Positions 1 through 64,000 of a DNA stretch of 64,000 nt are shown here, piece after piece. The DNA comes from Planctomycetota bacterium (GTDB lineage Bacteria; Planctomycetota; Planctomycetia; Planctomycetales; Planctomycetaceae): positions 381,501-445,500 of the forward strand of contig QQVO01000015.1 of assembly GCA_003388505.1 (NCBI GenBank), read 5' to 3'. Under the pieces are notes generated by a model. That model worked only from the letters and a program-made list of their open reading frames with translations, had not been told where the DNA came from and ran no database searches. The translations under genes were made by a program, and so were the position numbers. Every line of letters starts with the position of its first letter. Position 1 is the stretch's first letter.

Positions 1-971
1 AGATGCACGAAGTCACGCGAATGCAGCTCAAGCGGGGGATCAAGAAGCACAAGGCCGCCACCTTCGCCGAAGCCGAAATGCTGGCCGAAGCGGGAGTGAA
101 AGACGTCTTCCTCGCCTACAACCTGGTCGGCCCCAACATCCAGCGGGCCGTCCGGTATCGGCAGGCGTTCCCCGACGTGACGTTTTCGGTGACGGCTGAC
201 GACGTTCCTTCTCTCAAACAGCTTTCGGAGGCAATGCAGTCGGCCGGCGGGGAGATCGAAGTGCTGCTCGACGTCGACCCCGGCCGGCACCGGACCGGCC
301 TTGAGGTCGGGGACGCCGCGCGAGACCTGTACCGGATGATTGCGGACCTGCCCGGCGTGGTTCCCGGCGGCTTCCACATTTACGACGGGCATCTCGGCAT
401 CTCCGACGTCGAGGAGCGCCGCGCGGGCGTTCTGCAGGAGTGGGAACGCACCCTGTCGTTTCGCGACCGGCTGGTCTCGGAGGGCCTGCCCGTGCCGAGG
501 CTCGTCTGCGGGGGAACGCCCACCTTTCCGGTCTATGCGGGCCTCACCGAGCCGACGATGGAACTCAGCCCCGGCACCTGCGTTTTCCACGACTGTGGAT
601 ACGGGGAGAAGTTCCCCGACCTGTCGCCGTTCCGGCCGGCAGCCCTCGTGCTGACGCGCGTCATCAGCCGGCCGACGGCCAACCGCGTCACGTTCGACGT
701 CGGCACCAAGGGAGTTGCGTCGGACCCGCCGATGGGTTCCCGCGTCCTGCTGCCGGACATTCCCGACGCAGAGCAGGTGCTGCAGAACGAAGAGCACCTG
801 GTTGTCGAGACCGCCCAGGCCGCCAGGTGGTCGCCGGGCGACGTCACGCTCGCCATACCGCGGCACATCTGCCCGACCTCCGCCCTGCACAAGCACGCCT
901 GGGTGGTCGCGGACGGCGCGGTCATCGGCACGTGGGACGTGGCGTCACGTGACCGCTGGCTGACGATCTGA
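1..971 (+). CDS. D-threonine aldolase / D-serine dehydratase-like PLP enzyme (5' partial)
   Basis: This gene runs off the left edge, so the visible 322 residues lack the N-terminus. The family (alanine racemase N-terminal fold, DSD1/low-specificity D-threonine aldolase) carries its PLP lysine in an R-P-H-x-K-T-H-K motif just before the point where this reading begins (M-H-E-V-T), so the lysine would lie upstream of base 1. The central barrel is followed by the C-terminal metal-binding region; the H-I-C-P-T segment near residue 287 fits the zinc-binding His-x-Cys of this family. Expected role: PLP-dependent cleavage of D-3-hydroxyamino acids or dehydration of D-serine in the cytoplasm; the substrate cannot be assigned here. 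The ATG at base 3 is internal and not a real start. Confidence 0.85.
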   Translation, partial: MHEVTRMQLKRGIKKHKAATFAEAEMLAEAGVKDVFLAYNLVGPNIQRAVRYRQAFPDVTFSVTADDVPSLKQLSEAMQSAGGEIEVLLDVDPGRHRTGLEVGDAARDLYRMIADLPGVVPGGFHIYDGHLGISDVEERRAGVLQEWERTLSFRDRLVSEGLPVPRLVCGGTPTFPVYAGLTEPTMELSPGTCVFHDCGYGEKFPDLSPFRPAALVLTRVISRPTANRVTFDVGTKGVASDPPMGSRVLLPDIPDAEQVLQNEEHLVVETAQAARWSPGDVTLAIPRHICPTSALHKHAWVVADGAVIGTWDVASRDRWLTI

Positions 972-994
972 TTCAGAACTCGCGGGCTGACCGG

Positions 995-1987
995 TCAATT
1001 GGCTGGAAACGGGCGAGCCGACGATCCTCCATAGTCGAAGGGGACGGCATTCTGCTGGAGCACCGGCTGCTCCATGCCGGACCGGAGCACCGGCTGCTCC
1101 ATGCTGGACCGGCGCACCGGCGTTCCCGGCGGACGCCCCAACCGGAACCGGGGCGAGTCGGGTCGATTCGGCATGGTCCACAGCGCGTCCGACGCGGCAG
1201 GCGGATTGGCGGTGATGCTGCCGGTGATCCGCATCGTCAGATTCATCCGCGACGCCGGCCAGTACAGATCAACCGTGTGCGGCAGCGTGTATTGCCCGCT
1301 GGGGTCGGAACGGTAGTCGCTCAAACGCGCAATCGCGATCAGGTCTCCCTCGCTCGTCTCCAGCCGATGCTCCATGATCCGCCCGTGACACGCGTCGACA
1401 CGAACAATCCGCCGCACCACCTGGCCGGTCGGCATGGTCCGTTCGGCCACCAGGTCGATGTGACCGGCGTCGGTCACCGGCCGCACCAGTTCGAATTCTC
1501 CGGGGTCGAGCGGCGCGACCCCCAGAACTTCCATCAGCCATTCCGGTTCCAGCGGCAACTGCATCTGCGACATCGCATAAGGCAGATCCTCATGCTTGAC
1601 GGCGATCACGCGCTTGTCCTGGGAGTTCCAGAACCACATCTCTTCGTCGTTCGCGCCGATGTCGGCCACGTCCGCTTGGGTCACCGGCATCGCGGCCTGA
1701 ATCCTGAGCCGGTGCGGCGCCTCGACGGCGATCGTTCCGTTGACGCTCGGGAAGCCGCCCACCTTCATCTTCACGCCGGTCGACCGCCAGGCCGTCAGCG
1801 GCGGCGTGGCGTCGGGCGGCGCGACGTTGCGGTTGACGTGCGCCACAACCTCCTGCGACGTCGCGCCTGCGTTAAATGTGCACGGCGCGGGCGAATGGCC
1901 GATGCCCTTGAATCTGCTCCAGAACTGGCAGCCGCATTGCGCAAGAAGAGCGGCGATCAGCAGCGGCGCGACGGCTCTTCGCAGCAT
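995..1987 (-). CDS. Lipoprotein, LolA/LolB-like fold candidate
   Basis: A 330-residue predicted outer-membrane or periplasmic lipoprotein. The N-terminus (MLRRAVAPLLIAALLAQCGC) is a short lipoprotein signal with Cys in the L-A-Q-C-G-C box. The middle resembles LolA/LolB-like outer-membrane carrier folds: alternating strand-like segments on the theme 'basal protein mapped to its lipid-binding barrel'. That fold call is my inference. The C-terminus is Pro/Arg-rich and holds a nine-residue tandem repeat (M-E-Q-P-V-L). I chose the ATG at 1987 because it opens directly into the signal peptide with a GGA upstream; ATG 1999 and TTG 2017 are in-frame alternatives. It lies 46 to 76 bp downstream of the 2064-2558 gene on the same strand, so the two are probably co-transcribed. 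Confidence 0.65.
   Translation of the reverse strand: MLRRAVAPLLIAALLAQCGCQFWSRFKGIGHSPAPCTFNAGATSQEVVAHVNRNVAPPDATPPLTAWRSTGVKMKVGGFPSVNGTIAVEAPHRLRIQAAMPVTQADVADIGANDEEMWFWNSQDKRVIAVKHEDLPYAMSQMQLPLEPEWLMEVLGVAPLDPGEFELVRPVTDAGHIDLVAERTMPTGQVVRRIVRVDACHGRIMEHRLETSEGDLIAIARLSDYRSDPSGQYTLPHTVDLYWPASRMNLTMRITGSITANPPAASDALWTMPNRPDSPRFRLGRPPGTPVRRSSMEQPVLRSGMEQPVLQQNAVPFDYGGSSARPFPAN
1058..1111. repeat. 27-bp tandem duplication inside a lipoprotein gene
   Basis: Two adjacent 27-bp units begin at 1058 and 1085, sharing gagcaccggctgctccatgc. They encode two copies of a nine-residue unit containing M-E-Q-P-V-L near the C-terminus of the minus-strand lipoprotein. The duplication keeps the frame. 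Confidence 0.85.
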
Positions 1988-2063
1988 GGCGGATTCCATC
2001 CCCTTGTCGATTCGCAATCGGCGCCGTCCGTGGCGCTGACTTTTCTATGTCGCCGGTCCCGTC

Positions 2064-2558
2064 TCAGGCGGCGTTCCACTCCTGGTCGACCAGCCGGCTC
2101 ATCTCTGACTGAACCACATTGATCTCATCTTCGCCCAACTCCTGATTGGCGACCTCGTACGGTCCTTCGCCTCGCACGCCGGAGAACTCCAGAAATTCCC
2201 GGCCGTCGCGGAGGACCGATCCATCCAGTTTCAGCCGCCGTTTCTGCAGCAGGAACAGCCCCACCACGTACCTCAGTTTTTCGGTCGCCGGATTGGCGTC
2301 CTCGACGAGCTGCTCGAAATATCCCAGCAGCGCGTCCGGATCGAGAACGTTGGTCCGTTTCTGCTCCGGTTGCGGGACGACGCACCGCCATTGACCGAGC
2401 GTCCCGTCCGGCGGCCCGTCCCAACCCTTCTCGGAATAGTCGATCCGCTCCAGTTCACCGTTCCGCTCGACGACGACGGAAATCACCCGGCTGCCCGGCT
2501 CCAGCGGTTCGCCGGTGGCGGCGCAGGTCTTGCCCAGAGGTTTGAGGTGGTAATCCAT
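2064..2558 (-). CDS. Conserved-looking hypothetical protein
   Basis: A 164-residue soluble protein with no signal peptide or membrane segment. It starts M-D-Y-H-L-K-P-L-G-K-T-C-A-A-T-G, a pattern often seen where a protein begins with a small Cys-containing segment, but only one Cys pair-like position (Cys12, with a later Cys near residue 59) is present, so a zinc ribbon is not supported. The C-terminal half is rich in Glu, Leu and Arg and probably helical. It precedes the lipoprotein gene by under 80 bp on the same strand. I do not recognise the function. Confidence 0.7.
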   Translation of the reverse strand: MDYHLKPLGKTCAATGEPLEPGSRVISVVVERNGELERIDYSEKGWDGPPDGTLGQWRCVVPQPEQKRTNVLDPDALLGYFEQLVEDANPATEKLRYVVGLFLLQKRRLKLDGSVLRDGREFLEFSGVRGEGPYEVANQELGEDEINVVQSEMSRLVDQEWNAA

Positions 2559-2734
2559 CGGCCGGCCGGAAACTGAAGGGGGGCGGATGCTACCGGGTCT
2601 CTTGAATCACCACAAGACGGGTCGTATCTCGTTGCATCGGGCGGTGTTGCACGAACGAATGGGCCGCAGATCGGAGCGGATCGGGCGGGTTGACGCGGAC
2701 CAAATTCGGAGCAGACAGGCGCACGCGCAACAGA

Positions 2735-2761
2735 GAACGCACCGCTCTCAGCGGTGCGTTC
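2735..2761 (-). terminator. Perfect 12-bp hairpin between minus-strand genes
   Basis: The arms gaacgcaccgct and agcggtgcgttc enclose a 3-nt loop. The hairpin lies about 50 bp past the stop of the oxidoreductase gene, which fits transcription termination, but there is no clear T-tract on the minus strand. Confidence 0.5.
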
Positions 2762-2777
2762 TTGCAGGAGGACCGTC

Positions 2778-2800
2778 CAAAGTCTCACGACTTCGGCTAC
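2778..2800. repeat. Short palindromic repeat, copy 1 (aagtctcacgactt core)
   Basis: The segment aagtctcacgacttcggcta matches a second copy at 16320-16345. Each copy folds on itself (GAAGTC/GACTTC arms around TCAC; one arm mismatch in this copy). Both copies sit just past the 3' end of a minus-strand gene. Confidence 0.75.
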
Positions 2801-2809
2801 ATGCCGCGT

Positions 2810-4168
2810 CTAAGAGAGGCTCCAGCCGTCGCGGTATTCGCGGCGGACGACGTGCATCACCTCCGGAGCATTGGTGGCCGTAACGCTCTGGGCGTCCCAT
2901 TCAATCTTCTTGCCCTCGCCGCCCGCAGCCGCCCAGACGGCCAGGTTGCCCAGCAGGATGGTTTCGGTCAGCGGACCGGCGTAGTTCTCGAAGTTCGAGG
3001 TGGCCCGATCGCGCTCGCCGATGATCGACTGATGGAACTCGGTGAAGTGGCCGGGCGATTCCTCGAATTCGACGTCGGGAATCGGCATGTCGTTGCCGTC
3101 GGCGTCGATGATTTTCAGCCCCTGTCCGTAATCGCCGGGCGAGTACAGAACTCCCCCCTCACAAACGATGACGGCCCCGGTCGTTTCGCCCTTGCTGTTG
3201 CGTTCGAACTTCTGCCCGTTGAGCAGCGATTCCTCCGGCTCGTTGCCGCCGTCGTACCACCAGACGGGGATCGCAGGCCGGTCTTCGGTCTCCGGGAACT
3301 CGAACTTGATCTTCGACTTCTGCGGGTAACTGTCCATGTTGTGGCCGCTCGTCCAGGCCTGGATCGAGACCGGGTCCTTCAGTCCAACCCCCATGAACGG
3401 CATGTTGAACGTATGGCAGGCCATGTCGCCCAGAGCGCCGGTGCCGAAGTCCCACCACCCACGCCAGGCAAACGGGTGATAGAAGTCGTCCGCGTAGGGG
3501 CGTTCCGGTGCGGGGCCGAGCCAGAGATCCCAGTCGAGAAACGGCGGGGCATCGGTCCCCTCGGGGCGGTCATTGCCTTGCGGCCAGACGGGACGGTTGG
3601 TGGTGACGTGCACCTCCTGAATCGGCCCGAGGCTGCCCCCCTTGAGGATCGCGGCCGAGGTTCGCAGCGTTGAGTTCGATGTCCCCTGGTTGCCCATTTG
3701 CGTGGGGCAATCGTTTTCTCGGGCGAGCCGCGCCAGCTCGCGGGCTTCCCACACGCTGTGCGTCAGCGGCTTCTGCGTAAACGCGGCCTTGCCGGCGGAG
3801 AGGGCCAGTGCGGTCGCGAGGTAATGATGATGATCGGGCGTCGAAACGGTGACCGCGTCGATCTTGTCGCCCATCTTCTCGAACATCTCGCGATAGTCGG
3901 CAAACGTCTCGGCGTTCTTGAAGCGGTCGTCGACTTTGCGGGCGCGGAGCTTGCGGTCGTCGATGTCGCAGATCGCCACGACGTCGCCGTGATTGGCCGC
4001 GTCGCTCGAATCGCTGTCCCCCTTGCCGGAGACGCCGATGCAGGCGTAACGGATGCGCTCGTTCGGCGAGCGTTCCTGCGAGAAGGCCTGCGGCCCGCCG
4101 ACAAACAAGGCGGCGCCGAGGGCGGACGTGTGCTTTACAAAATCACGGCGTGTGGTCTTGCGAATCAT
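2810..4168 (-). CDS. Gfo/Idh/MocA-family oxidoreductase, Tat-exported
   Basis: A 452-residue NAD(P)-dependent oxidoreductase of the type planctomycetes export in large numbers. The N-terminus has a Tat motif (T-R-R-D-F-V-K-H) and a hydrophobic stretch ending near A-F-S-Q. A Rossmann segment follows (R-I-R-Y-A-C-I-G-V-S-G-K-G). The usual E-K-P catalytic-loop motif appears as Q-K-P in F-T-Q-K-P-L-T-H-S, a conservative departure. The C-terminal domain has the family's open sheet. The ATG at 4168 has a good Shine-Dalgarno (gagagga). The likely substrate is a sugar or inositol derivative in the periplasm, but none can be named. No sugar transporter is adjacent. Confidence 0.9.
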   Translation of the reverse strand: MIRKTTRRDFVKHTSALGAALFVGGPQAFSQERSPNERIRYACIGVSGKGDSDSSDAANHGDVVAICDIDDRKLRARKVDDRFKNAETFADYREMFEKMGDKIDAVTVSTPDHHHYLATALALSAGKAAFTQKPLTHSVWEARELARLARENDCPTQMGNQGTSNSTLRTSAAILKGGSLGPIQEVHVTTNRPVWPQGNDRPEGTDAPPFLDWDLWLGPAPERPYADDFYHPFAWRGWWDFGTGALGDMACHTFNMPFMGVGLKDPVSIQAWTSGHNMDSYPQKSKIKFEFPETEDRPAIPVWWYDGGNEPEESLLNGQKFERNSKGETTGAVIVCEGGVLYSPGDYGQGLKIIDADGNDMPIPDVEFEESPGHFTEFHQSIIGERDRATSNFENYAGPLTETILLGNLAVWAAAGGEGKKIEWDAQSVTATNAPEVMHVVRREYRDGWSLS

Positions 4169-4292
4169 CAGGTTCCTCTCGTTCGACGTAGTGGGTTCTT
4201 CAGCCGCCGTGATCCGGTACGGCTCGATGTTGCGACGTAATGTCTCAGTACAGCATAACCGGGCTTGCGGAAAATCTCACGCAGGAGTCTGC

Positions 4293-5579
4293 TTATTTCA
4301 CGACCGTGCGATTCTCCGCCGCATCGATGAACGCCTGAATCGCCTCGTCCGAAACGGCGGGCGTCGCTTCAATCACAAGTCTTTTCAGAGACGGCAGTTG
4401 GGCCAGTTTTTCGAGCGCCCCGTCGTCGATGCCCGTTTCTGAGAGCACGATCTCTTCGAGTTGAGAGAGGCCCAGTAGATGATCGATGCCGGCCGAGGTG
4501 ACCGCCGGGCACTTGCTGATATTCAAATACGTGAGCTGTTGCAACTGACCAATCTGTTCCAGCCCCTCGTCGGCGAGCTTCGTCTGCCACATGTGGAGCG
4601 TCTGCAGGTTTTGCAAGGGAACGAGCGAACTCAGATTCTGCTGATCGTTGATCGGACACTCAGTCAGGTCGAGGTAGACCAATGAGTCTTTCGACCCATG
4701 CAGATGAACCAGTGCGTCCGGCGTCACCGGCGCGCCCCGGAGACGGACATCCCTGAGTTTCGTCAGTCGGTCGAGATGCTCGAATCCTGCCGCCTCGACG
4801 TAGGTCCGCATCAAGTTGAGTTTCTCCAACTCGGCCAGCGAACCAATATTCGGCAGCGAGTCGCTGGTGACGTAGGCGTCTTCAATCTCGAGGACCCGCA
4901 GTTGGGAGATCGTCGTCAGGTGCGCGACTCCTTCGTCGGTGATGCTGTCGGCGCGGAGCTTGATGTCGACCAGGCTGGGGTGCTCGCGGAGTTGTTCCAA
5001 CCCTGCATCGCGAACCTTCGATGCGCGGAGGTCGAGGGCGCGGAGTTTTTTGAGCGACGCAACCGTCTCCATGCAGCCGTTCCCGGCATTGGTGAATAGC
5101 AGCGACAGCCGCTCCAGATTGGGAACGTGCTCCAGATTCTTGAGGCCCTCGTCGGTGATCAGATTGCAGCGGCGCAGGCCGAGCGACTTGAGTTGGGGCA
5201 GATGTTCGAGCACCGCCAGGCCGTCGTCGGTGATGGAACATTTGCCGAGATCGAGGTCGACCAGATGCGGCAGACCCTTGAAGTGCACCAGATCCTCGTC
5301 GTGCAGATCGACCGCGTAGGCGTTCGCGGCCACGACGGAACCGGCCGCGTCCTCGCTGAGTTCGACACCCAATTCCTCCAGCGCGGCCACCGCCTCCGGA
5401 TCGTCCGGTTCCCGCGCCGGCGACTCCTGCGGCGGCGACTCGGACACCTCACTCCCAGGACTCTCAGCCGCAGGACTCGCATCCGGACTGCGGGTCGCTT
5501 CCGGCTCAGGAGAGTTCGGGCAACCGGCAATCAGCATCGAAAACAGCAGCACGGCAAGCGCGCCGGGGCGTAACGGCAT
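4293..5579 (-). CDS. Leucine-rich-repeat lipoprotein
   Basis: A 428-residue protein with a lipoprotein signal (L-I-A-G-C box at residues 17-21), then a Pro/Glu/Ser-rich linker to about residue 65, then roughly ten leucine-rich repeats of the cysteine-containing or GALA/AMN1 type (recurring 'L-x-x-L-x-x-L-x-L' with 'I-T-D-E-G-L' turns) to the C-terminus. Such proteins are abundant in planctomycetes and are thought to mediate protein contacts at the cell surface or in the periplasm. The start has gagaga just upstream. It is separated from the oxidoreductase by 124 bp on the same strand, but no functional link is visible. Confidence 0.85.
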   Translation of the reverse strand: MPLRPGALAVLLFSMLIAGCPNSPEPEATRSPDASPAAESPGSEVSESPPQESPAREPDDPEAVAALEELGVELSEDAAGSVVAANAYAVDLHDEDLVHFKGLPHLVDLDLGKCSITDDGLAVLEHLPQLKSLGLRRCNLITDEGLKNLEHVPNLERLSLLFTNAGNGCMETVASLKKLRALDLRASKVRDAGLEQLREHPSLVDIKLRADSITDEGVAHLTTISQLRVLEIEDAYVTSDSLPNIGSLAELEKLNLMRTYVEAAGFEHLDRLTKLRDVRLRGAPVTPDALVHLHGSKDSLVYLDLTECPINDQQNLSSLVPLQNLQTLHMWQTKLADEGLEQIGQLQQLTYLNISKCPAVTSAGIDHLLGLSQLEEIVLSETGIDDGALEKLAQLPSLKRLVIEATPAVSDEAIQAFIDAAENRTVVK

Positions 5580-6093
5580 CGTTCTCTCAGGCCTCCGCGA
5601 ATCAATCGTTCAAGGTCTCAAACGTCGCACTCGAAGATCGTATTCGCTGACACGACGAATCGAAAGCGACACACCCGCCACCCGGTTTACGGAATCGAAC
5701 TGCAAGCGGTCATTCTTGCAGAGCAGGCGCAACAGGGACTCCAAGCTCGCAGGCGCCGGGTGCCACTGGCTTTTCCAGTGCCTTCGCAGCGCAACCGGCA
5801 CCGATCTCAAGAGAACCACACAACAGCAACCCAACCAGGAGCGGCATACTCAAACCTGATCCGACGCACGTTCGCCCCACCGCGGCGCAACGGCCCCATC
5901 CACCCCCTTCGCCTCAATCCAACGTCCAGGCACAATAGGAGCCCCCCACACGAATCTCCTGAACCCTTGCACCCTTGCCCCATCCCCCCGGAGAAACACC
6001 GATCCAAGCGTACAAGAGTTCGCCGCCCCAGACCGGGATCGTCATTTCTGTTAGACTGCAGGCGCAACCGACGCTGGCGAACCGGGAGCAAAC
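5580..6093. other. 514-bp gap between divergent genes
   Basis: No convincing gene is visible. The gap separates the divergently oriented LRR lipoprotein (minus) and DUF1501 gene (plus), so it must hold promoters for both. It contains one CACTGG palindromic repeat (5758-5782). From about 5830 the plus strand is unusually C/A-rich with short imperfect runs such as cccttgcacccttgcccc near 5965. I see no recognisable riboswitch. Confidence 0.6.
5758..5782. repeat. CACTGG palindromic repeat, copy 1
   Basis: The sequence gggtgccactggcttttccagtgcc contains CACTGG-CTTTT-CCAGTG. A near-identical unit starts at 63863 at the other end of the window, where it is paired with an inverted partner. Confidence 0.8.
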
Positions 6094-7455
6094 ATGATCC
6101 ACATCGGCAACTTCAATGCGCGCAACTGCCAGGGCATCTCACGCCGCTCCTTCCTCCAGGCGGGAGCCGCGCTGCCCTTCGCGATGGGTCTCCCCTTCGG
6201 AGCGGGAACTGCGACTGCGCAAAGCGAAGGCCGCGCGAAGTCGGTGCTGCTCGTCTGGCTGGGCGGCGGACCGAGCCACCTCGATCTGTTCGACCCTAAG
6301 CCGAAAGCTCCGCAACTCTATCGCGGCCCCTTCGCCCCGCTGCAGACACGAACACCCGGCGCACATTTTTCCGAACTGCTCCCGAAGTTAGCCGCCGGCA
6401 GCGACCAGTTTTCCGTCATCCGCACCAACGTCAACTTCGACGGCGGACACCGGCCGGCCGGTTCGATCGCGCTGACCGGCGCCGTTGCGCCCGATGGCGG
6501 GGAAGACCGCGGCGGCAAGCCGGGGCAGTATCCGCCCAACTTCGGCTCGATTCTGGCGCGGCATCGCGGCGAGGGAGAGCTGCCGGGATTCGTTTCGCTC
6601 GCGCGGGGACCGATCGGCGACGGCGTCGGTCCGATCTTCGGCTACGGCGGCGGAAAGTGGGGCAAAGGGCACGACCCGTTCATGCTCAGTTGTTCTGAGT
6701 CGGGCGAGGTCTCTATCCCGGCCCTCGAATTGCCGGAAGGCCTCTCCCCGCCGAGGCTGACCGACCGTCGCGCGGTGCTGGAAGCCCTCGACGAATCCCG
6801 GCGCACCCTGGAGAGTCCGGAGTCATCCCGGTGGGACGCCATCCACCGCCGGGCCTACGCCATGTTGACCTCGTCCAGCGCCGGCCGGGCGTTTGACTTG
6901 TCCGAGGAATCCGACTCCACGCGCAACGCCTACGGCCACACATCATTCGGCCAAAGCTGCCTGCTCGGCCGCCGGTTAGTCGAAGCGGGAATCCCGTACG
7001 TGCAGGTCAACTGGAGTCAGTACGTCGAAGTGCTGTTCCCGTTCTCCGACTACGGTTGGGACACGCACTCCGACAATTTCGGCCTGCTGGCCGACTGGCA
7101 CGGCCCGCTGCTTGACCGCGTCGTTTCGGTCCTCCTGTCCGACCTGCAGGACCGGGGATTGCTCGATTCCACGTTGTTGCTCGTGATGGGCGAATTCGGC
7201 CGGACGCCGCGGATCAACAGCATCGGCTCGCGCGACCACTGGCATCACTGCTACTTCTCGCTGTGGGCGGGCGGCGGGGTTCAGCCCGGGCGCATCATCG
7301 GCGAGAGTGACCCAAACGGCGAACATCCGATCACAAACCCCGTCACCCCCGCCATGGTCGGCACCACAGTCCTCGAACTGGCCGGAATGACGACCGCCGA
7401 CCGCGCCTCCCAGAACGTCCTGGAAGGAGGGCGCGTCATCGATGAACTTCTGTAG
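6094..7455 (+). CDS. DUF1501 family protein, Tat-exported
   Basis: A 453-residue member of the DUF1501 family, a planctomycete-rich relative of the alkaline phosphatase/sulfatase superfamily. The N-terminus holds a Tat signal (S-R-R-S-F-L-Q-A-G, residues 17-25) ending near A-T-A-Q. Family features include V-W-L-G-G-G-P-S-H-L-D-L-F-D at the start of the core, G-E-F-G-R-T-P-R near residue 365 and R-D-H-W-H-H. The start has a gggag ribosome site. No partner DUF1549 gene lies beside this copy; the second DUF1501 gene (46431-47804) is the one in such a neighbourhood. The TolB-like gene follows after 37 bp and may be co-transcribed. Enzymatic activity is not established for the family. Confidence 0.9.
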   Translation: MIHIGNFNARNCQGISRRSFLQAGAALPFAMGLPFGAGTATAQSEGRAKSVLLVWLGGGPSHLDLFDPKPKAPQLYRGPFAPLQTRTPGAHFSELLPKLAAGSDQFSVIRTNVNFDGGHRPAGSIALTGAVAPDGGEDRGGKPGQYPPNFGSILARHRGEGELPGFVSLARGPIGDGVGPIFGYGGGKWGKGHDPFMLSCSESGEVSIPALELPEGLSPPRLTDRRAVLEALDESRRTLESPESSRWDAIHRRAYAMLTSSSAGRAFDLSEESDSTRNAYGHTSFGQSCLLGRRLVEAGIPYVQVNWSQYVEVLFPFSDYGWDTHSDNFGLLADWHGPLLDRVVSVLLSDLQDRGLLDSTLLLVMGEFGRTPRINSIGSRDHWHHCYFSLWAGGGVQPGRIIGESDPNGEHPITNPVTPAMVGTTVLELAGMTTADRASQNVLEGGRVIDELL

Positions 7456-7492
7456 TGCGCGATACGCGCAGTAGTGACTACGAGCGAAACTG

Positions 7493-8416
7493 ATGAATAT
7501 CCTCCGCGTCTCCGTGCCTCCGTGGTGCAGACTTCGGGTTTGCCGTCATTGGACTCTCATCATTGCGCTGTGCGTGGTCTCGCTTGCCGGAACCGTTCAC
7601 GCCGACGGGGAACTTCGCCTGACGGACGACGGCAAACGGAAGTTCTCGCCGGTGTTTCTGCCGGACGGCGAATCGATCGCGTATTGCGTCCATGATGAGC
7701 CGACGAATGTGGTCGTGAAGCGGCTCAGTTTGGAAGACAGCTCTGAGGAACTGATGTTCCCCGACGACACGGCGCACCAGTTCGACCCTGCGTTTTCGCC
7801 GGACGGTCGCTACTGGTGCTACTGCCGATCGGGAGCGGAGCGGCAACTGGTTCTGGTGGTCCGCGACCGGCAGTCGCAGGGCGCCGAGAAACTGTTCCTG
7901 CCGTCGGGCGGCCTGCGCAGCACAGTCAGAAGCCTCACCGTCACGCCTGACGGAACGAGAATCCTTTTCACGATCTCGTGCGAGCGGGGACTTCAGATCG
8001 CGTCCCTGAACATGCAACTCGAAGACCTGCAGTTCCTCACGGAGTCAGAGGGGACCAGCTACTGGCCGTCGGTCTCACCCGACGGAACGCAGATCGTTTT
8101 CAGTTCCAGCCGCGACGGCGCCTACGACCTGTATGTGATGGACTCAGGCGGCGGCAATGTTCGGCGGTTGACGAATTCGCCGACGCGCGACGTCCGCCCC
8201 AAGTGGTCTCCGGACGGCGGCCGGATCGCGTTTACCAGCGCCCGCGACGGCAACTACGAGATCTACGTGATCGACACCGACGGCGGCAACCTGCAGCGCG
8301 TCACCGATCACCCCGAGGCGGACGACTTTGCCACCTGGCATCCGAACGCGAGCAGCCTCGTCTTCGTCGCGGAGCGGGACGGGCGGTTCGATCTGTACCG
8401 GATCGCCGTTCCCTGA
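7493..8416 (+). CDS. TolB-like PD40 beta-propeller protein, secreted
   Basis: A 307-residue protein with a signal peptide (hydrophobic core H-W-T-L-I-I-A-L-C-V-V-S-L-A-G, probable cleavage after V-H-A) and five to six PD40/WD40-like blades. The blade motif recurs as F-S-P-D-G-R, V-S-P-D-G-T-Q-I-V-F-S-S and W-S-P-D-G-G-R-I-A-F-T-S. This is the propeller of TolB, but the N-terminal TolB domain is absent and no tol-pal genes are nearby, so a Tol role is not supported. The protein more likely offers a periplasmic binding surface. It follows the DUF1501 gene by 37 bp. The N-terminal 15 codons precede the signal core, so a slightly later start is possible. Confidence 0.8.
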   Translation: MNILRVSVPPWCRLRVCRHWTLIIALCVVSLAGTVHADGELRLTDDGKRKFSPVFLPDGESIAYCVHDEPTNVVVKRLSLEDSSEELMFPDDTAHQFDPAFSPDGRYWCYCRSGAERQLVLVVRDRQSQGAEKLFLPSGGLRSTVRSLTVTPDGTRILFTISCERGLQIASLNMQLEDLQFLTESEGTSYWPSVSPDGTQIVFSSSRDGAYDLYVMDSGGGNVRRLTNSPTRDVRPKWSPDGGRIAFTSARDGNYEIYVIDTDGGNLQRVTDHPEADDFATWHPNASSLVFVAERDGRFDLYRIAVP

Positions 8417-8441
8417 GCGAGTCGAAACCGACTCCCCGCAT

Positions 8442-9491
8442 TCAGTCGAGCTTCTTCAACTCGCTGACGATGTCGGCGGGAGTCGGCCGGTCGGCGAAGG
8501 TGTTCGCCCGTTTGGCGTATCGCAGAACGCCGTCCTTATCGATGATGAACGTTGCCGGGCGGTTGCTCCACTCCACGTGAATCCGCATCTGGAACACAAC
8601 GCCGTACATCGCGCTGACAGTCAATGAAGGATCCATGAGCAACGGGTAATTCAGGTCGTCGGTGCTCAGCCCCGTCTCCTTCATCATCGCCCGGGCCGAA
8701 TAAATCTCATGCGGATCGATCGCCAGTAACTGCGCATCGACTTCATCGATACTGCCAAGGGCCTCGCGCAACTGCGCCAGTTGTCGGTGGCAGACGGGTC
8801 AGGTGTCGCCGTAAACAAACACCAGCACCACAGCGTTTTCGCCGTGAAAGTCAGCCAGCCGGACTGTCCCGCCCTGCGCGGAAGAGAGTTCGAATTCCGG
8901 CGCCGGTTCGCCAATCCTGGCGGAATCGATTGTCGCCGCGGACCATCCTCGAAGAGTCTCGACGACGCTCTCTTCAAGAACCGCTCCGTCGCGTCCGACT
9001 GCGTACGAGATGTGCTTCAGCACATCTCCGTTGGATTCATTCTGACTCAATCCTGCCCAATCGACGTCTACCCCGAGCATGCCCAGCGAGTCGACAGCGT
9101 AGAGCCTTACAGTCGCGTTTTCGTCCTCACGGGCTGCCTGCCGCAGCGCATCTGCAGCATCCGTTGCAGGAAGATAACCAAGGGTCTGCGCCGCCAGAAT
9201 CCGTTGCGGTTCGTCTCCCGATTTCAGTCGCGCTACCAAAGGCGATACGGCATCCCGTCCGTGCAGGACCAGTTGGTGGAATGCCTCCATCCGGAGTTCC
9301 CAACCGTCATCGTCCGCTTCCCGCATGTAGCCGCCGGGTTCGCGCCGCGACTTCTCCGTCCACGCGGCTTCGTCCCAGCCTGCGGCAAAGCGATCGATCC
9401 AGTCTTGCGGCGTATCGGCCGGCTCTTCCGCGGCGACCAGCCCACCGGCAAGAACTCCCAGAAGCACAGGCAGGATGCGGAGTATCGACAC
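8442..9491 (-). CDS. HEAT-repeat / AhpC-TSA redoxin fusion, putative selenoprotein (in-frame TGA)
   Basis: Read straight through an in-frame TGA at 8799-8801, this is one 349-residue exported protein; read conventionally it breaks into a 230-residue piece and a C-terminal remainder that lacks the active site. Order: signal peptide (residues 1-20, ending V-A-A), a HEAT-like helical region (about 65-155), then a peroxiredoxin/thioredoxin fold (about 190-349). The TGA falls in V-F-V-Y-G-D-T-[TGA]-P-V-C-H-R-Q-L, where the family has C-P-V-C, so residue 231 would be selenocysteine with the resolving Cys at 234 (a U-x-x-C centre). Sequence on both sides aligns with one fold and no frame change, so a random nonsense mutation is less likely but not excluded (TGC to TGA is one base). 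The start is GTG with gggaag upstream. No selA, selB, selC or selD is in the window. Confidence 0.75.
8769..8783 (-). promoter_or_regulatory. SECIS-like hairpin after the in-frame TGA
   Basis: On the minus strand, 15 nt after the TGA, caactg-gcg-cagttg forms a 6-bp hairpin with a 3-nt loop beginning with G. The loop begins 21 nt after the TGA. This meets the loose description of bacterial SECIS elements (short apical stem, G in the first loop positions, roughly 16-37 nt from UGA). It is small, and the fold was judged by eye. Confidence 0.5.
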
Positions 9492-9650
9492 AGCGACTTC
9501 CCGATTTGGAGGACGGACTACGAATCAGGCTCCCGATTTGAGGATACACATCGACCGAAAGAAACACTAGATTGTTGTTCAGCCCGGCCGACCGGCATGT
9601 TTGGGACGTTGTGAAACTCCGGGAAACCGTCACGCAGATGAGAGCGCACG

Positions 9651-10106
9651 ATGCCGACAGTCAAACTCCGCCGCAAGGACGTTCCGAAAGGCGCCAACCT
9701 CTGCGAATACTGCACCGCCAAGTGCTGCGGCTATTTCGCGCTGCCCATGGACACGCCGACCGACCTCGACGACTTTGACCACATCCGCTGGTACATGATG
9801 CACGGCCGGGTCTCGGTCTTCGTGGAAGACGACGTCTGGTATCTGATGGTCCACTCCGTCTGTCAGCACCTGCAGGAAGACCACCGTTGCGGCGTTTATG
9901 AGGAGCGTCCGGGGATCTGCCGAAAGTACACGACCGACGAGTGCGAATTCGACGACGACGCCCTGTACGACAAGTTCTTCGAAACTCCCGAGCAGATCTG
10001 GGAATACGCCGAGTCGGTCTGCGGCCCCCGCAAGCCGCTCAGAAAGTTTTCCGCCGCCCGGCCGGCGGCGACGGATCTCAAGCTGCCCGTTCTGGCGGGG
10101 ACGTAG
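9651..10106 (+). CDS. YkgJ-family cysteine cluster protein
   Basis: A 151-residue protein with the zinc/iron-chelating Cys cluster of the YkgJ/UPF0153 family: C-E-Y-C-T-A-K-C-C near residues 18-26, then V-C-Q-H-L near 71, R-C-G-V-Y near 80, and I-C-R-K-Y near 90. The cluster probably binds a metal ion or iron-sulfur centre. Its role is unknown; the family is small and cytoplasmic. The gene is monocistronic as far as can be seen, followed by a 444-bp repeat-bearing gap. Confidence 0.85.
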   Translation: MPTVKLRRKDVPKGANLCEYCTAKCCGYFALPMDTPTDLDDFDHIRWYMMHGRVSVFVEDDVWYLMVHSVCQHLQEDHRCGVYEERPGICRKYTTDECEFDDDALYDKFFETPEQIWEYAESVCGPRKPLRKFSAARPAATDLKLPVLAGT

Positions 10107-10138
10107 TGGTTTCCAGTGAACGGTTGACGGTTCACAGG

Positions 10139-10419
10139 TGTCAGTAACACACAACTCGGCTGGGGCGCGGCCCCGAGAAACCGGGCTCAGGGGATTCTCG
10201 AATAGGACACAGAGTTTCGCGGATTTGGCGGATCAGCACGGATTTCGTGGGGTATTCCTCAATAGGCGGCAGCGCCGAGACCGCATCGATTCAGGCGGGA
10301 ACACTCTGCACTCCACAGAAAGCAATCAGCGAAAATCGGTCCAATCCGTGGTCATCCGCGTTCCATTCGAATTTCTCGGAGAGCCGCTCAATCGGGGTTC
10401 GAGAGATGAGTGTCAACGA
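10139..10419 (+). repeat. Long dispersed repeat, copy 1 (about 280 bp)
   Basis: It aligns over its full length with 54286-54565 and in its first third with the minus strand of 34755-34860. Shared blocks include gattctcgaa, ggcggatcagcacggattt, ggcggcagcgccgag, gcatcgattcag, and tccgtggtcatccgcgttcc. It fills most of the 444-bp gap 10107-10550 between the YkgJ-type gene and hisS; open frames within it follow the repeat and are not credible genes. Confidence 0.9.
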
Positions 10420-10518
10420 AAGCGGTTCACAGGTGTCCTGCTGTGGACGCTCAAGACTTATCACTCCCGCGCTCGTCAAATAACCGGACCTCCGTCGACC
10501 CGCCGTCTCTCCACCGCC

Positions 10519-10543
10519 AACTGAAAACCGACAACTGACAACT
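10519..10543 (+). repeat. Short element CTGAAAACYGACMACTGACRACT, upstream of hisS
   Basis: The sequence aactgaaaaccgacaactgacaact ends seven bases before the hisS start. Related sequences sit directly before recO (34632-34648, same sense as the gene) and before hpt (59696-59727, opposite sense). Confidence 0.7.
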
Positions 10544-10550
10544 CCCCTCC

Positions 10551-11882
10551 GTGTCCGATTCGCTGATCAAACCGCAGACGCTGAAGGGCTTTCGCGACTA
10601 CCTGCCGGGCGCGGCCCTGGCGCGCGAGAAGCTCACGGAGATCGCGCGCGAGGTCTACCGCAGCTACGGGTTCAGCCCGATTGATACGCCGGCGCTGGAA
10701 TACAGCCAGATTCTGCTCGGCAAGGGGGGGGACGAGTCGGACAAGCAACTCTTTCGCTTCACCGATCAGGGTGAGCGCGACGTGGCGATGCGGTTCGACC
10801 TCACCGTCCCGTTCGCCCGCTTCGCAGCGCAGCACCTGAACGACATCGGAACTCCGTTCAAGCGGTATCACATTGGCACGGTCTGGCGGGCCGAGAAGCC
10901 GCAGCGCGGACGCTACCGGGAGTTCATGCAGTGCGACTTCGACACCATCGGCACCGATTCCAACGCCTCGGATATCGAGACGCTGCTGGTCATACACGAT
11001 CTGATGGAGCGGATTGGATTCACGGCGTTCACGATCCGCGTCAACCATCGCAAGCTGTTGAACGGGCTGCTGGAGAGTCTCGGCCTGGCCGACAAGTCGG
11101 CGGCCGTGCTGCGGGCGCTCGACAAGCTTCCGAAGATCGGCGCGGACGCTGTGACAAGCGAACTGACGGCAGCGGCCGGCACATCCTCTGAACAGGCGGA
11201 AAAGGTGCTTGCGTTCGCCGGATTGACCGGGGCTCCCGAACAGATTCTCACAGACGTTGAGAAACAGCTTGCGGGGAACGAGACCGGGCTGGATGGAGTC
11301 GCGCGGTTGCGGGAGCTATTCGACTGCGCGGCGCAGGCCGGTTTGCCGTCCGAGCGGATCGCACTCGACGTGTCGATCGCACGCGGGCTCGACTACTACA
11401 CCGGCACGATCTACGAGACCTTCCTGAACGATCTCCCGCAGATCGGAAGCGTCTGTTCGGGAGGCCGCTACGACAACCTGGCCGGCCTGTTCACCCGTCA
11501 GCCGCTGCCGGGGGTCGGGGCGAGCCTCGGTCTCGATCGTCTGCTGGCCGCGATGGAGGAACTCGGCCTCACGGGCGACGTGTCGACCCCGGCGGAGGTG
11601 CTCATTGTATTCTTCGACGCCAACCACACCGGCCGTTACATGCGGCTGGGCCGCCTCCTCCGGCAGAGCGGAATCGCGGCGGAAGTCTTTCCCCAGGCGA
11701 AGGCGCTGAAGAAGCAGCTTCAGTACGCGGACCGCAAGGGTTTCCGAGTCGCTCTGATCGCGGGCGACCGCGAATTCGCCGACGGCGTGTGGCAGGTGAA
11801 GGATCTCCAGCAGCAGGAGCAACAGACCGTCGCGGATGATGGAATTGTCGAAGCCGTCCGAGGCATCCTCGCCTCCGCCTGA
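10551..11882 (+). CDS. hisS: Histidine--tRNA ligase
   Basis: A 443-residue class II aminoacyl-tRNA synthetase that charges tRNA-His in the cytoplasm. It shows motif 1 (G-F-R-D-Y-L-P near residue 14), motif 2 (G-T-V-W-R-A-E-K-P-Q-R-G-R-Y-R-E-F near 108), the HisA signature R-G-L-D-Y-Y-T-G near 276, and the C-terminal anticodon-binding domain from about 345. The length is normal for the family. The start is GTG at 10551, directly after a repeat element and without a clear Shine-Dalgarno. It stands alone, flanked by a repeat-filled gap upstream and by bioB about 220 bp downstream. Confidence 0.97.
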   Translation: MSDSLIKPQTLKGFRDYLPGAALAREKLTEIAREVYRSYGFSPIDTPALEYSQILLGKGGDESDKQLFRFTDQGERDVAMRFDLTVPFARFAAQHLNDIGTPFKRYHIGTVWRAEKPQRGRYREFMQCDFDTIGTDSNASDIETLLVIHDLMERIGFTAFTIRVNHRKLLNGLLESLGLADKSAAVLRALDKLPKIGADAVTSELTAAAGTSSEQAEKVLAFAGLTGAPEQILTDVEKQLAGNETGLDGVARLRELFDCAAQAGLPSERIALDVSIARGLDYYTGTIYETFLNDLPQIGSVCSGGRYDNLAGLFTRQPLPGVGASLGLDRLLAAMEELGLTGDVSTPAEVLIVFFDANHTGRYMRLGRLLRQSGIAAEVFPQAKALKKQLQYADRKGFRVALIAGDREFADGVWQVKDLQQQEQQTVADDGIVEAVRGILASA

Positions 11883-12030
11883 TCCTTTATGGCCCCCGTC
11901 AACAACAGGTCGAATCGTTGCAACCAAGAGAGGGCTGGTCCCAAGAGACTGCTTCGCCGATTGCCTGTCAGGGCGCGGCATGGTTAAATTCCCACCAGAG
12001 TTGCGGTAGAGTTTGCCCTTTGAATGAACC

Positions 12031-12084
12031 GACCGACTCGCGCCGCGAGTCGGTCACATAGCCTGCGGCCGGCGGGCCGCGCAG
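12031..12084 (+). other. Two adjacent strong hairpins before bioB
   Basis: The palindrome gaccgactcg-cgccg-cgagtcggtc occupies 12031-12055, and ctgcggcc-ggcg-ggccgcgcag occupies 12063-12084, ending 19 bp before the bioB start. Neither has a T-tract. They could terminate hisS transcription or act on bioB; nothing matches a BirA operator that I can recognise. Confidence 0.5.
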
Positions 12085-12103
12085 ATTGCTGGTGGCGGCA
12101 TTC

Positions 12104-13126
12104 ATGACAGCGACGGAATCGAACTGGAACCGGCTGGCGGAGAAATCGCTCGCCGGAGAGTTACTTGAGCGTGACGAAGCGCACGCCGTTCTCGATTGCC
12201 CGGACGACGATCTGCTCGACCTGCTCTCCGCCGCCTTTCGTGTGCGGCGGGAACACTTCGGCAGGCAGGTGCAGTTGTATTATCTGACCAATGCCAAGAG
12301 CGGTCTCTGCCCGGAGGACTGCGGCTACTGTTCGCAGTCGGCGGTTTCCGGCGCCGAGATTCCGAAATACCGCTTTCGCACGGCCGATGAACTCCTCGCC
12401 GGCGCGCGAACGGCGAGCGCGGCGCAGGCCCGAACCTATTGCATCGTGGCGAGCGGCCGGGGACCGTCCGACCGGGAGGTCGAACACGTCGCCGGGGCGG
12501 TCCGTAAGATCAAGGACGAACTCGGCATGCACATCTGCGCCTGCCTGGGACTGCTGAGTCCCCAACAGGCCCAAGTCCTCGCGGAGGCCGGCGTCGATCG
12601 CATCAACCACAATCTCAACACCAGCCACCGTTACTACGACAAAATCTGCTCGACACACACCTACCAGGACCGGCTCGACACGCTCCGAGTCTCAAGCGAC
12701 GCCGGCATGGAACTCTGCAGCGGACTGATCGTCGGTATGGGGGAGACGACCGACGACGTGATCGACGTGGTGCTCGACCTGCGCGGGCTGAATGTCGCTT
12801 CGATTCCGGTCAATTTTCTGAATTCGATCGACGGCACCCCGCTGGAAGCGATGGACGTTCTCAATCCCCGCTACTGCCTGAAGGTGCTCTGCCTGTTGCG
12901 GCTGATCCATCCCCGCACGGAAATCCGCATCGCGGGCGGCCGGGAAGTCAATCTTCGTTCGCTCCAGGCGCTGGGGCTGTATGCAGCCAATTCGATGTTC
13001 GTCAGCGACTATCTCACAACTCCCGGTCAGCCGGCCGAAGCCGATCATGCGATGATTGCCGATCTGGGTTTCGAAGTCGTCGTCGCAGGCTGCGAGTCTC
13101 ACCAACCTTCCGCCCCGCGTTCCTGA
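12104..13126 (+). CDS. bioB: Biotin synthase
   Basis: A 340-residue radical-SAM enzyme that inserts sulfur into dethiobiotin, the last step of biotin synthesis. The [4Fe-4S] motif is C-P-E-D-C-G-Y-C (CxxxCxxC, about residues 65-72), and the region with N-L-N-T-S, which contacts substrate in the family, follows near residue 165. The auxiliary-cluster ligands (Cys near 141 and 201, Arg in the I-R-I-A-G-G-R segment near 275) are present. I chose ATG 12104 over the TTG at 12086 because the protein then starts M-T-A-T-E, at the usual distance from the first conserved segment. No other bio genes are in the window. Confidence 0.95.
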   Translation: MTATESNWNRLAEKSLAGELLERDEAHAVLDCPDDDLLDLLSAAFRVRREHFGRQVQLYYLTNAKSGLCPEDCGYCSQSAVSGAEIPKYRFRTADELLAGARTASAAQARTYCIVASGRGPSDREVEHVAGAVRKIKDELGMHICACLGLLSPQQAQVLAEAGVDRINHNLNTSHRYYDKICSTHTYQDRLDTLRVSSDAGMELCSGLIVGMGETTDDVIDVVLDLRGLNVASIPVNFLNSIDGTPLEAMDVLNPRYCLKVLCLLRLIHPRTEIRIAGGREVNLRSLQALGLYAANSMFVSDYLTTPGQPAEADHAMIADLGFEVVVAGCESHQPSAPRS

Positions 13127-13334
13127 CGCCTGACTCCAACCGGCCTCAACAAAAACTCGCTTGCCAACTTGCAGGCTGCGGCATTCGAACCACACGATTC
13201 GCCGCCGCCAGGATGCACATTCGAATCCCCAATGAAGGGTCCAGCGCGGCTGGTTTGCCACAACAAAACAGAATCCAATGACCGAAGCGAAACATGCGCG
13301 CACATCTCACTAACTTCCAGCCGAAAGACTCTGA

Positions 13335-15485
13335 ATGAATTCGGGCGCGAACCGGCTGCACAGCCACTTCTCACCCCGGCCACTTTCGGCCGGTCTGGTC
13401 GATCCGCCGCGCGGGTCGGCCGCGACTGCCCGCAACGACTCCACGGACTCGCTGACAAGAGCGATCCGCCGCACCACCGGCTGCTTGCTCTCCCGCCAGG
13501 CCCCGGAGGGCTACTGGGTGGCCGAACTGGAAGGCGACACGATTCTCGAGTCGGAGTACGCCCTGCTCTTGACCTATCTCGGCCGGGGCGACTCTGAGAC
13601 GGTCAAGCGGCTTGCGCAGCACATCCTGGCGCAGCAGTTGCCCGAGGGGGGCTGGTCGCTCTATCCCGGCGGACCGATCGAGATCAGCGGGTCGGTCAAG
13701 GCGTACTGGACGCTCAAGATCGCCGGCCACGATCCTGAGTCGGAACCGATGCAACGGGCGCGGCGCGCGATTCTCGCGGCCGGCGGCGTTGAAAAGGTCA
13801 ACAGTTTCACCCGTTACTACCTCGCCCTGCTGGGAGCAATCGAGTATCGCCAGTGCCCCGCCGTGCCGCCGGAGCTAATGCTCATCCCGGCCTGGGCTCC
13901 GATGAACATCTATGAAATGTCGGCCTGGTCGCGGACGATTCTCGTGCCGCTCAGCCTGCTGTGGGCCTTCCAACCGGTCAGCCGTTTGCCGGAAGAACTG
14001 CAGATCCGCGAACTGTTCTGCAACTTCCCCGAAGAGCTTCCCGTCACAATGGGGCCGAGCGAGTCGCTGGACGACCTCAGCCGCAAGCGGCGGCTCCCCT
14101 GGGAGAAGATCTTCCGGCTTGTCGACCGCTGCTGGAAAGGGCTGGAAGGGCTGCGGATCAAGCCGTTTCGCGGACTCGCCAAGCGCCGGGCGCATGCCTG
14201 GATGGTGGAACGGTTCGCCGAGAGCGACGGCCTGGGCGCGATCTTTCCGCCGATCATCTGGAGCGTCGTCGCGCTGAAATGCCTGGGGTACGAAGAGGAC
14301 TCTGCCGAGGTCGCCGCGGCGCTGGGGGAACTGGAAGCGCTCATGCTCGACGACGAGGACGGAGGGCTCCGGCTGCAGCCGTGCAAGTCGCCCGTGTGGG
14401 ATACGGCATTGACGGTGTGCGCCCTGCGCGAGGCGGGAGTCCGTCCTGATGACGAGCAACTCCAGCGGACCGTTAACTGGCTGCTCAGCAAGGAGGTCCG
14501 CCGACGGGGGGACTGGTCGATGCGAAACCGGGGTCTGGAACCGGGCGGGTGGTTCTTCGAATACCACAACGCCTTCTACCCCGACCTGGACGACACGGCA
14601 ATGGTGGCGATGGCGCTCGGCGAATGCCTCTCCAGCGATCGGCACACCGACTGGATGGCGGCGCTGATCGCCACCGGCCCTCAGGGACACACGAACAACG
14701 CCGACCTGGCCGCCGTCGTCTCCGGGCAAACGAGCGATCCGGCGGAATTCGACCGGGACTTGCAGCGGATTGAACCGATTCTCGGAGCGCTTGGACGGGG
14801 CGTGAAATGGGCGCTGGGGATGCAGTGCTCCAATGGCGGCTGGGGCGCATTCGACCGGGACAACGATCGTGAACTGCTGACGCGCGTCCCCTTCGCCGAC
14901 CACAATGCGATGATCGATCCACCGACGGCCGACATTACGGCGCGGGTGCTGGAGATGTTCGGCCGGCTCGGCGCCGATCCCGACCATCCCTCCTTGCAGA
15001 AAGCGATTGACTTCGTCTGGTCGCACCAGGAACCGGACGGCGCGTGGTACGGACGCTGGGGCGTGAACTACATCTACGGTACCTGGCAGGTGCTGGTCGG
15101 CCTGCAGCAGATGGGGGTGAGCCCGTCCGACCCACGGATCCAGGCGGGTGCAAAGTGGCTGAGAGACAAGCAACAGCCAAGCGGGGCGTGGGGAGAAACT
15201 CCCGCAAGTTATGACAATCCCGAACTGCGCGGCACAGGCGAGGCGACCGCGTCGCAGACGGCCTGGGCGCTGATGGGACTAATGGCGGCCGGGGAGATCG
15301 ATTCCGAGGCCGTCCGGCGGGGCGTCGCCTGGCTCATTGAGACGCAGCAGTCCGACGGGACATGGGTTGAAGAGCCGTTCACCGGCACCGGCTTTCCACG
15401 CGTGTTCTACCTCAGATACCACCTGTACCCGGTCTACTTCCCGTTGATGGCGCTGGGACGCTATGCGCGGCTGACTGGCGAATGA
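13335..15485 (+). CDS. shc: Squalene-hopene cyclase
   Basis: A 716-residue cyclase that converts squalene to hopene/hopanol, the scaffold of membrane hopanoids; it acts at the membrane interface. The protonating D-x-D-D motif is present (P-D-L-D-D-T-A-M). Several QW repeats are visible, for example Q-E-P-D-G-A-W near residue 560, and Q-Q-S-D-G-T-W near the C-terminus. The length is slightly above the bacterial average because of a 40-residue N-terminal tail before the first alpha-barrel. No hpn accessory genes or squalene synthase genes are nearby. It converges with trpF. Confidence 0.95.
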   Translation: MNSGANRLHSHFSPRPLSAGLVDPPRGSAATARNDSTDSLTRAIRRTTGCLLSRQAPEGYWVAELEGDTILESEYALLLTYLGRGDSETVKRLAQHILAQQLPEGGWSLYPGGPIEISGSVKAYWTLKIAGHDPESEPMQRARRAILAAGGVEKVNSFTRYYLALLGAIEYRQCPAVPPELMLIPAWAPMNIYEMSAWSRTILVPLSLLWAFQPVSRLPEELQIRELFCNFPEELPVTMGPSESLDDLSRKRRLPWEKIFRLVDRCWKGLEGLRIKPFRGLAKRRAHAWMVERFAESDGLGAIFPPIIWSVVALKCLGYEEDSAEVAAALGELEALMLDDEDGGLRLQPCKSPVWDTALTVCALREAGVRPDDEQLQRTVNWLLSKEVRRRGDWSMRNRGLEPGGWFFEYHNAFYPDLDDTAMVAMALGECLSSDRHTDWMAALIATGPQGHTNNADLAAVVSGQTSDPAEFDRDLQRIEPILGALGRGVKWALGMQCSNGGWGAFDRDNDRELLTRVPFADHNAMIDPPTADITARVLEMFGRLGADPDHPSLQKAIDFVWSHQEPDGAWYGRWGVNYIYGTWQVLVGLQQMGVSPSDPRIQAGAKWLRDKQQPSGAWGETPASYDNPELRGTGEATASQTAWALMGLMAAGEIDSEAVRRGVAWLIETQQSDGTWVEEPFTGTGFPRVFYLRYHLYPVYFPLMALGRYARLTGE

Positions 15486-15542
15486 ATGCAAGCGGCGGCG
15501 ATGCTGCGGTTTATCTCGCCACGTGAGTCGTGAGAGATTCGT

Positions 15543-16184
15543 CTACCGGCCGCGCGCGCTCGCGATGAAGGCCGCAACGGAATTGAGATCTTTGCCGCCG
15601 GAAGAAGACTCCACGCCGCTGGCGACGTCTACGCCCCAGGGGTGAACGACCTCGATGGCCTGACGGATGTTGTCCGGCTTCAGGCCGCCGGCCAGGATGA
15701 GGGGCGGCCAGTCCGCCTGCCATCCGGTCGCAAGAGTCTCCCACGGCGCGGTGTGACCCGTCCCGCCGTACGCTCCCTCTACCCGCGCGTCGATCAGGCA
15801 GGCGCGCAGCGGGATTCCGAGCGTCTGATACCGATCCAGATCGGCCGCGATGGACGGCAGGTCGCCGTCGCCCACGCGAAAGGCGCGGATGACCTGCAGC
15901 CCGTTGAGCCGGCCGACGAATTCCGGCGACTCATCGCCGTGCAACTGGACCGTCCGGATGCCGCAAGTCCGACAGACTTCAGCGACGCGTTCGGCCGTGG
16001 CATTCACGAACACGGCCACCGGCTCGACGTCTGGTGGGAGCCCGGCAACGATCTTGGCTGCCGTTTCTTGCTCGACGCAGCGCGGCGATTGATCGTAGAA
16101 GTTCAGTCCGATCGCATCCGGCGCGAGAGCCGCCACGCGCTCGGCCGTCTCGACGTTCCTGATTCCGCAGATCTTGATCCACAT
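15543..16184 (-). CDS. trpF: Phosphoribosylanthranilate isomerase
   Basis: A 213-residue TIM-barrel enzyme of tryptophan synthesis that converts phosphoribosylanthranilate to its deoxyribulose isomer. It begins with the classic K-I-C-G-I (catalytic Cys7) and carries V-Q-L-H-G near residue 84, the catalytic Asp in C-L-I-D-A, and the phosphate-binding L-A-G-G-L and G-V-D-V-A-S-G-V-E motifs. No other trp gene is in the window, so trpF is detached from any trp operon. Its 3' end faces shc 57 bp away. Confidence 0.95.
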   Translation of the reverse strand: MWIKICGIRNVETAERVAALAPDAIGLNFYDQSPRCVEQETAAKIVAGLPPDVEPVAVFVNATAERVAEVCRTCGIRTVQLHGDESPEFVGRLNGLQVIRAFRVGDGDLPSIAADLDRYQTLGIPLRACLIDARVEGAYGGTGHTAPWETLATGWQADWPPLILAGGLKPDNIRQAIEVVHPWGVDVASGVESSSGGKDLNSVAAFIASARGR

Positions 16185-16319
16185 GGCTGGTGCTACATCG
16201 ACCGAGAGGATTCGCTGATCGCATCATAGCAGGCACCCGGTTAAGCCTCGCTCCCGTCGAGCCGAATCCGCCCGGCATGCCGCTTGAGTCGCGAGAGGTT
16301 GGAGCGTTGGCGGCCATTT

Positions 16320-16345
16320 GGCCGAAGTCTCACGACTTCGGCTAC
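16320..16345. repeat. Short palindromic repeat, copy 2 (aagtctcacgactt core)
   Basis: The segment ggccgaagtctcacgacttcggctac folds as GCCGAAGTC-TCAC-GACTTCGGC, a perfect 9-bp stem, and repeats the unit at 2778-2800. It lies 30 bp beyond the end of the minus-strand ABC transporter gene, where a terminator would be expected. Confidence 0.8.
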
Positions 16346-16374
16346 GTCGATGCGCATCCCGTTGGAAATAGGCG

Positions 16375-18417
16375 CTAAGCCGCTCGGGCGGCGGACTTGG
16401 CGTGGTAGAGGGTGTCGTACAGCGAGCAGGAATGCAACAACTCTTCGTGGACGCCGCTGGCAATGATCCGCCCGGCGTCCATTACGACGATGCGGTCGAT
16501 CAGTTTCAGCAGCGACGGCGTCATCGAATGGGTGATGATGAACACGGTCCGCCCCTTGGCGAACGACAACAGCGCTTCGTGGATCAGTGCTTCGCTGTGG
16601 GCGTCGGCGGCCGACGTCGCCTCGTCCAGGATCAGAATGGACGGATCGCGAACGATCGCGCGGGCCAGTGCGATCCGCTGACGCTGTCCTCCGGAGAGGT
16701 CTCGTCCCCGCTCGCCGACTCCGTTCTCAAATCCCTGCGGGACATGTTCGACAATCTCCATCACCCGCGCCTGTTGCGCAGCCTGCTCCACCTGCTCCCG
16801 CGTCGCGGAGGGATTTCCGTAGCGGATGTTCTCGTAGATCGAATCGTCGAAGAGAATCGTGTCCTGGGTGACGAGGCCGATCTGGCTCCGCAGGTCGGCG
16901 AAACCGACTTCCCGAATGGGGATTCCGTCAATCAGCACTTGGCCGTGCGTCGGATTATAAAGCCTCGGCAGCAGATTCAGCAGTGTCGACTTGCCGCAGC
17001 CATTGCGGCCGACCAGCGCGACGACCTCTCCGGCGGAGATTGTGAGGTTGATGTCCTTCAGCACCGGGCCTCTCTGATTCGCTTCGTCGCGGACAGGGTA
17101 CTGAAACGTGACTTTGCGAAATTCGATCGACTCGCGATGGCGGGGCAACGCCCGCGGCTGGTCGATCTCTTCGACGTCCGGCTTACGGCCGAGCAGTTCG
17201 AACAACCGCTCCAGCGCGGCGGAGCAACGCTTCAACCGCGTGAAGACGTTGGACATCTTCCGGCACGGGTCGAGCATGCCGACCAGCAATGCATACAGGA
17301 TGCTGAGTTCGGCCGCGCTCAGCGGCTTGGCCGCCAATTGCACGCCGAGAATGTCGGTCTGCTGGCGCAACACCAGGTACGCGCCGGGGAGGACGGCGAT
17401 GAACATCGCCAGGAGGCCGAGGACTTCGGTCGTCGGCTTGGCGATCGCGTCCACGCGGACAAGGCGCATCGCCCGGTGATAGAAGCGGTCGTTCTCGCTG
17501 CGAAACTGCACCAGATGATGGCGGGAACTGCCGAAGGCGATGATCACCTTCAGCCCTTCCATCGTCTCTTCGAGCGATTTGTAGATTCTCGACATGCTGT
17601 CCATCATCCGGCGGCTGGCGCGTTTCAGGCTCTGCCCGTACCAATGGAAGAAGAGCCCGAAGATCGGAATGAACAGGAACGAGAGCAGCGTCAGCCGCCA
17701 GTTGAGCCAGAGCGCGAGCGAGAGACACGTGAGGCACTTGAGCGGCTCACGGACCAGGCGGGCGCCGATCAGCGACATGCCCATCGCGATCTGTTCGATG
17801 TCGTAGGTAAACCTCGACATCAGACCTCCCGTGCCGTCGCGCGAGAGAGACTGGTAATCGAGCGACAGGACTTTGTCGAGGGCCTTCATCCGCAGTTCCA
17901 TCACAACCCGCTGCACCACGCTGCCGACGAGGACGTCCTGGAGAAAGCAGAACACCCCCTTGATCAGGTTCGCGATCAGGAGCAGCGTGATAATCAGCGC
18001 GAGCGCCTGGAATTCATCTTTCGGCACCCAGGGAAGGACCGACATCTCGACCTGCTTCATGGTCAGCAGGTGCCGGGAGGCGTCGCTGAGCTTCCGCTCG
18101 TTCTCGACACGGATCTGCAATTCGTTCAGAAACTCGGCATCATCCGGAGGCCGATGTTCGCTTTCCAGCGCGCGGATTCGCTGTTCGCTGCGAGCGAGGT
18201 TGTCGCTGCGGCGATCGATCTCGGCCTGCGCCTTGTCGATCTCCTCGGCGACGTACTGGTCCAGCGGCTTCCGCTCCAGCAGAATCTTGACGACCGGCCC
18301 TACGGCAGTCAGGTTGCCGCCCCAGAGCGCCCCCACAATCAACCCGAAGACGATCGAGACAATCAGCCGCCCCCGGTAGGGACGCACAAACGGAATCAGT
18401 CGTCGAAGGTTCTCCAC
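16375..18417 (-). CDS. MsbA-like ABC exporter (fused TMD-NBD) with extracytoplasmic coiled coil
   Basis: A 680-residue half-transporter that would dimerise in the inner membrane and export a lipid or other hydrophobic substrate. The order is TM1 (about 12-40), a charged heptad-like segment (about 55-125, rich in Glu, Arg, Lys, Gln), then TM2 to TM6 (about 140-400), and the ATPase from about 440. Walker A is G-R-N-G-C-G-K-S-T, the signature L-S-G-G-Q-R-Q, Walker B I-L-I-L-D-E-A-T-S, and the H-loop I-I-T-H-S. The coiled-coil insert between TM1 and TM2 is long for MsbA. The start is GTG at 18417. Lipid A flipping is plausible given lptE elsewhere in the window, but it is not shown. Confidence 0.85.
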   Translation of the reverse strand: MENLRRLIPFVRPYRGRLIVSIVFGLIVGALWGGNLTAVGPVVKILLERKPLDQYVAEEIDKAQAEIDRRSDNLARSEQRIRALESEHRPPDDAEFLNELQIRVENERKLSDASRHLLTMKQVEMSVLPWVPKDEFQALALIITLLLIANLIKGVFCFLQDVLVGSVVQRVVMELRMKALDKVLSLDYQSLSRDGTGGLMSRFTYDIEQIAMGMSLIGARLVREPLKCLTCLSLALWLNWRLTLLSFLFIPIFGLFFHWYGQSLKRASRRMMDSMSRIYKSLEETMEGLKVIIAFGSSRHHLVQFRSENDRFYHRAMRLVRVDAIAKPTTEVLGLLAMFIAVLPGAYLVLRQQTDILGVQLAAKPLSAAELSILYALLVGMLDPCRKMSNVFTRLKRCSAALERLFELLGRKPDVEEIDQPRALPRHRESIEFRKVTFQYPVRDEANQRGPVLKDINLTISAGEVVALVGRNGCGKSTLLNLLPRLYNPTHGQVLIDGIPIREVGFADLRSQIGLVTQDTILFDDSIYENIRYGNPSATREQVEQAAQQARVMEIVEHVPQGFENGVGERGRDLSGGQRQRIALARAIVRDPSILILDEATSAADAHSEALIHEALLSFAKGRTVFIITHSMTPSLLKLIDRIVVMDAGRIIASGVHEELLHSCSLYDTLYHAKSAARAA

Positions 18418-18860
18418 GGCGCTATCCGATCCTGGTCTTGTAGGCGGAGAAACAGATCGGTCCGGAACCGGGTCGTGTCCTGTCAGGGCTGTGTTTTCGG
18501 GTTGGCTGGCCGGCGACTCCGCACGAAACCTTGCGGGATTCGTGCTTGCGAGCGAACCGCTCTCCCCGAAAATTCACAATGGACAAACCAGTGGTTCGGA
18601 CGAGATGTGACGTGATCCCGAGATCCCTAACTCGGGAAATCGGCGGGGATTAGACCGCGAGTGGGGGGCTGGTGTCCAGATGAATCGCAGCACAGCAGCG
18701 CGCGACCGTCCGTCTGAAGTCTCCGCCCCACCACGCTCGACGGAAATCCAATCGCCCCCGGCAGTTCTGGCGGCCCGGCATTCTGCGGGAAGGAAGTTCA
18801 CTGCGCCATCGAGTGTGCACCCGCAGCGAATTGCCCGGCGTCACTCCCGGCGAACCGACG
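18418..18860. other. 443-bp gap with a degenerate dispersed repeat
   Basis: No credible gene. It separates the ABC transporter start from the 3' end of the tad cluster. It holds repeat copy A (18487-18541). Short open frames on both strands have no signal, motif or ribosome site. Confidence 0.6.
18487..18541 (+). repeat. Degenerate dispersed repeat, copy A
   Basis: It begins ggctgtgttttcgggttggc and aligns over about 55 bp with 34925-34980, at roughly 75-80% identity by eye. The shared parts include ggctgtgttt, ggttg, and tccgcac. Confidence 0.6.
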
Positions 18861-20078
18861 TCAACGGCTCCCGCTTCCCAGAAAGCTGAACAGGCTTTTG
18901 CCTTTCCTGGGCTTCTCTTCTTCCTTGGCCGACTCCATCAACACCGGTGCGTTGTCGATCTGCGCGGCCAGTTGTTCAATTGACTTGGTCACCTTCGCCC
19001 GCGGCGCCTGCGTCATGAGCGGAACCCCGTTGTTGCGGGACTCCACCATGGAGGCGTAGTCGTTGGGGATCTTCCAGTAGACTTCGCGGCCGATCGTCTC
19101 GAGCGCCTTGTTGAGACTGATCTGCGAATCTTCGAGCCCGATGCGATTCACGACCACGCGGATCTTCTCGCCCAGATCCCGCTCGTCGAGGAACTGCATC
19201 AGCCGCACCACGTTGCGGAGACACGGCAGATCGAGTTGCGTGACCAGCAGCGTCATGTCGGCGCTTTCGATCGCCGCCATGTCGAGTGGATTGAAACTCT
19301 TGCTGACGTCGACGATCAGATGGGTGAACGTCGCCTTGAGCAGCGCGACGACGCGCTGAAACTCGTCCGGCGTAATCGCGGGCCGGTCGTCAAGGTGGAC
19401 CGGCCTGGGCAGCAGGAACGCTCCGCTGTCGTGTTGCGTGAGCGAACGCTTGAGCAACGAGTAGTCGAGTCGCGTGATGTTCTCCGCGACGTCCTGGATT
19501 GTGTAATCGGGAATGATGTCAAGCCAGACGTCCGCGTCGCCGAGTGCGGTATCGAGGTCGATCGCCGTCACCGTGTTTTTCTGGTTCTGCGCCAGGACGC
19601 AGGCGAGATTGATGGCGAGCGAGGTGCAGCCGACCCCGCCGCTGGCGCCCGCGATCGCGATGACGCGACTGCCCCGCGCCTTGCCGCCCGAACTCGAACC
19701 GAGGACCGTATTCCGGATGCGGTCCAGCGCCGAGACGAAGTCGTCGATCTGCAGCGGATAGGCGAGGAATTCCTTGGCGCCGTTTCGCATCGCCTGCAGG
19801 ATGACGCTCCCTTCCTGGGATCCGCTGACGACCAGTGGATTGCACTCGGGGAATTCATTGGTGATCTGCGCCACCAGCGCCAGCCCCCGTTGCGGGTCGG
19901 AGTCGATCGCCACCACCGCGATATCGGGATTCGTCTGCGTCAGCACGTCCGAAAAGAACTCGTAGCGGGAGCACTCCGCCTCGAGCCAGATCGAGTCGAT
20001 GCCCAGCAGCAGATTCTTGGTGATGCTGCGGCTCGAATCGTTCGGATCGACGATCGCCATGCGTAGCACGTCGCTCAT
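18861..20078 (-). CDS. Tad pilus assembly protein CpaE/TadZ-like ATPase
   Basis: A 405-residue MinD-superfamily protein that in other bacteria places the Tad pilus machine at the pole. The N-terminal third (5-125) resembles a response-regulator receiver domain lacking clear phosphoacceptor chemistry. The ATPase domain starts near residue 140 with G-A-S-G-G-V-G-C-T-S-L-A, a deviant Walker A in which the P-loop Lys is replaced by Cys, common in TadZ. The C-terminal tail is Lys/Glu-rich. The gene ends the minus-strand tad cluster; the order upstream is cpaE, cpaC, cpaB, prepilin peptidase, membrane peptide, flp. The neighbour beyond it is an unrelated ABC transporter, so cpaF and tadB/C lie elsewhere. 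Confidence 0.88.
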   Translation of the reverse strand: MSDVLRMAIVDPNDSSRSITKNLLLGIDSIWLEAECSRYEFFSDVLTQTNPDIAVVAIDSDPQRGLALVAQITNEFPECNPLVVSGSQEGSVILQAMRNGAKEFLAYPLQIDDFVSALDRIRNTVLGSSSGGKARGSRVIAIAGASGGVGCTSLAINLACVLAQNQKNTVTAIDLDTALGDADVWLDIIPDYTIQDVAENITRLDYSLLKRSLTQHDSGAFLLPRPVHLDDRPAITPDEFQRVVALLKATFTHLIVDVSKSFNPLDMAAIESADMTLLVTQLDLPCLRNVVRLMQFLDERDLGEKIRVVVNRIGLEDSQISLNKALETIGREVYWKIPNDYASMVESRNNGVPLMTQAPRAKVTKSIEQLAAQIDNAPVLMESAKEEEKPRKGKSLFSFLGSGSR

Positions 20079-20168
20079 ACCAGCCTCACGGTCCTATTGT
20101 GCCGAATACCGGCTTCTGCGTGGTCGACATCATGGAGAGAATTCGCCGTATCGCGTGCGCCGCCGACT

Positions 20169-21902
20169 TCACGGTTGTTTTCCCCAGGGAAATGAGCCGA
20201 ACTCCGTGGAAGGACGAATCAGACCGGGAGGGCCGGACGTTGACTGGCCGGACTGATCGGTTGCGCCGTCCGGCGCTTCCAGCGGCGGCAGAGACGTCCG
20301 GCTCGTCCGCCTGATGGTGTTCGAGGAACTCCGAGGCGCGAGCACGGCGTCGGGCGACTCCGGAGGCGGCGGGATGAGGTTGGACGGTGGCGCCGGCGTA
20401 TTCGGCGCCGCCGCGGGGGGAGGATTCATGAAGGCGCCCGGTCCCACCGGCCCGCCGGGCCCCGGGGGCGGGTATTTCGCCGAGTCGAATGTGGCGCCGA
20501 AGCTGTCCACTTCCAGCAATCCGTCGTGATAAAACTCACGTGCGCCGGGAACGTCCGAGTTGAGGCCCGGGCCGCCCGGAGGCACCTGGCCGGGGCCCAT
20601 GGGAGACACAAGGTGCGGCGTGACCAGAATCAGCAGTTCGGTTTCGCCCTCTTCGTACTCTTCGCGGCTGAACAGCATCCCGAGCCCGGGAATTTCACCG
20701 AGATAGGGAATCTCCTGGCGGGTTCCGTTGCTCCGCGAAGAAATCAGACCGCCGATCATCAGCGTGTCGCCGAATCGCATTTCGACCTGCGTGTTCACGC
20801 GCCGCGTCGTCAGACCCGGCACCACCGTGCCCTGCAGTTCGACGGAATTGCTGAAGTCGCGTTCGCTGACCTCGGGGGCGATGTCGAGCCGCAGGCGGCC
20901 GTTGCCGAGCACGATCGGGACCGCTTCCATTCGCACGCCGAATTCGCGCCACTCGATGGTCGCCGTTCCCAGGCCTTGCGGCACAAGGATCGGAAACTCA
21001 CCGCCTGAGAGCAGTGAGGCCGGACGACCGCTCGTGGTGACGAGTTTCGGTTCGGCGAGGATCTTGAGCAGCGATTTTCGCTGCGCCGCCTCGATGAATC
21101 CCTGAAAAATGTCTTGTGTGCCGGTAATTGCGAACTGCATGGTCGGATTCGCGAGCGCGCCGGCGTTTGTCAGAACCGTCGGAGGTCCGCCGAACGGCAG
21201 AGTCACTTCGGCGATCGGCACCAGGCTGCCGGGCGTACTGGCCGCATAGTACTGCTGGCCGACCGCCAGGAAGTTAAAGCCCAGTCTGCGAAGCTTCGAC
21301 CGCTGAGCTTCCATCACGCGGACGTTGAGTTGGACGAGGCTTTCGCCGGCCACGGCCATCTGGTTGTGAACGTTGGGCGCGAATGTTTCGGCGATTGCGA
21401 CGACCTGCGGAATCTGGTCCGGTTCGGTGACCCAGCCGCGGAGAACGATACTGTCGCGAATCTTGATGGCTTCCACGGCCGCGCCCGGAAAGAGCCGTTG
21501 CAGATGCGCCTGCAATTCCCGGATGTCGCCTTCCACGAACAGTTCGACGACGTAGGCCGACCCAAACTCGTCGGTCAGGCTGAGATTGGTCACGCCCGGC
21601 TTGATCGCCCGCAGGCGCAGCCGGTGCGGATCCATCGCGGTGACCGTGACGATTTCCGGATCGAAGCCGTCGACGACCTTGATCCGCGTCTGCAGTTCGA
21701 CGACCCGCGTTTGTCGTTCGACAATCGTCAGACTGCTGCGGGGCGAGAGGATCTGAAAGACGTCGTCGCCGGGACGGACCTCGTCCACGGCGGAGTCAAG
21801 CACAGGTCCCTGGGCCATGGTCGTTGTGGTGATGAGGCAGCACGACGCGAGAAACGCCAGCGCAACCCCCCGAAGACGCGGCCCGACGAGCAAATTCTGC
21901 AT
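20169..21902 (-). CDS. Tad/type II-III secretin (CpaC/RcpA-like)
   Basis: A 577-residue outer-membrane secretin that would form the pilus channel. It has a signal peptide (cleavage near T-M-A-Q, residue 31), an N-terminal pilus-secretin domain (40-110), a BON-like domain (about 110-190), and the secretin core (about 270-440) with the typical V-P-G-L-x-T-R-R-V-N-T and P-Y-L-G-E-I-P-G-L-G motifs. The last 110 residues are Pro/Gly-rich and low-complexity. Position between cpaB and cpaE is canonical. The ATG at 21902 has gaggtg upstream. Confidence 0.93.
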   Translation of the reverse strand: MQNLLVGPRLRGVALAFLASCCLITTTTMAQGPVLDSAVDEVRPGDDVFQILSPRSSLTIVERQTRVVELQTRIKVVDGFDPEIVTVTAMDPHRLRLRAIKPGVTNLSLTDEFGSAYVVELFVEGDIRELQAHLQRLFPGAAVEAIKIRDSIVLRGWVTEPDQIPQVVAIAETFAPNVHNQMAVAGESLVQLNVRVMEAQRSKLRRLGFNFLAVGQQYYAASTPGSLVPIAEVTLPFGGPPTVLTNAGALANPTMQFAITGTQDIFQGFIEAAQRKSLLKILAEPKLVTTSGRPASLLSGGEFPILVPQGLGTATIEWREFGVRMEAVPIVLGNGRLRLDIAPEVSERDFSNSVELQGTVVPGLTTRRVNTQVEMRFGDTLMIGGLISSRSNGTRQEIPYLGEIPGLGMLFSREEYEEGETELLILVTPHLVSPMGPGQVPPGGPGLNSDVPGAREFYHDGLLEVDSFGATFDSAKYPPPGPGGPVGPGAFMNPPPAAAPNTPAPPSNLIPPPPESPDAVLAPRSSSNTIRRTSRTSLPPLEAPDGATDQSGQSTSGPPGLIRPSTEFGSFPWGKQP

Positions 21903-22024
21903 CCCTGCACCTCGAAATCTCGTCCATGCGCCGGTTCGTGACGCCCCCGAACGGTGTTCGTCCGAGGGCTCACTCCCAGCCTATGAAAACAAAGGCCATA
22001 CTCCCGCCGCTCCGCCCTATCGGG

Positions 22025-23110
22025 TCAAAGCGTCGGCACATCCGTGATCGACTCCGTCGTCGTTTGCGGGGCCGGGCCCTGGTCTTCGCCCCCGATAAAC
22101 TGATTCTGCAATGTCCGGAAGAATCCGTTCAGAGCATCGCCCTGATTCGTTGTGGTTTCACCGGTCGCATCTCCCTGATCTTCGGGCGACTCCACGCTCA
22201 CTTCCGTCAGTGTGTCTCCCTGAAAGATCTGCATGTTCCAGGCGTTCGGTGAGACGACCTTGACTTCCTCCGCCGGCGGCCCTTGCTCTTCCTGATCCAG
22301 GAACGCTTCCGGATCACGGGAACGCATCCCCGGATCCTCGAGCATACGACCGCTCATCAAGGGCTCCGCCTCATTGATGTTGTCCAGTCCCGCCAGTTCG
22401 TTGAACAGGTTGTCGTCGACTTCGGCATCCAGCACGTCTTCGTCGTCATCCGGGTTCCGCCAGGACAGCGCCAACGTTCCCTTGCTCTCGGCGAGCTTGA
22501 TGAAATTGACCTGTTTCGGCGTCACCTGGAGTGAAACTGTCTTTGTCTTGGCCGCCTTCTGACCCGATGCATTTGTGACTCCGTCACTGGCCGTTCTCGC
22601 GTCTGTGGCGAAGACCTCGATGTACTTCAGCAACGTGGTGGTCTTGGTCGTTTGTACGCCGCGTGCGTTCCGCATCTTGTAGGTGACAAGGACGTCAACC
22701 CGGTCTCCCGGCTGCAGCATTCCGGCGAGTGTCTGCGTCTCGTTCACCGAGATCGAGACGACCCGCATTCCGTCTGGAATCTGCCGTGAGTTGGTAAACT
22801 CTCCCTTCTCGCCCAGTTTGGTCTGCCGGATAATGTCGCCGGCGGCCACCGGATACCGCAGACCGCGCTCTTCATATTGTTCGTATGAGGTGACGGCGTC
22901 CTCGGGAACCGCGTCCTTGGGAAGTTCGGTGAACCCCACCAGCTCCTCGGTCAACGGCACGCTCGCCGGAATTTCCACTTTCGCAATCAGCACGCGAACT
23001 TTCGGGGCGACCTTCGCCTGCCCCCCTTGCATCGCCTGCTGAATTCCCAACATTGCCACCAGCCCGCAACCGCCGGCTACGGCCAACAGAATCAATGTCT
23101 TCGGTTTCAT
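22025..23110 (-). CDS. cpaB: Flp pilus assembly protein CpaB (RcpC)
   Basis: A 361-residue periplasmic protein with one N-terminal membrane anchor (about residues 3-25), a SAF domain (about 35-110; V-L-I-A-K-V-E-I-P-A), and the RcpC/CpaB core to about 210. It binds near the secretin in other Tad systems. The C-terminal 130 residues are acidic and poorly conserved-looking. I moved the start from an upstream in-frame codon at 23161 to ATG 23110 because aaaggtg lies 6 nt before it and the protein then begins M-K-P-K-T-L-I-L, directly at the anchor. Confidence 0.92.
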   Translation of the reverse strand: MKPKTLILLAVAGGCGLVAMLGIQQAMQGGQAKVAPKVRVLIAKVEIPASVPLTEELVGFTELPKDAVPEDAVTSYEQYEERGLRYPVAAGDIIRQTKLGEKGEFTNSRQIPDGMRVVSISVNETQTLAGMLQPGDRVDVLVTYKMRNARGVQTTKTTTLLKYIEVFATDARTASDGVTNASGQKAAKTKTVSLQVTPKQVNFIKLAESKGTLALSWRNPDDDEDVLDAEVDDNLFNELAGLDNINEAEPLMSGRMLEDPGMRSRDPEAFLDQEEQGPPAEEVKVVSPNAWNMQIFQGDTLTEVSVESPEDQGDATGETTTNQGDALNGFFRTLQNQFIGGEDQGPAPQTTTESITDVPTL

Positions 23111-23372
23111 GTCGTCACCTTTGTTACTCGCACGGAGCCGTCCGAGAACCGTTGATGACATGAACTCAATGTCAACATCGGTCGCCGATCGGCGGGGCCT
23201 TCAACTTATGACGATTGTGCGGCTTGGAATGATCGTTTCGATTACAACACCTGTCCGCCCAGACTCGCCAGCTTGCCGATTCCCCGGTGTTGGCCCGGTT
23301 CGCCGGGGCCGGCATTGTCTGCTGTGATCCTGCTTGAATTTCGCCATCCGTCCGATCCCTCGGCGAGGGCCG

Positions 23373-23924
23373 TTACATCATGCCCGCATAGAAGAAGTAG
23401 GCGATCGACCCGATGCAGATCGGGATGCCGTACGGAAGAAGCAACATCTGTGATTTCCGCTCGGCGGCGATCTTCGAGAGTTGCCGCGGATTCTTCACTG
23501 TCATGAATTCAAGAATGATCTGGGAAAAGTTGCCCAGATGCTTATGCCAACTCCGGCGCCAGGCGACCATGATGATGGCCATGATCGCACCGACGATCAC
23601 CGAAACGACGAACGCGTTCCAGGTGACGGCAGCGCCCAGCCAGGCGCCGATCCCCGCCATCAGTTTCACGTCGCCGGCGCCCATGCCGCCCACGGCGTAC
23701 AGCGGCAGCAATGTCGCCAGTCCGACGAGCATTCCGATCAGACCGTCGCCGAGCCCGGCCCAGCCGCCGACCACGGCGTTGTACAGCAGGCCGGTCAGCA
23801 CCATCGGAAAAGTGAGCCAATTCGGAACGCGCAACTGCTTTCCGTCGATGTAGGCGGCCCAGATCAACAGTCCGCACACGATTTTGACATGCCAGTTCGA
23901 GAGGAAGAATTCCTGCCAGTCCAT
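23373..23924 (-). CDS. Prepilin peptidase (CpaA/TadV-like)
   Basis: A 183-residue aspartic membrane peptidase with about six hydrophobic segments. It shows the two catalytic aspartates of the family: the first in Y-I-D-G-K near residue 27, the second in G-G-M-G-A-G-D-V-K-L near residue 85 (G-x-G-D motif). It would cleave the Flp prepilin encoded upstream. It lacks the N-terminal methyltransferase/zinc domain of PilD, as TadV does. It lies between the small membrane peptide and cpaB. Confidence 0.9.
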   Translation of the reverse strand: MDWQEFFLSNWHVKIVCGLLIWAAYIDGKQLRVPNWLTFPMVLTGLLYNAVVGGWAGLGDGLIGMLVGLATLLPLYAVGGMGAGDVKLMAGIGAWLGAAVTWNAFVVSVIVGAIMAIIMVAWRRSWHKHLGNFSQIILEFMTVKNPRQLSKIAAERKSQMLLLPYGIPICIGSIAYFFYAGMM

Positions 23925-24115
23925 GGTTGCAGACCCTTTGTTGCTGTGGATTGGTTTGAGGGGATTCCGGTTCGCGAGAACCGGCGTTCGGAGTTCCGTA
24001 AGTGTTTTGTGTGGATTGAGGATCGCGGCGTGATGCGCCGCGACACACGGAAATGATTCAGGAGACGGCGATCACAAGGCGTGCAGAACGCCCGCGACCT
24101 CGTCTGAAAACCGGA

Positions 24116-24232
24116 TTACAGACGTCCGCCGCGAACAGCGCCCAGACTCATCAGCACGGCCAGGCCGCCGATGATGATGGTCACGAACTGCGCTAACGAC
24201 GCGGCGTCGATCTCGATCCAAAATGGAAACAT
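24116..24232 (-). CDS. 38-residue single-pass membrane peptide in the tad cluster
   Basis: This short frame begins M-F-P-F-W-I-E-I-D-A-A-S, has one hydrophobic segment (F-V-T-I-I-I-G-G-L-A-V-L-M-S-L), and ends A-V-R-G-G-R-L. The ribosome site aggaagg lies at ideal distance before ATG 24232, which is much better than for most genes here. It lies between the flp pilin and the prepilin peptidase, in the same orientation. It has no pilin-type cleavage motif, so it is not a second Flp pilin. A small Tad accessory protein is possible, but I do not recognise it. Confidence 0.6.
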   Translation of the reverse strand: MFPFWIEIDAASLAQFVTIIIGGLAVLMSLGAVRGGRL

Positions 24233-24354
24233 GACCTTCCTTCCTGTCTGTCAGGAACATACGTCACAAAATGCGGTGAGGCGCTCGCGGATTTTCTTCG
24301 AGCTTGCAAAGTCTGAAGTTTTCCGCGCGCTGCGGAATTGAAGCGCTCCAACAC

Positions 24355-24391
24355 GAAAACCGCCCGACCGAACAAGCGTCCGGACGGGCGG
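24355..24391 (-). terminator. Intrinsic terminator downstream of flp
   Basis: Minus-strand arms ccgcccgtccg and cggtcgggcgg (one internal mismatch) enclose a 10-nt loop and are followed by TTTT. It starts 27 bp after the flp stop codon, so pilin mRNA can be made in excess of the downstream tad genes, as expected for a major pilin. Confidence 0.75.
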
Positions 24392-24417
24392 CGTTTCCCC
24401 GCGTTGTCGGCTCGACG

Positions 24418-24603
24418 TTACGGAGCGGCCGGCGTCAAGGCGGCCTCGACGTCGAGGAACCGATCGTTGGCGGTCGTACCAACGGCCTTGATGGCGGTGA
24501 GGCAGACGATGATGATCAGAGCGAGCATCACGGCGTACTCAACGGCGGTGGGGCCGTCTTCCGAGACCATGAAGGTCTTCACGCAGTCGAACAGATTCTT
24601 CAT
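24418..24603 (-). CDS. flp: Flp/Fap-type pilin
   Basis: A 61-residue Flp pilin, the major subunit of the Tad pilus. It has a short leader, then the family motif in E-D-G-P-T-A-V-E-Y-A-V-M-L-A-L-I (cleavage expected after the Gly, with Glu+5 and the E-Y pair), a hydrophobic helix (about 21-40), and a short tail. The ribosome site gagagga lies 8 nt before the ATG. It is followed by its own terminator, and preceded by three palindromes (24631-24684). Confidence 0.92.
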   Translation of the reverse strand: MKNLFDCVKTFMVSEDGPTAVEYAVMLALIIIVCLTAIKAVGTTANDRFLDVEAALTPAAP

Positions 24604-24630
24604 TTTTTTGTCCTCTCTCTATTTACCCCT

Positions 24631-24684
24631 GGTCCGGGATCTCCGGACCGAACGTTCGGACCAGACCGACGCCGGAACTTCCGG
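24631..24684 (-). promoter_or_regulatory. Cluster of three palindromes upstream of flp
   Basis: Within 54 bp there are ggtccgg-gatct-ccggacc (24631-24649), ccgaacgttcgg (24648-24659), and ccgga-act-tccgg (24672-24684). They lie 28-81 bp before the flp start, in its leader or promoter. They could be operator sites or RNA hairpins; no known regulator motif is recognised. Confidence 0.5.
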
Positions 24685-24972
24685 TCGCTCGGCGACTGAT
24701 CCCGATTCCCAAAACTAAACCCCGCTTGCGGGGGTCAGACCCGATTTCAGGTCGCTCCGGGTTGCGGGCTCTTCTGGCCGTAACCGGCGACAGGAAAACC
24801 TATGTCGCAGAGAGGACTTGTCAAAAATTTTGCTCAAGAATTCTGGAGAATTCTCATTTGTCGACTTTTCGCTACATTCAATCGACGATCGCTGCGCCCG
24901 ACGCGTGATCCATCGCGGGATTCTCCGCCGGCGCAGACGTCTCACCACTCTTGAGCGGGATTCGCTGCAGAT

Positions 24973-26646
24973 ATGTCACGTCAGTACATCATGACCATCG
25001 AGGGTCTGACTCGGATTTACGATGAGCAGGCCGTCCTGGAAAACATCTGGCTCGCGTTCTTCCCCGGCGCGAAAATCGGCGTCCTCGGCAACAACGGCGC
25101 CGGCAAGAGCACGCTGCTCCGCATCATGGCCGGAGAAGACCGGGACTACATGGGCACGGTTGTGCCCGCAAAAGGAATCGAGATCGGTTACTTCCCGCAG
25201 GAACCGCGACTCGATGAGTTTGAAACGGTCGACGACTGCGTGCAGGACGCCGTCCGCGAGTCGCGGGCGATCTTGCAGCGGTATGACGAACTCAATCTGA
25301 AACTCTGCGAAGATCTCGCGCCCGACGAGATGGAACGGGTTCTGGCCGAGCAGGCGGCCGTGCAGGATCAGATCGACACGTCGAACCTCTGGGATCTCGA
25401 TCGAACCCTGGAAGTCGCCAGCGACGCCATGCGGCTGCCTGAACCGCAGGCGCGGATCGAGCACCTTTCCGGAGGAGAGAAACGGCGCGTGGCGCTCTGC
25501 CGCTTGCTCCTGAAAAACCCCGACATTCTGCTGCTCGACGAACCGACGAACCATCTCGACGCTGAGTCGGTCGCCTGGCTGGAGCGGTTTCTCCAGCAGT
25601 TTCCCGGTACGGTCGTCGCCGTCACCCACGACCGCTACTTCCTCGACAACGTCGCGGGATGGATTCTAGAACTGGATCGCGGCCGGGGCTTTCCCTTTGA
25701 AGGGAACTACACCGCCTGGCTGGAACAGAAACAGGCGCGGCTGGCCGTCGAAGAAAAGCAGGAGTCCCGCCGACAGAAGTCGCTCAAGAAAGAACTGGAA
25801 TGGGTGCGGATGTCTCCCAAGGCCCGCTCGACGAAAAACAAGGCGCGTCTCCAACGTTACGAAGAACTCGCCGCGCAGGAGTTCGACGCGCGCGAGGAAG
25901 CTGCGGAAATCCAGATCCCGGTCACCAGACCGCTGGGAGACCTCGTCGTCCGGGCTGAACGCCTCACCAAGGCGTTCGGCGACCGCCTGCTGTTTGAAGA
26001 TCTGGATTTCAACCTGCCGCGCGGCGGAATCGTGGGGGTCATCGGTCCCAACGGAGCGGGAAAAACGACTCTCTTCAAAATGATCATGGGCGCCGAACCG
26101 CCCACGGCGGGGGACTTACGCATCGGCGAAACGGTCGATCTCGCCTACGTCGATCAGTCCCGCGACGCGCTCGACCCGAACGTCACGGTCTTCGAGGAGA
26201 TTTCCGGAGGCCATGACACGCTCGAAATCGGTTCTGCGAAAATCCACGCCCGCGCCTACTGCGGTCGCTTCAATTTCAAGGGTACGGATCAACAGAAGTT
26301 GGTCAAGGATCTCTCCGGCGGGGAGCGCAATCGCGTGCACCTGGCGAAACTGCTCCGCTCGGGCGGCAACCTGATCCTGTTGGACGAACCGACCAACGAC
26401 CTCGACGTCGCCACGCTTCGCTCGCTTGAAGAAGGGTTGAGCAACTTCGGCGGCTGCGCCGTCGTCTCCTCCCACGACCGCTGGTTTCTTGACCGGATCG
26501 CCACACACATCCTCGCGTTCGAGGGTGAAAGCCGTGTCGTCTGGTTCGAGGGCAACTACGAAATGTACGAACGGAACCGCAGAGAGCGCATGGGCGAAGA
26601 TTCCGACCAGCCGCAGCGAGTCAAATTCCGCCCGTTCTCGAAATAG
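24973..26646 (+). CDS. ettA: Energy-dependent translational throttle protein EttA (ABC-F)
   Basis: A 557-residue soluble protein with two ABC ATPase domains, which binds the ribosomal E site and gates entry into the elongation cycle according to ATP/ADP level. The first Walker A is G-N-N-G-A-G-K-S-T and signature L-S-G-G-E-K-R-R, the second G-P-N-G-A-G-K-T-T and L-S-G-G-E-R-N-R; both Walker B boxes have D-E-P-T-N. The arm insertion (about 90-140) and the Lys/Arg-rich interdomain linker (about 245-310, [10 protein letters not shown]) are present. Length and order match EttA rather than Uup. Confidence 0.95.
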
Positions 26647-26777
26647 CAACCCGCTCTCAGGCGTCCTCCGCCGCTCACCGGGCGGGGATGACGTCGTCAA
26701 TCGTCGGACCATTCGATATCCTCAAAGCTGCGAGGCGCCCGCAATTCGGAACGTGGTTGCAAGGGAGGATTGCCGAA

Positions 26778-29700
26778 ATGCTGAGTCGCGGTCGATGGTG
26801 GTTTCAACTCGTCACGCGCGGTGCTGCATGTCTCGCGATTTCCGCGTCGCTTTCCACGGCCGAGGCTCAGAATCTGTCCCGGCTGCCGTTGCCGCCCGAC
26901 GAGGTGCGATCGGTCCTCGCCGGCGGGGAACAGGCCCTGGCGGAGGCCGAGTATTCCGACGCGTTGGAGCGACTGCAGCAGGTGCTCGACAACGACGAGG
27001 ATTTCTTTGATCCCGGGTCGAACGTCGACAGCCTGAAGACAAGAGTCAACACCCTGCTGGCCGGTCTCCCGGCCGAGGGACGGGCGGTCTACGAACGATT
27101 GTTCGGGCCGACGGCGCGGGCTCTCCTCGACGAGGCCGTCGCCCAGCGCGACCGGGGGAAACTGGCGGAAGTTGCGCGGCGATTCTTCTGGACGCCGGCA
27201 GGGCGGGATGCGGCGATCATCCTGGCCGACCATCTGACCGATGAAGGGGACGTCCAGGGGGCCGGCGATCTGTTCGACCGTTTGGCCCAGCATCCGAACG
27301 TCGGCCCGTCTCTGCGCACCCGGCTGCTGTTGAAATCGGCGTTCTGCTGGTGGGTGGCAGGGACCGAAGGAACCACGAAGATTCGACTTGCCGAACGGGC
27401 GAAACTTCTGTCAGCCGGCGTCGCCCCGCTCCCCGGCGATAACGCCCCCGCTTCCCCCGAGGACGCGCTCGACTGGCTCGCGGAATCGGCCGTGCAACCG
27501 GGCGACGGCGCACAATCGACGAGTCCGAACGTGACCATGTTCCGGGGCAACAGTCGCCGCAACGGCGTCACGGAGGCGGCCGCGCCGGTCGGCGACGTCG
27601 ACTGGCAATACCCGTCCGTGGACGAATTCGACGTCCGGTTTCCGGAACGGGCGCGCGAAACAGCAAGTCGCATCGAGAGCCTCGACAAGCGTTATCGCGA
27701 TCCGGACGGTCCGCCCCGCATGCTTCTTCCGGCAGGCGTCCCGTTGATCGCCGGCGACTACGCCGTGCTGCGGGGTTACGGCGCGCTTAAGGCCGTTTTC
27801 CTCGAGACGGGAGAGATCGCGTGGGCGTCGGTTCACGTGGACGAGACGTTCAATTACCTCACCGAAGATGACTGGCAGCCGGCCGAGGACTGGCATACAC
27901 GCAACCTCGATCTGTTCCTGGCGCAGAGAACATGGCGCGACGCCACGTCGGCCGCGCTCAGTTGCACCGACGATCTGGTGCTGACAATCGCGGACGGCGG
28001 CATGAACTCGCCTCTGAGCCAGATGGCGATCAACATGCCGGACATCTCCAGCCACCAGCTTGCTCCCCATCCCTACAACATGTTGATGGCGTACGAACTC
28101 CGGACGGGACGCTGTCTGTGGGAAGCCGGCGGACCGCCCGGACCGTTCGATGAACCACTCAACGGGGTCTACTTTCTCGGCGCCCCCCTGCCCTTGATGG
28201 ACCGGCTGTACTGTCTCGTCGAAGACCGCGGCCAGGTACGGCTGGTGGTCATCAATGCGACAACCTCCGATTACCGGAAGATCGACATCGAGTGGTCGCA
28301 GGCACTCTACAACCCCGACGTGAATCTGAGCACCGAAATCATGTCCGGCGACCGGCGGCTCGCCGGCCTGACCCCTGCGATCTCCGGCAACGTCATTGTC
28401 TGTCCGACCGGCGAGTCGACGGTCGTCGCCGTCGACCGCCTGCGAAGAACGCTGCTCTGGGCTCATGAGTACGAGAAGTCATCCGCCGCCTCGCCCCAGC
28501 AGCAGGCGCTGCAGAAGCGGATGATCCTGATGGCCCGCCAGAACCGCGCGGCCGGATCACAGGAAGAGCAGTTGATTGAAGACCTCCTGGCGCCCGATCG
28601 CTGGGCGGACTCGGTTCCCATGATCGCGGGTGATCTGGTCATACTCACGCCGTCGGACTCCGACGCCGTGCACTGCCTGCGTCTCTCAACCGGCGAAGAG
28701 GTCTGGCGACGCCCTCGCGGAGACGCCTGGTACGCCGCGGGCGTCCATGCCGGCCGGTTGATCCTCGTCGGCCGTCGGCAGGTCGAAGCGCTGCGGCTTT
28801 CCGATGGCAGGCCCGCCTGGGAATCGTCGATTCCCATCCCGCCTCCGAGTGGTCGAGGGTTCCGCTGGGAGAGTCATTACGTGCTGCCCCTTTCCACAGG
28901 AGAAATCGCGACCATCGACCTGGACGAAGGCCGCATCGAAGCGCGATCCGCTTTGCAGGAGGACGCAATGCCGCCCGGCAACCTGACGGCCGCCGGCGGA
29001 CGAATTGTCGACCAGAACTCCGGCGGACTCAGATCCTGGCCGCCCCTCGACCGAACGCAGGACGCTCTCGAACGGCAGATCGCCTCCGGCGAAGATGCGG
29101 CCGAGGCGCTCGCGCTGCGCGGCGAACTACGCCTGCACCTGGGACGGGAGGCAGAAGCGCTCGACGATCTGCGGCAGTCCAACGAGTTGGAACCGAACGC
29201 GCGCGTTCGCATGATGATCGCCGAAACGCTGATCGAAGGGCTCCGAACCGACTTCCCCGCCTATCGAGACGCGGCTGATGAGATTGCGCGACTCACCGAG
29301 GGCCAGCCGCAGCGAACGCAGTTCTATCGTATGTTCGCTGAAGGGTTGCACCGCAGCGGGGAGATCGAAGCGGCCTATGAGCGTTACCTGCAGTACGCCC
29401 GCGAATACGCCGAGGCGAATCAGGTGGAACGCATCGACTCATCACGACTGGTGCGGTCGGACCGCTGGATTCGCGGGCGGCTGGAGGAACTCGCCGAGCA
29501 GGCGGACGGAAGGCAGTTGGACCGTTTGAATTCGGAGATTGCGGCAACCATCGAATCCGCCCTGGACGCCGACAACTCACAGATGCTGCAACGTCTCCTG
29601 GCCGTGTTGCCGCGCGGCGACATGGCGCAGCGGGTGCGCCAGGATGTGCTTCGTCGCTCGGCCGATCGCCAATCGAGAATCGAAGCGGAAGCCGATCTCC

Positions 29701-31382
29701 TCACGCTTTTGGACTCTGAAAATCCGTCGCATCAGGCGTATGCGGCGGCGCGGCTGGCGCGGGCCGCATTGGACGACGGCGAAAGCGGACCGTGGCTCGA
29801 TGCGTTGACCGCGCGACTGGGCGGACCGCTGGCGGATCACGAAACGATCGACGGGCTGACCGGCGGCGAACTCCTCAATCAGTGGCGGGACCACGGAAAA
29901 TACGGCTCGTTAATCGACGCCCCGTCCGTCTGGCCGACGGCACACGTCGAGGTCGACAAATCGCGGTTAGTCACTTCGCCGCCGCAGTTTCTGGTGCCCC
30001 GGTTGGGCCCTCCGTCTGAAATGCTGGAAGGCTGGCGGTTTTTCGTAGACCAATCGGGGGCGAATTTATCCGCCGTCGATCAGGACGGCAAGTCGCGTTG
30101 GAGCCATTCGCTCAATACGTCGCGGGTGAACATCCGAGGCAATGGTGGATTGGGGCCGATCCGTTATGTCAGCACCGCGGGCCGGCTGGTGCTCGTCGTG
30201 ACGCACGATGAATTCACCGTTCTGGACGGCCTTTCCCAGGCCGACAGTCCCACCGTCCTCGTGAACGAAAGCCTGTTGCCCGAATCGGCGAATGCGTTCG
30301 GCCGGAATGTGGCCCGGTTCGGGAACAATCCCCGCCGGCTCCGCAATCAGGTGTTCGTCATGCCCTTCGACGGCCAGACGATCGCCGGCAACGTCGCCCC
30401 GTTGTCGATCAACCAACTTGTCTTTCAGGTGGGAAACACCCTCCGGGCGATTGATCCCTACACCGGGACGGCGTTGTGGACGCACGAAGGCATCGCCTCC
30501 GATCCCGGTTCTGAGATTCTCGCCGACGACGACTTCGTCGTCGTCTGGCCTCCGCGCAGTTCGGATGTGACGATCTACCGGGCCGCCGACGGGGAACGAA
30601 TCGGCGCCCGCGGATTGCCGCCGGAAGTCCTCAATCCGCAACCGGACGGCGTCTGGGGCCGGTATCTGCTGCTACGCGCAACCGAGGATGCGGAGCAAGG
30701 TCGGCAAATGCGGATCGGGTTGTACGATCCGGTGCATGACGAGACGGTGTGGGAACGGTCGTTCGTGAATGCGATGGAACCGGCCGTCGTCGACGGCAGG
30801 GATCTGTGCATTCTCCAGCAAGATGGGACTCTGTCCCTGCTGGACGGGATGACCGGAATCGACCGCGTCTCGGCGGCCCTTCCGGAAGTTGCAAACCCGG
30901 TGCAAATTCACGTCAAAGCGGACGCCGAGAGGTACTTTGTGTCAACGTTCGCCGCGCCCGAAAACCGCCTGCCGGGCAAGCGGCTCACGCCGATCCAGCA
31001 ACCGCCGCTCCCGTCGGTCAATGGCGTCGTCACGGCCATCGACCGTCAGCAGGGAGAAGTGCTCTGGTCGCGTCCGGTCGAATACCAGCAATGGCAGATC
31101 GATACGCCCGCCGGCTGGCCGGTCCTCGTCTTTGCCGCCGAGACCTACGATCCGAATCCCGGCGAAGAAGGGCGACCCCCCGGTCACCGCACGACCGTCC
31201 TCATTCTCGACAAGCAGACCGGGAAGTCGCTGTTTGAGTCCGACAAAGACGGCCGTATCCAACGACGGGGATGGAGGGCGCTGATCGACAAGAGCCAGTT
31301 GGTCGTGTTTCACGGCCCGATCGCCGTCTCGCTGACGTTCTCCGCAGACCCGCCCGAGCCGGAAGAAAAGGACAATCCGTAG
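26778..31382 (+). CDS. Giant exported PQQ-like beta-propeller / TPR protein
   Basis: A 1534-residue protein with a signal peptide (cleavage near A-E-A-Q, about residue 30). After an N-terminal helical region (30-190) come two sets of PQQ/BamB-like blades (about 250-760 and 1090-1520, with recurring W-motifs such as G-E-V-L-W-S-R and G-E-E-V-W-R-R), separated by a helical TPR-like segment (about 790-960). Proteins of this form are known in planctomycetes; the function is not established, and an envelope binding or assembly role is inference. I chose ATG 26778, since gggagga lies 8 nt before it and the signal peptide starts there; an in-frame start at 26688 would add 30 residues with no signal. 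Confidence 0.8.
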   Translation: MLSRGRWWFQLVTRGAACLAISASLSTAEAQNLSRLPLPPDEVRSVLAGGEQALAEAEYSDALERLQQVLDNDEDFFDPGSNVDSLKTRVNTLLAGLPAEGRAVYERLFGPTARALLDEAVAQRDRGKLAEVARRFFWTPAGRDAAIILADHLTDEGDVQGAGDLFDRLAQHPNVGPSLRTRLLLKSAFCWWVAGTEGTTKIRLAERAKLLSAGVAPLPGDNAPASPEDALDWLAESAVQPGDGAQSTSPNVTMFRGNSRRNGVTEAAAPVGDVDWQYPSVDEFDVRFPERARETASRIESLDKRYRDPDGPPRMLLPAGVPLIAGDYAVLRGYGALKAVFLETGEIAWASVHVDETFNYLTEDDWQPAEDWHTRNLDLFLAQRTWRDATSAALSCTDDLVLTIADGGMNSPLSQMAINMPDISSHQLAPHPYNMLMAYELRTGRCLWEAGGPPGPFDEPLNGVYFLGAPLPLMDRLYCLVEDRGQVRLVVINATTSDYRKIDIEWSQALYNPDVNLSTEIMSGDRRLAGLTPAISGNVIVCPTGESTVVAVDRLRRTLLWAHEYEKSSAASPQQQALQKRMILMARQNRAAGSQEEQLIEDLLAPDRWADSVPMIAGDLVILTPSDSDAVHCLRLSTGEEVWRRPRGDAWYAAGVHAGRLILVGRRQVEALRLSDGRPAWESSIPIPPPSGRGFRWESHYVLPLSTGEIATIDLDEGRIEARSALQEDAMPPGNLTAAGGRIVDQNSGGLRSWPPLDRTQDALERQIASGEDAAEALALRGELRLHLGREAEALDDLRQSNELEPNARVRMMIAETLIEGLRTDFPAYRDAADEIARLTEGQPQRTQFYRMFAEGLHRSGEIEAAYERYLQYAREYAEANQVERIDSSRLVRSDRWIRGRLEELAEQADGRQLDRLNSEIAATIESALDADNSQMLQRLLAVLPRGDMAQRVRQDVLRRSADRQSRIEAEADLLTLLDSENPSHQAYAAARLARAALDDGESGPWLDALTARLGGPLADHETIDGLTGGELLNQWRDHGKYGSLIDAPSVWPTAHVEVDKSRLVTSPPQFLVPRLGPPSEMLEGWRFFVDQSGANLSAVDQDGKSRWSHSLNTSRVNIRGNGGLGPIRYVSTAGRLVLVVTHDEFTVLDGLSQADSPTVLVNESLLPESANAFGRNVARFGNNPRRLRNQVFVMPFDGQTIAGNVAPLSINQLVFQVGNTLRAIDPYTGTALWTHEGIASDPGSEILADDDFVVVWPPRSSDVTIYRAADGERIGARGLPPEVLNPQPDGVWGRYLLLRATEDAEQGRQMRIGLYDPVHDETVWERSFVNAMEPAVVDGRDLCILQQDGTLSLLDGMTGIDRVSAALPEVANPVQIHVKADAERYFVSTFAAPENRLPGKRLTPIQQPPLPSVNGVVTAIDRQQGEVLWSRPVEYQQWQIDTPAGWPVLVFAAETYDPNPGEEGRPPGHRTTVLILDKQTGKSLFESDKDGRIQRRGWRALIDKSQLVVFHGPIAVSLTFSADPPEPEEKDNP

Positions 31383-31575
31383 GCCCGTTCCGCGACGCTG
31401 CGCTCATCCAGGATCTGGAGATGCGTCGCGTCACGCCGGCGCCGACCGCTCGCTTAGAGCAAATTGCTCTACCATGTGTCCGCGTCGAGCGGTGTTTGGA
31501 CTGTCGAGGACGAGAATCCGCGAGACAGATCGCCAACACTGACTTGCAAAGCGCTATAACCGCCCTGAAACAACA

Positions 31576-32148
31576 CTACCAGGGCGTTTCCATCATTCCG
31601 ACGATCTGGCGGGCGAGTTGTTCAGTCGTCTCATCGGTGGCCGTCGCCAGCGATTGGCCGGTCTCGGGGGCAAAGGTCGTTCGGGCCAGGAGCTGCTCCG
31701 TCGGGGCGTCGAGCGGGAATTCCCGGGACTGTAGCAACTGTCCCGTGCGGGCGTCTTCCCAGCGGACCTCGATGGCGATCGCAAATTCGAGTTCGCGCGG
31801 ATCATCGTAGCGATTCTGGTTCGCAACCCGTTTGTCGATGCTGATGATGCGTCCTACCAGCCGGGTATCGGCATCGTACGCCTTGGAAAGGCGAAACGGA
31901 GTGCGCATCTGGATCTGCCGCTGGACCGCTTCAGTCAGTTGCAATTCGTACCCGCGTCGAAATCCTTCGGAGGTGAACGTCGGGACGTGCACGGTGCGAA
32001 TCTGCGGTGCATAGGCGTTGCCGACCATGTAGCCGCAACCGGGCGTCGCGAGAGCGGCGGCGACGAACAGCAGGGCGCCGCGAACGAAGAGCCCGTACCG
32101 CCGGAATCGACGTTGAATCAGGCCCGGCGCTGCGGGGGCCGCGTTCAT
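31576..32148 (-). CDS. LptE-family LPS-assembly lipoprotein
   Basis: A 190-residue predicted outer-membrane lipoprotein (signal L-F-V-A-A-A-L-A-T-P-G-C). It starts its mature part with G-C-G-Y, a hallmark of LptE, the plug of the LptD lipopolysaccharide channel. The mature part keeps the alpha/beta layout. The ATG at 32148 has gagga upstream and is preferred over GTG 32181. It is 75 bp downstream of the BamD-like gene on the same strand. A weak hairpin (31561-31586) overlaps the stop codon. Confidence 0.8.
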   Translation of the reverse strand: MNAAPAAPGLIQRRFRRYGLFVRGALLFVAAALATPGCGYMVGNAYAPQIRTVHVPTFTSEGFRRGYELQLTEAVQRQIQMRTPFRLSKAYDADTRLVGRIISIDKRVANQNRYDDPRELEFAIAIEVRWEDARTGQLLQSREFPLDAPTEQLLARTTFAPETGQSLATATDETTEQLARQIVGMMETPW

Positions 32149-32223
32149 GCTCGGGCATCCTCGATGAAGTTGATTGACCACGGGTCAGTTCGAACGGAAC
32201 GGCTCTGCAGAGGCCTGCCGGTC

Positions 32224-33735
32224 TCACAACTTGACTCGCCCCACCGCCTCGGCCTCCGCCGTCTGGTCGTCGACCTCGTCCGGAACGACCGGTTTCAGGT
32301 CGGGTGGACTTTCGACCGGTCGCAGGAATCGCGGCAGCCAGCTCCGCTTCGGCTCCTCTGTCTCTCCGCCCGGCGGTGGGTCCGCATCCACGGCGGGAGC
32401 GGCTGCGTCCGACTGGTCCTCGACGGCGCCCGGCGCTGGCGCGATTCCGAATCGCGGCCGCCACCGGCGCGGGCTGTCGAACTCTTCCTCCTGAGCGCGG
32501 AGCACTTCCCAAGCCCTGGCCGCGAGCGGAGTGTTCGGATACCGATTGATGATCCGGTTGCAGTGCAGGGCCACTGAAGCCGGCTGGTTTTTCCTCAGGT
32601 AGAATTCGACCAGTTTCCAATCCCGCTCGGCTTCCTGCTGTGCGATCAACTCGAGTTCCTCGTTCAGCCTCTCACGCTGGTCTTCGCTTAATTCCGAGAA
32701 CGACTGCAGGGCGATCTGCTTGAGTTGCCGGGCGTCTTGCAGGGCCCGTCCTTCATATTCCGGTCCGCTGTAGGAGGCGAGCGTGACGTGCGATCCGAGG
32801 ATGACGGCGTCCTGCACGTGTGAGCTGTCGGGGTAGGTCTCGCGGAGCAAGGCGTAGAGGCGGGCCGCTTCGACGAAGTCGCCTTTGCGCTGGTAATAGG
32901 TGGCCTGCAGCATCAGGGCGTCGTCGGCCAGCGGACCGGTCGCGTCGTGACGCCAGATCGATTCCAGCGCCTGCATCGCGCGTCCGTTGGTGTCAAACAC
33001 CGGCCGCGTCCGATCGAAGAGGTTGGGGACGACCGGCCAGTTCGCCGGTCCGGAGGCGACTTCGACCTTCGGCGTCTCGCGTCCGTCTTCGCTGTGCGAA
33101 ACGAGTTCGATGCCGTCTTCGCTCTGCGCCTGTTGCGGGACGCCCAGCCACGTGCGGGCGATCTGGAACAACCGGCCCGTCACCTGATCGAGATGACGCG
33201 TGGACGGGTACTTCTCCAAAAGCCGCCCGTAGCTGTCCTGTGCCGACGCGTAGCGCTGTCGAGCGAACTGTGTTTCGCCCACCATGAACAGGGCGTCTTC
33301 TTCGATCGGATCGCCGTAACCGTCCAGGGACGAAACCGGCTCCCGGGCGAACAGCTCTTCCACGCGGGACTGCCAGGTCTGCTGAGCGCGCGAGCGTTGA
33401 CGCGCGAGCGACGTAAACGCTCGTTCCGCCGCGCGATACTCTCCCTGGTCATACAGAGCCTGCGCCGCCTCAAACTCGGCGAGGCCTTCCAACGGGAATC
33501 CGCTCGATTTCAATTGGTCTTTGCGGTTCTGCCATTCCACCGACCGCAACCGGCGTTCCTGCGGACCCATGACGTCCGCAATGGAGGCGGACTCCTCGGG
33601 TAAGGGCTTCAAGGCTGCGGTGCCCATCGGCGACCGGCAACCGCAAGCGCCCACTGCGGCCAGCAGGAGTCCATAGAGCGCCCGTCGACATCCCGGTGTC
33701 GCGCGCATGCCACGGATCGGCCTGTTGTGGGGCAT
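32224..33735 (-). CDS. BamD-like TPR lipoprotein
   Basis: A 503-residue lipoprotein with TPR-like helical repeats. The signal includes L-L-L-A-A-V-G-A-C-G-C-R. Repeat segments such as A-Q-A-L-Y-D-Q-G-E-Y-R-A-A-E-R-A-F near residue 95 and F-A-R-Q-R-Y-A-S-A-Q-D-S-Y near 160 follow the YfiO/BamD pattern, and a later set follows after a spacer. It is about twice the usual BamD length and has a Pro-rich tail. Since lptE is immediately downstream, an envelope-biogenesis role is plausible. The start is uncertain: ATG 33735 is used, ATG 33708 is also possible. Confidence 0.7.
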   Translation of the reverse strand: MPHNRPIRGMRATPGCRRALYGLLLAAVGACGCRSPMGTAALKPLPEESASIADVMGPQERRLRSVEWQNRKDQLKSSGFPLEGLAEFEAAQALYDQGEYRAAERAFTSLARQRSRAQQTWQSRVEELFAREPVSSLDGYGDPIEEDALFMVGETQFARQRYASAQDSYGRLLEKYPSTRHLDQVTGRLFQIARTWLGVPQQAQSEDGIELVSHSEDGRETPKVEVASGPANWPVVPNLFDRTRPVFDTNGRAMQALESIWRHDATGPLADDALMLQATYYQRKGDFVEAARLYALLRETYPDSSHVQDAVILGSHVTLASYSGPEYEGRALQDARQLKQIALQSFSELSEDQRERLNEELELIAQQEAERDWKLVEFYLRKNQPASVALHCNRIINRYPNTPLAARAWEVLRAQEEEFDSPRRWRPRFGIAPAPGAVEDQSDAAAPAVDADPPPGGETEEPKRSWLPRFLRPVESPPDLKPVVPDEVDDQTAEAEAVGRVKL

Positions 33736-33882
33736 CAGTAAACTGTCTTTCGCGTCATCGCGGTCCGCGATGGACAAGGACCGACCGCAGTCCGACCGCC
33801 TGGCCGGCGCCGCGGAGGCGGGCTCGGCCGGGTGCGCCGGGAATACTGGTCGGAGAAAACGCTGTGGAAGGGGACGGGATCG

Positions 33883-34629
33883 TCAGAAGGAAAGGTATTT
33901 CAACATTCGCGGGCGGCGTTCCAGGATGTGCGAAACCTGCGAATTCAGGAGTCCTCGCAGTTCTCGAAACTGTCGCTGGGAAACGGACAGCCTCTGCCAG
34001 GCTTCATCCGATCCACAGGTCAATCGCCGCAGAACGGCGACTGTTTCCGCTTCAACTTCGGTATGTTCGTATTGCGGTCGCCCGCATCCGGAGCAGATCA
34101 AGCCTCCCTGCGAAACCCAGAGCCGGGCCGTATCGCCCAGCGCGATCGGCCGGCCGCAAACGACGCACTCTTCGAAGTCAGGCAGATGACCGATTTCCCG
34201 GAGGAGGGTGAGTTCGAATTTCACGAGCGCCAGACGGGAATCTCCCTCGCCCGAAAGCAGGCCGAGCGTGGAGACCGCAGCGTCGTATAACGTGGGGTGG
34301 GGATCGTAGTCTTCCGTCAACCCGTCGAGCAGTTCCGCGAGATAGTACCCGTGGTAGAGGCTCGAGAGATTGCGACTGTTCGGCCGAAACCGTGAAATGA
34401 GTTGGGATTCGGTCAACAGATCCAGCCCGGAGGAGGATCTGCGGAGGAAAACTACGCGACACTCCGCGAGCAGGTCAAGAGCAGCCTCGAACGAACTCTT
34501 CAGCCGCTTCGCACCCTTTGCCAGAGCCGCCACTTTCCCAAAATCGCGGGTGAACAACGTCACAACCTTGCTGGACTCGCTGAAGTCGGCCAGCCGGATC
34601 ACCACCGCGTCGGTCTTCTCTGCGGGCAT
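33883..34629 (-). CDS. recO: DNA repair protein RecO
   Basis: A 248-residue RecF-pathway protein that anneals DNA and helps load RecA. It has an OB-fold N-terminus (A-V-V-I-R-L-A-D-F-S-E-S-S), a helical middle, and a zinc ribbon with C-V-V-C-G-R-P and I-C-S-G-C-G (about 147-171). I start it at ATG 34629. An in-frame reading continues 56 codons upstream, but that part runs through dispersed repeats (34632-34648, 34755-34860) and is not protein-like. Confidence 0.92.
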   Translation of the reverse strand: MPAEKTDAVVIRLADFSESSKVVTLFTRDFGKVAALAKGAKRLKSSFEAALDLLAECRVVFLRRSSSGLDLLTESQLISRFRPNSRNLSSLYHGYYLAELLDGLTEDYDPHPTLYDAAVSTLGLLSGEGDSRLALVKFELTLLREIGHLPDFEECVVCGRPIALGDTARLWVSQGGLICSGCGRPQYEHTEVEAETVAVLRRLTCGSDEAWQRLSVSQRQFRELRGLLNSQVSHILERRPRMLKYLSF

Positions 34630-34631
34630 GG

Positions 34632-34648
34632 GGTTGTCAGTTGTCGGT
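34632..34648 (-). repeat. Short element upstream of recO
   Basis: On the minus strand this reads accgacaactgacaacc, ending 2 bp before the recO start. It matches the hisS element (10519-10543) in the core accgacaactgacaac. Confidence 0.65.
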
Positions 34649-34754
34649 GATTCGCAGGACAGGTTTTCGGGCCTGTCCGTGACACGCCTCTCAACTGGGT
34701 GGCCGGGGCCGGACTGAGCACAGCCAGGGAAGCCCCGGTCGATCGGGTGCTCCC

Positions 34755-34860
34755 CCCGACGTGCCGATCCGCCGAATCCGTGGGAATTGGCGGTCAATTC
34801 GAGAATCCCTCTGGCATGGTTCTTTCGGGGCCGGGCCCCAGAGGAATTCTATGTGACTGA
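34755..34860 (-). repeat. Long dispersed repeat, partial copy 3
   Basis: The minus strand aligns with the first 105 bp of copies at 10139 and 54286 (shared blocks gattctcgaa, ggattcggcggatc, cggccccga). The distal two thirds are missing. It lies in the 469-bp gap 34630-35098, between recO and the sulfatase; the rest of that gap holds repeat copy B and no gene. Confidence 0.75.
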
Positions 34861-34924
34861 CTCGCTGCGCCCCGATTATACGCACCGCTGCTGATCACTC
34901 GCCATCGGGCGACGGCCTTGCCAA

Positions 34925-34980
34925 GGCTGTGTTTACAGGTTGCTTGGACCGGGAGTCCGCACAAGACCCTGCGGAACTCA
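34925..34980 (+). repeat. Degenerate dispersed repeat, copy B
   Basis: It begins ggctgtgtttacaggttgct and aligns with 18487-18541. It lies 119 bp before the sulfatase start. Confidence 0.6.
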
Positions 34981-35098
34981 TTCCTCGTTTCCTTCTGTGT
35001 CTCTGCGAGAAGTCCAAGGCATGCACCGCGTGGACACTCCCGCCGGCGACCGGTACGCTCCGGTGTGCGTCCCTGTCGCCTGTTTCGGGAATCTTCGC

Positions 35099-36541
35099 AT
35101 GCTCCTGCGTATCACTTTACTGGCCGTCGTGTGCTTGTCGACGACTCAGGCGCCGGCCGAGCCGCCCAACATCGTGTTCCTCTTCGCCGACGACCAGCGG
35201 CCCGACACCATCGCCGCCTGGGGGAACGCGCACATCCAGACGCCGCATCTCGATCGGCTGGCCGGGCGGGGCTTCAGCTTCCGGCGAAACTACTGCATGG
35301 GCTCCATCCACGGCGCCGTCTGCCAGCCGAGCCGCGCGATGCTCATGAGCGGACGCACGCTCTACCGGGTTCCGATGGACCTCCAAGGCGTGACGCTGCT
35401 CCCGGAACTCTTCGCAAAAGCCGGCTACTCCACGTTTGGCACGGGCAAATGGCACAACGGCGCACCCTCCTATCTCCGCGCCTTCCAGCGCGGCAAGGCC
35501 GCCATGATGGGGGGCATGAGCGACCATACCAAAGTCCCGGTTGCCGACATGTCGCCCAGCGGCAACGAACTGATCAACGAACGGACCGGAGAGAAATTCT
35601 CCAGCGAACTCTTCGCCGACGCGCTGATCGAGTTCCTGCAGACACGGGACGATTCGAAACCGTTCTTCGCCTACGCCGCGTTCACATCACCGCATGATCC
35701 CCGGCAGCCGCCCGAACCGTACCGGCAGCATTACTACGACCACCGTCCGCCGCTGCCGGAGAACTTCATGCCGCAGCATCCGTTTCACAACGGCTGGATG
35801 ACCGGCCGCGACGAGACGCTCGCCGCCTGGCCCCGCACGCCCGAGGTCATCAGCGACCAGTTGGCCGAATACTACGGGATGATCTCCCATCTCGACGAAC
35901 AGATCGGCCGCATCCTTGATGAACTGGAGCAACAGGGGCTCACCGAGAACACGCTCATCGTCTACACTGCCGACCACGGCCTCGCCGTCGGGAGTCACGG
36001 CCTGTTGGGCAAGCAGAATCTCTACGAGCACAGCATGGGTTGCCCGCTGATCATCGCCGGCCCCGGCGTCCCGCATGGCGCGACAGAGGCGCTGACTTAC
36101 CTGTACGACCTGTTCCCCACGCTCTGCGACGTCGCCGGTCTCTCCGTCCCGGACGACGTCGATGGCCGTTCGCTTCGGCCGATCTTCAGCGGAGAGACCG
36201 AGACCGTCCGCGACTCGCTCTTTACGACGTATGAAGACAAAATGCGGGCCGTCCGCGACGACCGCTACAAGCTGATTCGGTATCCCCTCATCAACCACAC
36301 GCAACTCTTCGACCTGCAGCAGGATCCGAGTGAGTTGCACAACCTTGCCGAGGATCCCGAGCACGCCGGGCGCGTCGACGCCATGCTGGCTCTGCTCACT
36401 GACTGGCAGCAGCGGACCGACGACAAGCAGCCGCTCACGGTCGACGATCCGCAACCGATGGAAATCGACCTCACCGGGCGGAAACGAACCCCCAACCGGT
36501 GGCAACCGGCGTGGATCGTGGAGAAGTACTTCTCGGAGTGA
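35099..36541 (+). CDS. Sulfatase, Cys-type
   Basis: A 480-residue exported sulfatase. The signal peptide (M-L-L-R-I-T-L-L-A-V-V) ends at Q-A-P-A. The formylglycine motif C-Q-P-S-R is present near residue 61, preceded by F-L-F-A-D-D-Q-R-P-D, whose Asp pair binds calcium, and the later T-A-D-H-G-L-A. Activity needs a formylglycine-generating enzyme or an anaerobic SME, neither of which is in the window. The likely substrate is a sulfated polysaccharide, as for many planctomycete sulfatases; the preference is unknown. An upstream in-frame start would add 53 residues without a signal. Confidence 0.9.
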   Translation: MLLRITLLAVVCLSTTQAPAEPPNIVFLFADDQRPDTIAAWGNAHIQTPHLDRLAGRGFSFRRNYCMGSIHGAVCQPSRAMLMSGRTLYRVPMDLQGVTLLPELFAKAGYSTFGTGKWHNGAPSYLRAFQRGKAAMMGGMSDHTKVPVADMSPSGNELINERTGEKFSSELFADALIEFLQTRDDSKPFFAYAAFTSPHDPRQPPEPYRQHYYDHRPPLPENFMPQHPFHNGWMTGRDETLAAWPRTPEVISDQLAEYYGMISHLDEQIGRILDELEQQGLTENTLIVYTADHGLAVGSHGLLGKQNLYEHSMGCPLIIAGPGVPHGATEALTYLYDLFPTLCDVAGLSVPDDVDGRSLRPIFSGETETVRDSLFTTYEDKMRAVRDDRYKLIRYPLINHTQLFDLQQDPSELHNLAEDPEHAGRVDAMLALLTDWQQRTDDKQPLTVDDPQPMEIDLTGRKRTPNRWQPAWIVEKYFSE

Positions 36542-36610
36542 AAGAACCGACCACGCGGATCGACTCGTCCCGCGTGAACTGATCCCACAGCGTCACAGGC
36601 ATTACGTTCG

Positions 36611-37667
<1,057 letters not shown>

Positions 37668-37684
<17 letters not shown>

Positions 37685-38147
37685 GTCCTCGTCCGCCCCC
37701 GACGCCAACCGGTTCCCGGCTTCCGGCCGGTTGCTCGGACTCGACTTCGGCACCCGGCGCATCGGCGTGGCGGTCTCGACGTCGAACCGGTCGATTGCAA
37801 GTCCCCTCGAGAACTACACGAGGATCAACGAGCAATTGGACGCGGTCTGGCTCAGGCAAGTCGCCGGGGAGAATCAGGCCGTGGGTCTGGTCGTCGGTCT
37901 GCCGGTGCACATGAGCGGCGACGAGGGTGGGATGGCCCGCGCAGCGCGTGAATTCGGAGAATGGGCCGGCGCGATGACCGGTTTGCCGGTGGCCTACTGG
38001 GATGAGCGGTTCACAACGGCCGCCGCGGAACTGGCGCTTCTTTCGACGGGGCTCCCGGAGCGGAAGCAGAAAGGCCGCATCGACATGCTGGCTGCGCAGA
38101 TCATGCTGCAAGGGTATCTGGATGCTGACTATCGAACGGCGGAATAG
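37668..38147 (+). CDS. ruvX: RuvX/YqgF-like putative Holliday junction resolvase
   Basis: A 159-residue RNase H-fold protein with L-G-L-D-F-G-T-R-R-I-G-V-A-V near residue 22, the conserved G-L-P-V-H-M-S-G segment, and D-E-R-F-T-T-A near residue 109. In E. coli the homologue acts in pre-16S rRNA processing; a Holliday-junction role was predicted for the family. The start codon is inside manC (17-bp overlap). A 20-residue N-terminal tail precedes the domain. Confidence 0.9.
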
Positions 38148-38289
38148 CCGATCGCAACATCCAATAGCCTTGAGAGTTGGTGGACGCTGACTCGCAACAA
38201 GACGGTCATGTGGGCGAAACTCCCGCGATTCTGATATTCTGTCTGCATTGAAGTCCCCTCACGTGGCTCTCCTACCGACCGTGTTGCAC

Positions 38290-39267
38290 ATGTTGACCCA
38301 AATCGATTTCCAGAGCTTTCGTGGCTTTCGCCGGCTGACGCTGGAGGGGTTCCCGCGAGTCAACTTGGTTGTTGGAAAGAACAATTCTGGCAAGACGTCT
38401 TTCCTCGAAGGTCTTGCTGTTCTGGCGAACCCCGGAGGTGCTCCTGAGCAGTTCAAACAACTGCGACAGATGGAGCAGTCCCTGGTGATGCACTTCCAGA
38501 GCATTCAATACGCCACGTGGGTTGTTCATGATGAGTCACTCGGGCGGGTTGCGAGTGTTTCGGGGCACTGGAAGGATGCGATGCGGCACGTCAGACTCGT
38601 TCCCAAGAAGAACGCCGATGACGTAATTCTCCCTGAGCTGCCGGCGCCAGAGCGCCTTCAATCCTCGAATGCCAGAAAGCAGCAAACTGCCGAATTGGTG
38701 ATTCCTTCATGTGTTGTGGCGGCGCAACAAAGATCACCCGACGACTTGTTGGGATCGTTTGGGGCGGCGATGCGTCGGCGCAACGGCGAAGAGCTTCTTG
38801 AATCTCGCCTTCGAGCGGTAGATCCCCGGATCAGAAAAGTGCGGATCGCGCCATCAGGCCCGCATCGACAGATCGAAATTGTTGTCGACATTGGTTTGTC
38901 GCGTCTAGTGCCTCTCTCCCAGGTCGGACAAGGAATCTATCGTCTTGTTGAAGTGTTCTCCGAGATTATTGGAACGGAAGCCAAGATCGCGTTCGTCGAT
39001 GAAATCGAAAGTGGAATTCACCACACGTGTTTAAGCGACGTCTGGCGAGGCATTGCTGAAGCCGCTTCGGAGTTCGAGGTTCAAATCTTCGCGACGACAC
39101 ACAGTCATGAGTGCATTGAAGCTGCACACGCGGTGTTCGCCGAACGCGATACCTACGATTTCGGAATCATTCAACTCTTTCGTGAGGCCGATGATATTCA
39201 GGGGCGCGTGCTCCAACAGGAGAAAATCGCGGCTGCAATCGCCGGGGATATTGATCTGCGGGCCTGA
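38290..39267 (+). CDS. OLD-like AAA (ABC-type) ATPase
   Basis: A 325-residue ATPase of the AAA_15/AAA_21 type, related to the ATPase part of OLD and RecF/SMC-like proteins. Walker A is G-K-N-N-S-G-K-T (residues 29-36), Walker B with the catalytic Glu is A-F-V-D-E-I-E, and the H-loop is T-T-H-S-H-E. It lacks its own TOPRIM domain; the next gene, joined by a TGATG overlap, seems to supply it. Start: ATG 38290 (M-L-T-Q-I-D-F-Q-S-F-R-G-F) rather than the TTG at 38248. The pair reads noticeably lower in G+C than its neighbours by eye. Likely role: anti-phage sensor of a two-gene defence system, by analogy to Gabija and PARIS; inference only. Confidence 0.85.
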   Translation: MLTQIDFQSFRGFRRLTLEGFPRVNLVVGKNNSGKTSFLEGLAVLANPGGAPEQFKQLRQMEQSLVMHFQSIQYATWVVHDESLGRVASVSGHWKDAMRHVRLVPKKNADDVILPELPAPERLQSSNARKQQTAELVIPSCVVAAQQRSPDDLLGSFGAAMRRRNGEELLESRLRAVDPRIRKVRIAPSGPHRQIEIVVDIGLSRLVPLSQVGQGIYRLVEVFSEIIGTEAKIAFVDEIESGIHHTCLSDVWRGIAEAASEFEVQIFATTHSHECIEAAHAVFAERDTYDFGIIQLFREADDIQGRVLQQEKIAAAIAGDIDLRA

Positions 39268-39887
39268 TGAGCACTAAACGCAAGATTGAAGACTACGACA
39301 AGGTTCTGGCTGTCGAAGGTTACAGCGACCTTCTGTTCTATGCCGAAGCGCTCGAGTTCCTGGAGAAAGATGAAGACGTCTACATTAAAGACTTCAACGG
39401 CGCTTCAGACCTTCTGGTAAAACTGGAGGTCTTTCTTGATCCGGGCCTCCTGGCTTCAAAGTCATCCATCGGAGTTATCCTCGATGCGGATACCAATCCG
39501 CACGGAAGGATTGCCTCCCTTACGAATTTGATGGCCAGAATTGCGCAGAGACAAATGGAACACGGGGTCTGGTCGGATGGTCAACCCAAGCTCGGATTTC
39601 TGGTTGTCCCAGACAGCGAAAGTGAAGGAGAGATTGAGACGTTGGTCTGGAATGCGTGGAAGAACGATCCGTCCAACCAGACTTCTGAAAAGTGCATTGA
39701 GGACTATCTCGCGTGCATGGCTAACGCAGGCCATCAAGCAACGAGCCCTGACAAAGGGCGTATCAGCACGCTGCTGGCAGTCATCAACGACGAGGATCCG
39801 CGCCTGGGGCCAGGCGCACGGGCGAACGCCTTTCCATTCGACCGAGACGAGTTCAAACCGCTACTTGCCTTCTTGGACCAACTGTGA
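39267..39887 (+). CDS. TOPRIM-like (DUF3226-type) nuclease partner
   Basis: A 206-residue protein whose N-terminus shows the TOPRIM pattern: A-V-E-G-Y-S-D with the conserved Glu near residue 17, then G-V-I-L-D-A-D-T-N-P near residue 74, the D-x-D motif. The layout fits DUF3226, a family of TOPRIM-fold proteins found next to AAA ATPases. Expected role: metal-dependent nicking or cleavage activated by the partner ATPase. It starts one base inside the ATPase stop codon, so translation is coupled. The C-terminal half has no recognisable domain. Confidence 0.75.
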   Translation: MSTKRKIEDYDKVLAVEGYSDLLFYAEALEFLEKDEDVYIKDFNGASDLLVKLEVFLDPGLLASKSSIGVILDADTNPHGRIASLTNLMARIAQRQMEHGVWSDGQPKLGFLVVPDSESEGEIETLVWNAWKNDPSNQTSEKCIEDYLACMANAGHQATSPDKGRISTLLAVINDEDPRLGPGARANAFPFDRDEFKPLLAFLDQL

Positions 39888-39940
39888 ACAGGGAAGCTGG
39901 TCGCGGAGGCGTTTCGCACTTCGATTTCCGACTTACGCCA

Positions 39941-42793
39941 CTATTGCCCCGCAAGTCGTCCGTCTCGACGCACGTGCAGCACCACCGGGTGCGAAGCCTG
40001 CCCCCCCTCGACGCCGGTGTTGAGGTGGAACGTGCGCGTCGTCTCCGGAACCCACGGTGCGGCCGTGATGAAAAACTCGCGGCGATCGAGGTCGGAGAGG
40101 ATGAGCAAGCCGTTAAGGCCGACGTTGTCCACGAAAGACCCGAACGGCAGGTTGCGACCGGCGCCCTCCTTACCAAAGCCGACTTCTCCCTCATAGCCGT
40201 TTTTTTCAACGCGTACCTGCAGCATGATCGTCTCGCCGGGACGGATGACGTATTCCGGCCAGCCTTCCGGCGAAACACCAACCGGCTGAGCGCCGCGCTC
40301 ATCCGGCTCGATATGCACCAGAACCTTGGGCTTCTCACCGAGCTTGATCTCGCCGAGATTGTTGACGTCGTGCGTGACTTCGGCCCCGCGAATCTCGGCG
40401 GAGGCGGTCACCTGCGTGGCCTTTGCGTTCTCGGCGGTCGGCAGCGGCGCGTCGGTGGCGGCCGTAATGACGCCCATCGCTTCGAGCTGACCTTCCTGGA
40501 TCACCAGCGGCGAGGTGGCCGCGAATCCCGGAGGCAGGCCGGCGATATCGACGCGAATCGGACCGTCGAACCGGTCGATCCGTCTCGCTTCCACGCGGAA
40601 CTCCTTCGCGCCCCCTGCGCCGACCGTCGGATCGGCGCCATGCAACGTCACGGCGAAGTCAGGTTGGCGTGGTCGAATGGCAAGCGTGTATTTGAACTCC
40701 GGTCCCTCGTAACCGCGCACATCCCGGATGCGGACGATGTAGTCGCCGTCAGCGGGGGCGGTGAAATACAACCTGGAATCGGCGCCCAGTTCGCGGCGCG
40801 CGTCGTCGTCGTTCTCGTAATGGAGCGTGAAGACCGGCAGACCGTTGGGAATCAGTTCGGTCCCGGGCGGGTGGTGTTCGACGATGTAGCACGGCTCGTT
40901 CAGCGGATGGGCGAGAGGAGTCGTGTCGAACCAGCCCCAGCGGGTTCCCTTGCCCGGGTAGACCATGAAACCCGAGTCGGGTCCGCGGGGATAGAGCCAG
41001 AGCTTCACCACTTCGCCGTTCGAGTAAAGATACTGGTTGAGGTCCATCTCCTCCCAGTTGAAGACCCTGAAGTCGTCGACGGTGTTGGCGTCCTTGCCTC
41101 GAAAGGTGAAATAGGAATCGCGGACGGCCTGGAGCAGCGCGCGTTCGATCCGGCTGCCGTCGGCGGCGAGAATCTCCACAAACGAATCAAGCTGCGAGCC
41201 GGACCGGGCCGCGTTGACCTCGATCACCCACTCCTGCCCCGCTTTCGCAGAGAAACGGAACAGGTCGGAATCGGGCGGCGCGTCTTCCGCCGATTGATCA
41301 TTTTTCACGCTCTCGATGACGCCCGTGACGTTGACCGGCGCTGAGACCGCGTTTGCCTGCTCGATCTGATCGTTAGGCTCCGACTCGGCCGCCGTCGTGG
41401 TTTCACCGACGTCGTTCATCGGGACGACAGCCACGGTCTGTGGACCTTCGGTTGATTCGGAGTTCGTATCGGACGCGATTGCCAGCGATTGCAGCGAACC
41501 GTCCATTCGTCCCAGAAGAAATGACCGCCCGTTGCCGCCGACGGAGAGCGCCATCGTGACGGCCGGTTGCTCCTCGTAGAGCCGCAGTTCGGAGTAGTGA
41601 TCTGTTTCCCACAGCTTGACGGTTCGATCTTCGGCGACGGACACGAGCCGCGTTCCGTCCGGAGTGAAATCCAAGGCGACGATCGGCCCTTCGTGTGCAA
41701 ACCGTGCGTAGACGAGCGGATTAATACGCGGCTGCTCGCGGGAGACGAACCGCCAGACGCGAATGCGGTTGTCCGCCCCCCCGGCGACGATGAAGTTACC
41801 GTCCGGGCTGAAGGCGACAGCGTACTGTTCCCTGAGCGGCTGCCCGAGCGTGTCGAGCCGTTCGCCGTCGCTGACGCGCCACACCTTGCAGGTGTCGTCC
41901 GCGCTGGCGCTCATCAGGGCCGTCCCGTCGGGACTGAACGCGACGTCGTAGACCGCCCCGTTGTGGCCCTCAAGCGTGCGGAGCGGTTCGCCGGTCCTGG
42001 TGTTCCAGAGGATGATCTGCTTGTCGTAACTGCATGTGGCCAGCACATCGCCCGCCGGGGAGAGTTCCGCGTCATAGAGGATGTCGCGGTGACCGGTGAA
42101 CTCGCGGACCGGTGAACCGTCTTCAGTCTTGAAGATCGACGCGCGACCCACCTGACCGGCGACTCCGGAGGCCGCAACGATCTGTGAGGAATCGGTACTG
42201 AAGTGGACGGCTGTGACCTTTCCGGGGAAACCGGTGATCGTCTGTAGCGGTTCGCCGAGGCCCTGGCCCGGTTCCTGCGGTGCGGAGAACACGTCCACGG
42301 ACGCATATCGCGCCACGGCGATCAACCGGCCGTCGGCCGACCAGTCGACGGCCGAAACGGGACGCGTGTCGGTCCGGGACTCGATCACCGGGACATGCAG
42401 GATTGTGCGATCGATCTCGGCTCCTTCGGGGCCTATCGCTCCGGCCTCGATCCAGGCCGTAAGAATCGCGATTTCCTCTTCACTTGGGCGCGGCTCGCCT
42501 TCGGGTGGCATGGCCGGCTCGGCGCCCTCGGCGAGGACGCGAATGATCCGCGATCCGGCGGGATCGCCGGGCAGCAGGGCCGGTCCGTCTTCGGTTCCCT
42601 GCTGAAGGGAGGCGAACGACTCGAGCGAAAAATCGCCGTCGCGGTCGTCGTCGTTGTGGCAACCGGCGCAATACTTCGTCAGCAGCGGCGCGACGTCGGC
42701 GGTGAAGTCCGGAATTGCATCCTCCGCGGCATGAAGAGACGACGCCAGCATGAGAAATGCGGCAAGTGGCAACCGGTGACGACTAGCAATCAT
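39941..42793 (-). CDS. Cytochrome c / WD40 propeller protein, exported
   Basis: A 950-residue exported protein typical of planctomycetes. A signal peptide (about 1-22) is followed by a c-type haem domain with C-A-G-C-H near residue 43 and a distal P-A-M-P-P-E-G with the Met ligand. A WD40 propeller of about six to seven blades follows (about 140-440; L-A-T-C-S-Y-D-K-Q-I-I-L-W, L-M-S-A-S-A-D-D-T-C-K-V-W), then beta-sandwich regions of the pre-peptidase type (about 470-700). It is 79 bp downstream of the DUF1549/DUF1553 gene on the same strand, the usual pairing. Electron transfer or polymer degradation in the periplasm is suspected for such pairs but not established. Confidence 0.88.
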   Translation of the reverse strand: MIASRHRLPLAAFLMLASSLHAAEDAIPDFTADVAPLLTKYCAGCHNDDDRDGDFSLESFASLQQGTEDGPALLPGDPAGSRIIRVLAEGAEPAMPPEGEPRPSEEEIAILTAWIEAGAIGPEGAEIDRTILHVPVIESRTDTRPVSAVDWSADGRLIAVARYASVDVFSAPQEPGQGLGEPLQTITGFPGKVTAVHFSTDSSQIVAASGVAGQVGRASIFKTEDGSPVREFTGHRDILYDAELSPAGDVLATCSYDKQIILWNTRTGEPLRTLEGHNGAVYDVAFSPDGTALMSASADDTCKVWRVSDGERLDTLGQPLREQYAVAFSPDGNFIVAGGADNRIRVWRFVSREQPRINPLVYARFAHEGPIVALDFTPDGTRLVSVAEDRTVKLWETDHYSELRLYEEQPAVTMALSVGGNGRSFLLGRMDGSLQSLAIASDTNSESTEGPQTVAVVPMNDVGETTTAAESEPNDQIEQANAVSAPVNVTGVIESVKNDQSAEDAPPDSDLFRFSAKAGQEWVIEVNAARSGSQLDSFVEILAADGSRIERALLQAVRDSYFTFRGKDANTVDDFRVFNWEEMDLNQYLYSNGEVVKLWLYPRGPDSGFMVYPGKGTRWGWFDTTPLAHPLNEPCYIVEHHPPGTELIPNGLPVFTLHYENDDDARRELGADSRLYFTAPADGDYIVRIRDVRGYEGPEFKYTLAIRPRQPDFAVTLHGADPTVGAGGAKEFRVEARRIDRFDGPIRVDIAGLPPGFAATSPLVIQEGQLEAMGVITAATDAPLPTAENAKATQVTASAEIRGAEVTHDVNNLGEIKLGEKPKVLVHIEPDERGAQPVGVSPEGWPEYVIRPGETIMLQVRVEKNGYEGEVGFGKEGAGRNLPFGSFVDNVGLNGLLILSDLDRREFFITAAPWVPETTRTFHLNTGVEGGQASHPVVLHVRRDGRLAGQ

Positions 42794-42872
42794 TACATCT
42801 GTTCCGAAAACACATTTGACGATTCTTGAGTCTAACGAGGGTGACGCTAAGGTTGAGCCGTCATCGCTTGCG

Positions 42873-45467
42873 CTAATGATTAAACAGAAACTCCCGGCTG
42901 CTGAGAACCGACCAGAAGAGATCTTCGACGACGATTCGCTCTTCCGAAGTCCCCACGTCCGGCAACATCGGAATCAGTTCAGACCGCTCCCGTTCCGTAG
43001 GGAAGCGGGCAAGACTGGCGAGATAAATCTCATCCAGCAGCGCGTCGTCGGACATCCCGGCCGCTCGGAGCGCGACCAGCTTCTCGACGCGGCCGCCGGC
43101 TGCCTTGAGTTTCTCGTTGATTGTCTCGCCGTTGGAAATGTGCAGCACCTGCACCATGCTCGGCTCGTTGCTTCGCTCGCACTCGCAGACGATGCGCCGC
43201 TGGTTGCGCCCGAACGCCTGCAGGAAGTAGTTGTCCACGGCGGAGTCGTAGAGCTGAATGGCGCGGGTGCCGAGGGGATAGGCGTCGGTGTCCTCGAAAT
43301 CGCCGCCGGGAAACGCGATCCGTTTGAATTCGGTCGGTACGCCGGTGACCTGGACGACGGCGTCGTGAGCGACTTCGGCCATCATCCGGCGGGGGTAGTA
43401 ACGGGAGTAGAATCGCTTTTCGTCCCGGTTGCCCTCCAGCGGCATGCTGGAGCGCTGGTAGGCGTTTGACTGCAGAATGGCCCGCATCAACGTCTTGAGA
43501 TCGAACTTGTTGTCGATGAGGTGCTGCGCGGCCGCGCTCAATAACGCTTCATTGCTCGCCGGGTTTGAGACGCGGAGATCGTCGACCTGCTCAATCAGTC
43601 CCACGCCGAAGAAGTTCGCCCAGATGCGGTTCGTGATCGAGCGGGCGAAGTACGGGTTGTCCGGGGACGTCAACCATTTCGCAAGCGTGACCCGGCGGTC
43701 GGCAGGGTCGTCGAAGGCCAGCGGTTCGGCGTCGAGCGGGCGCGGCGGTTGCGGCTTCCCGGTGCGAGGCTGCACGAGTTCCCCTGAAGTGGACACATAC
43801 AGGGTTCGCACTCCGTCGCCGCTGCGCGACTCACCGCCCCACCCCTTCGCCCGCACCCGCGCGAACAGGCTGGCCATGCCGTAGTACTGGTCGTTGGTCC
43901 ACTTTTCGAGCGGATGGTTGTGGCACTTGGCGCATCCGATCGAGAGCCCCAGGAACGCCTGCGAGACGTTCTCCGTCATGTCTTCGGGACTCTGATGCAC
44001 GGCGTAGAAGTTTGTTGCGCCGTTCTCCGTGCTTTTTCCGGTCGCCGTCACGATTTCGCGAACAAACTGATCCCACGGCGTGTTCGCCTCGACGTGCCCG
44101 CGAATCCACATGTAGTACGCTTTGATCGCCTGGGGGCGGAGAAGATTGCCATTGAGCATCAACACGTCGGACCAGCGGTAGGTCCAGTAGTCGACGAACT
44201 CCGGCCGCGCCAGGAGTTCCTCAATCAACTTGTCCCGCTTGTCTTCGGCGGGGTTGGCCAGGAAGGCGCGGACCTCCTCGGCGGTCGGCGGCAGGCCGAT
44301 TGTGTCGATGTAGGCGCGGCGGACGAACTCTCCGTCGCTGCAAGCAGGCGAGGCGGGGAGATTCAGCCGGGCAAGCTGATCGTTGATCTGCTCATCGATG
44401 AAGTTCCGGGGCGCGATGTATTCCGGGACGTTCTCATTCGGATAGGGAACTGAAATGTCGGCAAGAACCAGCTTCGAGGCGTACCACGCGACGAGCGCCC
44501 CTTTCCCGTGGCCGGTGATGCTGACCACGCCGTCCTCATCCACCTGGCAGACGGCCTCGTTAGCGGACGACCATTTGACCCAGCGGGTGACGTCTTCTTT
44601 CCGGCCATCCGAATAAACCGCAGAGACGAGCAGTTGCTGCGTATCGCCGACTTGCTGGACGGAACTGCCGGGAAAGATCTCGAGCTGCTGCACGCGCGGG
44701 TCTTCGTCTGCGGGGGGTGCAGCCCCGGCGGCCACCCATTCCGAGAGGATGCGGTACTCCCGCGAATCGGTTTCAAAGCGGAGGCCGCCTTTGTGCGGTA
44801 TCGCTCCGGACGGCTTCGCGAGAAACAGGCTGCGGCCCGGGTCGGCGAATTCGATCCGGCGTCCCCGGTCCTGCAGCACGATGTTGAAGTAGTCAGTCGG
44901 CGGGTCGTATCCGCGCAGCGACAGCCGGAACCCTCCCTTGCCGGCGAGCGCCCCATGACAGGCCCCACTGTTGCAGCCCGCCTTCGCGAGCACGGGCAGC
45001 ACGTGGTTGCGAAAACTCCACCCGAATGGTTGATTCCCACCGGTCACGGTGATTGCTGCAGTCGCCGTCTGTTCGCCGGACTTCGCGGTGATGACCGCCT
45101 GGCCATCGGAGACCGGACGGACGAGACCGTCGCCGGAGACTGTCGCAACATCCGGATGGTCCGAACTCCATTCGACCTCGCCGGAGAACTGAGACGAAAA
45201 CGCGTCCCCGTTCGTCTCCTGCACGATCAACTGCTGTGTGCTCTCAGGAGTCGACAGCGTCGCCTCTCCGGGCAGAACAGCGAACTCGGCCGATCGGACG
45301 ACGCCCGGAGCGAGACAGAGAAACAAGAAAAGACAACAGGAAAATCTAACGAGGCAGGGCCTCGGACCATGCGAGCTGCCGCTCGAAAGCGAGAACCTGC
45401 TCCCGTTGGTCGCTGAAACCTGACTCAAGTGCAACAACTTTCGGGAAGAAAGTAACCTAAGTTTCAT
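42873..45467 (-). CDS. DUF1549/DUF1553 protein with Ig-like (BIG2) domain
   Basis: An 864-residue exported protein. The secretory signal seems to be F-S-C-C-L-F-L-F-L-C-L-A-P-G-V-V-R-S-A, unusually far from the N-terminus (about residue 40). A BIG2-like domain follows (about 65-140), then a haem-like segment C-N-S-G-A-C-H (CxxxxCH), a second BIG2-like segment (about 260-340), DUF1549 (about 350-560, with C-A-K-C-H-N-H-P), and DUF1553 to the end. The start is uncertain because a 50-bp dispersed repeat (45411-45460) covers the first codons; ATG 45467 is used. It probably forms a unit with the WD40/cytochrome gene downstream. Function unknown, redox chemistry suspected. Confidence 0.82.
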   Translation of the reverse strand: MKLRLLSSRKLLHLSQVSATNGSRFSLSSGSSHGPRPCLVRFSCCLFLFLCLAPGVVRSAEFAVLPGEATLSTPESTQQLIVQETNGDAFSSQFSGEVEWSSDHPDVATVSGDGLVRPVSDGQAVITAKSGEQTATAAITVTGGNQPFGWSFRNHVLPVLAKAGCNSGACHGALAGKGGFRLSLRGYDPPTDYFNIVLQDRGRRIEFADPGRSLFLAKPSGAIPHKGGLRFETDSREYRILSEWVAAGAAPPADEDPRVQQLEIFPGSSVQQVGDTQQLLVSAVYSDGRKEDVTRWVKWSSANEAVCQVDEDGVVSITGHGKGALVAWYASKLVLADISVPYPNENVPEYIAPRNFIDEQINDQLARLNLPASPACSDGEFVRRAYIDTIGLPPTAEEVRAFLANPAEDKRDKLIEELLARPEFVDYWTYRWSDVLMLNGNLLRPQAIKAYYMWIRGHVEANTPWDQFVREIVTATGKSTENGATNFYAVHQSPEDMTENVSQAFLGLSIGCAKCHNHPLEKWTNDQYYGMASLFARVRAKGWGGESRSGDGVRTLYVSTSGELVQPRTGKPQPPRPLDAEPLAFDDPADRRVTLAKWLTSPDNPYFARSITNRIWANFFGVGLIEQVDDLRVSNPASNEALLSAAAQHLIDNKFDLKTLMRAILQSNAYQRSSMPLEGNRDEKRFYSRYYPRRMMAEVAHDAVVQVTGVPTEFKRIAFPGGDFEDTDAYPLGTRAIQLYDSAVDNYFLQAFGRNQRRIVCECERSNEPSMVQVLHISNGETINEKLKAAGGRVEKLVALRAAGMSDDALLDEIYLASLARFPTERERSELIPMLPDVGTSEERIVVEDLFWSVLSSREFLFNH
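45411..45460 (+). repeat. 50-bp dispersed repeat, copy 1
   Basis: It differs from 54650-54699 at three positions by eye. The shared text includes tgactcaagtgcaacaactt and aagaaagtaacctaa. It lies over the 5' end of the DUF1549/DUF1553 gene. Confidence 0.9.
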
Positions 45468-45521
45468 GACTCTGAGGTGCTGATCGTCAAGAGAATGCGC
45501 GGTTCGCAAGTCAAGTCTTCC

Positions 45522-46133
45522 TTACTCATCGCCCCAGTCGTCGGCCAGGGAGAACAATCTCCGAAGTTCCAGCACGAATCCCGGCAGCAAATCGGTTTGG
45601 TACAGCGCGTCTTCGTTAACCACCGTCTCTCCGCCCGGGCAGAACACCGTCATCGTCCGGCGGAAGCGGTCGATCACCCAGTACTCTTTCACGCCCAGAT
45701 CGAGGTATTCCGCTTTCTTGTCGACGTAATCGCGGAGGACGTCGCGCTTCGACTGGGAGACGAATTCAACAACAATGTTCGGCACATCGTGCTTCGGCCG
45801 CGGACGCCGGCCGAGGCCGGTCCAGATGACCCGGTCGGCCTGCCTGCGGGACCCATCGGAAAGATAGACGTACCGTTCCGGCAGCGTGCGGTCGAGGCTG
45901 CGACCGTGTGGATGTGAGTCCCGATACTCCCTCAGGAGATGACCGAGTTCTTCGTTGGGATCAACCTCGCCTTCAAGTGGGATCGGGTTCACAACAACGA
46001 CTCCCCGAATCAACTCGTACCGGTAGGCCGGATCCCAATCGTCGATGGCGTCGAACTCATCCGGCGAAAGCCGGACACCGTTGTGTTCCGGGCCGATACG
46101 CTGGATTCGCGCGGCCGTTACTGCTGTGGCCAT
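45522..46133 (-). CDS. Uma2-family endonuclease
   Basis: A 203-residue PD-(D/E)xK-fold protein of the Uma2 (DUF820) family, common in cyanobacteria and planctomycetes. Motif elements are Q-A-D-R-V-I, D-V-P-N-I-V-V-E-F-V-S, with the Glu and a following Ser-x-Ser-Lys, and the terminal G-V-K-E-Y-W-V-I-D. The biological role is uncertain; many copies are scattered in such genomes. It sits 27 bp after the ribbon-helix-helix gene, in the same direction, so the two may be co-transcribed. Confidence 0.85.
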   Translation of the reverse strand: MATAVTAARIQRIGPEHNGVRLSPDEFDAIDDWDPAYRYELIRGVVVVNPIPLEGEVDPNEELGHLLREYRDSHPHGRSLDRTLPERYVYLSDGSRRQADRVIWTGLGRRPRPKHDVPNIVVEFVSQSKRDVLRDYVDKKAEYLDLGVKEYWVIDRFRRTMTVFCPGGETVVNEDALYQTDLLPGFVLELRRLFSLADDWGDE

Positions 46134-46160
46134 CTCGAGTCGACTCCATCTGTGCCTATA

Positions 46161-46415
46161 TCAACGAGTTGCGGCCGGCATACTTGCAGCGGCTTGCGCG
46201 CGCTTCTGTTCCCACCATTCATCGGTGATGGGAAATGCCGGGCCCGAGTCCAGGCTGTCGATCAGCATTTGGTCCAGTTCGTTTCGTGAATTGGCCTGTT
46301 CACGATCGACGAGTTCCTGAATCAATTCACTCGAGGTGCGTAACCCGCGCGCTTTCGCTTCGCGCTCGATGAAGTCAACGGCCTCGTCGGACAGCGAAAT
46401 CTGCAACTGCGGCAT
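46161..46415 (-). CDS. Ribbon-helix-helix (ParD-like) protein
   Basis: An 84-residue small protein. It starts M-P-Q-L-Q-I-S-L-S-D-E-A-V-D-F-I, a ParD-type ribbon-helix-helix pattern, with G-L-R-T-S-S-E-L-I-Q in the helix-turn region. Such proteins repress their own operon and neutralise a ParE toxin. No ParE follows; a Uma2 gene takes its place. ATG 46415 preferred over GTG 46424. It begins 15 bp after the DUF1501 stop. Confidence 0.7.
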   Translation of the reverse strand: MPQLQISLSDEAVDFIEREAKARGLRTSSELIQELVDREQANSRNELDQMLIDSLDSGPAFPITDEWWEQKRAQAAASMPAATR

Positions 46416-46430
46416 GGCTCTCACTGATCG

Positions 46431-47804
46431 TTAGAACAACTCATGAATCTCCCGATGGCCGAAGTCGACCAGGGGGAAGGGACGGCCGGCGGGGCCGGGG
46501 ATCGTCTTTTCCAGATCGAACCCCAGGCTGTGGAAGACCGTCGCCGCGATCTCGGGAGGACCGACCGGACGATCGGCCGGAACGCCGCCGATCGGATCGC
46601 TGGCGCCGACGACCTGTCCCCCTTTGACGCCGCCGCCCGCGAAATAAACCGTGAAACACTGCGGCCAGTGATCGCGCCCGCCGGCAGGATTGACGCGCGG
46701 CGTGCGGCCGAACTCGGCGAGATTGCAGACCAGCGTCTTGTCGAGCATGCCGCGTTGATCAAGATCCTCGATCAGGGCGCTGTAGCCGCGGTCGTAGAGC
46801 GGGGCCACGATGTCCTTCATCCCGGCGATCGAGGTGAACGGCTTGGAGCCGTGGATGTCCCACGTGACCTCGTTGAATACGGTGAGGAAGGTGTTGATCG
46901 TCACGAAGCGGACGCCGTTTTCGATCAGCCGCCGGGCCAGCAGGCAGCACTGGCCGAACCGCGTCATGCCGTAGCGTTCGCGAACTGCCTGCGGTTCCTT
47001 GGAGAGATCGAACGCTTCCCGAGCCTGCGGACTCGACATCATGCGGAACGCGGCCTCGAAGTTGTCGTCGAGAAGTTCCGCGTTCTCGCTCGCTTCAAAC
47101 ACGCCGACGGTCTCGTCCACAACATCGCGCATCTTGCGGCGACGCTCCAGCCGGACGGTCCCGATGTCGGCGGGAGGGAGCAGGTCGGGAACTTTGAAAT
47201 TCGGCTGCGACGGATCGGCGTTGAGCACAAAGGGATCGTGGGCTTTGCCGAGAAATCCGCCCGCCTGTCCGTTCGGGAGGTTGCCGCCGCCGCGTCCCAT
47301 AATCTGCGGCAGCACGGCGAAGGCAGGCAGGTCGGTCTTCCGACCGCGGAGGTAGCTGACCACCGCCCCGGCGTGCGGTGTGTTGACGCCTCCGGTGAAG
47401 AGACGGCCGGTCTGCATCATCTGCCAGCCGGCGTCGTGCACCGCCGCGCCGCCGTGATGCGCCGAGCGAACGAATGAGAACTTGTCGGCCACCCTGGCGT
47501 GCATCGGCAGGATCTCGGAAACCTGCACGCCCGCTGCCGCCGTATCAATCGCCTGAAACGGACCGCGAATCTCGGCCGGCGCCTCGGGCTTCATGTCGAA
47601 CGTGTCGAGATGGCTCGGCGCGCCGAGGTTGAAGATCATCACGCAGGCGCGGTCGTCGTCCTTCGCCGCAGCACCGGCGGCCTGAGCCGCATAATATTGC
47701 GGAAGGGAGAGGCCGATGGCCCCCAGTGTCCCCACCTGCATGAAATCACGGCGGGTGATGCCGTTGCAATTGTGCGTCTTGCCTGTGCCTGTCAGCGTCA
47801 ACAT
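46431..47804 (-). CDS. DUF1501 family protein, Tat-exported
   Basis: A 457-residue DUF1501 protein, the second in the window. The Tat motif is I-T-R-R-D-F-M-Q-V-G (about 17-26). The core has F-N-L-G-A-P-S-H-L-D-T-F-D, A-E-F-G-R-T-P-R and R-D-H-W-P-Q. It lies in the same run of minus-strand genes as the DUF1549/DUF1553 gene, its usual partner, with two small genes between. I chose ATG 47804 over an upstream in-frame codon at 47885, since the Tat signal then sits at normal distance. Confidence 0.9.
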   Translation of the reverse strand: MLTLTGTGKTHNCNGITRRDFMQVGTLGAIGLSLPQYYAAQAAGAAAKDDDRACVMIFNLGAPSHLDTFDMKPEAPAEIRGPFQAIDTAAAGVQVSEILPMHARVADKFSFVRSAHHGGAAVHDAGWQMMQTGRLFTGGVNTPHAGAVVSYLRGRKTDLPAFAVLPQIMGRGGGNLPNGQAGGFLGKAHDPFVLNADPSQPNFKVPDLLPPADIGTVRLERRRKMRDVVDETVGVFEASENAELLDDNFEAAFRMMSSPQAREAFDLSKEPQAVRERYGMTRFGQCCLLARRLIENGVRFVTINTFLTVFNEVTWDIHGSKPFTSIAGMKDIVAPLYDRGYSALIEDLDQRGMLDKTLVCNLAEFGRTPRVNPAGGRDHWPQCFTVYFAGGGVKGGQVVGASDPIGGVPADRPVGPPEIAATVFHSLGFDLEKTIPGPAGRPFPLVDFGHREIHELF

Positions 47805-48079
47805 GGGACAGCGGCTCCCGTGAAGTTCAGTGTCGAATCCGATCCTCCGTACGGCATTCATTATGCCGACCGGAAACACCCGCATCTACATCATACAGTA
47901 TCTGGAGACGGCGTCCGACCGAGCAGCGGAATTCACAGCGAATCGGGTGCAGCCGTCAAGTGAACAGATCCCCCCTCTCGCCCGCGAGCGGCTCGAAATC
48001 CGTGCCGCCGCGAATTGCGGGGGAGACGGGTTGGCCCAGGGCCGGAGCGTGGCGACATGCAGCACCGGGAGAACACACG

Positions 48080-49282
48080 TCAGTCGCCGGCGCGCACCCA
48101 GGCCTCATTGAAGGCGGCGTGCTTCATGCTCTTGCCTCCCTCAACGAAATAGCTGTAGACGCAGTGAATCGTTCCGTCGCGGCCCTGAATGACGCAAGGA
48201 TAGTGATACCGTCCGGCGTCATCACGTTCCAGATGCCTCGTCACAGTCCAGGTGCGGCCTTCATCGTCGGACAGTGACGCCGCCAGACTGCTGCGGCCCT
48301 CCGTGCTGTCGTTGTAGATCAACAGCCACGCGCCGCTCTCAAGCACAACTCCATCGAGGCCGGAACCGGGATTCGGCAACTCGGACACACCCACCGGTCC
48401 CCAGGTGAGTCCGTCATCGGTCGATTCCGCCACGCGGATCCGGTCGCGCGGACCGTTCTCCCGCATGTAGGCGACGAGCGTCCCGTCGCTCCGCCGGAGC
48501 ACGGCGGGTTGAATGTTGCCGAACCCGATGAGAGGCTCGCTCGCAGACCACGACGCGCCGTCGTCATCACTGATCGCCATGATGGAGAACGAATAAGTGT
48601 CGCTGTAAAGCGGCAGCAGAATCCGCCCGCTGGGAAGCACCGTCGGCTTGCAACGCGGCTGCCAGCCGAGCCGCTGATAGAGCTTATCGCCCAGCCGACT
48701 CTTGATTTCTTCGACCGCCGCCTGTTCGCGCGGCGCGAGGTCGCGTCCCAGTTCCCCAAGATAGCCCTCGAGAATCTCCAGCGACTGCTGCTCGAAGTCG
48801 TCCGGCTTGAGGAGGATCGTTCCGTTCCGGGTCCACTCCGGAACGCCTCCGCCGGCAGGATCGTCTGCCACGAGATAATGCGTCAGGCACGATTCCCACG
48901 TATTGGCAATGATCACCGGCCAGAACAGCCACAACGCGCCGTCGTCGTCGACCATCAGGCAGGTGTTGCAGTCGGGAAAGCCCGGCGTGTCGACCAGAAC
49001 CTCCGGCTCGGTCCATGCCGCGTCGCCGCGCTCCCGGCGCGATCCGTACACGGCGACGTCATCCGCAGTCCGCTCGCCCGACCCCCGATACCACGAGACG
49101 ATCAGCTCCCCGTTCTCAAGCTCCGCCACCCCCGGCGCATGATTGTGCTGTTCGTCGAGTGGGAAGATGAGTTCCGCTTCGTGAAACGGCTCGTCGTATG
49201 CGACAGCCTGGCCGGCAGGGAAAAAGACGACCGCAGCGAGAAACAATCGCAGGTCAAAGGAAGGTCTGCAAGAATGATTCAT
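48080..49282 (-). CDS. Exo-alpha-sialidase-like BNR propeller protein
   Basis: A 400-residue exported six-bladed propeller of the sialidase (BNR/Asp-box) superfamily. The signal peptide (F-L-A-A-V-V-F-F-P-A-G-Q-A-V-A) is followed by Asp-box motifs such as S-D-D-D-G-A-S-W, S-T-D-D-G-L-T-W and L-S-D-D-E-G-R-T-W. An Arg in W-Y-R-G-S-G may belong to the catalytic triad. Substrate is unknown; in planctomycetes many members are not true sialidases. It is 77 bp after the ceramidase-like gene and probably co-transcribed. Confidence 0.82.
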   Translation of the reverse strand: MNHSCRPSFDLRLFLAAVVFFPAGQAVAYDEPFHEAELIFPLDEQHNHAPGVAELENGELIVSWYRGSGERTADDVAVYGSRRERGDAAWTEPEVLVDTPGFPDCNTCLMVDDDGALWLFWPVIIANTWESCLTHYLVADDPAGGGVPEWTRNGTILLKPDDFEQQSLEILEGYLGELGRDLAPREQAAVEEIKSRLGDKLYQRLGWQPRCKPTVLPSGRILLPLYSDTYSFSIMAISDDDGASWSASEPLIGFGNIQPAVLRRSDGTLVAYMRENGPRDRIRVAESTDDGLTWGPVGVSELPNPGSGLDGVVLESGAWLLIYNDSTEGRSSLAASLSDDEGRTWTVTRHLERDDAGRYHYPCVIQGRDGTIHCVYSYFVEGGKSMKHAAFNEAWVRAGD

Positions 49283-49359
49283 CACAGTCAGCCTCAGCAG
49301 TGAGACAACAAGAGCAAGGCAGCCGAGGCATGGAACGCCGGGCTGCATCCGATCTACGG

Positions 49360-51060
49360 TCATTCTGACGCCTCAGGAAGCAGCGGCGCGAGTTCCAGTC
49401 CGACCGATCGCGTAATCTCTCCCCCCGCCGCGCCTGGTCCGGTCCGCTCCTCATACTCTCCGGCTCGAAAGTCGAAACTCGGAACGAAATATCCGAGTTC
49501 GCCATTCGCGAGTCCCACGATCATCCGCAATCGCCCCGGCATCCGCGACATGATCTCAAACCCGATGTCCGGCAGGAGTTCGCCCGGCACGGTGATCATC
49601 TGCGCATCTCCGATCCACAGAACGTTAATCTCCGTCGCCACGCGGCCGTCCATCAGTTCGACCGGCCAGGGAGCGTTTTCCAGAAAGGCGCGCACCGACT
49701 CCCCGGTGATCGGGTACTGCACCGGCCGCCGATGCATCCAGAGATCGTACGAGGACGAAGCGACCGCGCCTGCGGCGGCCTTGACCATGAAGTCGGCCAG
49801 GCGATGTCCCATCTCCTCCGCAGCCTCCTGAGTTCGGAATCTCGCATCGGGCGTGAGCATCCCGCCCAGCGACCCATTAAGAAAAACGCACTCCCCACCC
49901 AACCGTTCCGAAACGTCCCGGCAGAGCGCGCCCACGAAATCGGGCGAGAGGCCGAGTTCGTCCTCCAGATCGATCACCTCCGGATGGCAGGCGAGGTGAA
50001 TCACGTTGACAACCGGATCGCCGTCGGCGTCGATCGCCTGGATCAGCGAGACATTCGGATCGACGAGCCCGGGGTCCCGACCGTTTCGGATCAGGTCGAC
50101 GACCCGTCCTCCATCCAGCGGCATCTCGACACACCCCATCCGCAACTCACGAACCGGTCGAGCCGATTCAACCGCTTCCACAACCGCTTGCTCGGTCTGT
50201 CGCAGAATGAAGTCGACGTACTCACGGGGATAGTGGCCGTAGAACCCGATCGTGTCGACGTTGGCATGTGTGTGAGACATCGCAACGACGACCTGCGACA
50301 ATCCGCGCTCGGCCAGAGATGCGCGGAGCCGGTCGACGTCGTGCAGCCCCAGTCCAAACACGTCGAGTCCCACCAGCACGATCCGCTGGTCCGCGTTTTC
50401 AAACACGGCCGCCCGCGCAAACAGATCTTCCGCGACGTGCAGCCCTTCAACCGGCCGCGAAAGGAGACCGTCGAGAGTGGGCGGAGAGATGCTGACACGG
50501 GCGGCGCCGACTCGAAACGATTTCGGCGCTGCGCGCCCTGCGTCATTGTCTTCGTCACGGCGGAGGTTGATCAGCCGGTTCGGATAACCGGCCGGCACGC
50601 GCCGCCGCTGGGGCGTGAAATAGAGAATCCCCGTCGTCTCCCCGGAGGTTCGGCAGATGAATCGCAATCCTTTCTCGGTGTAATCGAGATAATCCTGGGT
50701 TTGAAAGCGCACTTCGGCTTCAGGTTCGCCCAGCCGGTTTTCAATCGCGTCTCGCGTGGCGTAGCGGTCGTCGGATGAAGCGGCGGTCACCAGCGCAAGC
50801 TTGCCGTCGCGAAAGTAGAGACGGTCACTGAGTTCCTCGCGTCCGCTTGCCGGATACCGGAGGTCATGCGCGCCCTCCGTTTCAATCGGAGCCGCTCCGA
50901 GCACTGCGGTCACATCATCGAGGGTCGCTGCACCGGGCGTCAGTCCCCTGTAAGCATGCAGCGCATCGTCGGCTGCCGTCGCCGGCGATCCGACAGCGAA
51001 GGGCAACACAACCAGTGCCGCAGCAAGTGCAAGCCTCACGTTCCCCGTCGGCCGCCTCAT
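49360..51060 (-). CDS. Neutral/alkaline ceramidase-like hydrolase
   Basis: A 566-residue exported protein with a signal peptide (A-A-A-L-V-V-L-P-F-A-V-G-S-P-A-T-A-A). An N-terminal segment of about 160 residues has no clear domain; the remainder resembles the N-terminal catalytic part of neutral/alkaline non-lysosomal ceramidase (V-G-A-A-R-V-S-I-S-P-P, M-S-H-T-H-A-N-V-D zinc-ligand region, N-G-S-L-G-G). The C-terminal ceramidase domain is missing. Ceramide itself may not be the substrate. The start ATG overlaps the stop of the upstream gene (ATGA). Another reading upstream of 51060 in this frame is a shadow of that gene. Confidence 0.8.
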   Translation of the reverse strand: MRRPTGNVRLALAAALVVLPFAVGSPATAADDALHAYRGLTPGAATLDDVTAVLGAAPIETEGAHDLRYPASGREELSDRLYFRDGKLALVTAASSDDRYATRDAIENRLGEPEAEVRFQTQDYLDYTEKGLRFICRTSGETTGILYFTPQRRRVPAGYPNRLINLRRDEDNDAGRAAPKSFRVGAARVSISPPTLDGLLSRPVEGLHVAEDLFARAAVFENADQRIVLVGLDVFGLGLHDVDRLRASLAERGLSQVVVAMSHTHANVDTIGFYGHYPREYVDFILRQTEQAVVEAVESARPVRELRMGCVEMPLDGGRVVDLIRNGRDPGLVDPNVSLIQAIDADGDPVVNVIHLACHPEVIDLEDELGLSPDFVGALCRDVSERLGGECVFLNGSLGGMLTPDARFRTQEAAEEMGHRLADFMVKAAAGAVASSSYDLWMHRRPVQYPITGESVRAFLENAPWPVELMDGRVATEINVLWIGDAQMITVPGELLPDIGFEIMSRMPGRLRMIVGLANGELGYFVPSFDFRAGEYEERTGPGAAGGEITRSVGLELAPLLPEASE

Positions 51061-52367
51061 TGACGAAAGACTTGGGTTGTCAGCGAGTAGACGAGTCCCG
51101 AGAAGTCGAACTGCAGTTCGCCGAAGACGGCGCCGTGTCCCCGGTCGGGCAGTTCGAGGCTCCCCTCGTAGTCCTGATCCCGCTCCTGAAGTGGAGCCGA
51201 GGTCCATTCCGATTTGCGGAAATCCTTCGACGAGGAAACCGCAGACCACAAGCGGGCGTCGACCGGACGGGGATCCGCGCGGACCTGCAGCTTCAGGCGG
51301 CCGCCGCTGTTCGATGGTGCCCACGACATTGCCGGCAATGACCGGCCCATTGCTGCGTGACGGAAGAAAACCGCCACCGTCGTCAACGCCGACTCCCGGC
51401 CGCCGTCGAGCCCGTGTCCGGCGTTGGGCACTTGCAGGATGAATTTCGGCCCCTCCAGGTCGTTCCAGTAGTTGTTCATCGCGTCGACGACCCAGTACGG
51501 GTCGTTCGTGCCGTTGACCAGCAGCTTCGGGAGCTTCAGCACGGAGCGATACGTGTAGGGGTCCATCATCTGCCACAACTGCTCTTCCCGCGGGGTGCGC
51601 GGCTCCCCCTCGGGGCGGACCAGTCCCTTGCTGGTGTAGTCGTGGATCTGTTCGCTGTAATCCCCCCAGGTGTCGAGCTGGTATTGCATCTGGACCGGAA
51701 AGTTCAGCGTGTCGATCACCAGCGGCGCGGTGGCGATCACTCGTTTGTCGGCGACCGGCGTGAGCCAACTCGTCCAGCCCCGCTTCGATGCGCCCGTCAT
51801 CACGAAGCCTTTGACCTCCGTCTCCCATCGATCGGCCGAGAACTCCGTCAGCGCGTCCATCGCCTTGACCGCGCTCTTGACCATGGGGAACAGCAGCGGC
51901 CATGTCTCGTCCCCGGTCTCCAGATACTTCAGCCAGGTCTCGGTGATCAGGTCGTCTTCGACGCGGTCCCCCAGCAGCGGCTGGTTCGGCACCTGGTGCA
52001 GCGTGGCGATCCGCGCTCCGCACAGCGCGGCCAGCTTGAGTCCGAGCTGCATGTCGTCCTGATCCGGCCGGCGTCCCGTGCGACCACCGGTGACCATCAG
52101 CAGCATATGTTCGGGATGGTCGATCCGCGGCGGCTCGTAGACCAGCAGGGAATGCTTCCAGACGATGTCCTGCCATTTCTGCGAAACCAGCAGCAGTTCG
52201 TGGACAGTCCCGTGTTCCGTCTCATGCGTCGCCAGCAGTTCCCAGCCGTAGTCCGGCTCCGGCCGGTCGACATAGCGCTGCAGCGCATCCGGAATCGCAG
52301 CGTCCGGCTCGGCCGCCGCCGCGCTTGAAGTGCACGCAATCAGGAGAAAGGCACAAAGCACTCGCAT
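51057..52367 (-). CDS. PhoPQ-activated pathogenicity-related (PqaA-type) protein
   Basis: A 436-residue exported alpha/beta-hydrolase-like protein. A signal peptide ends at S-S-A-A-A-A. The family motif G-A-S-K-R-G-W-T-S (nucleophile G-x-S-x-x-G) is near residue 215, followed by N-A-G-H-G-L-D-G-G with the likely catalytic His. Function is unknown, and the Salmonella name is not informative here. ATG 52367 is preceded by aaggaa. It is translationally coupled (ATGA) to the ceramidase-like gene. Confidence 0.85.
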   Translation of the reverse strand: MRVLCAFLLIACTSSAAAAEPDAAIPDALQRYVDRPEPDYGWELLATHETEHGTVHELLLVSQKWQDIVWKHSLLVYEPPRIDHPEHMLLMVTGGRTGRRPDQDDMQLGLKLAALCGARIATLHQVPNQPLLGDRVEDDLITETWLKYLETGDETWPLLFPMVKSAVKAMDALTEFSADRWETEVKGFVMTGASKRGWTSWLTPVADKRVIATAPLVIDTLNFPVQMQYQLDTWGDYSEQIHDYTSKGLVRPEGEPRTPREEQLWQMMDPYTYRSVLKLPKLLVNGTNDPYWVVDAMNNYWNDLEGPKFILQVPNAGHGLDGGRESALTTVAVFFRHAAMGRSLPAMSWAPSNSGGRLKLQVRADPRPVDARLWSAVSSSKDFRKSEWTSAPLQERDQDYEGSLELPDRGHGAVFGELQFDFSGLVYSLTTQVFRQ

Positions 52368-52431
52368 CACTTGTTCCTTCACCAGCGATGTGTGAAATAG
52401 AACCACAACCGGCAGATTAAACTCAAGCCGT

Positions 52432-52875
52432 TTATGACGGCTCGTCATCGACTGTCGTCAGTTCGATTGTCCCGAGATCGATAGGCTCACCCTGCGTTAC
52501 GCGTACGGACCATTCCGACTCTTCGACGCTGGTATAGCGTCCCTTGAGTGCGTCGTGCCGGTCCATCATCCCGGTTCCCTGAATCCACTCGAACGTGACC
52601 GTGTACTCTCCGGCGGGAACTCCGTCGCCCGCCTCGTACGTGCCGATCGTGAAAACACCCTCTGCATCGGTGTAGCCGACGAGTTCATAAACAATCTGCT
52701 GGTTCTCGGTCGGCGTAAGCTTCACCTGGAGTCGTTCCGCCGGCTGTCCATCAACCAGTACCTTGCCTTGAACGGGGAAGGTCTCGAGGCGGGGCACCCC
52801 TCTTGGCTCCTCGCTGCATCCGAGACACGTCCCGACGACGAGTGAAGAAACGATCAAGGTGTATCGGGCCGGCAT
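52432..52875 (-). CDS. Small transthyretin-fold lipoprotein
   Basis: A 147-residue lipoprotein (V-V-G-T-C-L-G-C box) with a carboxypeptidase-regulatory/transthyretin-like beta fold: V-Q-G-K-V-L-V-D-G-Q-P-A, then G-Y-T-D-A-E-G-V-F-T-I, then G-E-Y-T-V-T. This family regularly follows DUF1559 genes in planctomycetes, as here. It is probably an outer-membrane or surface subunit. ATG 52875 is preferred because it leads straight into the signal. Confidence 0.85.
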   Translation of the reverse strand: MPARYTLIVSSLVVGTCLGCSEEPRGVPRLETFPVQGKVLVDGQPAERLQVKLTPTENQQIVYELVGYTDAEGVFTIGTYEAGDGVPAGEYTVTFEWIQGTGMMDRHDALKGRYTSVEESEWSVRVTQGEPIDLGTIELTTVDDEPS

Positions 52876-53072
52876 GAAATGTCCTGCAAAATCGTCGTCC
52901 GACAAATCGGCGAATCAGTCAACGGTGCTCGCCAACACAGCCTCGGGGCACTCCGGGAGCGAATTGAAGTCGCCGACAGCCGCGAGGGGAGAAGCCGTCG
53001 GGCAACGCGAACCAAAGGAAGATCGACCCCCAAACAAGTCCCCCTCGACTGCGGAGGTGCCAATGGCCGTTG

Positions 53073-54128
<1,056 letters not shown>

Positions 54129-54285
54129 AGCGCGGCTCCTCAAATGGAATGGTCACCAATCACACAGTGGGCCCGAAAACAGCACGAAATTGCCCATTCA
54201 TGCTACTCGCCCGCTGTGCTGCACGCAATCTTGTCTGCGGCAACTGGCTCGCAGCTCAGGGGCCGCACCGGCGACTTCCAGAACC

Positions 54286-54565
54286 TGTCAGTCACCCACA
54301 ACTCGGGTGGGGCCCGGCGCCGAGGAACCGGGCCCAAAAGATTCTCGAACAGGACACAGATTTGCGCGGATTCGGCGGATCAGCACGGATTTCGCGGGAA
54401 TTCCTGAAGAGGCGGCAGCGCCGAGCCCGCATCGATTCAGCCGCGCAGGGCGTCGACACGCAAGACAGCAATCAGTGAAAATCGGTCCCATCCGTGGTCA
54501 TCCGCGTTCCATTCGAATCTCTCGGAGAGTCACTCGAAAGGGGATCAAGAGATATGTGTAAACGA
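54286..54565 (+). repeat. Long dispersed repeat, copy 2 (about 280 bp)
   Basis: It aligns end to end with 10139-10419 and shares its first third with 34755-34860 (minus strand). It fills half of the 567-bp gap 54129-54695; the gap also holds the 50-bp repeat and no credible gene. Confidence 0.9.
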
Positions 54566-54649
54566 CAGCTTCCAGACCCGTTGCCGACCCGTCGACGATT
54601 CCTGCGGGGAGAACGAATCGGCGGGCTTACGCCCTGCCGCTCGCCGGAT

Positions 54650-54699
54650 CGCTGAAACTTGACTCAAGTGCAACAACTTCCAGGAAGAAAGTAACCTAA
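54650..54699 (+). repeat. 50-bp dispersed repeat, copy 2
   Basis: It repeats 45411-45460 with three differences. Its right end covers the recG stop codon (54696-54698). Confidence 0.9.
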
Positions 54700-56768
54700 C
54701 CAGTCTGCGGAAGATCAAACGCCCGACCGAACCGTTGCAGGACGCGCCGCCTCAGAGGCGCGAAGTCGGCGTGGCTGAGCGATCCGGCGTCGATCACCTG
54801 CGCGGCAACGGCGTGCGCTTCTTCCAGGAGGTCCGCGTCCGTGGAGAGATCCGCCACGCGCAGCGGCGACTCTCCGTGCTGCCGCGTCCCCAGCACGTCC
54901 CCCGGACCGCGAAGTTCAAAATCCTTCTCGGCGATCTCGAACCCGTCGGCCGTCGATTCGAGCGCCGCCAACCGTTCCAACGCATCCTCCGATTCGGAGT
55001 CGGAAAACAGAAAACAATAGCCCTGGTGCAATCCCCGCGCGATTCGCCCGCGGAGTTGATGCAACTGCGCCAGTCCGTATCGCTCAGCCTGAAGCACGAC
55101 CATCAGCGTCGCGTTCGGCACGTCGACTCCGACCTCCACCACCGTTGTGGAAACCAGCACGTTGATTTCCGAATCCCGAAAGGCGCCCATCACCCGCGAC
55201 CGCTCGTCCCGCTCCATCCGGCCGTGAATCAACGCCACCCGAAACCCGGAGAGTTCCGTCCGCGACAGATAGTCGTACACCTTCTCAGCCGCCGCATCCC
55301 GCGCGGTCGCCGATTCCGATTCCACGCGGGGACAGATCACGTAGGCCTGCCGCCCCGCACGAACCTGCTTCCGCAGGAACTCCCAGGCCTTCTGCTGCTG
55401 GGCGCGGCTCTGCACGCGGTGGGTCGTCACCGGCCGGCGGCCCGGCGGCATGTCGCGGATCACCGTGAGATCCAGATCCCCGTACTGCGTCAGACACAGG
55501 CTGCGGGGAATCGGAGTCGCCGTCATCACCAGCACATGCGGCGCACCGCCTCCCGAGAAGCGAGCCCGCTGCTCCACTCCGAACTTGTGCTGTTCATCGA
55601 TGACCGCCAGCCCCAGGCGAGGAAACACGACATCCGACTGAATCAGCGCCTGCGTTCCCACCACAAGCTGCACCTCTCCCCGGTTGATCCGGTCGACCGC
55701 CTCCCTTCGTTGCGCCGCGCTCAAACTTCCCGTCAGCAACAACCGCTCGACCCGGCTTTCTTCCAGCAATTCGTCGATCGTTTCCCAATGCTGGGCCGCG
55801 AGCACCTCCGTCGGCGCCATCAGCACCGACTGGAATCCGGCCGCAACGCTCAGCAACATCGAGTAAATCGCAACCACGGTCTTGCCGGCGCCGACGTCCG
55901 CCTGCAGCAGCCGGTGCATCGGATGCTCCCGGCCCATGTCAGCCACGATCTCTGCAATGGCCTGATCCTGCCCGGCGGTGAATCGAAACGGAAACAGCCT
56001 CCGGATGCGGGCGTCGATCTTCGCCGACGCCTGCAGCGCAGGAGCCGCCCCGCGATCCTGCCACGCACGGCGGCGGAGGCCGAGCGCCAGTTGGAACTCC
56101 AGCAGATCGTCCAGAACCAGCCGCCGGCGGCCCGATTCATACTCCGCACTGCTCCGGGGCAGATGCACCTGCCGCAGCGCCGTACTGATCTCGGCCACTT
56201 GCAATCTCGATCGCACATCCTCCGGCAGCCATTCCTCAACAGATCCGGCGCACTCTTCCACGGCGGTCCGAATCAGGTTCCGCAGCTCATGCAACTGCAG
56301 CCCTTCGGTCAGACGATACTTGGGGATCACACCGCCGTCCGACGCGGTGTCTTCCGGGTCGAGGTACTGAATCCGGGGATGGGAGAACTCCCACCGGGCC
56401 TGATGTCGCCGGGGCTTGCCGGAAAACAGCAGATTCTGACCGTCTTGCAACCGTTGAAGCATCCAGGGCTGATTGAACCACACGCCGCGCACGTAGTCGC
56501 TTCCGCAATCGAGCAGCACCGCGGTCAGCGTCCGCCCGCCCCGAAGCTGGCGGGCGTCCCGATCGACCACCACGCCGCGCACCGTCTGCACTTCGCCTTC
56601 CACCAGTTCACCGGGCGCTCGGACTTCCGTCAGGTCCAAGACGTCCCGAGGGAGATACCACAGCAGGTCCGATGCGGTATGCAGTCCCAGCTTGGCGAGG
56701 AGTTCCGCGCGGCGCGGCCCTCCGCCGGGGAGGTACTGAAGCTCGGTTTGCAGGGTGATCCGGTTCAT
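54696..56768 (-). CDS. recG: ATP-dependent DNA helicase RecG
   Basis: A 690-residue helicase that reverses stalled forks and branch-migrates Holliday junctions. A wedge/OB domain (about 1-230) precedes the helicase core with Walker A A-D-V-G-A-G-K-T-V, the D-E-Q-H box, motif T-A-T-P-I-P-R-S-L, and the RecG C-terminal Q-L-R-G-R-I-A-R-G. The length is typical. The gene is on its own; sat is divergent 214 bp away. Confidence 0.95.
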   Translation of the reverse strand: MNRITLQTELQYLPGGGPRRAELLAKLGLHTASDLLWYLPRDVLDLTEVRAPGELVEGEVQTVRGVVVDRDARQLRGGRTLTAVLLDCGSDYVRGVWFNQPWMLQRLQDGQNLLFSGKPRRHQARWEFSHPRIQYLDPEDTASDGGVIPKYRLTEGLQLHELRNLIRTAVEECAGSVEEWLPEDVRSRLQVAEISTALRQVHLPRSSAEYESGRRRLVLDDLLEFQLALGLRRRAWQDRGAAPALQASAKIDARIRRLFPFRFTAGQDQAIAEIVADMGREHPMHRLLQADVGAGKTVVAIYSMLLSVAAGFQSVLMAPTEVLAAQHWETIDELLEESRVERLLLTGSLSAAQRREAVDRINRGEVQLVVGTQALIQSDVVFPRLGLAVIDEQHKFGVEQRARFSGGGAPHVLVMTATPIPRSLCLTQYGDLDLTVIRDMPPGRRPVTTHRVQSRAQQQKAWEFLRKQVRAGRQAYVICPRVESESATARDAAAEKVYDYLSRTELSGFRVALIHGRMERDERSRVMGAFRDSEINVLVSTTVVEVGVDVPNATLMVVLQAERYGLAQLHQLRGRIARGLHQGYCFLFSDSESEDALERLAALESTADGFEIAEKDFELRGPGDVLGTRQHGESPLRVADLSTDADLLEEAHAVAAQVIDAGSLSHADFAPLRRRVLQRFGRAFDLPQTG

Positions 56769-56982
56769 CGACGATCATCCAATGATTGCAAACGAACTAT
56801 CGGCGTCCGGCAGCCCTCGATCAAGGAACGACCGGCAGCGCAGCCGATGGGACGGCGCGCGACTTGACGGGCGCAGGCCCGATTCCCTACAAGCGGGCAC
56901 AACTGTGGGAATCCCGCGTCCATTGATCGCCGGTGCGCACTCCTTGTCGCTTCCGGCGGTCCCCAACCCGTGAAACGAAACG

Positions 56983-58239
56983 ATGGCTGACCTGATTGCT
57001 CCGCACGGTGGTCTAAACGAACCCGTTTGTTGCACCGTGCCTGCGGATGAAACGGAATCCTTCAAATCGGAAGCGGCGACGCTGCCGACCGTCCCGGTCT
57101 CCGCCGCCGATCTTTCGAGCGTCTACCGCTTCGCCGACGGAACGCTCAGCCCGCTCACCGGTCCCATGGACCGCGCGACCTATCAGCGCGTGCTGGATGA
57201 GGCGGTCATCGAGTCGAATGGCAACAAGTACGCCTGGACGATCCCGATCGCCTTTCCTGTCACCGAGGAGACGGCCGGAAATCTCAGCGGGGGTCAGAAA
57301 GTCGCGCTCACGGCACCGTCCGGAGACGTCGTGGCCACCCTCGAAGTCAGCGACGTCTATCCCTGGGACAAGTCCGCTTATCTCAAGAGCGTCTACGGCA
57401 CCGACCGCACTGATCACCCAGGCGCCGACATGGTGCTGAAGGGCGATGAGGGCAAGACGCACCTCGTGGGCGGCACGATTCGCGCCCTCCCGCAGCCGAA
57501 GAACCCCAAGTTCGGCCAGTACGTGCTGACGCCGCGCGAAGTCCGCAAACTGCTGGCAGAGACCGGCTGGGACGCGGCGGTCGCGTTCCAGACCCGCAAC
57601 CCGCTCCACCGCGCCCATGAGTATGCCCTCGTCTACGGACTCGAGAAGCTGCTCAAAGAGGGGAAAAACGCCGGGGCCGTCCTCAACCCGCTGATCGGCG
57701 AAACCAAGGGGGACGACGTCAGCGCTGAAATCCGCATGGAGACCTATGAGCACCTGATCACCGAGCGCCAGTTGGGAGACGGCGACAGTGATCCGGACCT
57801 CTGGGGTTCACGGAAGGAAACCGTCCCCGACCGCGTCAAGCTCCTCGGGCTCGACATCAAGATGTTCTACGGCGGTCCCAAGGAAGCGGTGATGCACGCC
57901 ATCTACCGGCAGAACATGGGCTTTACGCACATCATCATCGGCCGCAAGCACGCCGACGCCCCCTTCGCCGACGGGACGGCGATCTGGGGCGACTTTGACG
58001 CGCAGGAAATCTTCAACTACCTGAACGGCGAACTGCTGATCCAGCCGGTCAACGTCGGATTCGCGGCCTTTTACGAGTCGCTCGGCCGAGTCGACCTGAT
58101 GGAGTTTCACAAGGATGAGAAGCCGGTCTTCATCTCCGGCAAAGACGTTCGCAAGACGCTGCAACAGGGGGACATGGTCGATCCCCGCGTGATGCGGGAG
58201 AGCACGTCACGCATCCTTGCGGCTGCCATGAAGCAATAG
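56983..58239 (+). CDS. sat: Sulfate adenylyltransferase (ATP sulfurylase)
   Basis: A 418-residue homo-oligomeric ATP sulfurylase that makes APS from sulfate and ATP. It has the PUA-like N-terminal domain and the motif [13 protein letters not shown] near residue 199 and the later G-R-K-H-A-D region. No cysDN, APS reductase or APS kinase is in the window; sulfatase genes nearby could supply sulfate, which is only suggestive. Confidence 0.95.
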
Positions 58240-58355
58240 CGCGGCGGGCGTTGATTGATTGCGTCGGTCGACTGGGCTGACCCGGCTTGCTCTGACGGCT
58301 GTCCCGGTTGTGGGACGCCCGTCCGCTCAAATCGCCGGTCCGTCCGGGAAGATCG

Positions 58356-58385
58356 TTGACGACGCCGTCCGGCCCCGCTTAAGAT
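58356..58385 (+). promoter_or_regulatory. Candidate sigma70-type promoter for the aroF leader
   Basis: TTGACG (58356-58361), an 18-bp spacer and TAAGAT (58380-58385) lie about 38 bp before the leader-peptide start. The boxes were found by eye. Confidence 0.45.
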
Positions 58386-58422
58386 CATCTCAGAGTTGTC
58401 GTCACAAATTCCGGCCCGAACG

Positions 58423-58533
58423 ATGCACCTGACGGCCCACCAACCGGAAACACCTCACGCCAACGCCGTTCGCGGCGGTTATTGGTACGGGTTGACCTTT
58501 TGGTTTCCCCACCGGGGTTTCCGGGCCGGGTGA
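58423..58533 (+). CDS. Aromatic-rich leader peptide of DAHP synthase
   Basis: A 36-codon frame upstream of DAHP synthase. It ends G-G-Y-W-Y-G-L-T-F-W-F-P-H-R-G-F-R-A-G. Seven of the fourteen residues from 20 to 33 are aromatic, with Tyr-Trp-Tyr and Phe-Trp-Phe clusters. It stops 39 nt before a strong terminator hairpin. This is the form of a leader peptide in ribosome-mediated attenuation: stalling at Trp, Tyr or Phe codons would let an antiterminator form. The ribosome site is weak. The combination of peptide, terminator and target gene makes a chance open frame unlikely. Confidence 0.75.
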   Translation: MHLTAHQPETPHANAVRGGYWYGLTFWFPHRGFRAG

Positions 58534-58572
58534 GCGAAGAGCGAACGACTCGACAGCCAACCCGAACTTCTC

Positions 58573-58613
58573 AAGGCCCTGAGACCCCCGAAGGTCTCTG
58601 GGCCTTTTCTTTT
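58573..58613 (+). terminator. Intrinsic terminator (attenuator) upstream of DAHP synthase
   Basis: The arms aaggccctgagacc and ggtctctgggcctt enclose cccgaa, with one T-T mismatch in a 14-position stem, and are followed by ttttctttt. It lies 60 bp before the aroF start. A possible antiterminator pairs GGGCC (58523-58527), near the leader stop codon, with GGCCC (58575-58579) of the terminator's 5' arm. Confidence 0.85.
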
Positions 58614-58672
58614 GAACACTGACAGGCCGCCCACGTCCGAACGGACGAAGCGACCCCACCGGAGCAAGCAAG

Positions 58673-59686
58673 ATGATTGTCGTCATGAAGAAGGGCGCCA
58701 GTGCCGAAGTCGTGCAGGACATGGTGCGCCGCGTGGAAGGCATGGGCCTCAAGGCTCACGTCATCCAGGGCACCGAGCGGACCGTAATCGCCGCCGTCGG
58801 CGAAAAACGAAACGGCGAACGCGAAACCCTGGAATCGTACGAAGACGTCGAAAAGGTCGTCCCCATCCTCGCGCCCTACAAGATCGCCAGCAGAGAAGTC
58901 AAACCGGACCCCACGGTCGTCGAAATCGGCAGTTTCAAAGCCGGTCTGGGCCACATCGGCGTCATTGCCGGTCCCTGTTCGGTCGAAAGCGAAGACCAGA
59001 TCATGTCGGTCGCGGCCGACGTCAAAAAAGCGGGAGCGACCGCCCTCCGCGGAGGCGCGTTCAAGCCTCGCACCAGCCCTTACTCATTCCAGGGACTCAA
59101 GGAAGAAGGCCTCCAGCTTTTGGCGGCGGCCCGCGAAGCGACCGGGCTTGCCGTCGTCACCGAAGTCATGACGCCCGGCCAGGTCGAACTCGTCGCAAAC
59201 TACGCCGACGTCCTCCAGGTCGGCGCCCGGAACATGCAGAACTACAACCTCCTGCAGGCCGTCGGCGAGACGCTCAAGCCGGTGTTGCTCAAGCGCGGTC
59301 CGTCCGCCACCATGGAAGAGTTTCTGCTGGCCGCCGAGTACATTCTCGATCAGGGCAACAAACACGTCATGCTCTGCGAACGCGGCGTGCGAACCTTTGA
59401 AACGCATACTCGGTTCACCCTGCCGCTCGCCTCCGTCCCCTACTTGCAAGAGAAGACGCACCTGCCCGTCATCGTTGACCCCAGTCACGGCACCGGCAAG
59501 GCCTCCCTCGTTCCGCCGATGTGCACCGCCGCCGTGGCGGCCGGCTGTGACGGACTGATGATCGAAGTCCACCCTAACCCGCATCAGGCCGTCAGCGACG
59601 GCGCCCAGTCCCTCACCCCCGAAGCCTTCCAACACACCATGCAGCAGTGCCGCAAAGTGGCGGAGGTCCTCGGCTATACGATGTGA
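58673..59686 (+). CDS. aroF: 3-deoxy-7-phosphoheptulonate (DAHP) synthase
   Basis: A 337-residue type I-beta DAHP synthase with an N-terminal ferredoxin-like regulatory segment (1-70; I-V-V-M-K-K-G-A) and the TIM-barrel core. It condenses PEP and erythrose-4-phosphate, the first step to all aromatic amino acids. Core motifs include A-G-P-C-S-V-E-S near residue 100, [10 protein letters not shown], and V-D-P-S-H-G-T-G. The ribosome site ggag is 9 nt before the ATG. An aromatic leader peptide and terminator lie just upstream, suggesting attenuation. Confidence 0.95.
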
Positions 59687-59695
59687 GCGGCGATC

Positions 59696-59727
59696 AGTCG
59701 TCAGTGGTCAGTTTTCAGTAGTCAGTC
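59696..59727 (-). repeat. Short element upstream of hpt
   Basis: The minus strand reads actgaaaactgaccactgacg and continues gactg; it matches the hisS element with about three differences over 26 bp. It is followed by an imperfect repetition of gccataagc/atcagcc up to the hpt start. Confidence 0.6.
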
Positions 59728-59794
59728 ACGCGTCAGCCGGCCGGGAATGCCGCTCGAAAGCCATAAGCTATCAGCCATCGGCCATAAGCCACCC

Positions 59795-60334
59795 ATGCCC
59801 GTTCGTTGTCTCATCACGGAAGAGCAGATCGGGCGCGGCGTCGATGAACTGGCGCGGCGCATCTCGGCCGACTACGCCGGGCGCAACCTGACCCTGATCG
59901 GCGTCCTGACCGGCAGCATCATCCTCGTCGCCGACCTCATGCGGCGCATTTCGCTGCCCCACAAACTGGGCCTCCTGCAGGCGTCGAGCTACCGCGAGTC
60001 GGCCACCAGGCCGGGAGCGCTCCGGATTAATCTCGACCTGCTCCCCGACGTCGCCGGCCGCGATGTCCTGCTGGTCGACGACATCCTCGACACCGGCGCC
60101 ACGATGGCCCGGCTGATGGACGAAATCCGCTCCCGAGGCGCCGCCAGCGTCCGCTGCGCCGTCCTCCTCTGGAAACAGTCCCGCACCACCGCGCCGATCA
60201 AGCCGGACTACCACTGCTTCGACATCCCCGACGAGTTCGTCGTCGGCTACGGCCTCGACTACGGCGACGAATACCGGCATCTGCCGTATATTGGCGTGCT
60301 CGAGGGCGGCCGCGAAGCGCAGTCTGCTGAATGA
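59795..60334 (+). CDS. hpt: Hypoxanthine phosphoribosyltransferase
   Basis: A 179-residue purine-salvage enzyme transferring ribose-5-phosphate from PRPP to hypoxanthine or guanine. The PRPP loop is V-L-L-V-D-D-I-L-D-T-G-A-T near residue 92, with the V-L-T-G-S motif near 36 and the D-E-F-V-V-G-Y-G-L-D-Y segment. ATG 59795 is chosen because an earlier in-frame ATG at 59747 adds 16 residues coming from a repetitive non-coding stretch. Confidence 0.92.
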   Translation: MPVRCLITEEQIGRGVDELARRISADYAGRNLTLIGVLTGSIILVADLMRRISLPHKLGLLQASSYRESATRPGALRINLDLLPDVAGRDVLLVDDILDTGATMARLMDEIRSRGAASVRCAVLLWKQSRTTAPIKPDYHCFDIPDEFVVGYGLDYGDEYRHLPYIGVLEGGREAQSAE

Positions 60335-60462
60335 TCTCAGCACGGAGCCGTTCCGAGGCCGGCGCAAGCCTGTTCTTGCATCGGCGGCTGTTTGACGACT
60401 TCGGGTGATCGTGGCACGATGGCCGCGATGGGATTGCACGTTTTTCGGCGAGATGCTCCTCG

Positions 60463-61179
60463 ATGGATGAAAAATCTGGCTTTGTCAGCTTCGTCTACTC
60501 GCTCGTCTACCCCGCGATTCTCGGATCGATGTTGTATGACGCGCTGTTGCAGACGCACTACAGCGGATACCTTCCTGCGGCGATCTACGATTCCTGGCTC
60601 TGGACGATCCCGTCGCCAAAGACGACTGACGCCGGGGTCTGCAACAACCTGTCGCGCCTGTTTATTGTGATTATCTTCTTGTGCGACTGGTCATTCGTCT
60701 TTGCACCGCGCAGTCGGCGGCAGGTGGGCAAATATGCGGAAATGTTGCAGACGACAACACCGAGTCGCTATCCGGAAAAGAGCGATGCAAGAAAAGCCGT
60801 GCTTCGTGATTGCGCCTGGTTCAATCTCTGCGGCGTGTGCGCGCTCGTGACCGCCTACGGTTACGTCGACAGCACGGCGACACCGTGGGCCTCCATGGCT
60901 TGGCTCTGTGGACTCGCGGCTGCCTACATTCTTTGCCAGGGATTGTTCCTGAAGCGCACCAGCAGCCGCATCACGTGGATTCCAATATCGACTGCCGCGC
61001 TGGTCACGATCGGACTGGTGATCGGAATGTACCGCATGCCGGACGCCGCGGTGCTTCCCCATGACGCCCAAATCCCATTCTGGAGAGTCTGTTATCTGGG
61101 CGTGGTGTTGCTGCTCTATGCCCTGCTGCTGCTGATTTGGCTTCTGCCGGTGAACTACGAGCGGTTATTGCAGGAATGA
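60463..61179 (+). CDS. Hypothetical integral membrane protein
   Basis: A 238-residue protein with about five or six hydrophobic segments (near residues 8-28, 64-82, 120-140, 148-166, 172-190, 208-228). It has no conserved motif that I recognise and no signal for a family. The base composition appears lower in G+C than the neighbours, by eye. It may be recently acquired or fast-evolving. There is no clear ribosome site. Confidence 0.65.
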   Translation: MDEKSGFVSFVYSLVYPAILGSMLYDALLQTHYSGYLPAAIYDSWLWTIPSPKTTDAGVCNNLSRLFIVIIFLCDWSFVFAPRSRRQVGKYAEMLQTTTPSRYPEKSDARKAVLRDCAWFNLCGVCALVTAYGYVDSTATPWASMAWLCGLAAAYILCQGLFLKRTSSRITWIPISTAALVTIGLVIGMYRMPDAAVLPHDAQIPFWRVCYLGVVLLLYALLLLIWLLPVNYERLLQE

Positions 61180-61210
61180 GTGCGATCCGAATGTTCCGCC
61201 ACCTTCCACC

Positions 61211-63718
61211 TCACGGATGAGTCGGTTCCGCCGTCAACAAGAGATCCGCCGAACCTGTCATGAAGGTCTCCTGGAACTTGAGGCCGCCGTCCCGAGAAAT
61301 AAAACACGTCACCGCCCCCGACTCCTCCGTCGATAAAATCGCCGTCTCCTCCCCGTACACCGGTCTCAACCGTTCCGGCACGCCCGGATGGCCCGTGCTC
61401 ACGACAACGACCTCCGGCTTCGCCCACGCGGCCAGTTCAGGCGGATTCGCGGCCGCGCTGCCGTGGTGCGGAGACAGCAGCACGTCAACCGGGAACGGCT
61501 CAGTCTCCAACAACGCGTCGAGCCCAGGGCCGTCCAGGTCGCCGGTCAGCAGAATCGTTCGCCCGGCATACGTGATCCGCAGCACCACACTGTTCGCGTT
61601 GTCCTCGATGTCACCCGGCCCCGGCGGAGGATGCAGCACTTCGATCTCCACCTCCGGGTCGGACCGCAAGCGGTCCCCGGCGTGAATGATCCGGATCGGG
61701 ATGCCGGCGGCGGCAGCGTTTTCGCACAGCACCGCGACGCTCGGCTGGCTGAAATCGAGCGACGGCTGACTCACGAACAGGCCGCCGATTGGAACCGTTT
61801 CCGCCAGTCTCGACACGGCGTTGAAGTGGTCGGTGTCGGCATGGGTGACGATCAGCCCGTCGATCCGGCTCCGGCCGGCCTCCCACAACGCGTTCTGCAC
61901 TGCGTCCTGCGCCCGTCCCGGCGCGCCGAACGCGCCGGCGTCGCATACCAGCGTCCCCCCTTCCGGCAGTTCCAGAACGATGGCGCAGCCGTGGCCGACC
62001 GAGAGAAACGTGCACTTCAATTCCTCCCGCTCAGCCGGCGCAAGTCCCCAGGCCAGCCCCACGCACGTCCACCCCGCGAGAATCTGCCACGCGTGCCGGG
62101 AGACGGCGGGAAAGCGAACCACGCCGCCCGCGAGCGCCAACCCGGCGTACCAACCGGCCAGCCACCACACCGGCGGTCCCGGCAGATACACATGCCCCAG
62201 CAGCGATCCGGACGCCGTTTCCACGATCCACATCAGCCCGCCCAGCAGAGAGTCGAACGCGACGCCCGGCACGGCGGCCAGCCAAGGCACGAGCAACCCG
62301 CTAAACAGCAACAGAAACCCGAAGAACAGTAAAGCGGCCGTGTAGGGAATCATCAACACGTTGATCAGAAACCCGACCGGCGAAGCCAGGTGAAAGCGGG
62401 CCATCGTCAGCGGCAGCGTGAACAACCAGATCGCGCCGGTCAGCACATACCCCTGCCTCGCCCACTCTCCGAGAGGCCTGAGACTCTGCACCCACCGCGC
62501 TCGCTCCGGCGCAAGCGGATCGGCCGCGGCCGAGCGTCGCTGCCGTGAAAGCAAACTGGCCGCCCCGCTGATGCCCAGTACGGCCAGAAACGAGAGCTGC
62601 GCGCCGATGCTGAACAGATCGGTTGGGCTCACCAGCAGGATCATGATTGCCGAGAGCGCCAGGATGTTGAGCAGCGAGGTCCGCCGCATCAACGGCAGCG
62701 CGCAAACGAACAGGATCGCCATCACCGTCGCCCGCAGCACCGGCGGACGATGATCGGTAACGAACGCATAGGCCAGCACGCCGGTGATCACCAGCACCGC
62801 CGTCCCCACGGGTGAGAGGTACACCACGCGGCACAGCAGATACAGCATCCCGGCCAGTATCCCCACGTGCAGCCCGGAAATCGCCAGCAGGTGCATCGTC
62901 CCGCTCTCGGCGAACATCGCACGCAGGTCGTCATTCATCCCGGTCCGGTCGCCGAGCAGGATCGAGGCCGCGATCGGAACCCGGTCCCTCTCCACGTATT
63001 GTGTGAGAATCGCCCGGCATTCACTGCGCAGACGGTGCCGCCGCCGCGCCACTCGATCTCCCCATCCCGGTTCCGAAGCAAGCCGCACCACCGCATCCGG
63101 ATGGTTGCTGCGGACGATGCAGTCAATCCCCCGGTCCCTGAGATACGCGCGGAAGTCGAATCCCCCCGGATTGCGGACCGGCGCGGGCCTGAGCAACTCG
63201 CCGACGATCCGCACCCGGTCTCCCACGTGAGCGTGCAGCAGGTGCCCGGTCACTTCGAGCCGAATCCGGCCGCTGGCGGGAATCTCGTCTCCCTCAGAAA
63301 CGATCCACTCGCAGGCCACCTCGCACACCGACCGGTCGTACCGCATCCAGCTCGGCGTGAATTCGCTTTGATCCGCCGCCCGGATCTCGACCGGCGTACG
63401 AACGACGCCGACCAGTTCCACCGGCTGCGGTTGCTCGCTGGCGAAGCGACTCACATCGTCATCACGGCGCAGCGCCCAGACCGAGTGATGCCGCAGCCCG
63501 CCCACGCAGCAGACGAACAGCAACAGGACCGCTGCCGCCGCCTGCCAGCGTTGGACAAGCGATAGAAGCGTTGCCGTGCCGAATGTTGCTATGGAGAGAA
63601 CCGCCCAGGTCCGCCAGTCAGGCGCAATCCAACGATCGCAGAGGATCCCGGTCACGAGCGCGAAAGCGACCGTCAGTGCGGGCGTGCGTTCCGAGACGGT
63701 CTGCAAAGACGCGCTCAT
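61211..63718 (-). CDS. comEC: ComEC/Rec2 DNA-uptake channel protein
   Basis: An 835-residue multi-pass membrane protein that carries single-stranded DNA across the inner membrane during natural transformation. The order is an N-terminal hydrophobic region and OB-like domain (DUF4131, about 30-190), the Competence domain with many TM segments (about 230-530), and a C-terminal metallo-beta-lactamase domain with V-T-H-A-D-T-D-H-F (HxDxDH, about 625) and L-S-P-H-H-G-S. The length is normal. No comEA or comF is in the window. Confidence 0.93.
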   Translation of the reverse strand: MSASLQTVSERTPALTVAFALVTGILCDRWIAPDWRTWAVLSIATFGTATLLSLVQRWQAAAAVLLLFVCCVGGLRHHSVWALRRDDDVSRFASEQPQPVELVGVVRTPVEIRAADQSEFTPSWMRYDRSVCEVACEWIVSEGDEIPASGRIRLEVTGHLLHAHVGDRVRIVGELLRPAPVRNPGGFDFRAYLRDRGIDCIVRSNHPDAVVRLASEPGWGDRVARRRHRLRSECRAILTQYVERDRVPIAASILLGDRTGMNDDLRAMFAESGTMHLLAISGLHVGILAGMLYLLCRVVYLSPVGTAVLVITGVLAYAFVTDHRPPVLRATVMAILFVCALPLMRRTSLLNILALSAIMILLVSPTDLFSIGAQLSFLAVLGISGAASLLSRQRRSAAADPLAPERARWVQSLRPLGEWARQGYVLTGAIWLFTLPLTMARFHLASPVGFLINVLMIPYTAALLFFGFLLLFSGLLVPWLAAVPGVAFDSLLGGLMWIVETASGSLLGHVYLPGPPVWWLAGWYAGLALAGGVVRFPAVSRHAWQILAGWTCVGLAWGLAPAEREELKCTFLSVGHGCAIVLELPEGGTLVCDAGAFGAPGRAQDAVQNALWEAGRSRIDGLIVTHADTDHFNAVSRLAETVPIGGLFVSQPSLDFSQPSVAVLCENAAAAGIPIRIIHAGDRLRSDPEVEIEVLHPPPGPGDIEDNANSVVLRITYAGRTILLTGDLDGPGLDALLETEPFPVDVLLSPHHGSAAANPPELAAWAKPEVVVVSTGHPGVPERLRPVYGEETAILSTEESGAVTCFISRDGGLKFQETFMTGSADLLLTAEPTHP

Positions 63719-63850
63719 GACGGAACCCGCAATGGACGTTGGTCAGCAAGAAGACCTTACTAGCCGCGACCGTGAGGGAGCGGTTGGTACGGGATTATCG
63801 TGTCGTTGGGACCGCTTCCTGGCGGGCGCGGCGAGTGGTTCTTCAATCGG

Positions 63851-63944
63851 AATTGACGGGTCGGGTGCCACTGGCTTTGCCAGTGCATTGCAGGATACAC
63901 GTCCTCTCTATTTCGCACTGGCGGAGCCAGTGGCACCCGTCAAT
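63851..63944. repeat. Paired CACTGG palindromic repeats (inverted pair)
   Basis: The left arm starts aattgacggg and contains gggtgccactggctttgccagtgc (63863-63886); the right arm (63915-63944) is its near inverse, gcactggcggagccagtggcacccgtcaatt. Each arm is itself a palindrome. The left core repeats 5758-5782. It lies upstream of comEC, in the last 282 bp, where no gene is visible. Confidence 0.85.
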
Positions 63945-64000
63945 TAAGCATTGATGAAACACTAGCAGCCGATATGCCTCGAAGCTTACTCTTCAGCAGC

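Follow-up and report, generated by a model that had tools for sequence, protein, structure and literature searches.

Prx-like thiol:disulfide oxidoreductases that carry the AhpC-TSA domain (PF00578) and a UxxC or UxxU motif are listed as selenoproteins in the available portions of two reviews, which also list a "Redoxin family protein" (PF08534, UxxC) (PMC9312934, PMC13188914). The UxxC type of Prx-like redoxin selenoprotein is already known (PMC13188914). Neither "HEAT" nor "Planctomyc" finds a match in the available portions of these two reviews. Among the matches listed, only one paper treats Planctomycetota selenoproteins at length (PMC4807772, from 2016, on Planctomycetes selenoproteins). 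The text of it that was available names fdhA and fmdB in section 17 and counts six selenoprotein candidates in one strain; the word "redoxin" is absent from that text, the supplementary candidate table being outside this scope.

Here we describe a gene from a Planctomycetota bacterium that very probably encodes one selenoprotein with selenocysteine (Sec) at a U-P-V-C centre, a reading strongly supported by comparison with its relatives. An earlier note on this DNA had proposed a putative selenoprotein in which a HEAT domain is joined to a U-x-x-C redoxin, and this proposal is now supported by the sel genes of the host, by the TGA column of the family and by conservation at the RNA level. Neither a HEAT-redoxin selenoprotein nor its Planctomycetota clade is described among the open-licence papers listed, as judged by title and start of abstract. 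What is added is a probable selenoprotein family, found across several Planctomycetota families, with an architecture undescribed among the papers searched.

Like the described Prx-like selenoproteins, the protein has an AhpC-TSA domain with Sec first in UxxC, and one relative (L039) has UxxU; it differs from them by the HEAT fusion and by its probable export, the comparison covering the listed domains and motifs. A second group to be compared is that of the Cys-type HEAT-redoxins, found at L023, L024 and L025 (genomes G007, G011 and G009) and on haloarchaeal plasmids of Halomontanus and Salinirubellus (the plasmid search matched 24 records, two of which, both haloarchaeal, were analysed). They share HEAT_2 and AhpC-TSA on one chain (by profile in L023, L086 and L087, by alignment in L024 and L025) as well as a CPVC centre, with 28-33% identity. 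They differ by having Cys for Sec, by ADWCPVC in place of GDTUPVC, and by about 13 extra residues after the centre.

The window, that is the whole stretch of 64,000 nucleotides that was analysed, holds the gene on its minus strand, from 9491 to 8442. A single frame of 349 residues runs from GTG 9491 to TGA 8444-8442; there is no alternative start codon between this GTG and the in-frame stop upstream, and no such protein is encoded by 8442-9491 on the plus strand. The sole internal TGA of the frame is at 8801-8799, in the context ...FVYGDT-U-PVCH... One continuous frame split by TGA at the first position of a redoxin centre had been claimed before, and it is confirmed here on the minus strand. 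Ordinary gene calling had been expected to report two fragments; the ORF listing indeed gives two open frames, and such calling would split the genes of this family so that the active site is lost. The features are as follows.

8442-9491, minus strand: whole gene, GTG 9491 to TGA 8444-8442; 349 residues if the internal TGA codes, as is probable, for selenocysteine.
9429-9491, minus strand: probable signal peptide, up to about residue 21 and with VAA-EE at its end, recognised by eye from the translation.
8946-9305, minus strand: alpha-helical HEAT-repeat domain, residues about 63-182, from Pfam HEAT_2, AF2 helices and PDB profile matches.
8517-8915, minus strand: AhpC/TSA redoxin domain (PF00578), residues 193-325, spanning the TGA.
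8799-8801, minus strand: TGA codon, predicted Sec231, first residue of U-P-V-C; TGA in 33 of 37 distinct genes.
8790-8792, minus strand: Cys234, putative partner of Sec231, matching the motif Cys of an aligned peroxiredoxin (L016 against Rv2238c).
8763-8780, minus strand: SECIS-like hairpin 25 nt after UGA, with its apical loop (AGUU) at 8773-8770 and one G-G mismatch in the window's genome.

Residues 1-20 have low confidence in the AlphaFold2 (AF2) model, and relatives such as L032 and L036 have similar hydrophobic N-termini. Judging from this N-terminus, the protein is probably exported to the cell envelope. The HEAT part combines a profile match with a helical fold: Pfam HEAT_2 matches residues 83-142 (36.1 bits, cut-off 27.7), consecutive helices cover residues 63-182 in the model, and among the PDB chains matched by the sequence profile are alphaRep and HEAT proteins. 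The AhpC-TSA match (PF00578, 100.1 bits, cut-off 26) runs across the TGA. The model itself was built from a 33-row alignment, A4, made of 30 TGA and 3 Cys rows with L021, L039 and L076 left out, and has a mean pLDDT of 91.8 and a pTM of 0.88. With Foldseek, the 50 rows listed of the 637 at E <= 0.001 are all peroxiredoxins or Bcp-type proteins by title, and they align over about 150-174 columns, which correspond to the redoxin part. The best NCBIfam match is the SelL-related redox protein model NF040769 (residues 196-292), yet its 48.6 bits lie far below the cut-off of 120, and no peroxiredoxin model of NCBIfam reaches its cut-off.

We propose the following course for the synthesis and action of the protein. 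The ribosome would meet UGA at codon 231, and the hairpin 25 nt downstream would recruit SelB loaded with Sec-tRNA (UCA). Delivery by SelB would insert selenocysteine, and translation would run on from the HEAT half into the redoxin half, giving a single chain. In the cell envelope, Sec231 and Cys234 would then be paired as U-x-x-C within a thioredoxin fold of the peroxiredoxin-like type; this motif, U-P-V-C, is the UxxC of Prx-like selenoproteins, and Cys234 is invariant in A4 (in L039, left out of A4, a TGA stands at that place). From homology, thiol-disulfide exchange, carried out in the cell envelope, is the likeliest reaction. We lean towards a chemistry in which the attack on a disulfide, or on some other oxidised substrate, comes from Sec231 and the intermediate is resolved by Cys234 through a selenenylsulfide bond, in the way assumed for Prx-like thiol:disulfide oxidoreductases. 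The chances seem about even that the HEAT domain binds a partner protein or positions the redoxin, as homology would suggest; the substrate docking proposed for the repeats in the earlier note is a conjecture.

In our ranking, the main rival to disulfide exchange is peroxidase activity. Typical peroxiredoxins have a PxxxT/SxxC active site and a conserved active-site Arg. The protein would still be a selenoprotein, but Cys234 would be peroxidatic with the conserved Arg311, and Sec231 would be either the resolving residue or the first attacker of peroxides. The redoxin matches, in sequence and in structure, are mostly to peroxiredoxins. Moreover, when the relative L016 is aligned with Rv2238c (PDB 1xvw, 1xxu), which we take to be the 1-Cys peroxiredoxin AhpE, the L016 counterparts of Cys234 and Asn310-Arg311 fall on a Cys and an Asn-Arg of that protein; this Cys and Arg are presumably its peroxidatic Cys and catalytic Arg. 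Rv2238c shares the fold, and Arg311 is conserved at 90% or more in A4. However, only the Cys of the PxxxT/SxxC motif is kept when L016 is aligned with Rv2238c: the Pro is replaced by Tyr227 and the Thr by Sec231. Furthermore, Arg311 is followed by Pro312, presumably at the place of the thioredoxin cis-Pro, and the shortfall of all NCBIfam peroxiredoxin models also counts against a peroxidase. The solved chain of Rv2238c (about 153-164 residues) differs as well in having no HEAT domain. Altogether, we consider a peroxidase rather unlikely, and retain disulfide exchange as the preferred reading.

The relatives of the gene were collected from three overlapping genome samples and from a named genome collection. 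In the sample of the order (170 genomes), 11 genomes have a relative at E <= 1e-20, eight of them with the in-frame TGA and three without. Fifteen of the 397 genomes of the class sample have one at E <= 1e-35, with 17 matches that comprise 16 TGA and one TAA, and at E <= 1e-50 five of the 392 genomes of the phylum sample have one, with TGA in four. The named collection gave no relative with a single-protein query and 25 loci with an alignment query, with TGA in all 25; its pattern scan requires conserved peptides, and divergent Cys members may escape it. By title, 24 of these loci come from Planctomycetota or a group of it (Tautonia sociabilis, a Gemmataceae bacterium and numerous uncultured organisms), and one is named only "bacterium". 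Once identical genes are merged, with distinctness judged on 240 nt around the site, 37 distinct related genes are obtained: 33 have TGA, one has TAA (L038) and three, all distant, have Cys. An in-frame UGA at a column that holds Cys or UGA in relatives, a criterion for selenoproteins, is what we find here. The earlier note had expected Cys or TGA at this column in homologues, and the opposite prospect that it had raised, close relatives all with Cys and no other case of TGA, is contradicted by these counts. Most of the genomes are metagenome assemblies, and the related genes are not mutually independent.

In a tree of 36 rows (A4, L039 and the two haloarchaeal rows), a single branch with 100/100 support parts 31 Sec from 5 Cys proteins. 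No Cys member was found inside the Planctomycetota TGA clade, which makes up the 31 Sec rows on that side of the tree, and the question is raised of why this is so. Two further TGA genes and the TAA copy, which are outside the tree, belong to the Sec clade by similarity. It is conceivable, and we put it forward only tentatively, that this is a selenium-obligate family: an exported HEAT-redoxin with Sec throughout the Planctomycetota clade and a reaction that would be impossible with Cys, which would have budded a UxxU form (L039) and a copy that drifted to UAA with frame and hairpin retained (L038).

Some members of the family deserve a description of their own. L039 (1501-2346, plus strand) is a HEAT-redoxin with two TGA codons, U-L-V-U, and its genome, G349, has two tRNA-Sec genes, both with anticodon UCA. 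L038 (1501-2445, minus strand; also present in L075) is a tandem paralogue in which TAA takes the place of the Sec codon and the rest of the frame is open. Downstream of this codon, comparison with the adjacent L037 gives pN 0.20 and pS 0.48, as though selection still acted there, and L038 retains a hairpin, with loop GGUC; its TAA may be a recent loss, an assembly error or something odder. L021 (genome G016) has an extra TAG upstream and a match that starts only at query residue 112, while TGA and a fully paired hairpin are kept; it is apparently a decaying copy. L076 has a frameshift downstream.

Damaged copies of this kind (the TAG of L021, the TAA of L038, the frameshift of L076) lend some colour to the view that the TGA of the window is an ordinary nonsense mutation or a sequencing error, the gene being a pseudogene or the codon truly TGC or TGT. 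Against it stands TGA at exactly the same column in 33 of the 37 distinct genes, from many separate assemblies. The protein part downstream of TGA is also under selection, with a median pN/pS of 0.45 compared with 0.63 upstream (528 pairs, over 33 rows of which 30 are TGA and 3 Cys), and it is mainly at the hairpin that synonymous codons are frozen. For codons +7 to +11 after TGA, synonymous identity is 0.90 when 0.33 is expected from codon usage, the first of 228 five-codon windows over 27 genes; the other codon windows have a mean excess over expectation of 0.035 (SD 0.051, highest 0.181). The peak is unchanged with 30 genes. These counts use 27 or 30 of the 33 TGA genes: L022, L050 and L051, whose hairpin is shifted, are out of both, and the 27-gene count is also without L021, L039 and L076. 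We regard mutation or error as very improbable.

The selenocysteine machinery was looked for in the window's genome, as the earlier note had advised, and selA, selB, selC and selD are all present. The tRNA-Sec scores 66.5 bits, above the cut-off, and has anticodon UCA. The cut-off of 47 bits is by itself not decisive, because a second match in this genome, L002, also just reaches it. The three protein genes all exceed their curated cut-offs: selA with 528.4 bits, selD with 284.7 bits, and selB with 340.4 bits when its neighbours in the frame are included. They lie side by side on contig C33. By its gene content, this host genome can make selenocysteine. The selD gene of this genome, directly after selB and selA, also encodes a pyridine nucleotide-disulfide oxidoreductase domain as a fusion (L083, 5340-7850, plus strand).

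Joint occurrence of the TGA gene and the machinery is also seen in other genomes. In the order, selA is found in 8 of 8 TGA genomes compared with a base rate of 70/170 (E <= 1e-60), for which the chance is about 6e-4 if relatedness is ignored. Among the Cys genomes, G011 has selA, and G007 and G009 have none at E <= 1e-60. Nine further TGA genomes of the class have selA in 8, tRNA-Sec in 7 and at least one of the two in all 9: there was no tRNA-Sec at 1e-9 in G275 and G404 (150 candidates scored per genome) and no selA in G268. Further TGA genomes of the phylum sample (G739, G604 and G496) are left out of these sel gene counts.

The presence of tRNA-Sec, selA, selB and selD argues against a selenium-free reading of UGA as another residue, for instance Trp or Cys. 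Of the 25 AhpC-TSA matches in the host genome, only the HEAT-redoxin gene has an in-frame stop, which speaks against a general sense use of UGA, although these genes are few. With the SECIS-type conservation and the Cys of distant relatives at this column added, we hold such a reading to be highly improbable. The two open frames of the ORF listing could stand for two independent products, a HEAT protein that stops at TGA and a redoxin fragment with a translation start of its own, but this is most improbable given a redoxin match and a modelled fold that are continuous across TGA, a downstream piece that has neither the first strands nor half of the active site, and a frame uninterrupted by any stop in the Cys relatives.

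We now turn to the RNA signal expected of a selenoprotein. The frozen synonymous codons +7 to +11 coincide with the hairpin at 8780-8763, which in the family most often reads (C)UCGCGC-AGUU-GCGCGA(G). Over the 33 TGA genes, 82.3% of the hairpin cells are paired, with the outermost pair unpaired in 22 of the 33 rows. Hairpin cells changed on both sides number 12, a count reached in 0 of 500 shuffles, whose mean is 5.4. The third pair from outside is C-G in 27 genes and U-A in 3, and the fourth is G-C, G-U, A-U or U-G. In three members, QVAQLRN stands where others have QLAQLRD or QLAQLRE, so that the amino acids differ on both sides and the stem is kept. Two other covariation measures did not stand out from the shuffles (119 and 125 of 500), and the covariation score is still 0.117 with the structure slid by +3 columns, compared with 0.148 in place. 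A covariance fold after the UGA had been advised, and the comparison of the TGA genes shows a covarying hairpin with conserved synonymous codons, at 8780-8763. The hairpin pointed out earlier, caactg-gcg-cagttg, does exist 15 nt after TGA (8783-8769); the conserved hairpin is, however, the one that overlaps it at 8780-8763, which in the window has -10.2 kcal/mol compared with -4.4. As the SECIS of the family, the 6-bp hairpin was rejected: a single gene among the 33 with TGA has its closing pair, and there is no compensatory change.

The bSECIS model, in the available part of PMC13188914, has a loop of 3-9 nt with G in the first two positions, at 16-37 nt from UGA, and a stem of 4-16 bp with MFE <= -7.5. 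This geometry is present in all 33 TGA genes, as the AGUU-loop hairpin in 28 and as other hairpins in 5, and an uninterrupted stem at or below -7.5 kcal/mol is present in 31, with the window's gene and L019 at -6.7. In the window, this uninterrupted stem has 4 bp, and adding the two pairs that lie past the G-G mismatch brings it to -10.2 kcal/mol. One of the three Cys genes has a hairpin of bSECIS geometry, at only -1.7. The TAA copy L038 also has a strong hairpin. L019 and L020 fit better to another hairpin, with loop CGGGC, 20 nt after UGA, and L022, L050 and L051 have theirs 30-31 nt from UGA. With 33 TGA genes, frozen codons and alternative hairpins, the family offers a clean case for the movement and change of SECIS elements within coding sequence. 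Near the hairpin, Rfam models gave only chance matches, and no SECIS family.

Fold energy was rejected as proof of a SECIS, since 16% of the TGAs of the window do as well: an equally stable 40-nt stretch follows 16% of the 1771 TGA trinucleotides, and a model-conforming hairpin at or below -6.6 kcal/mol also follows 16%, for a HEAT-redoxin stem of -6.7. Because of this share, the hairpin energy of the window's gene alone is weak evidence.

The neighbourhood of the genes was compared by BLAST grouping over distances of at most 4 kb, in 26 stretches (the window and 25 loci, L078-L082 being excluded from the counts), and no conserved operon naming a partner was found there. A Crp-type regulator lies within 4 kb in 9 of the 26, in either orientation (L054, L057, L059, L060, L063, L068, L071, L073 and L074; Pfam was run on four of the nine). 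A pyridine nucleotide-disulfide oxidoreductase is nearby in 5 of the 26 (Pfam on one of them), and a DUF3179 gene in 3 of the 26 (L065, L074 and L077; Pfam on L065). The list of selenoprotein families in the available part of PMC13188914 includes PF11376 itself; the DUF3179 frames of L065, L074 and L077 have C-P-L-C and are stop-free. In the window, a neighbour gene at 9651-10106 on the plus strand has a CxxCxxCC putative zinc- or iron-chelating domain.
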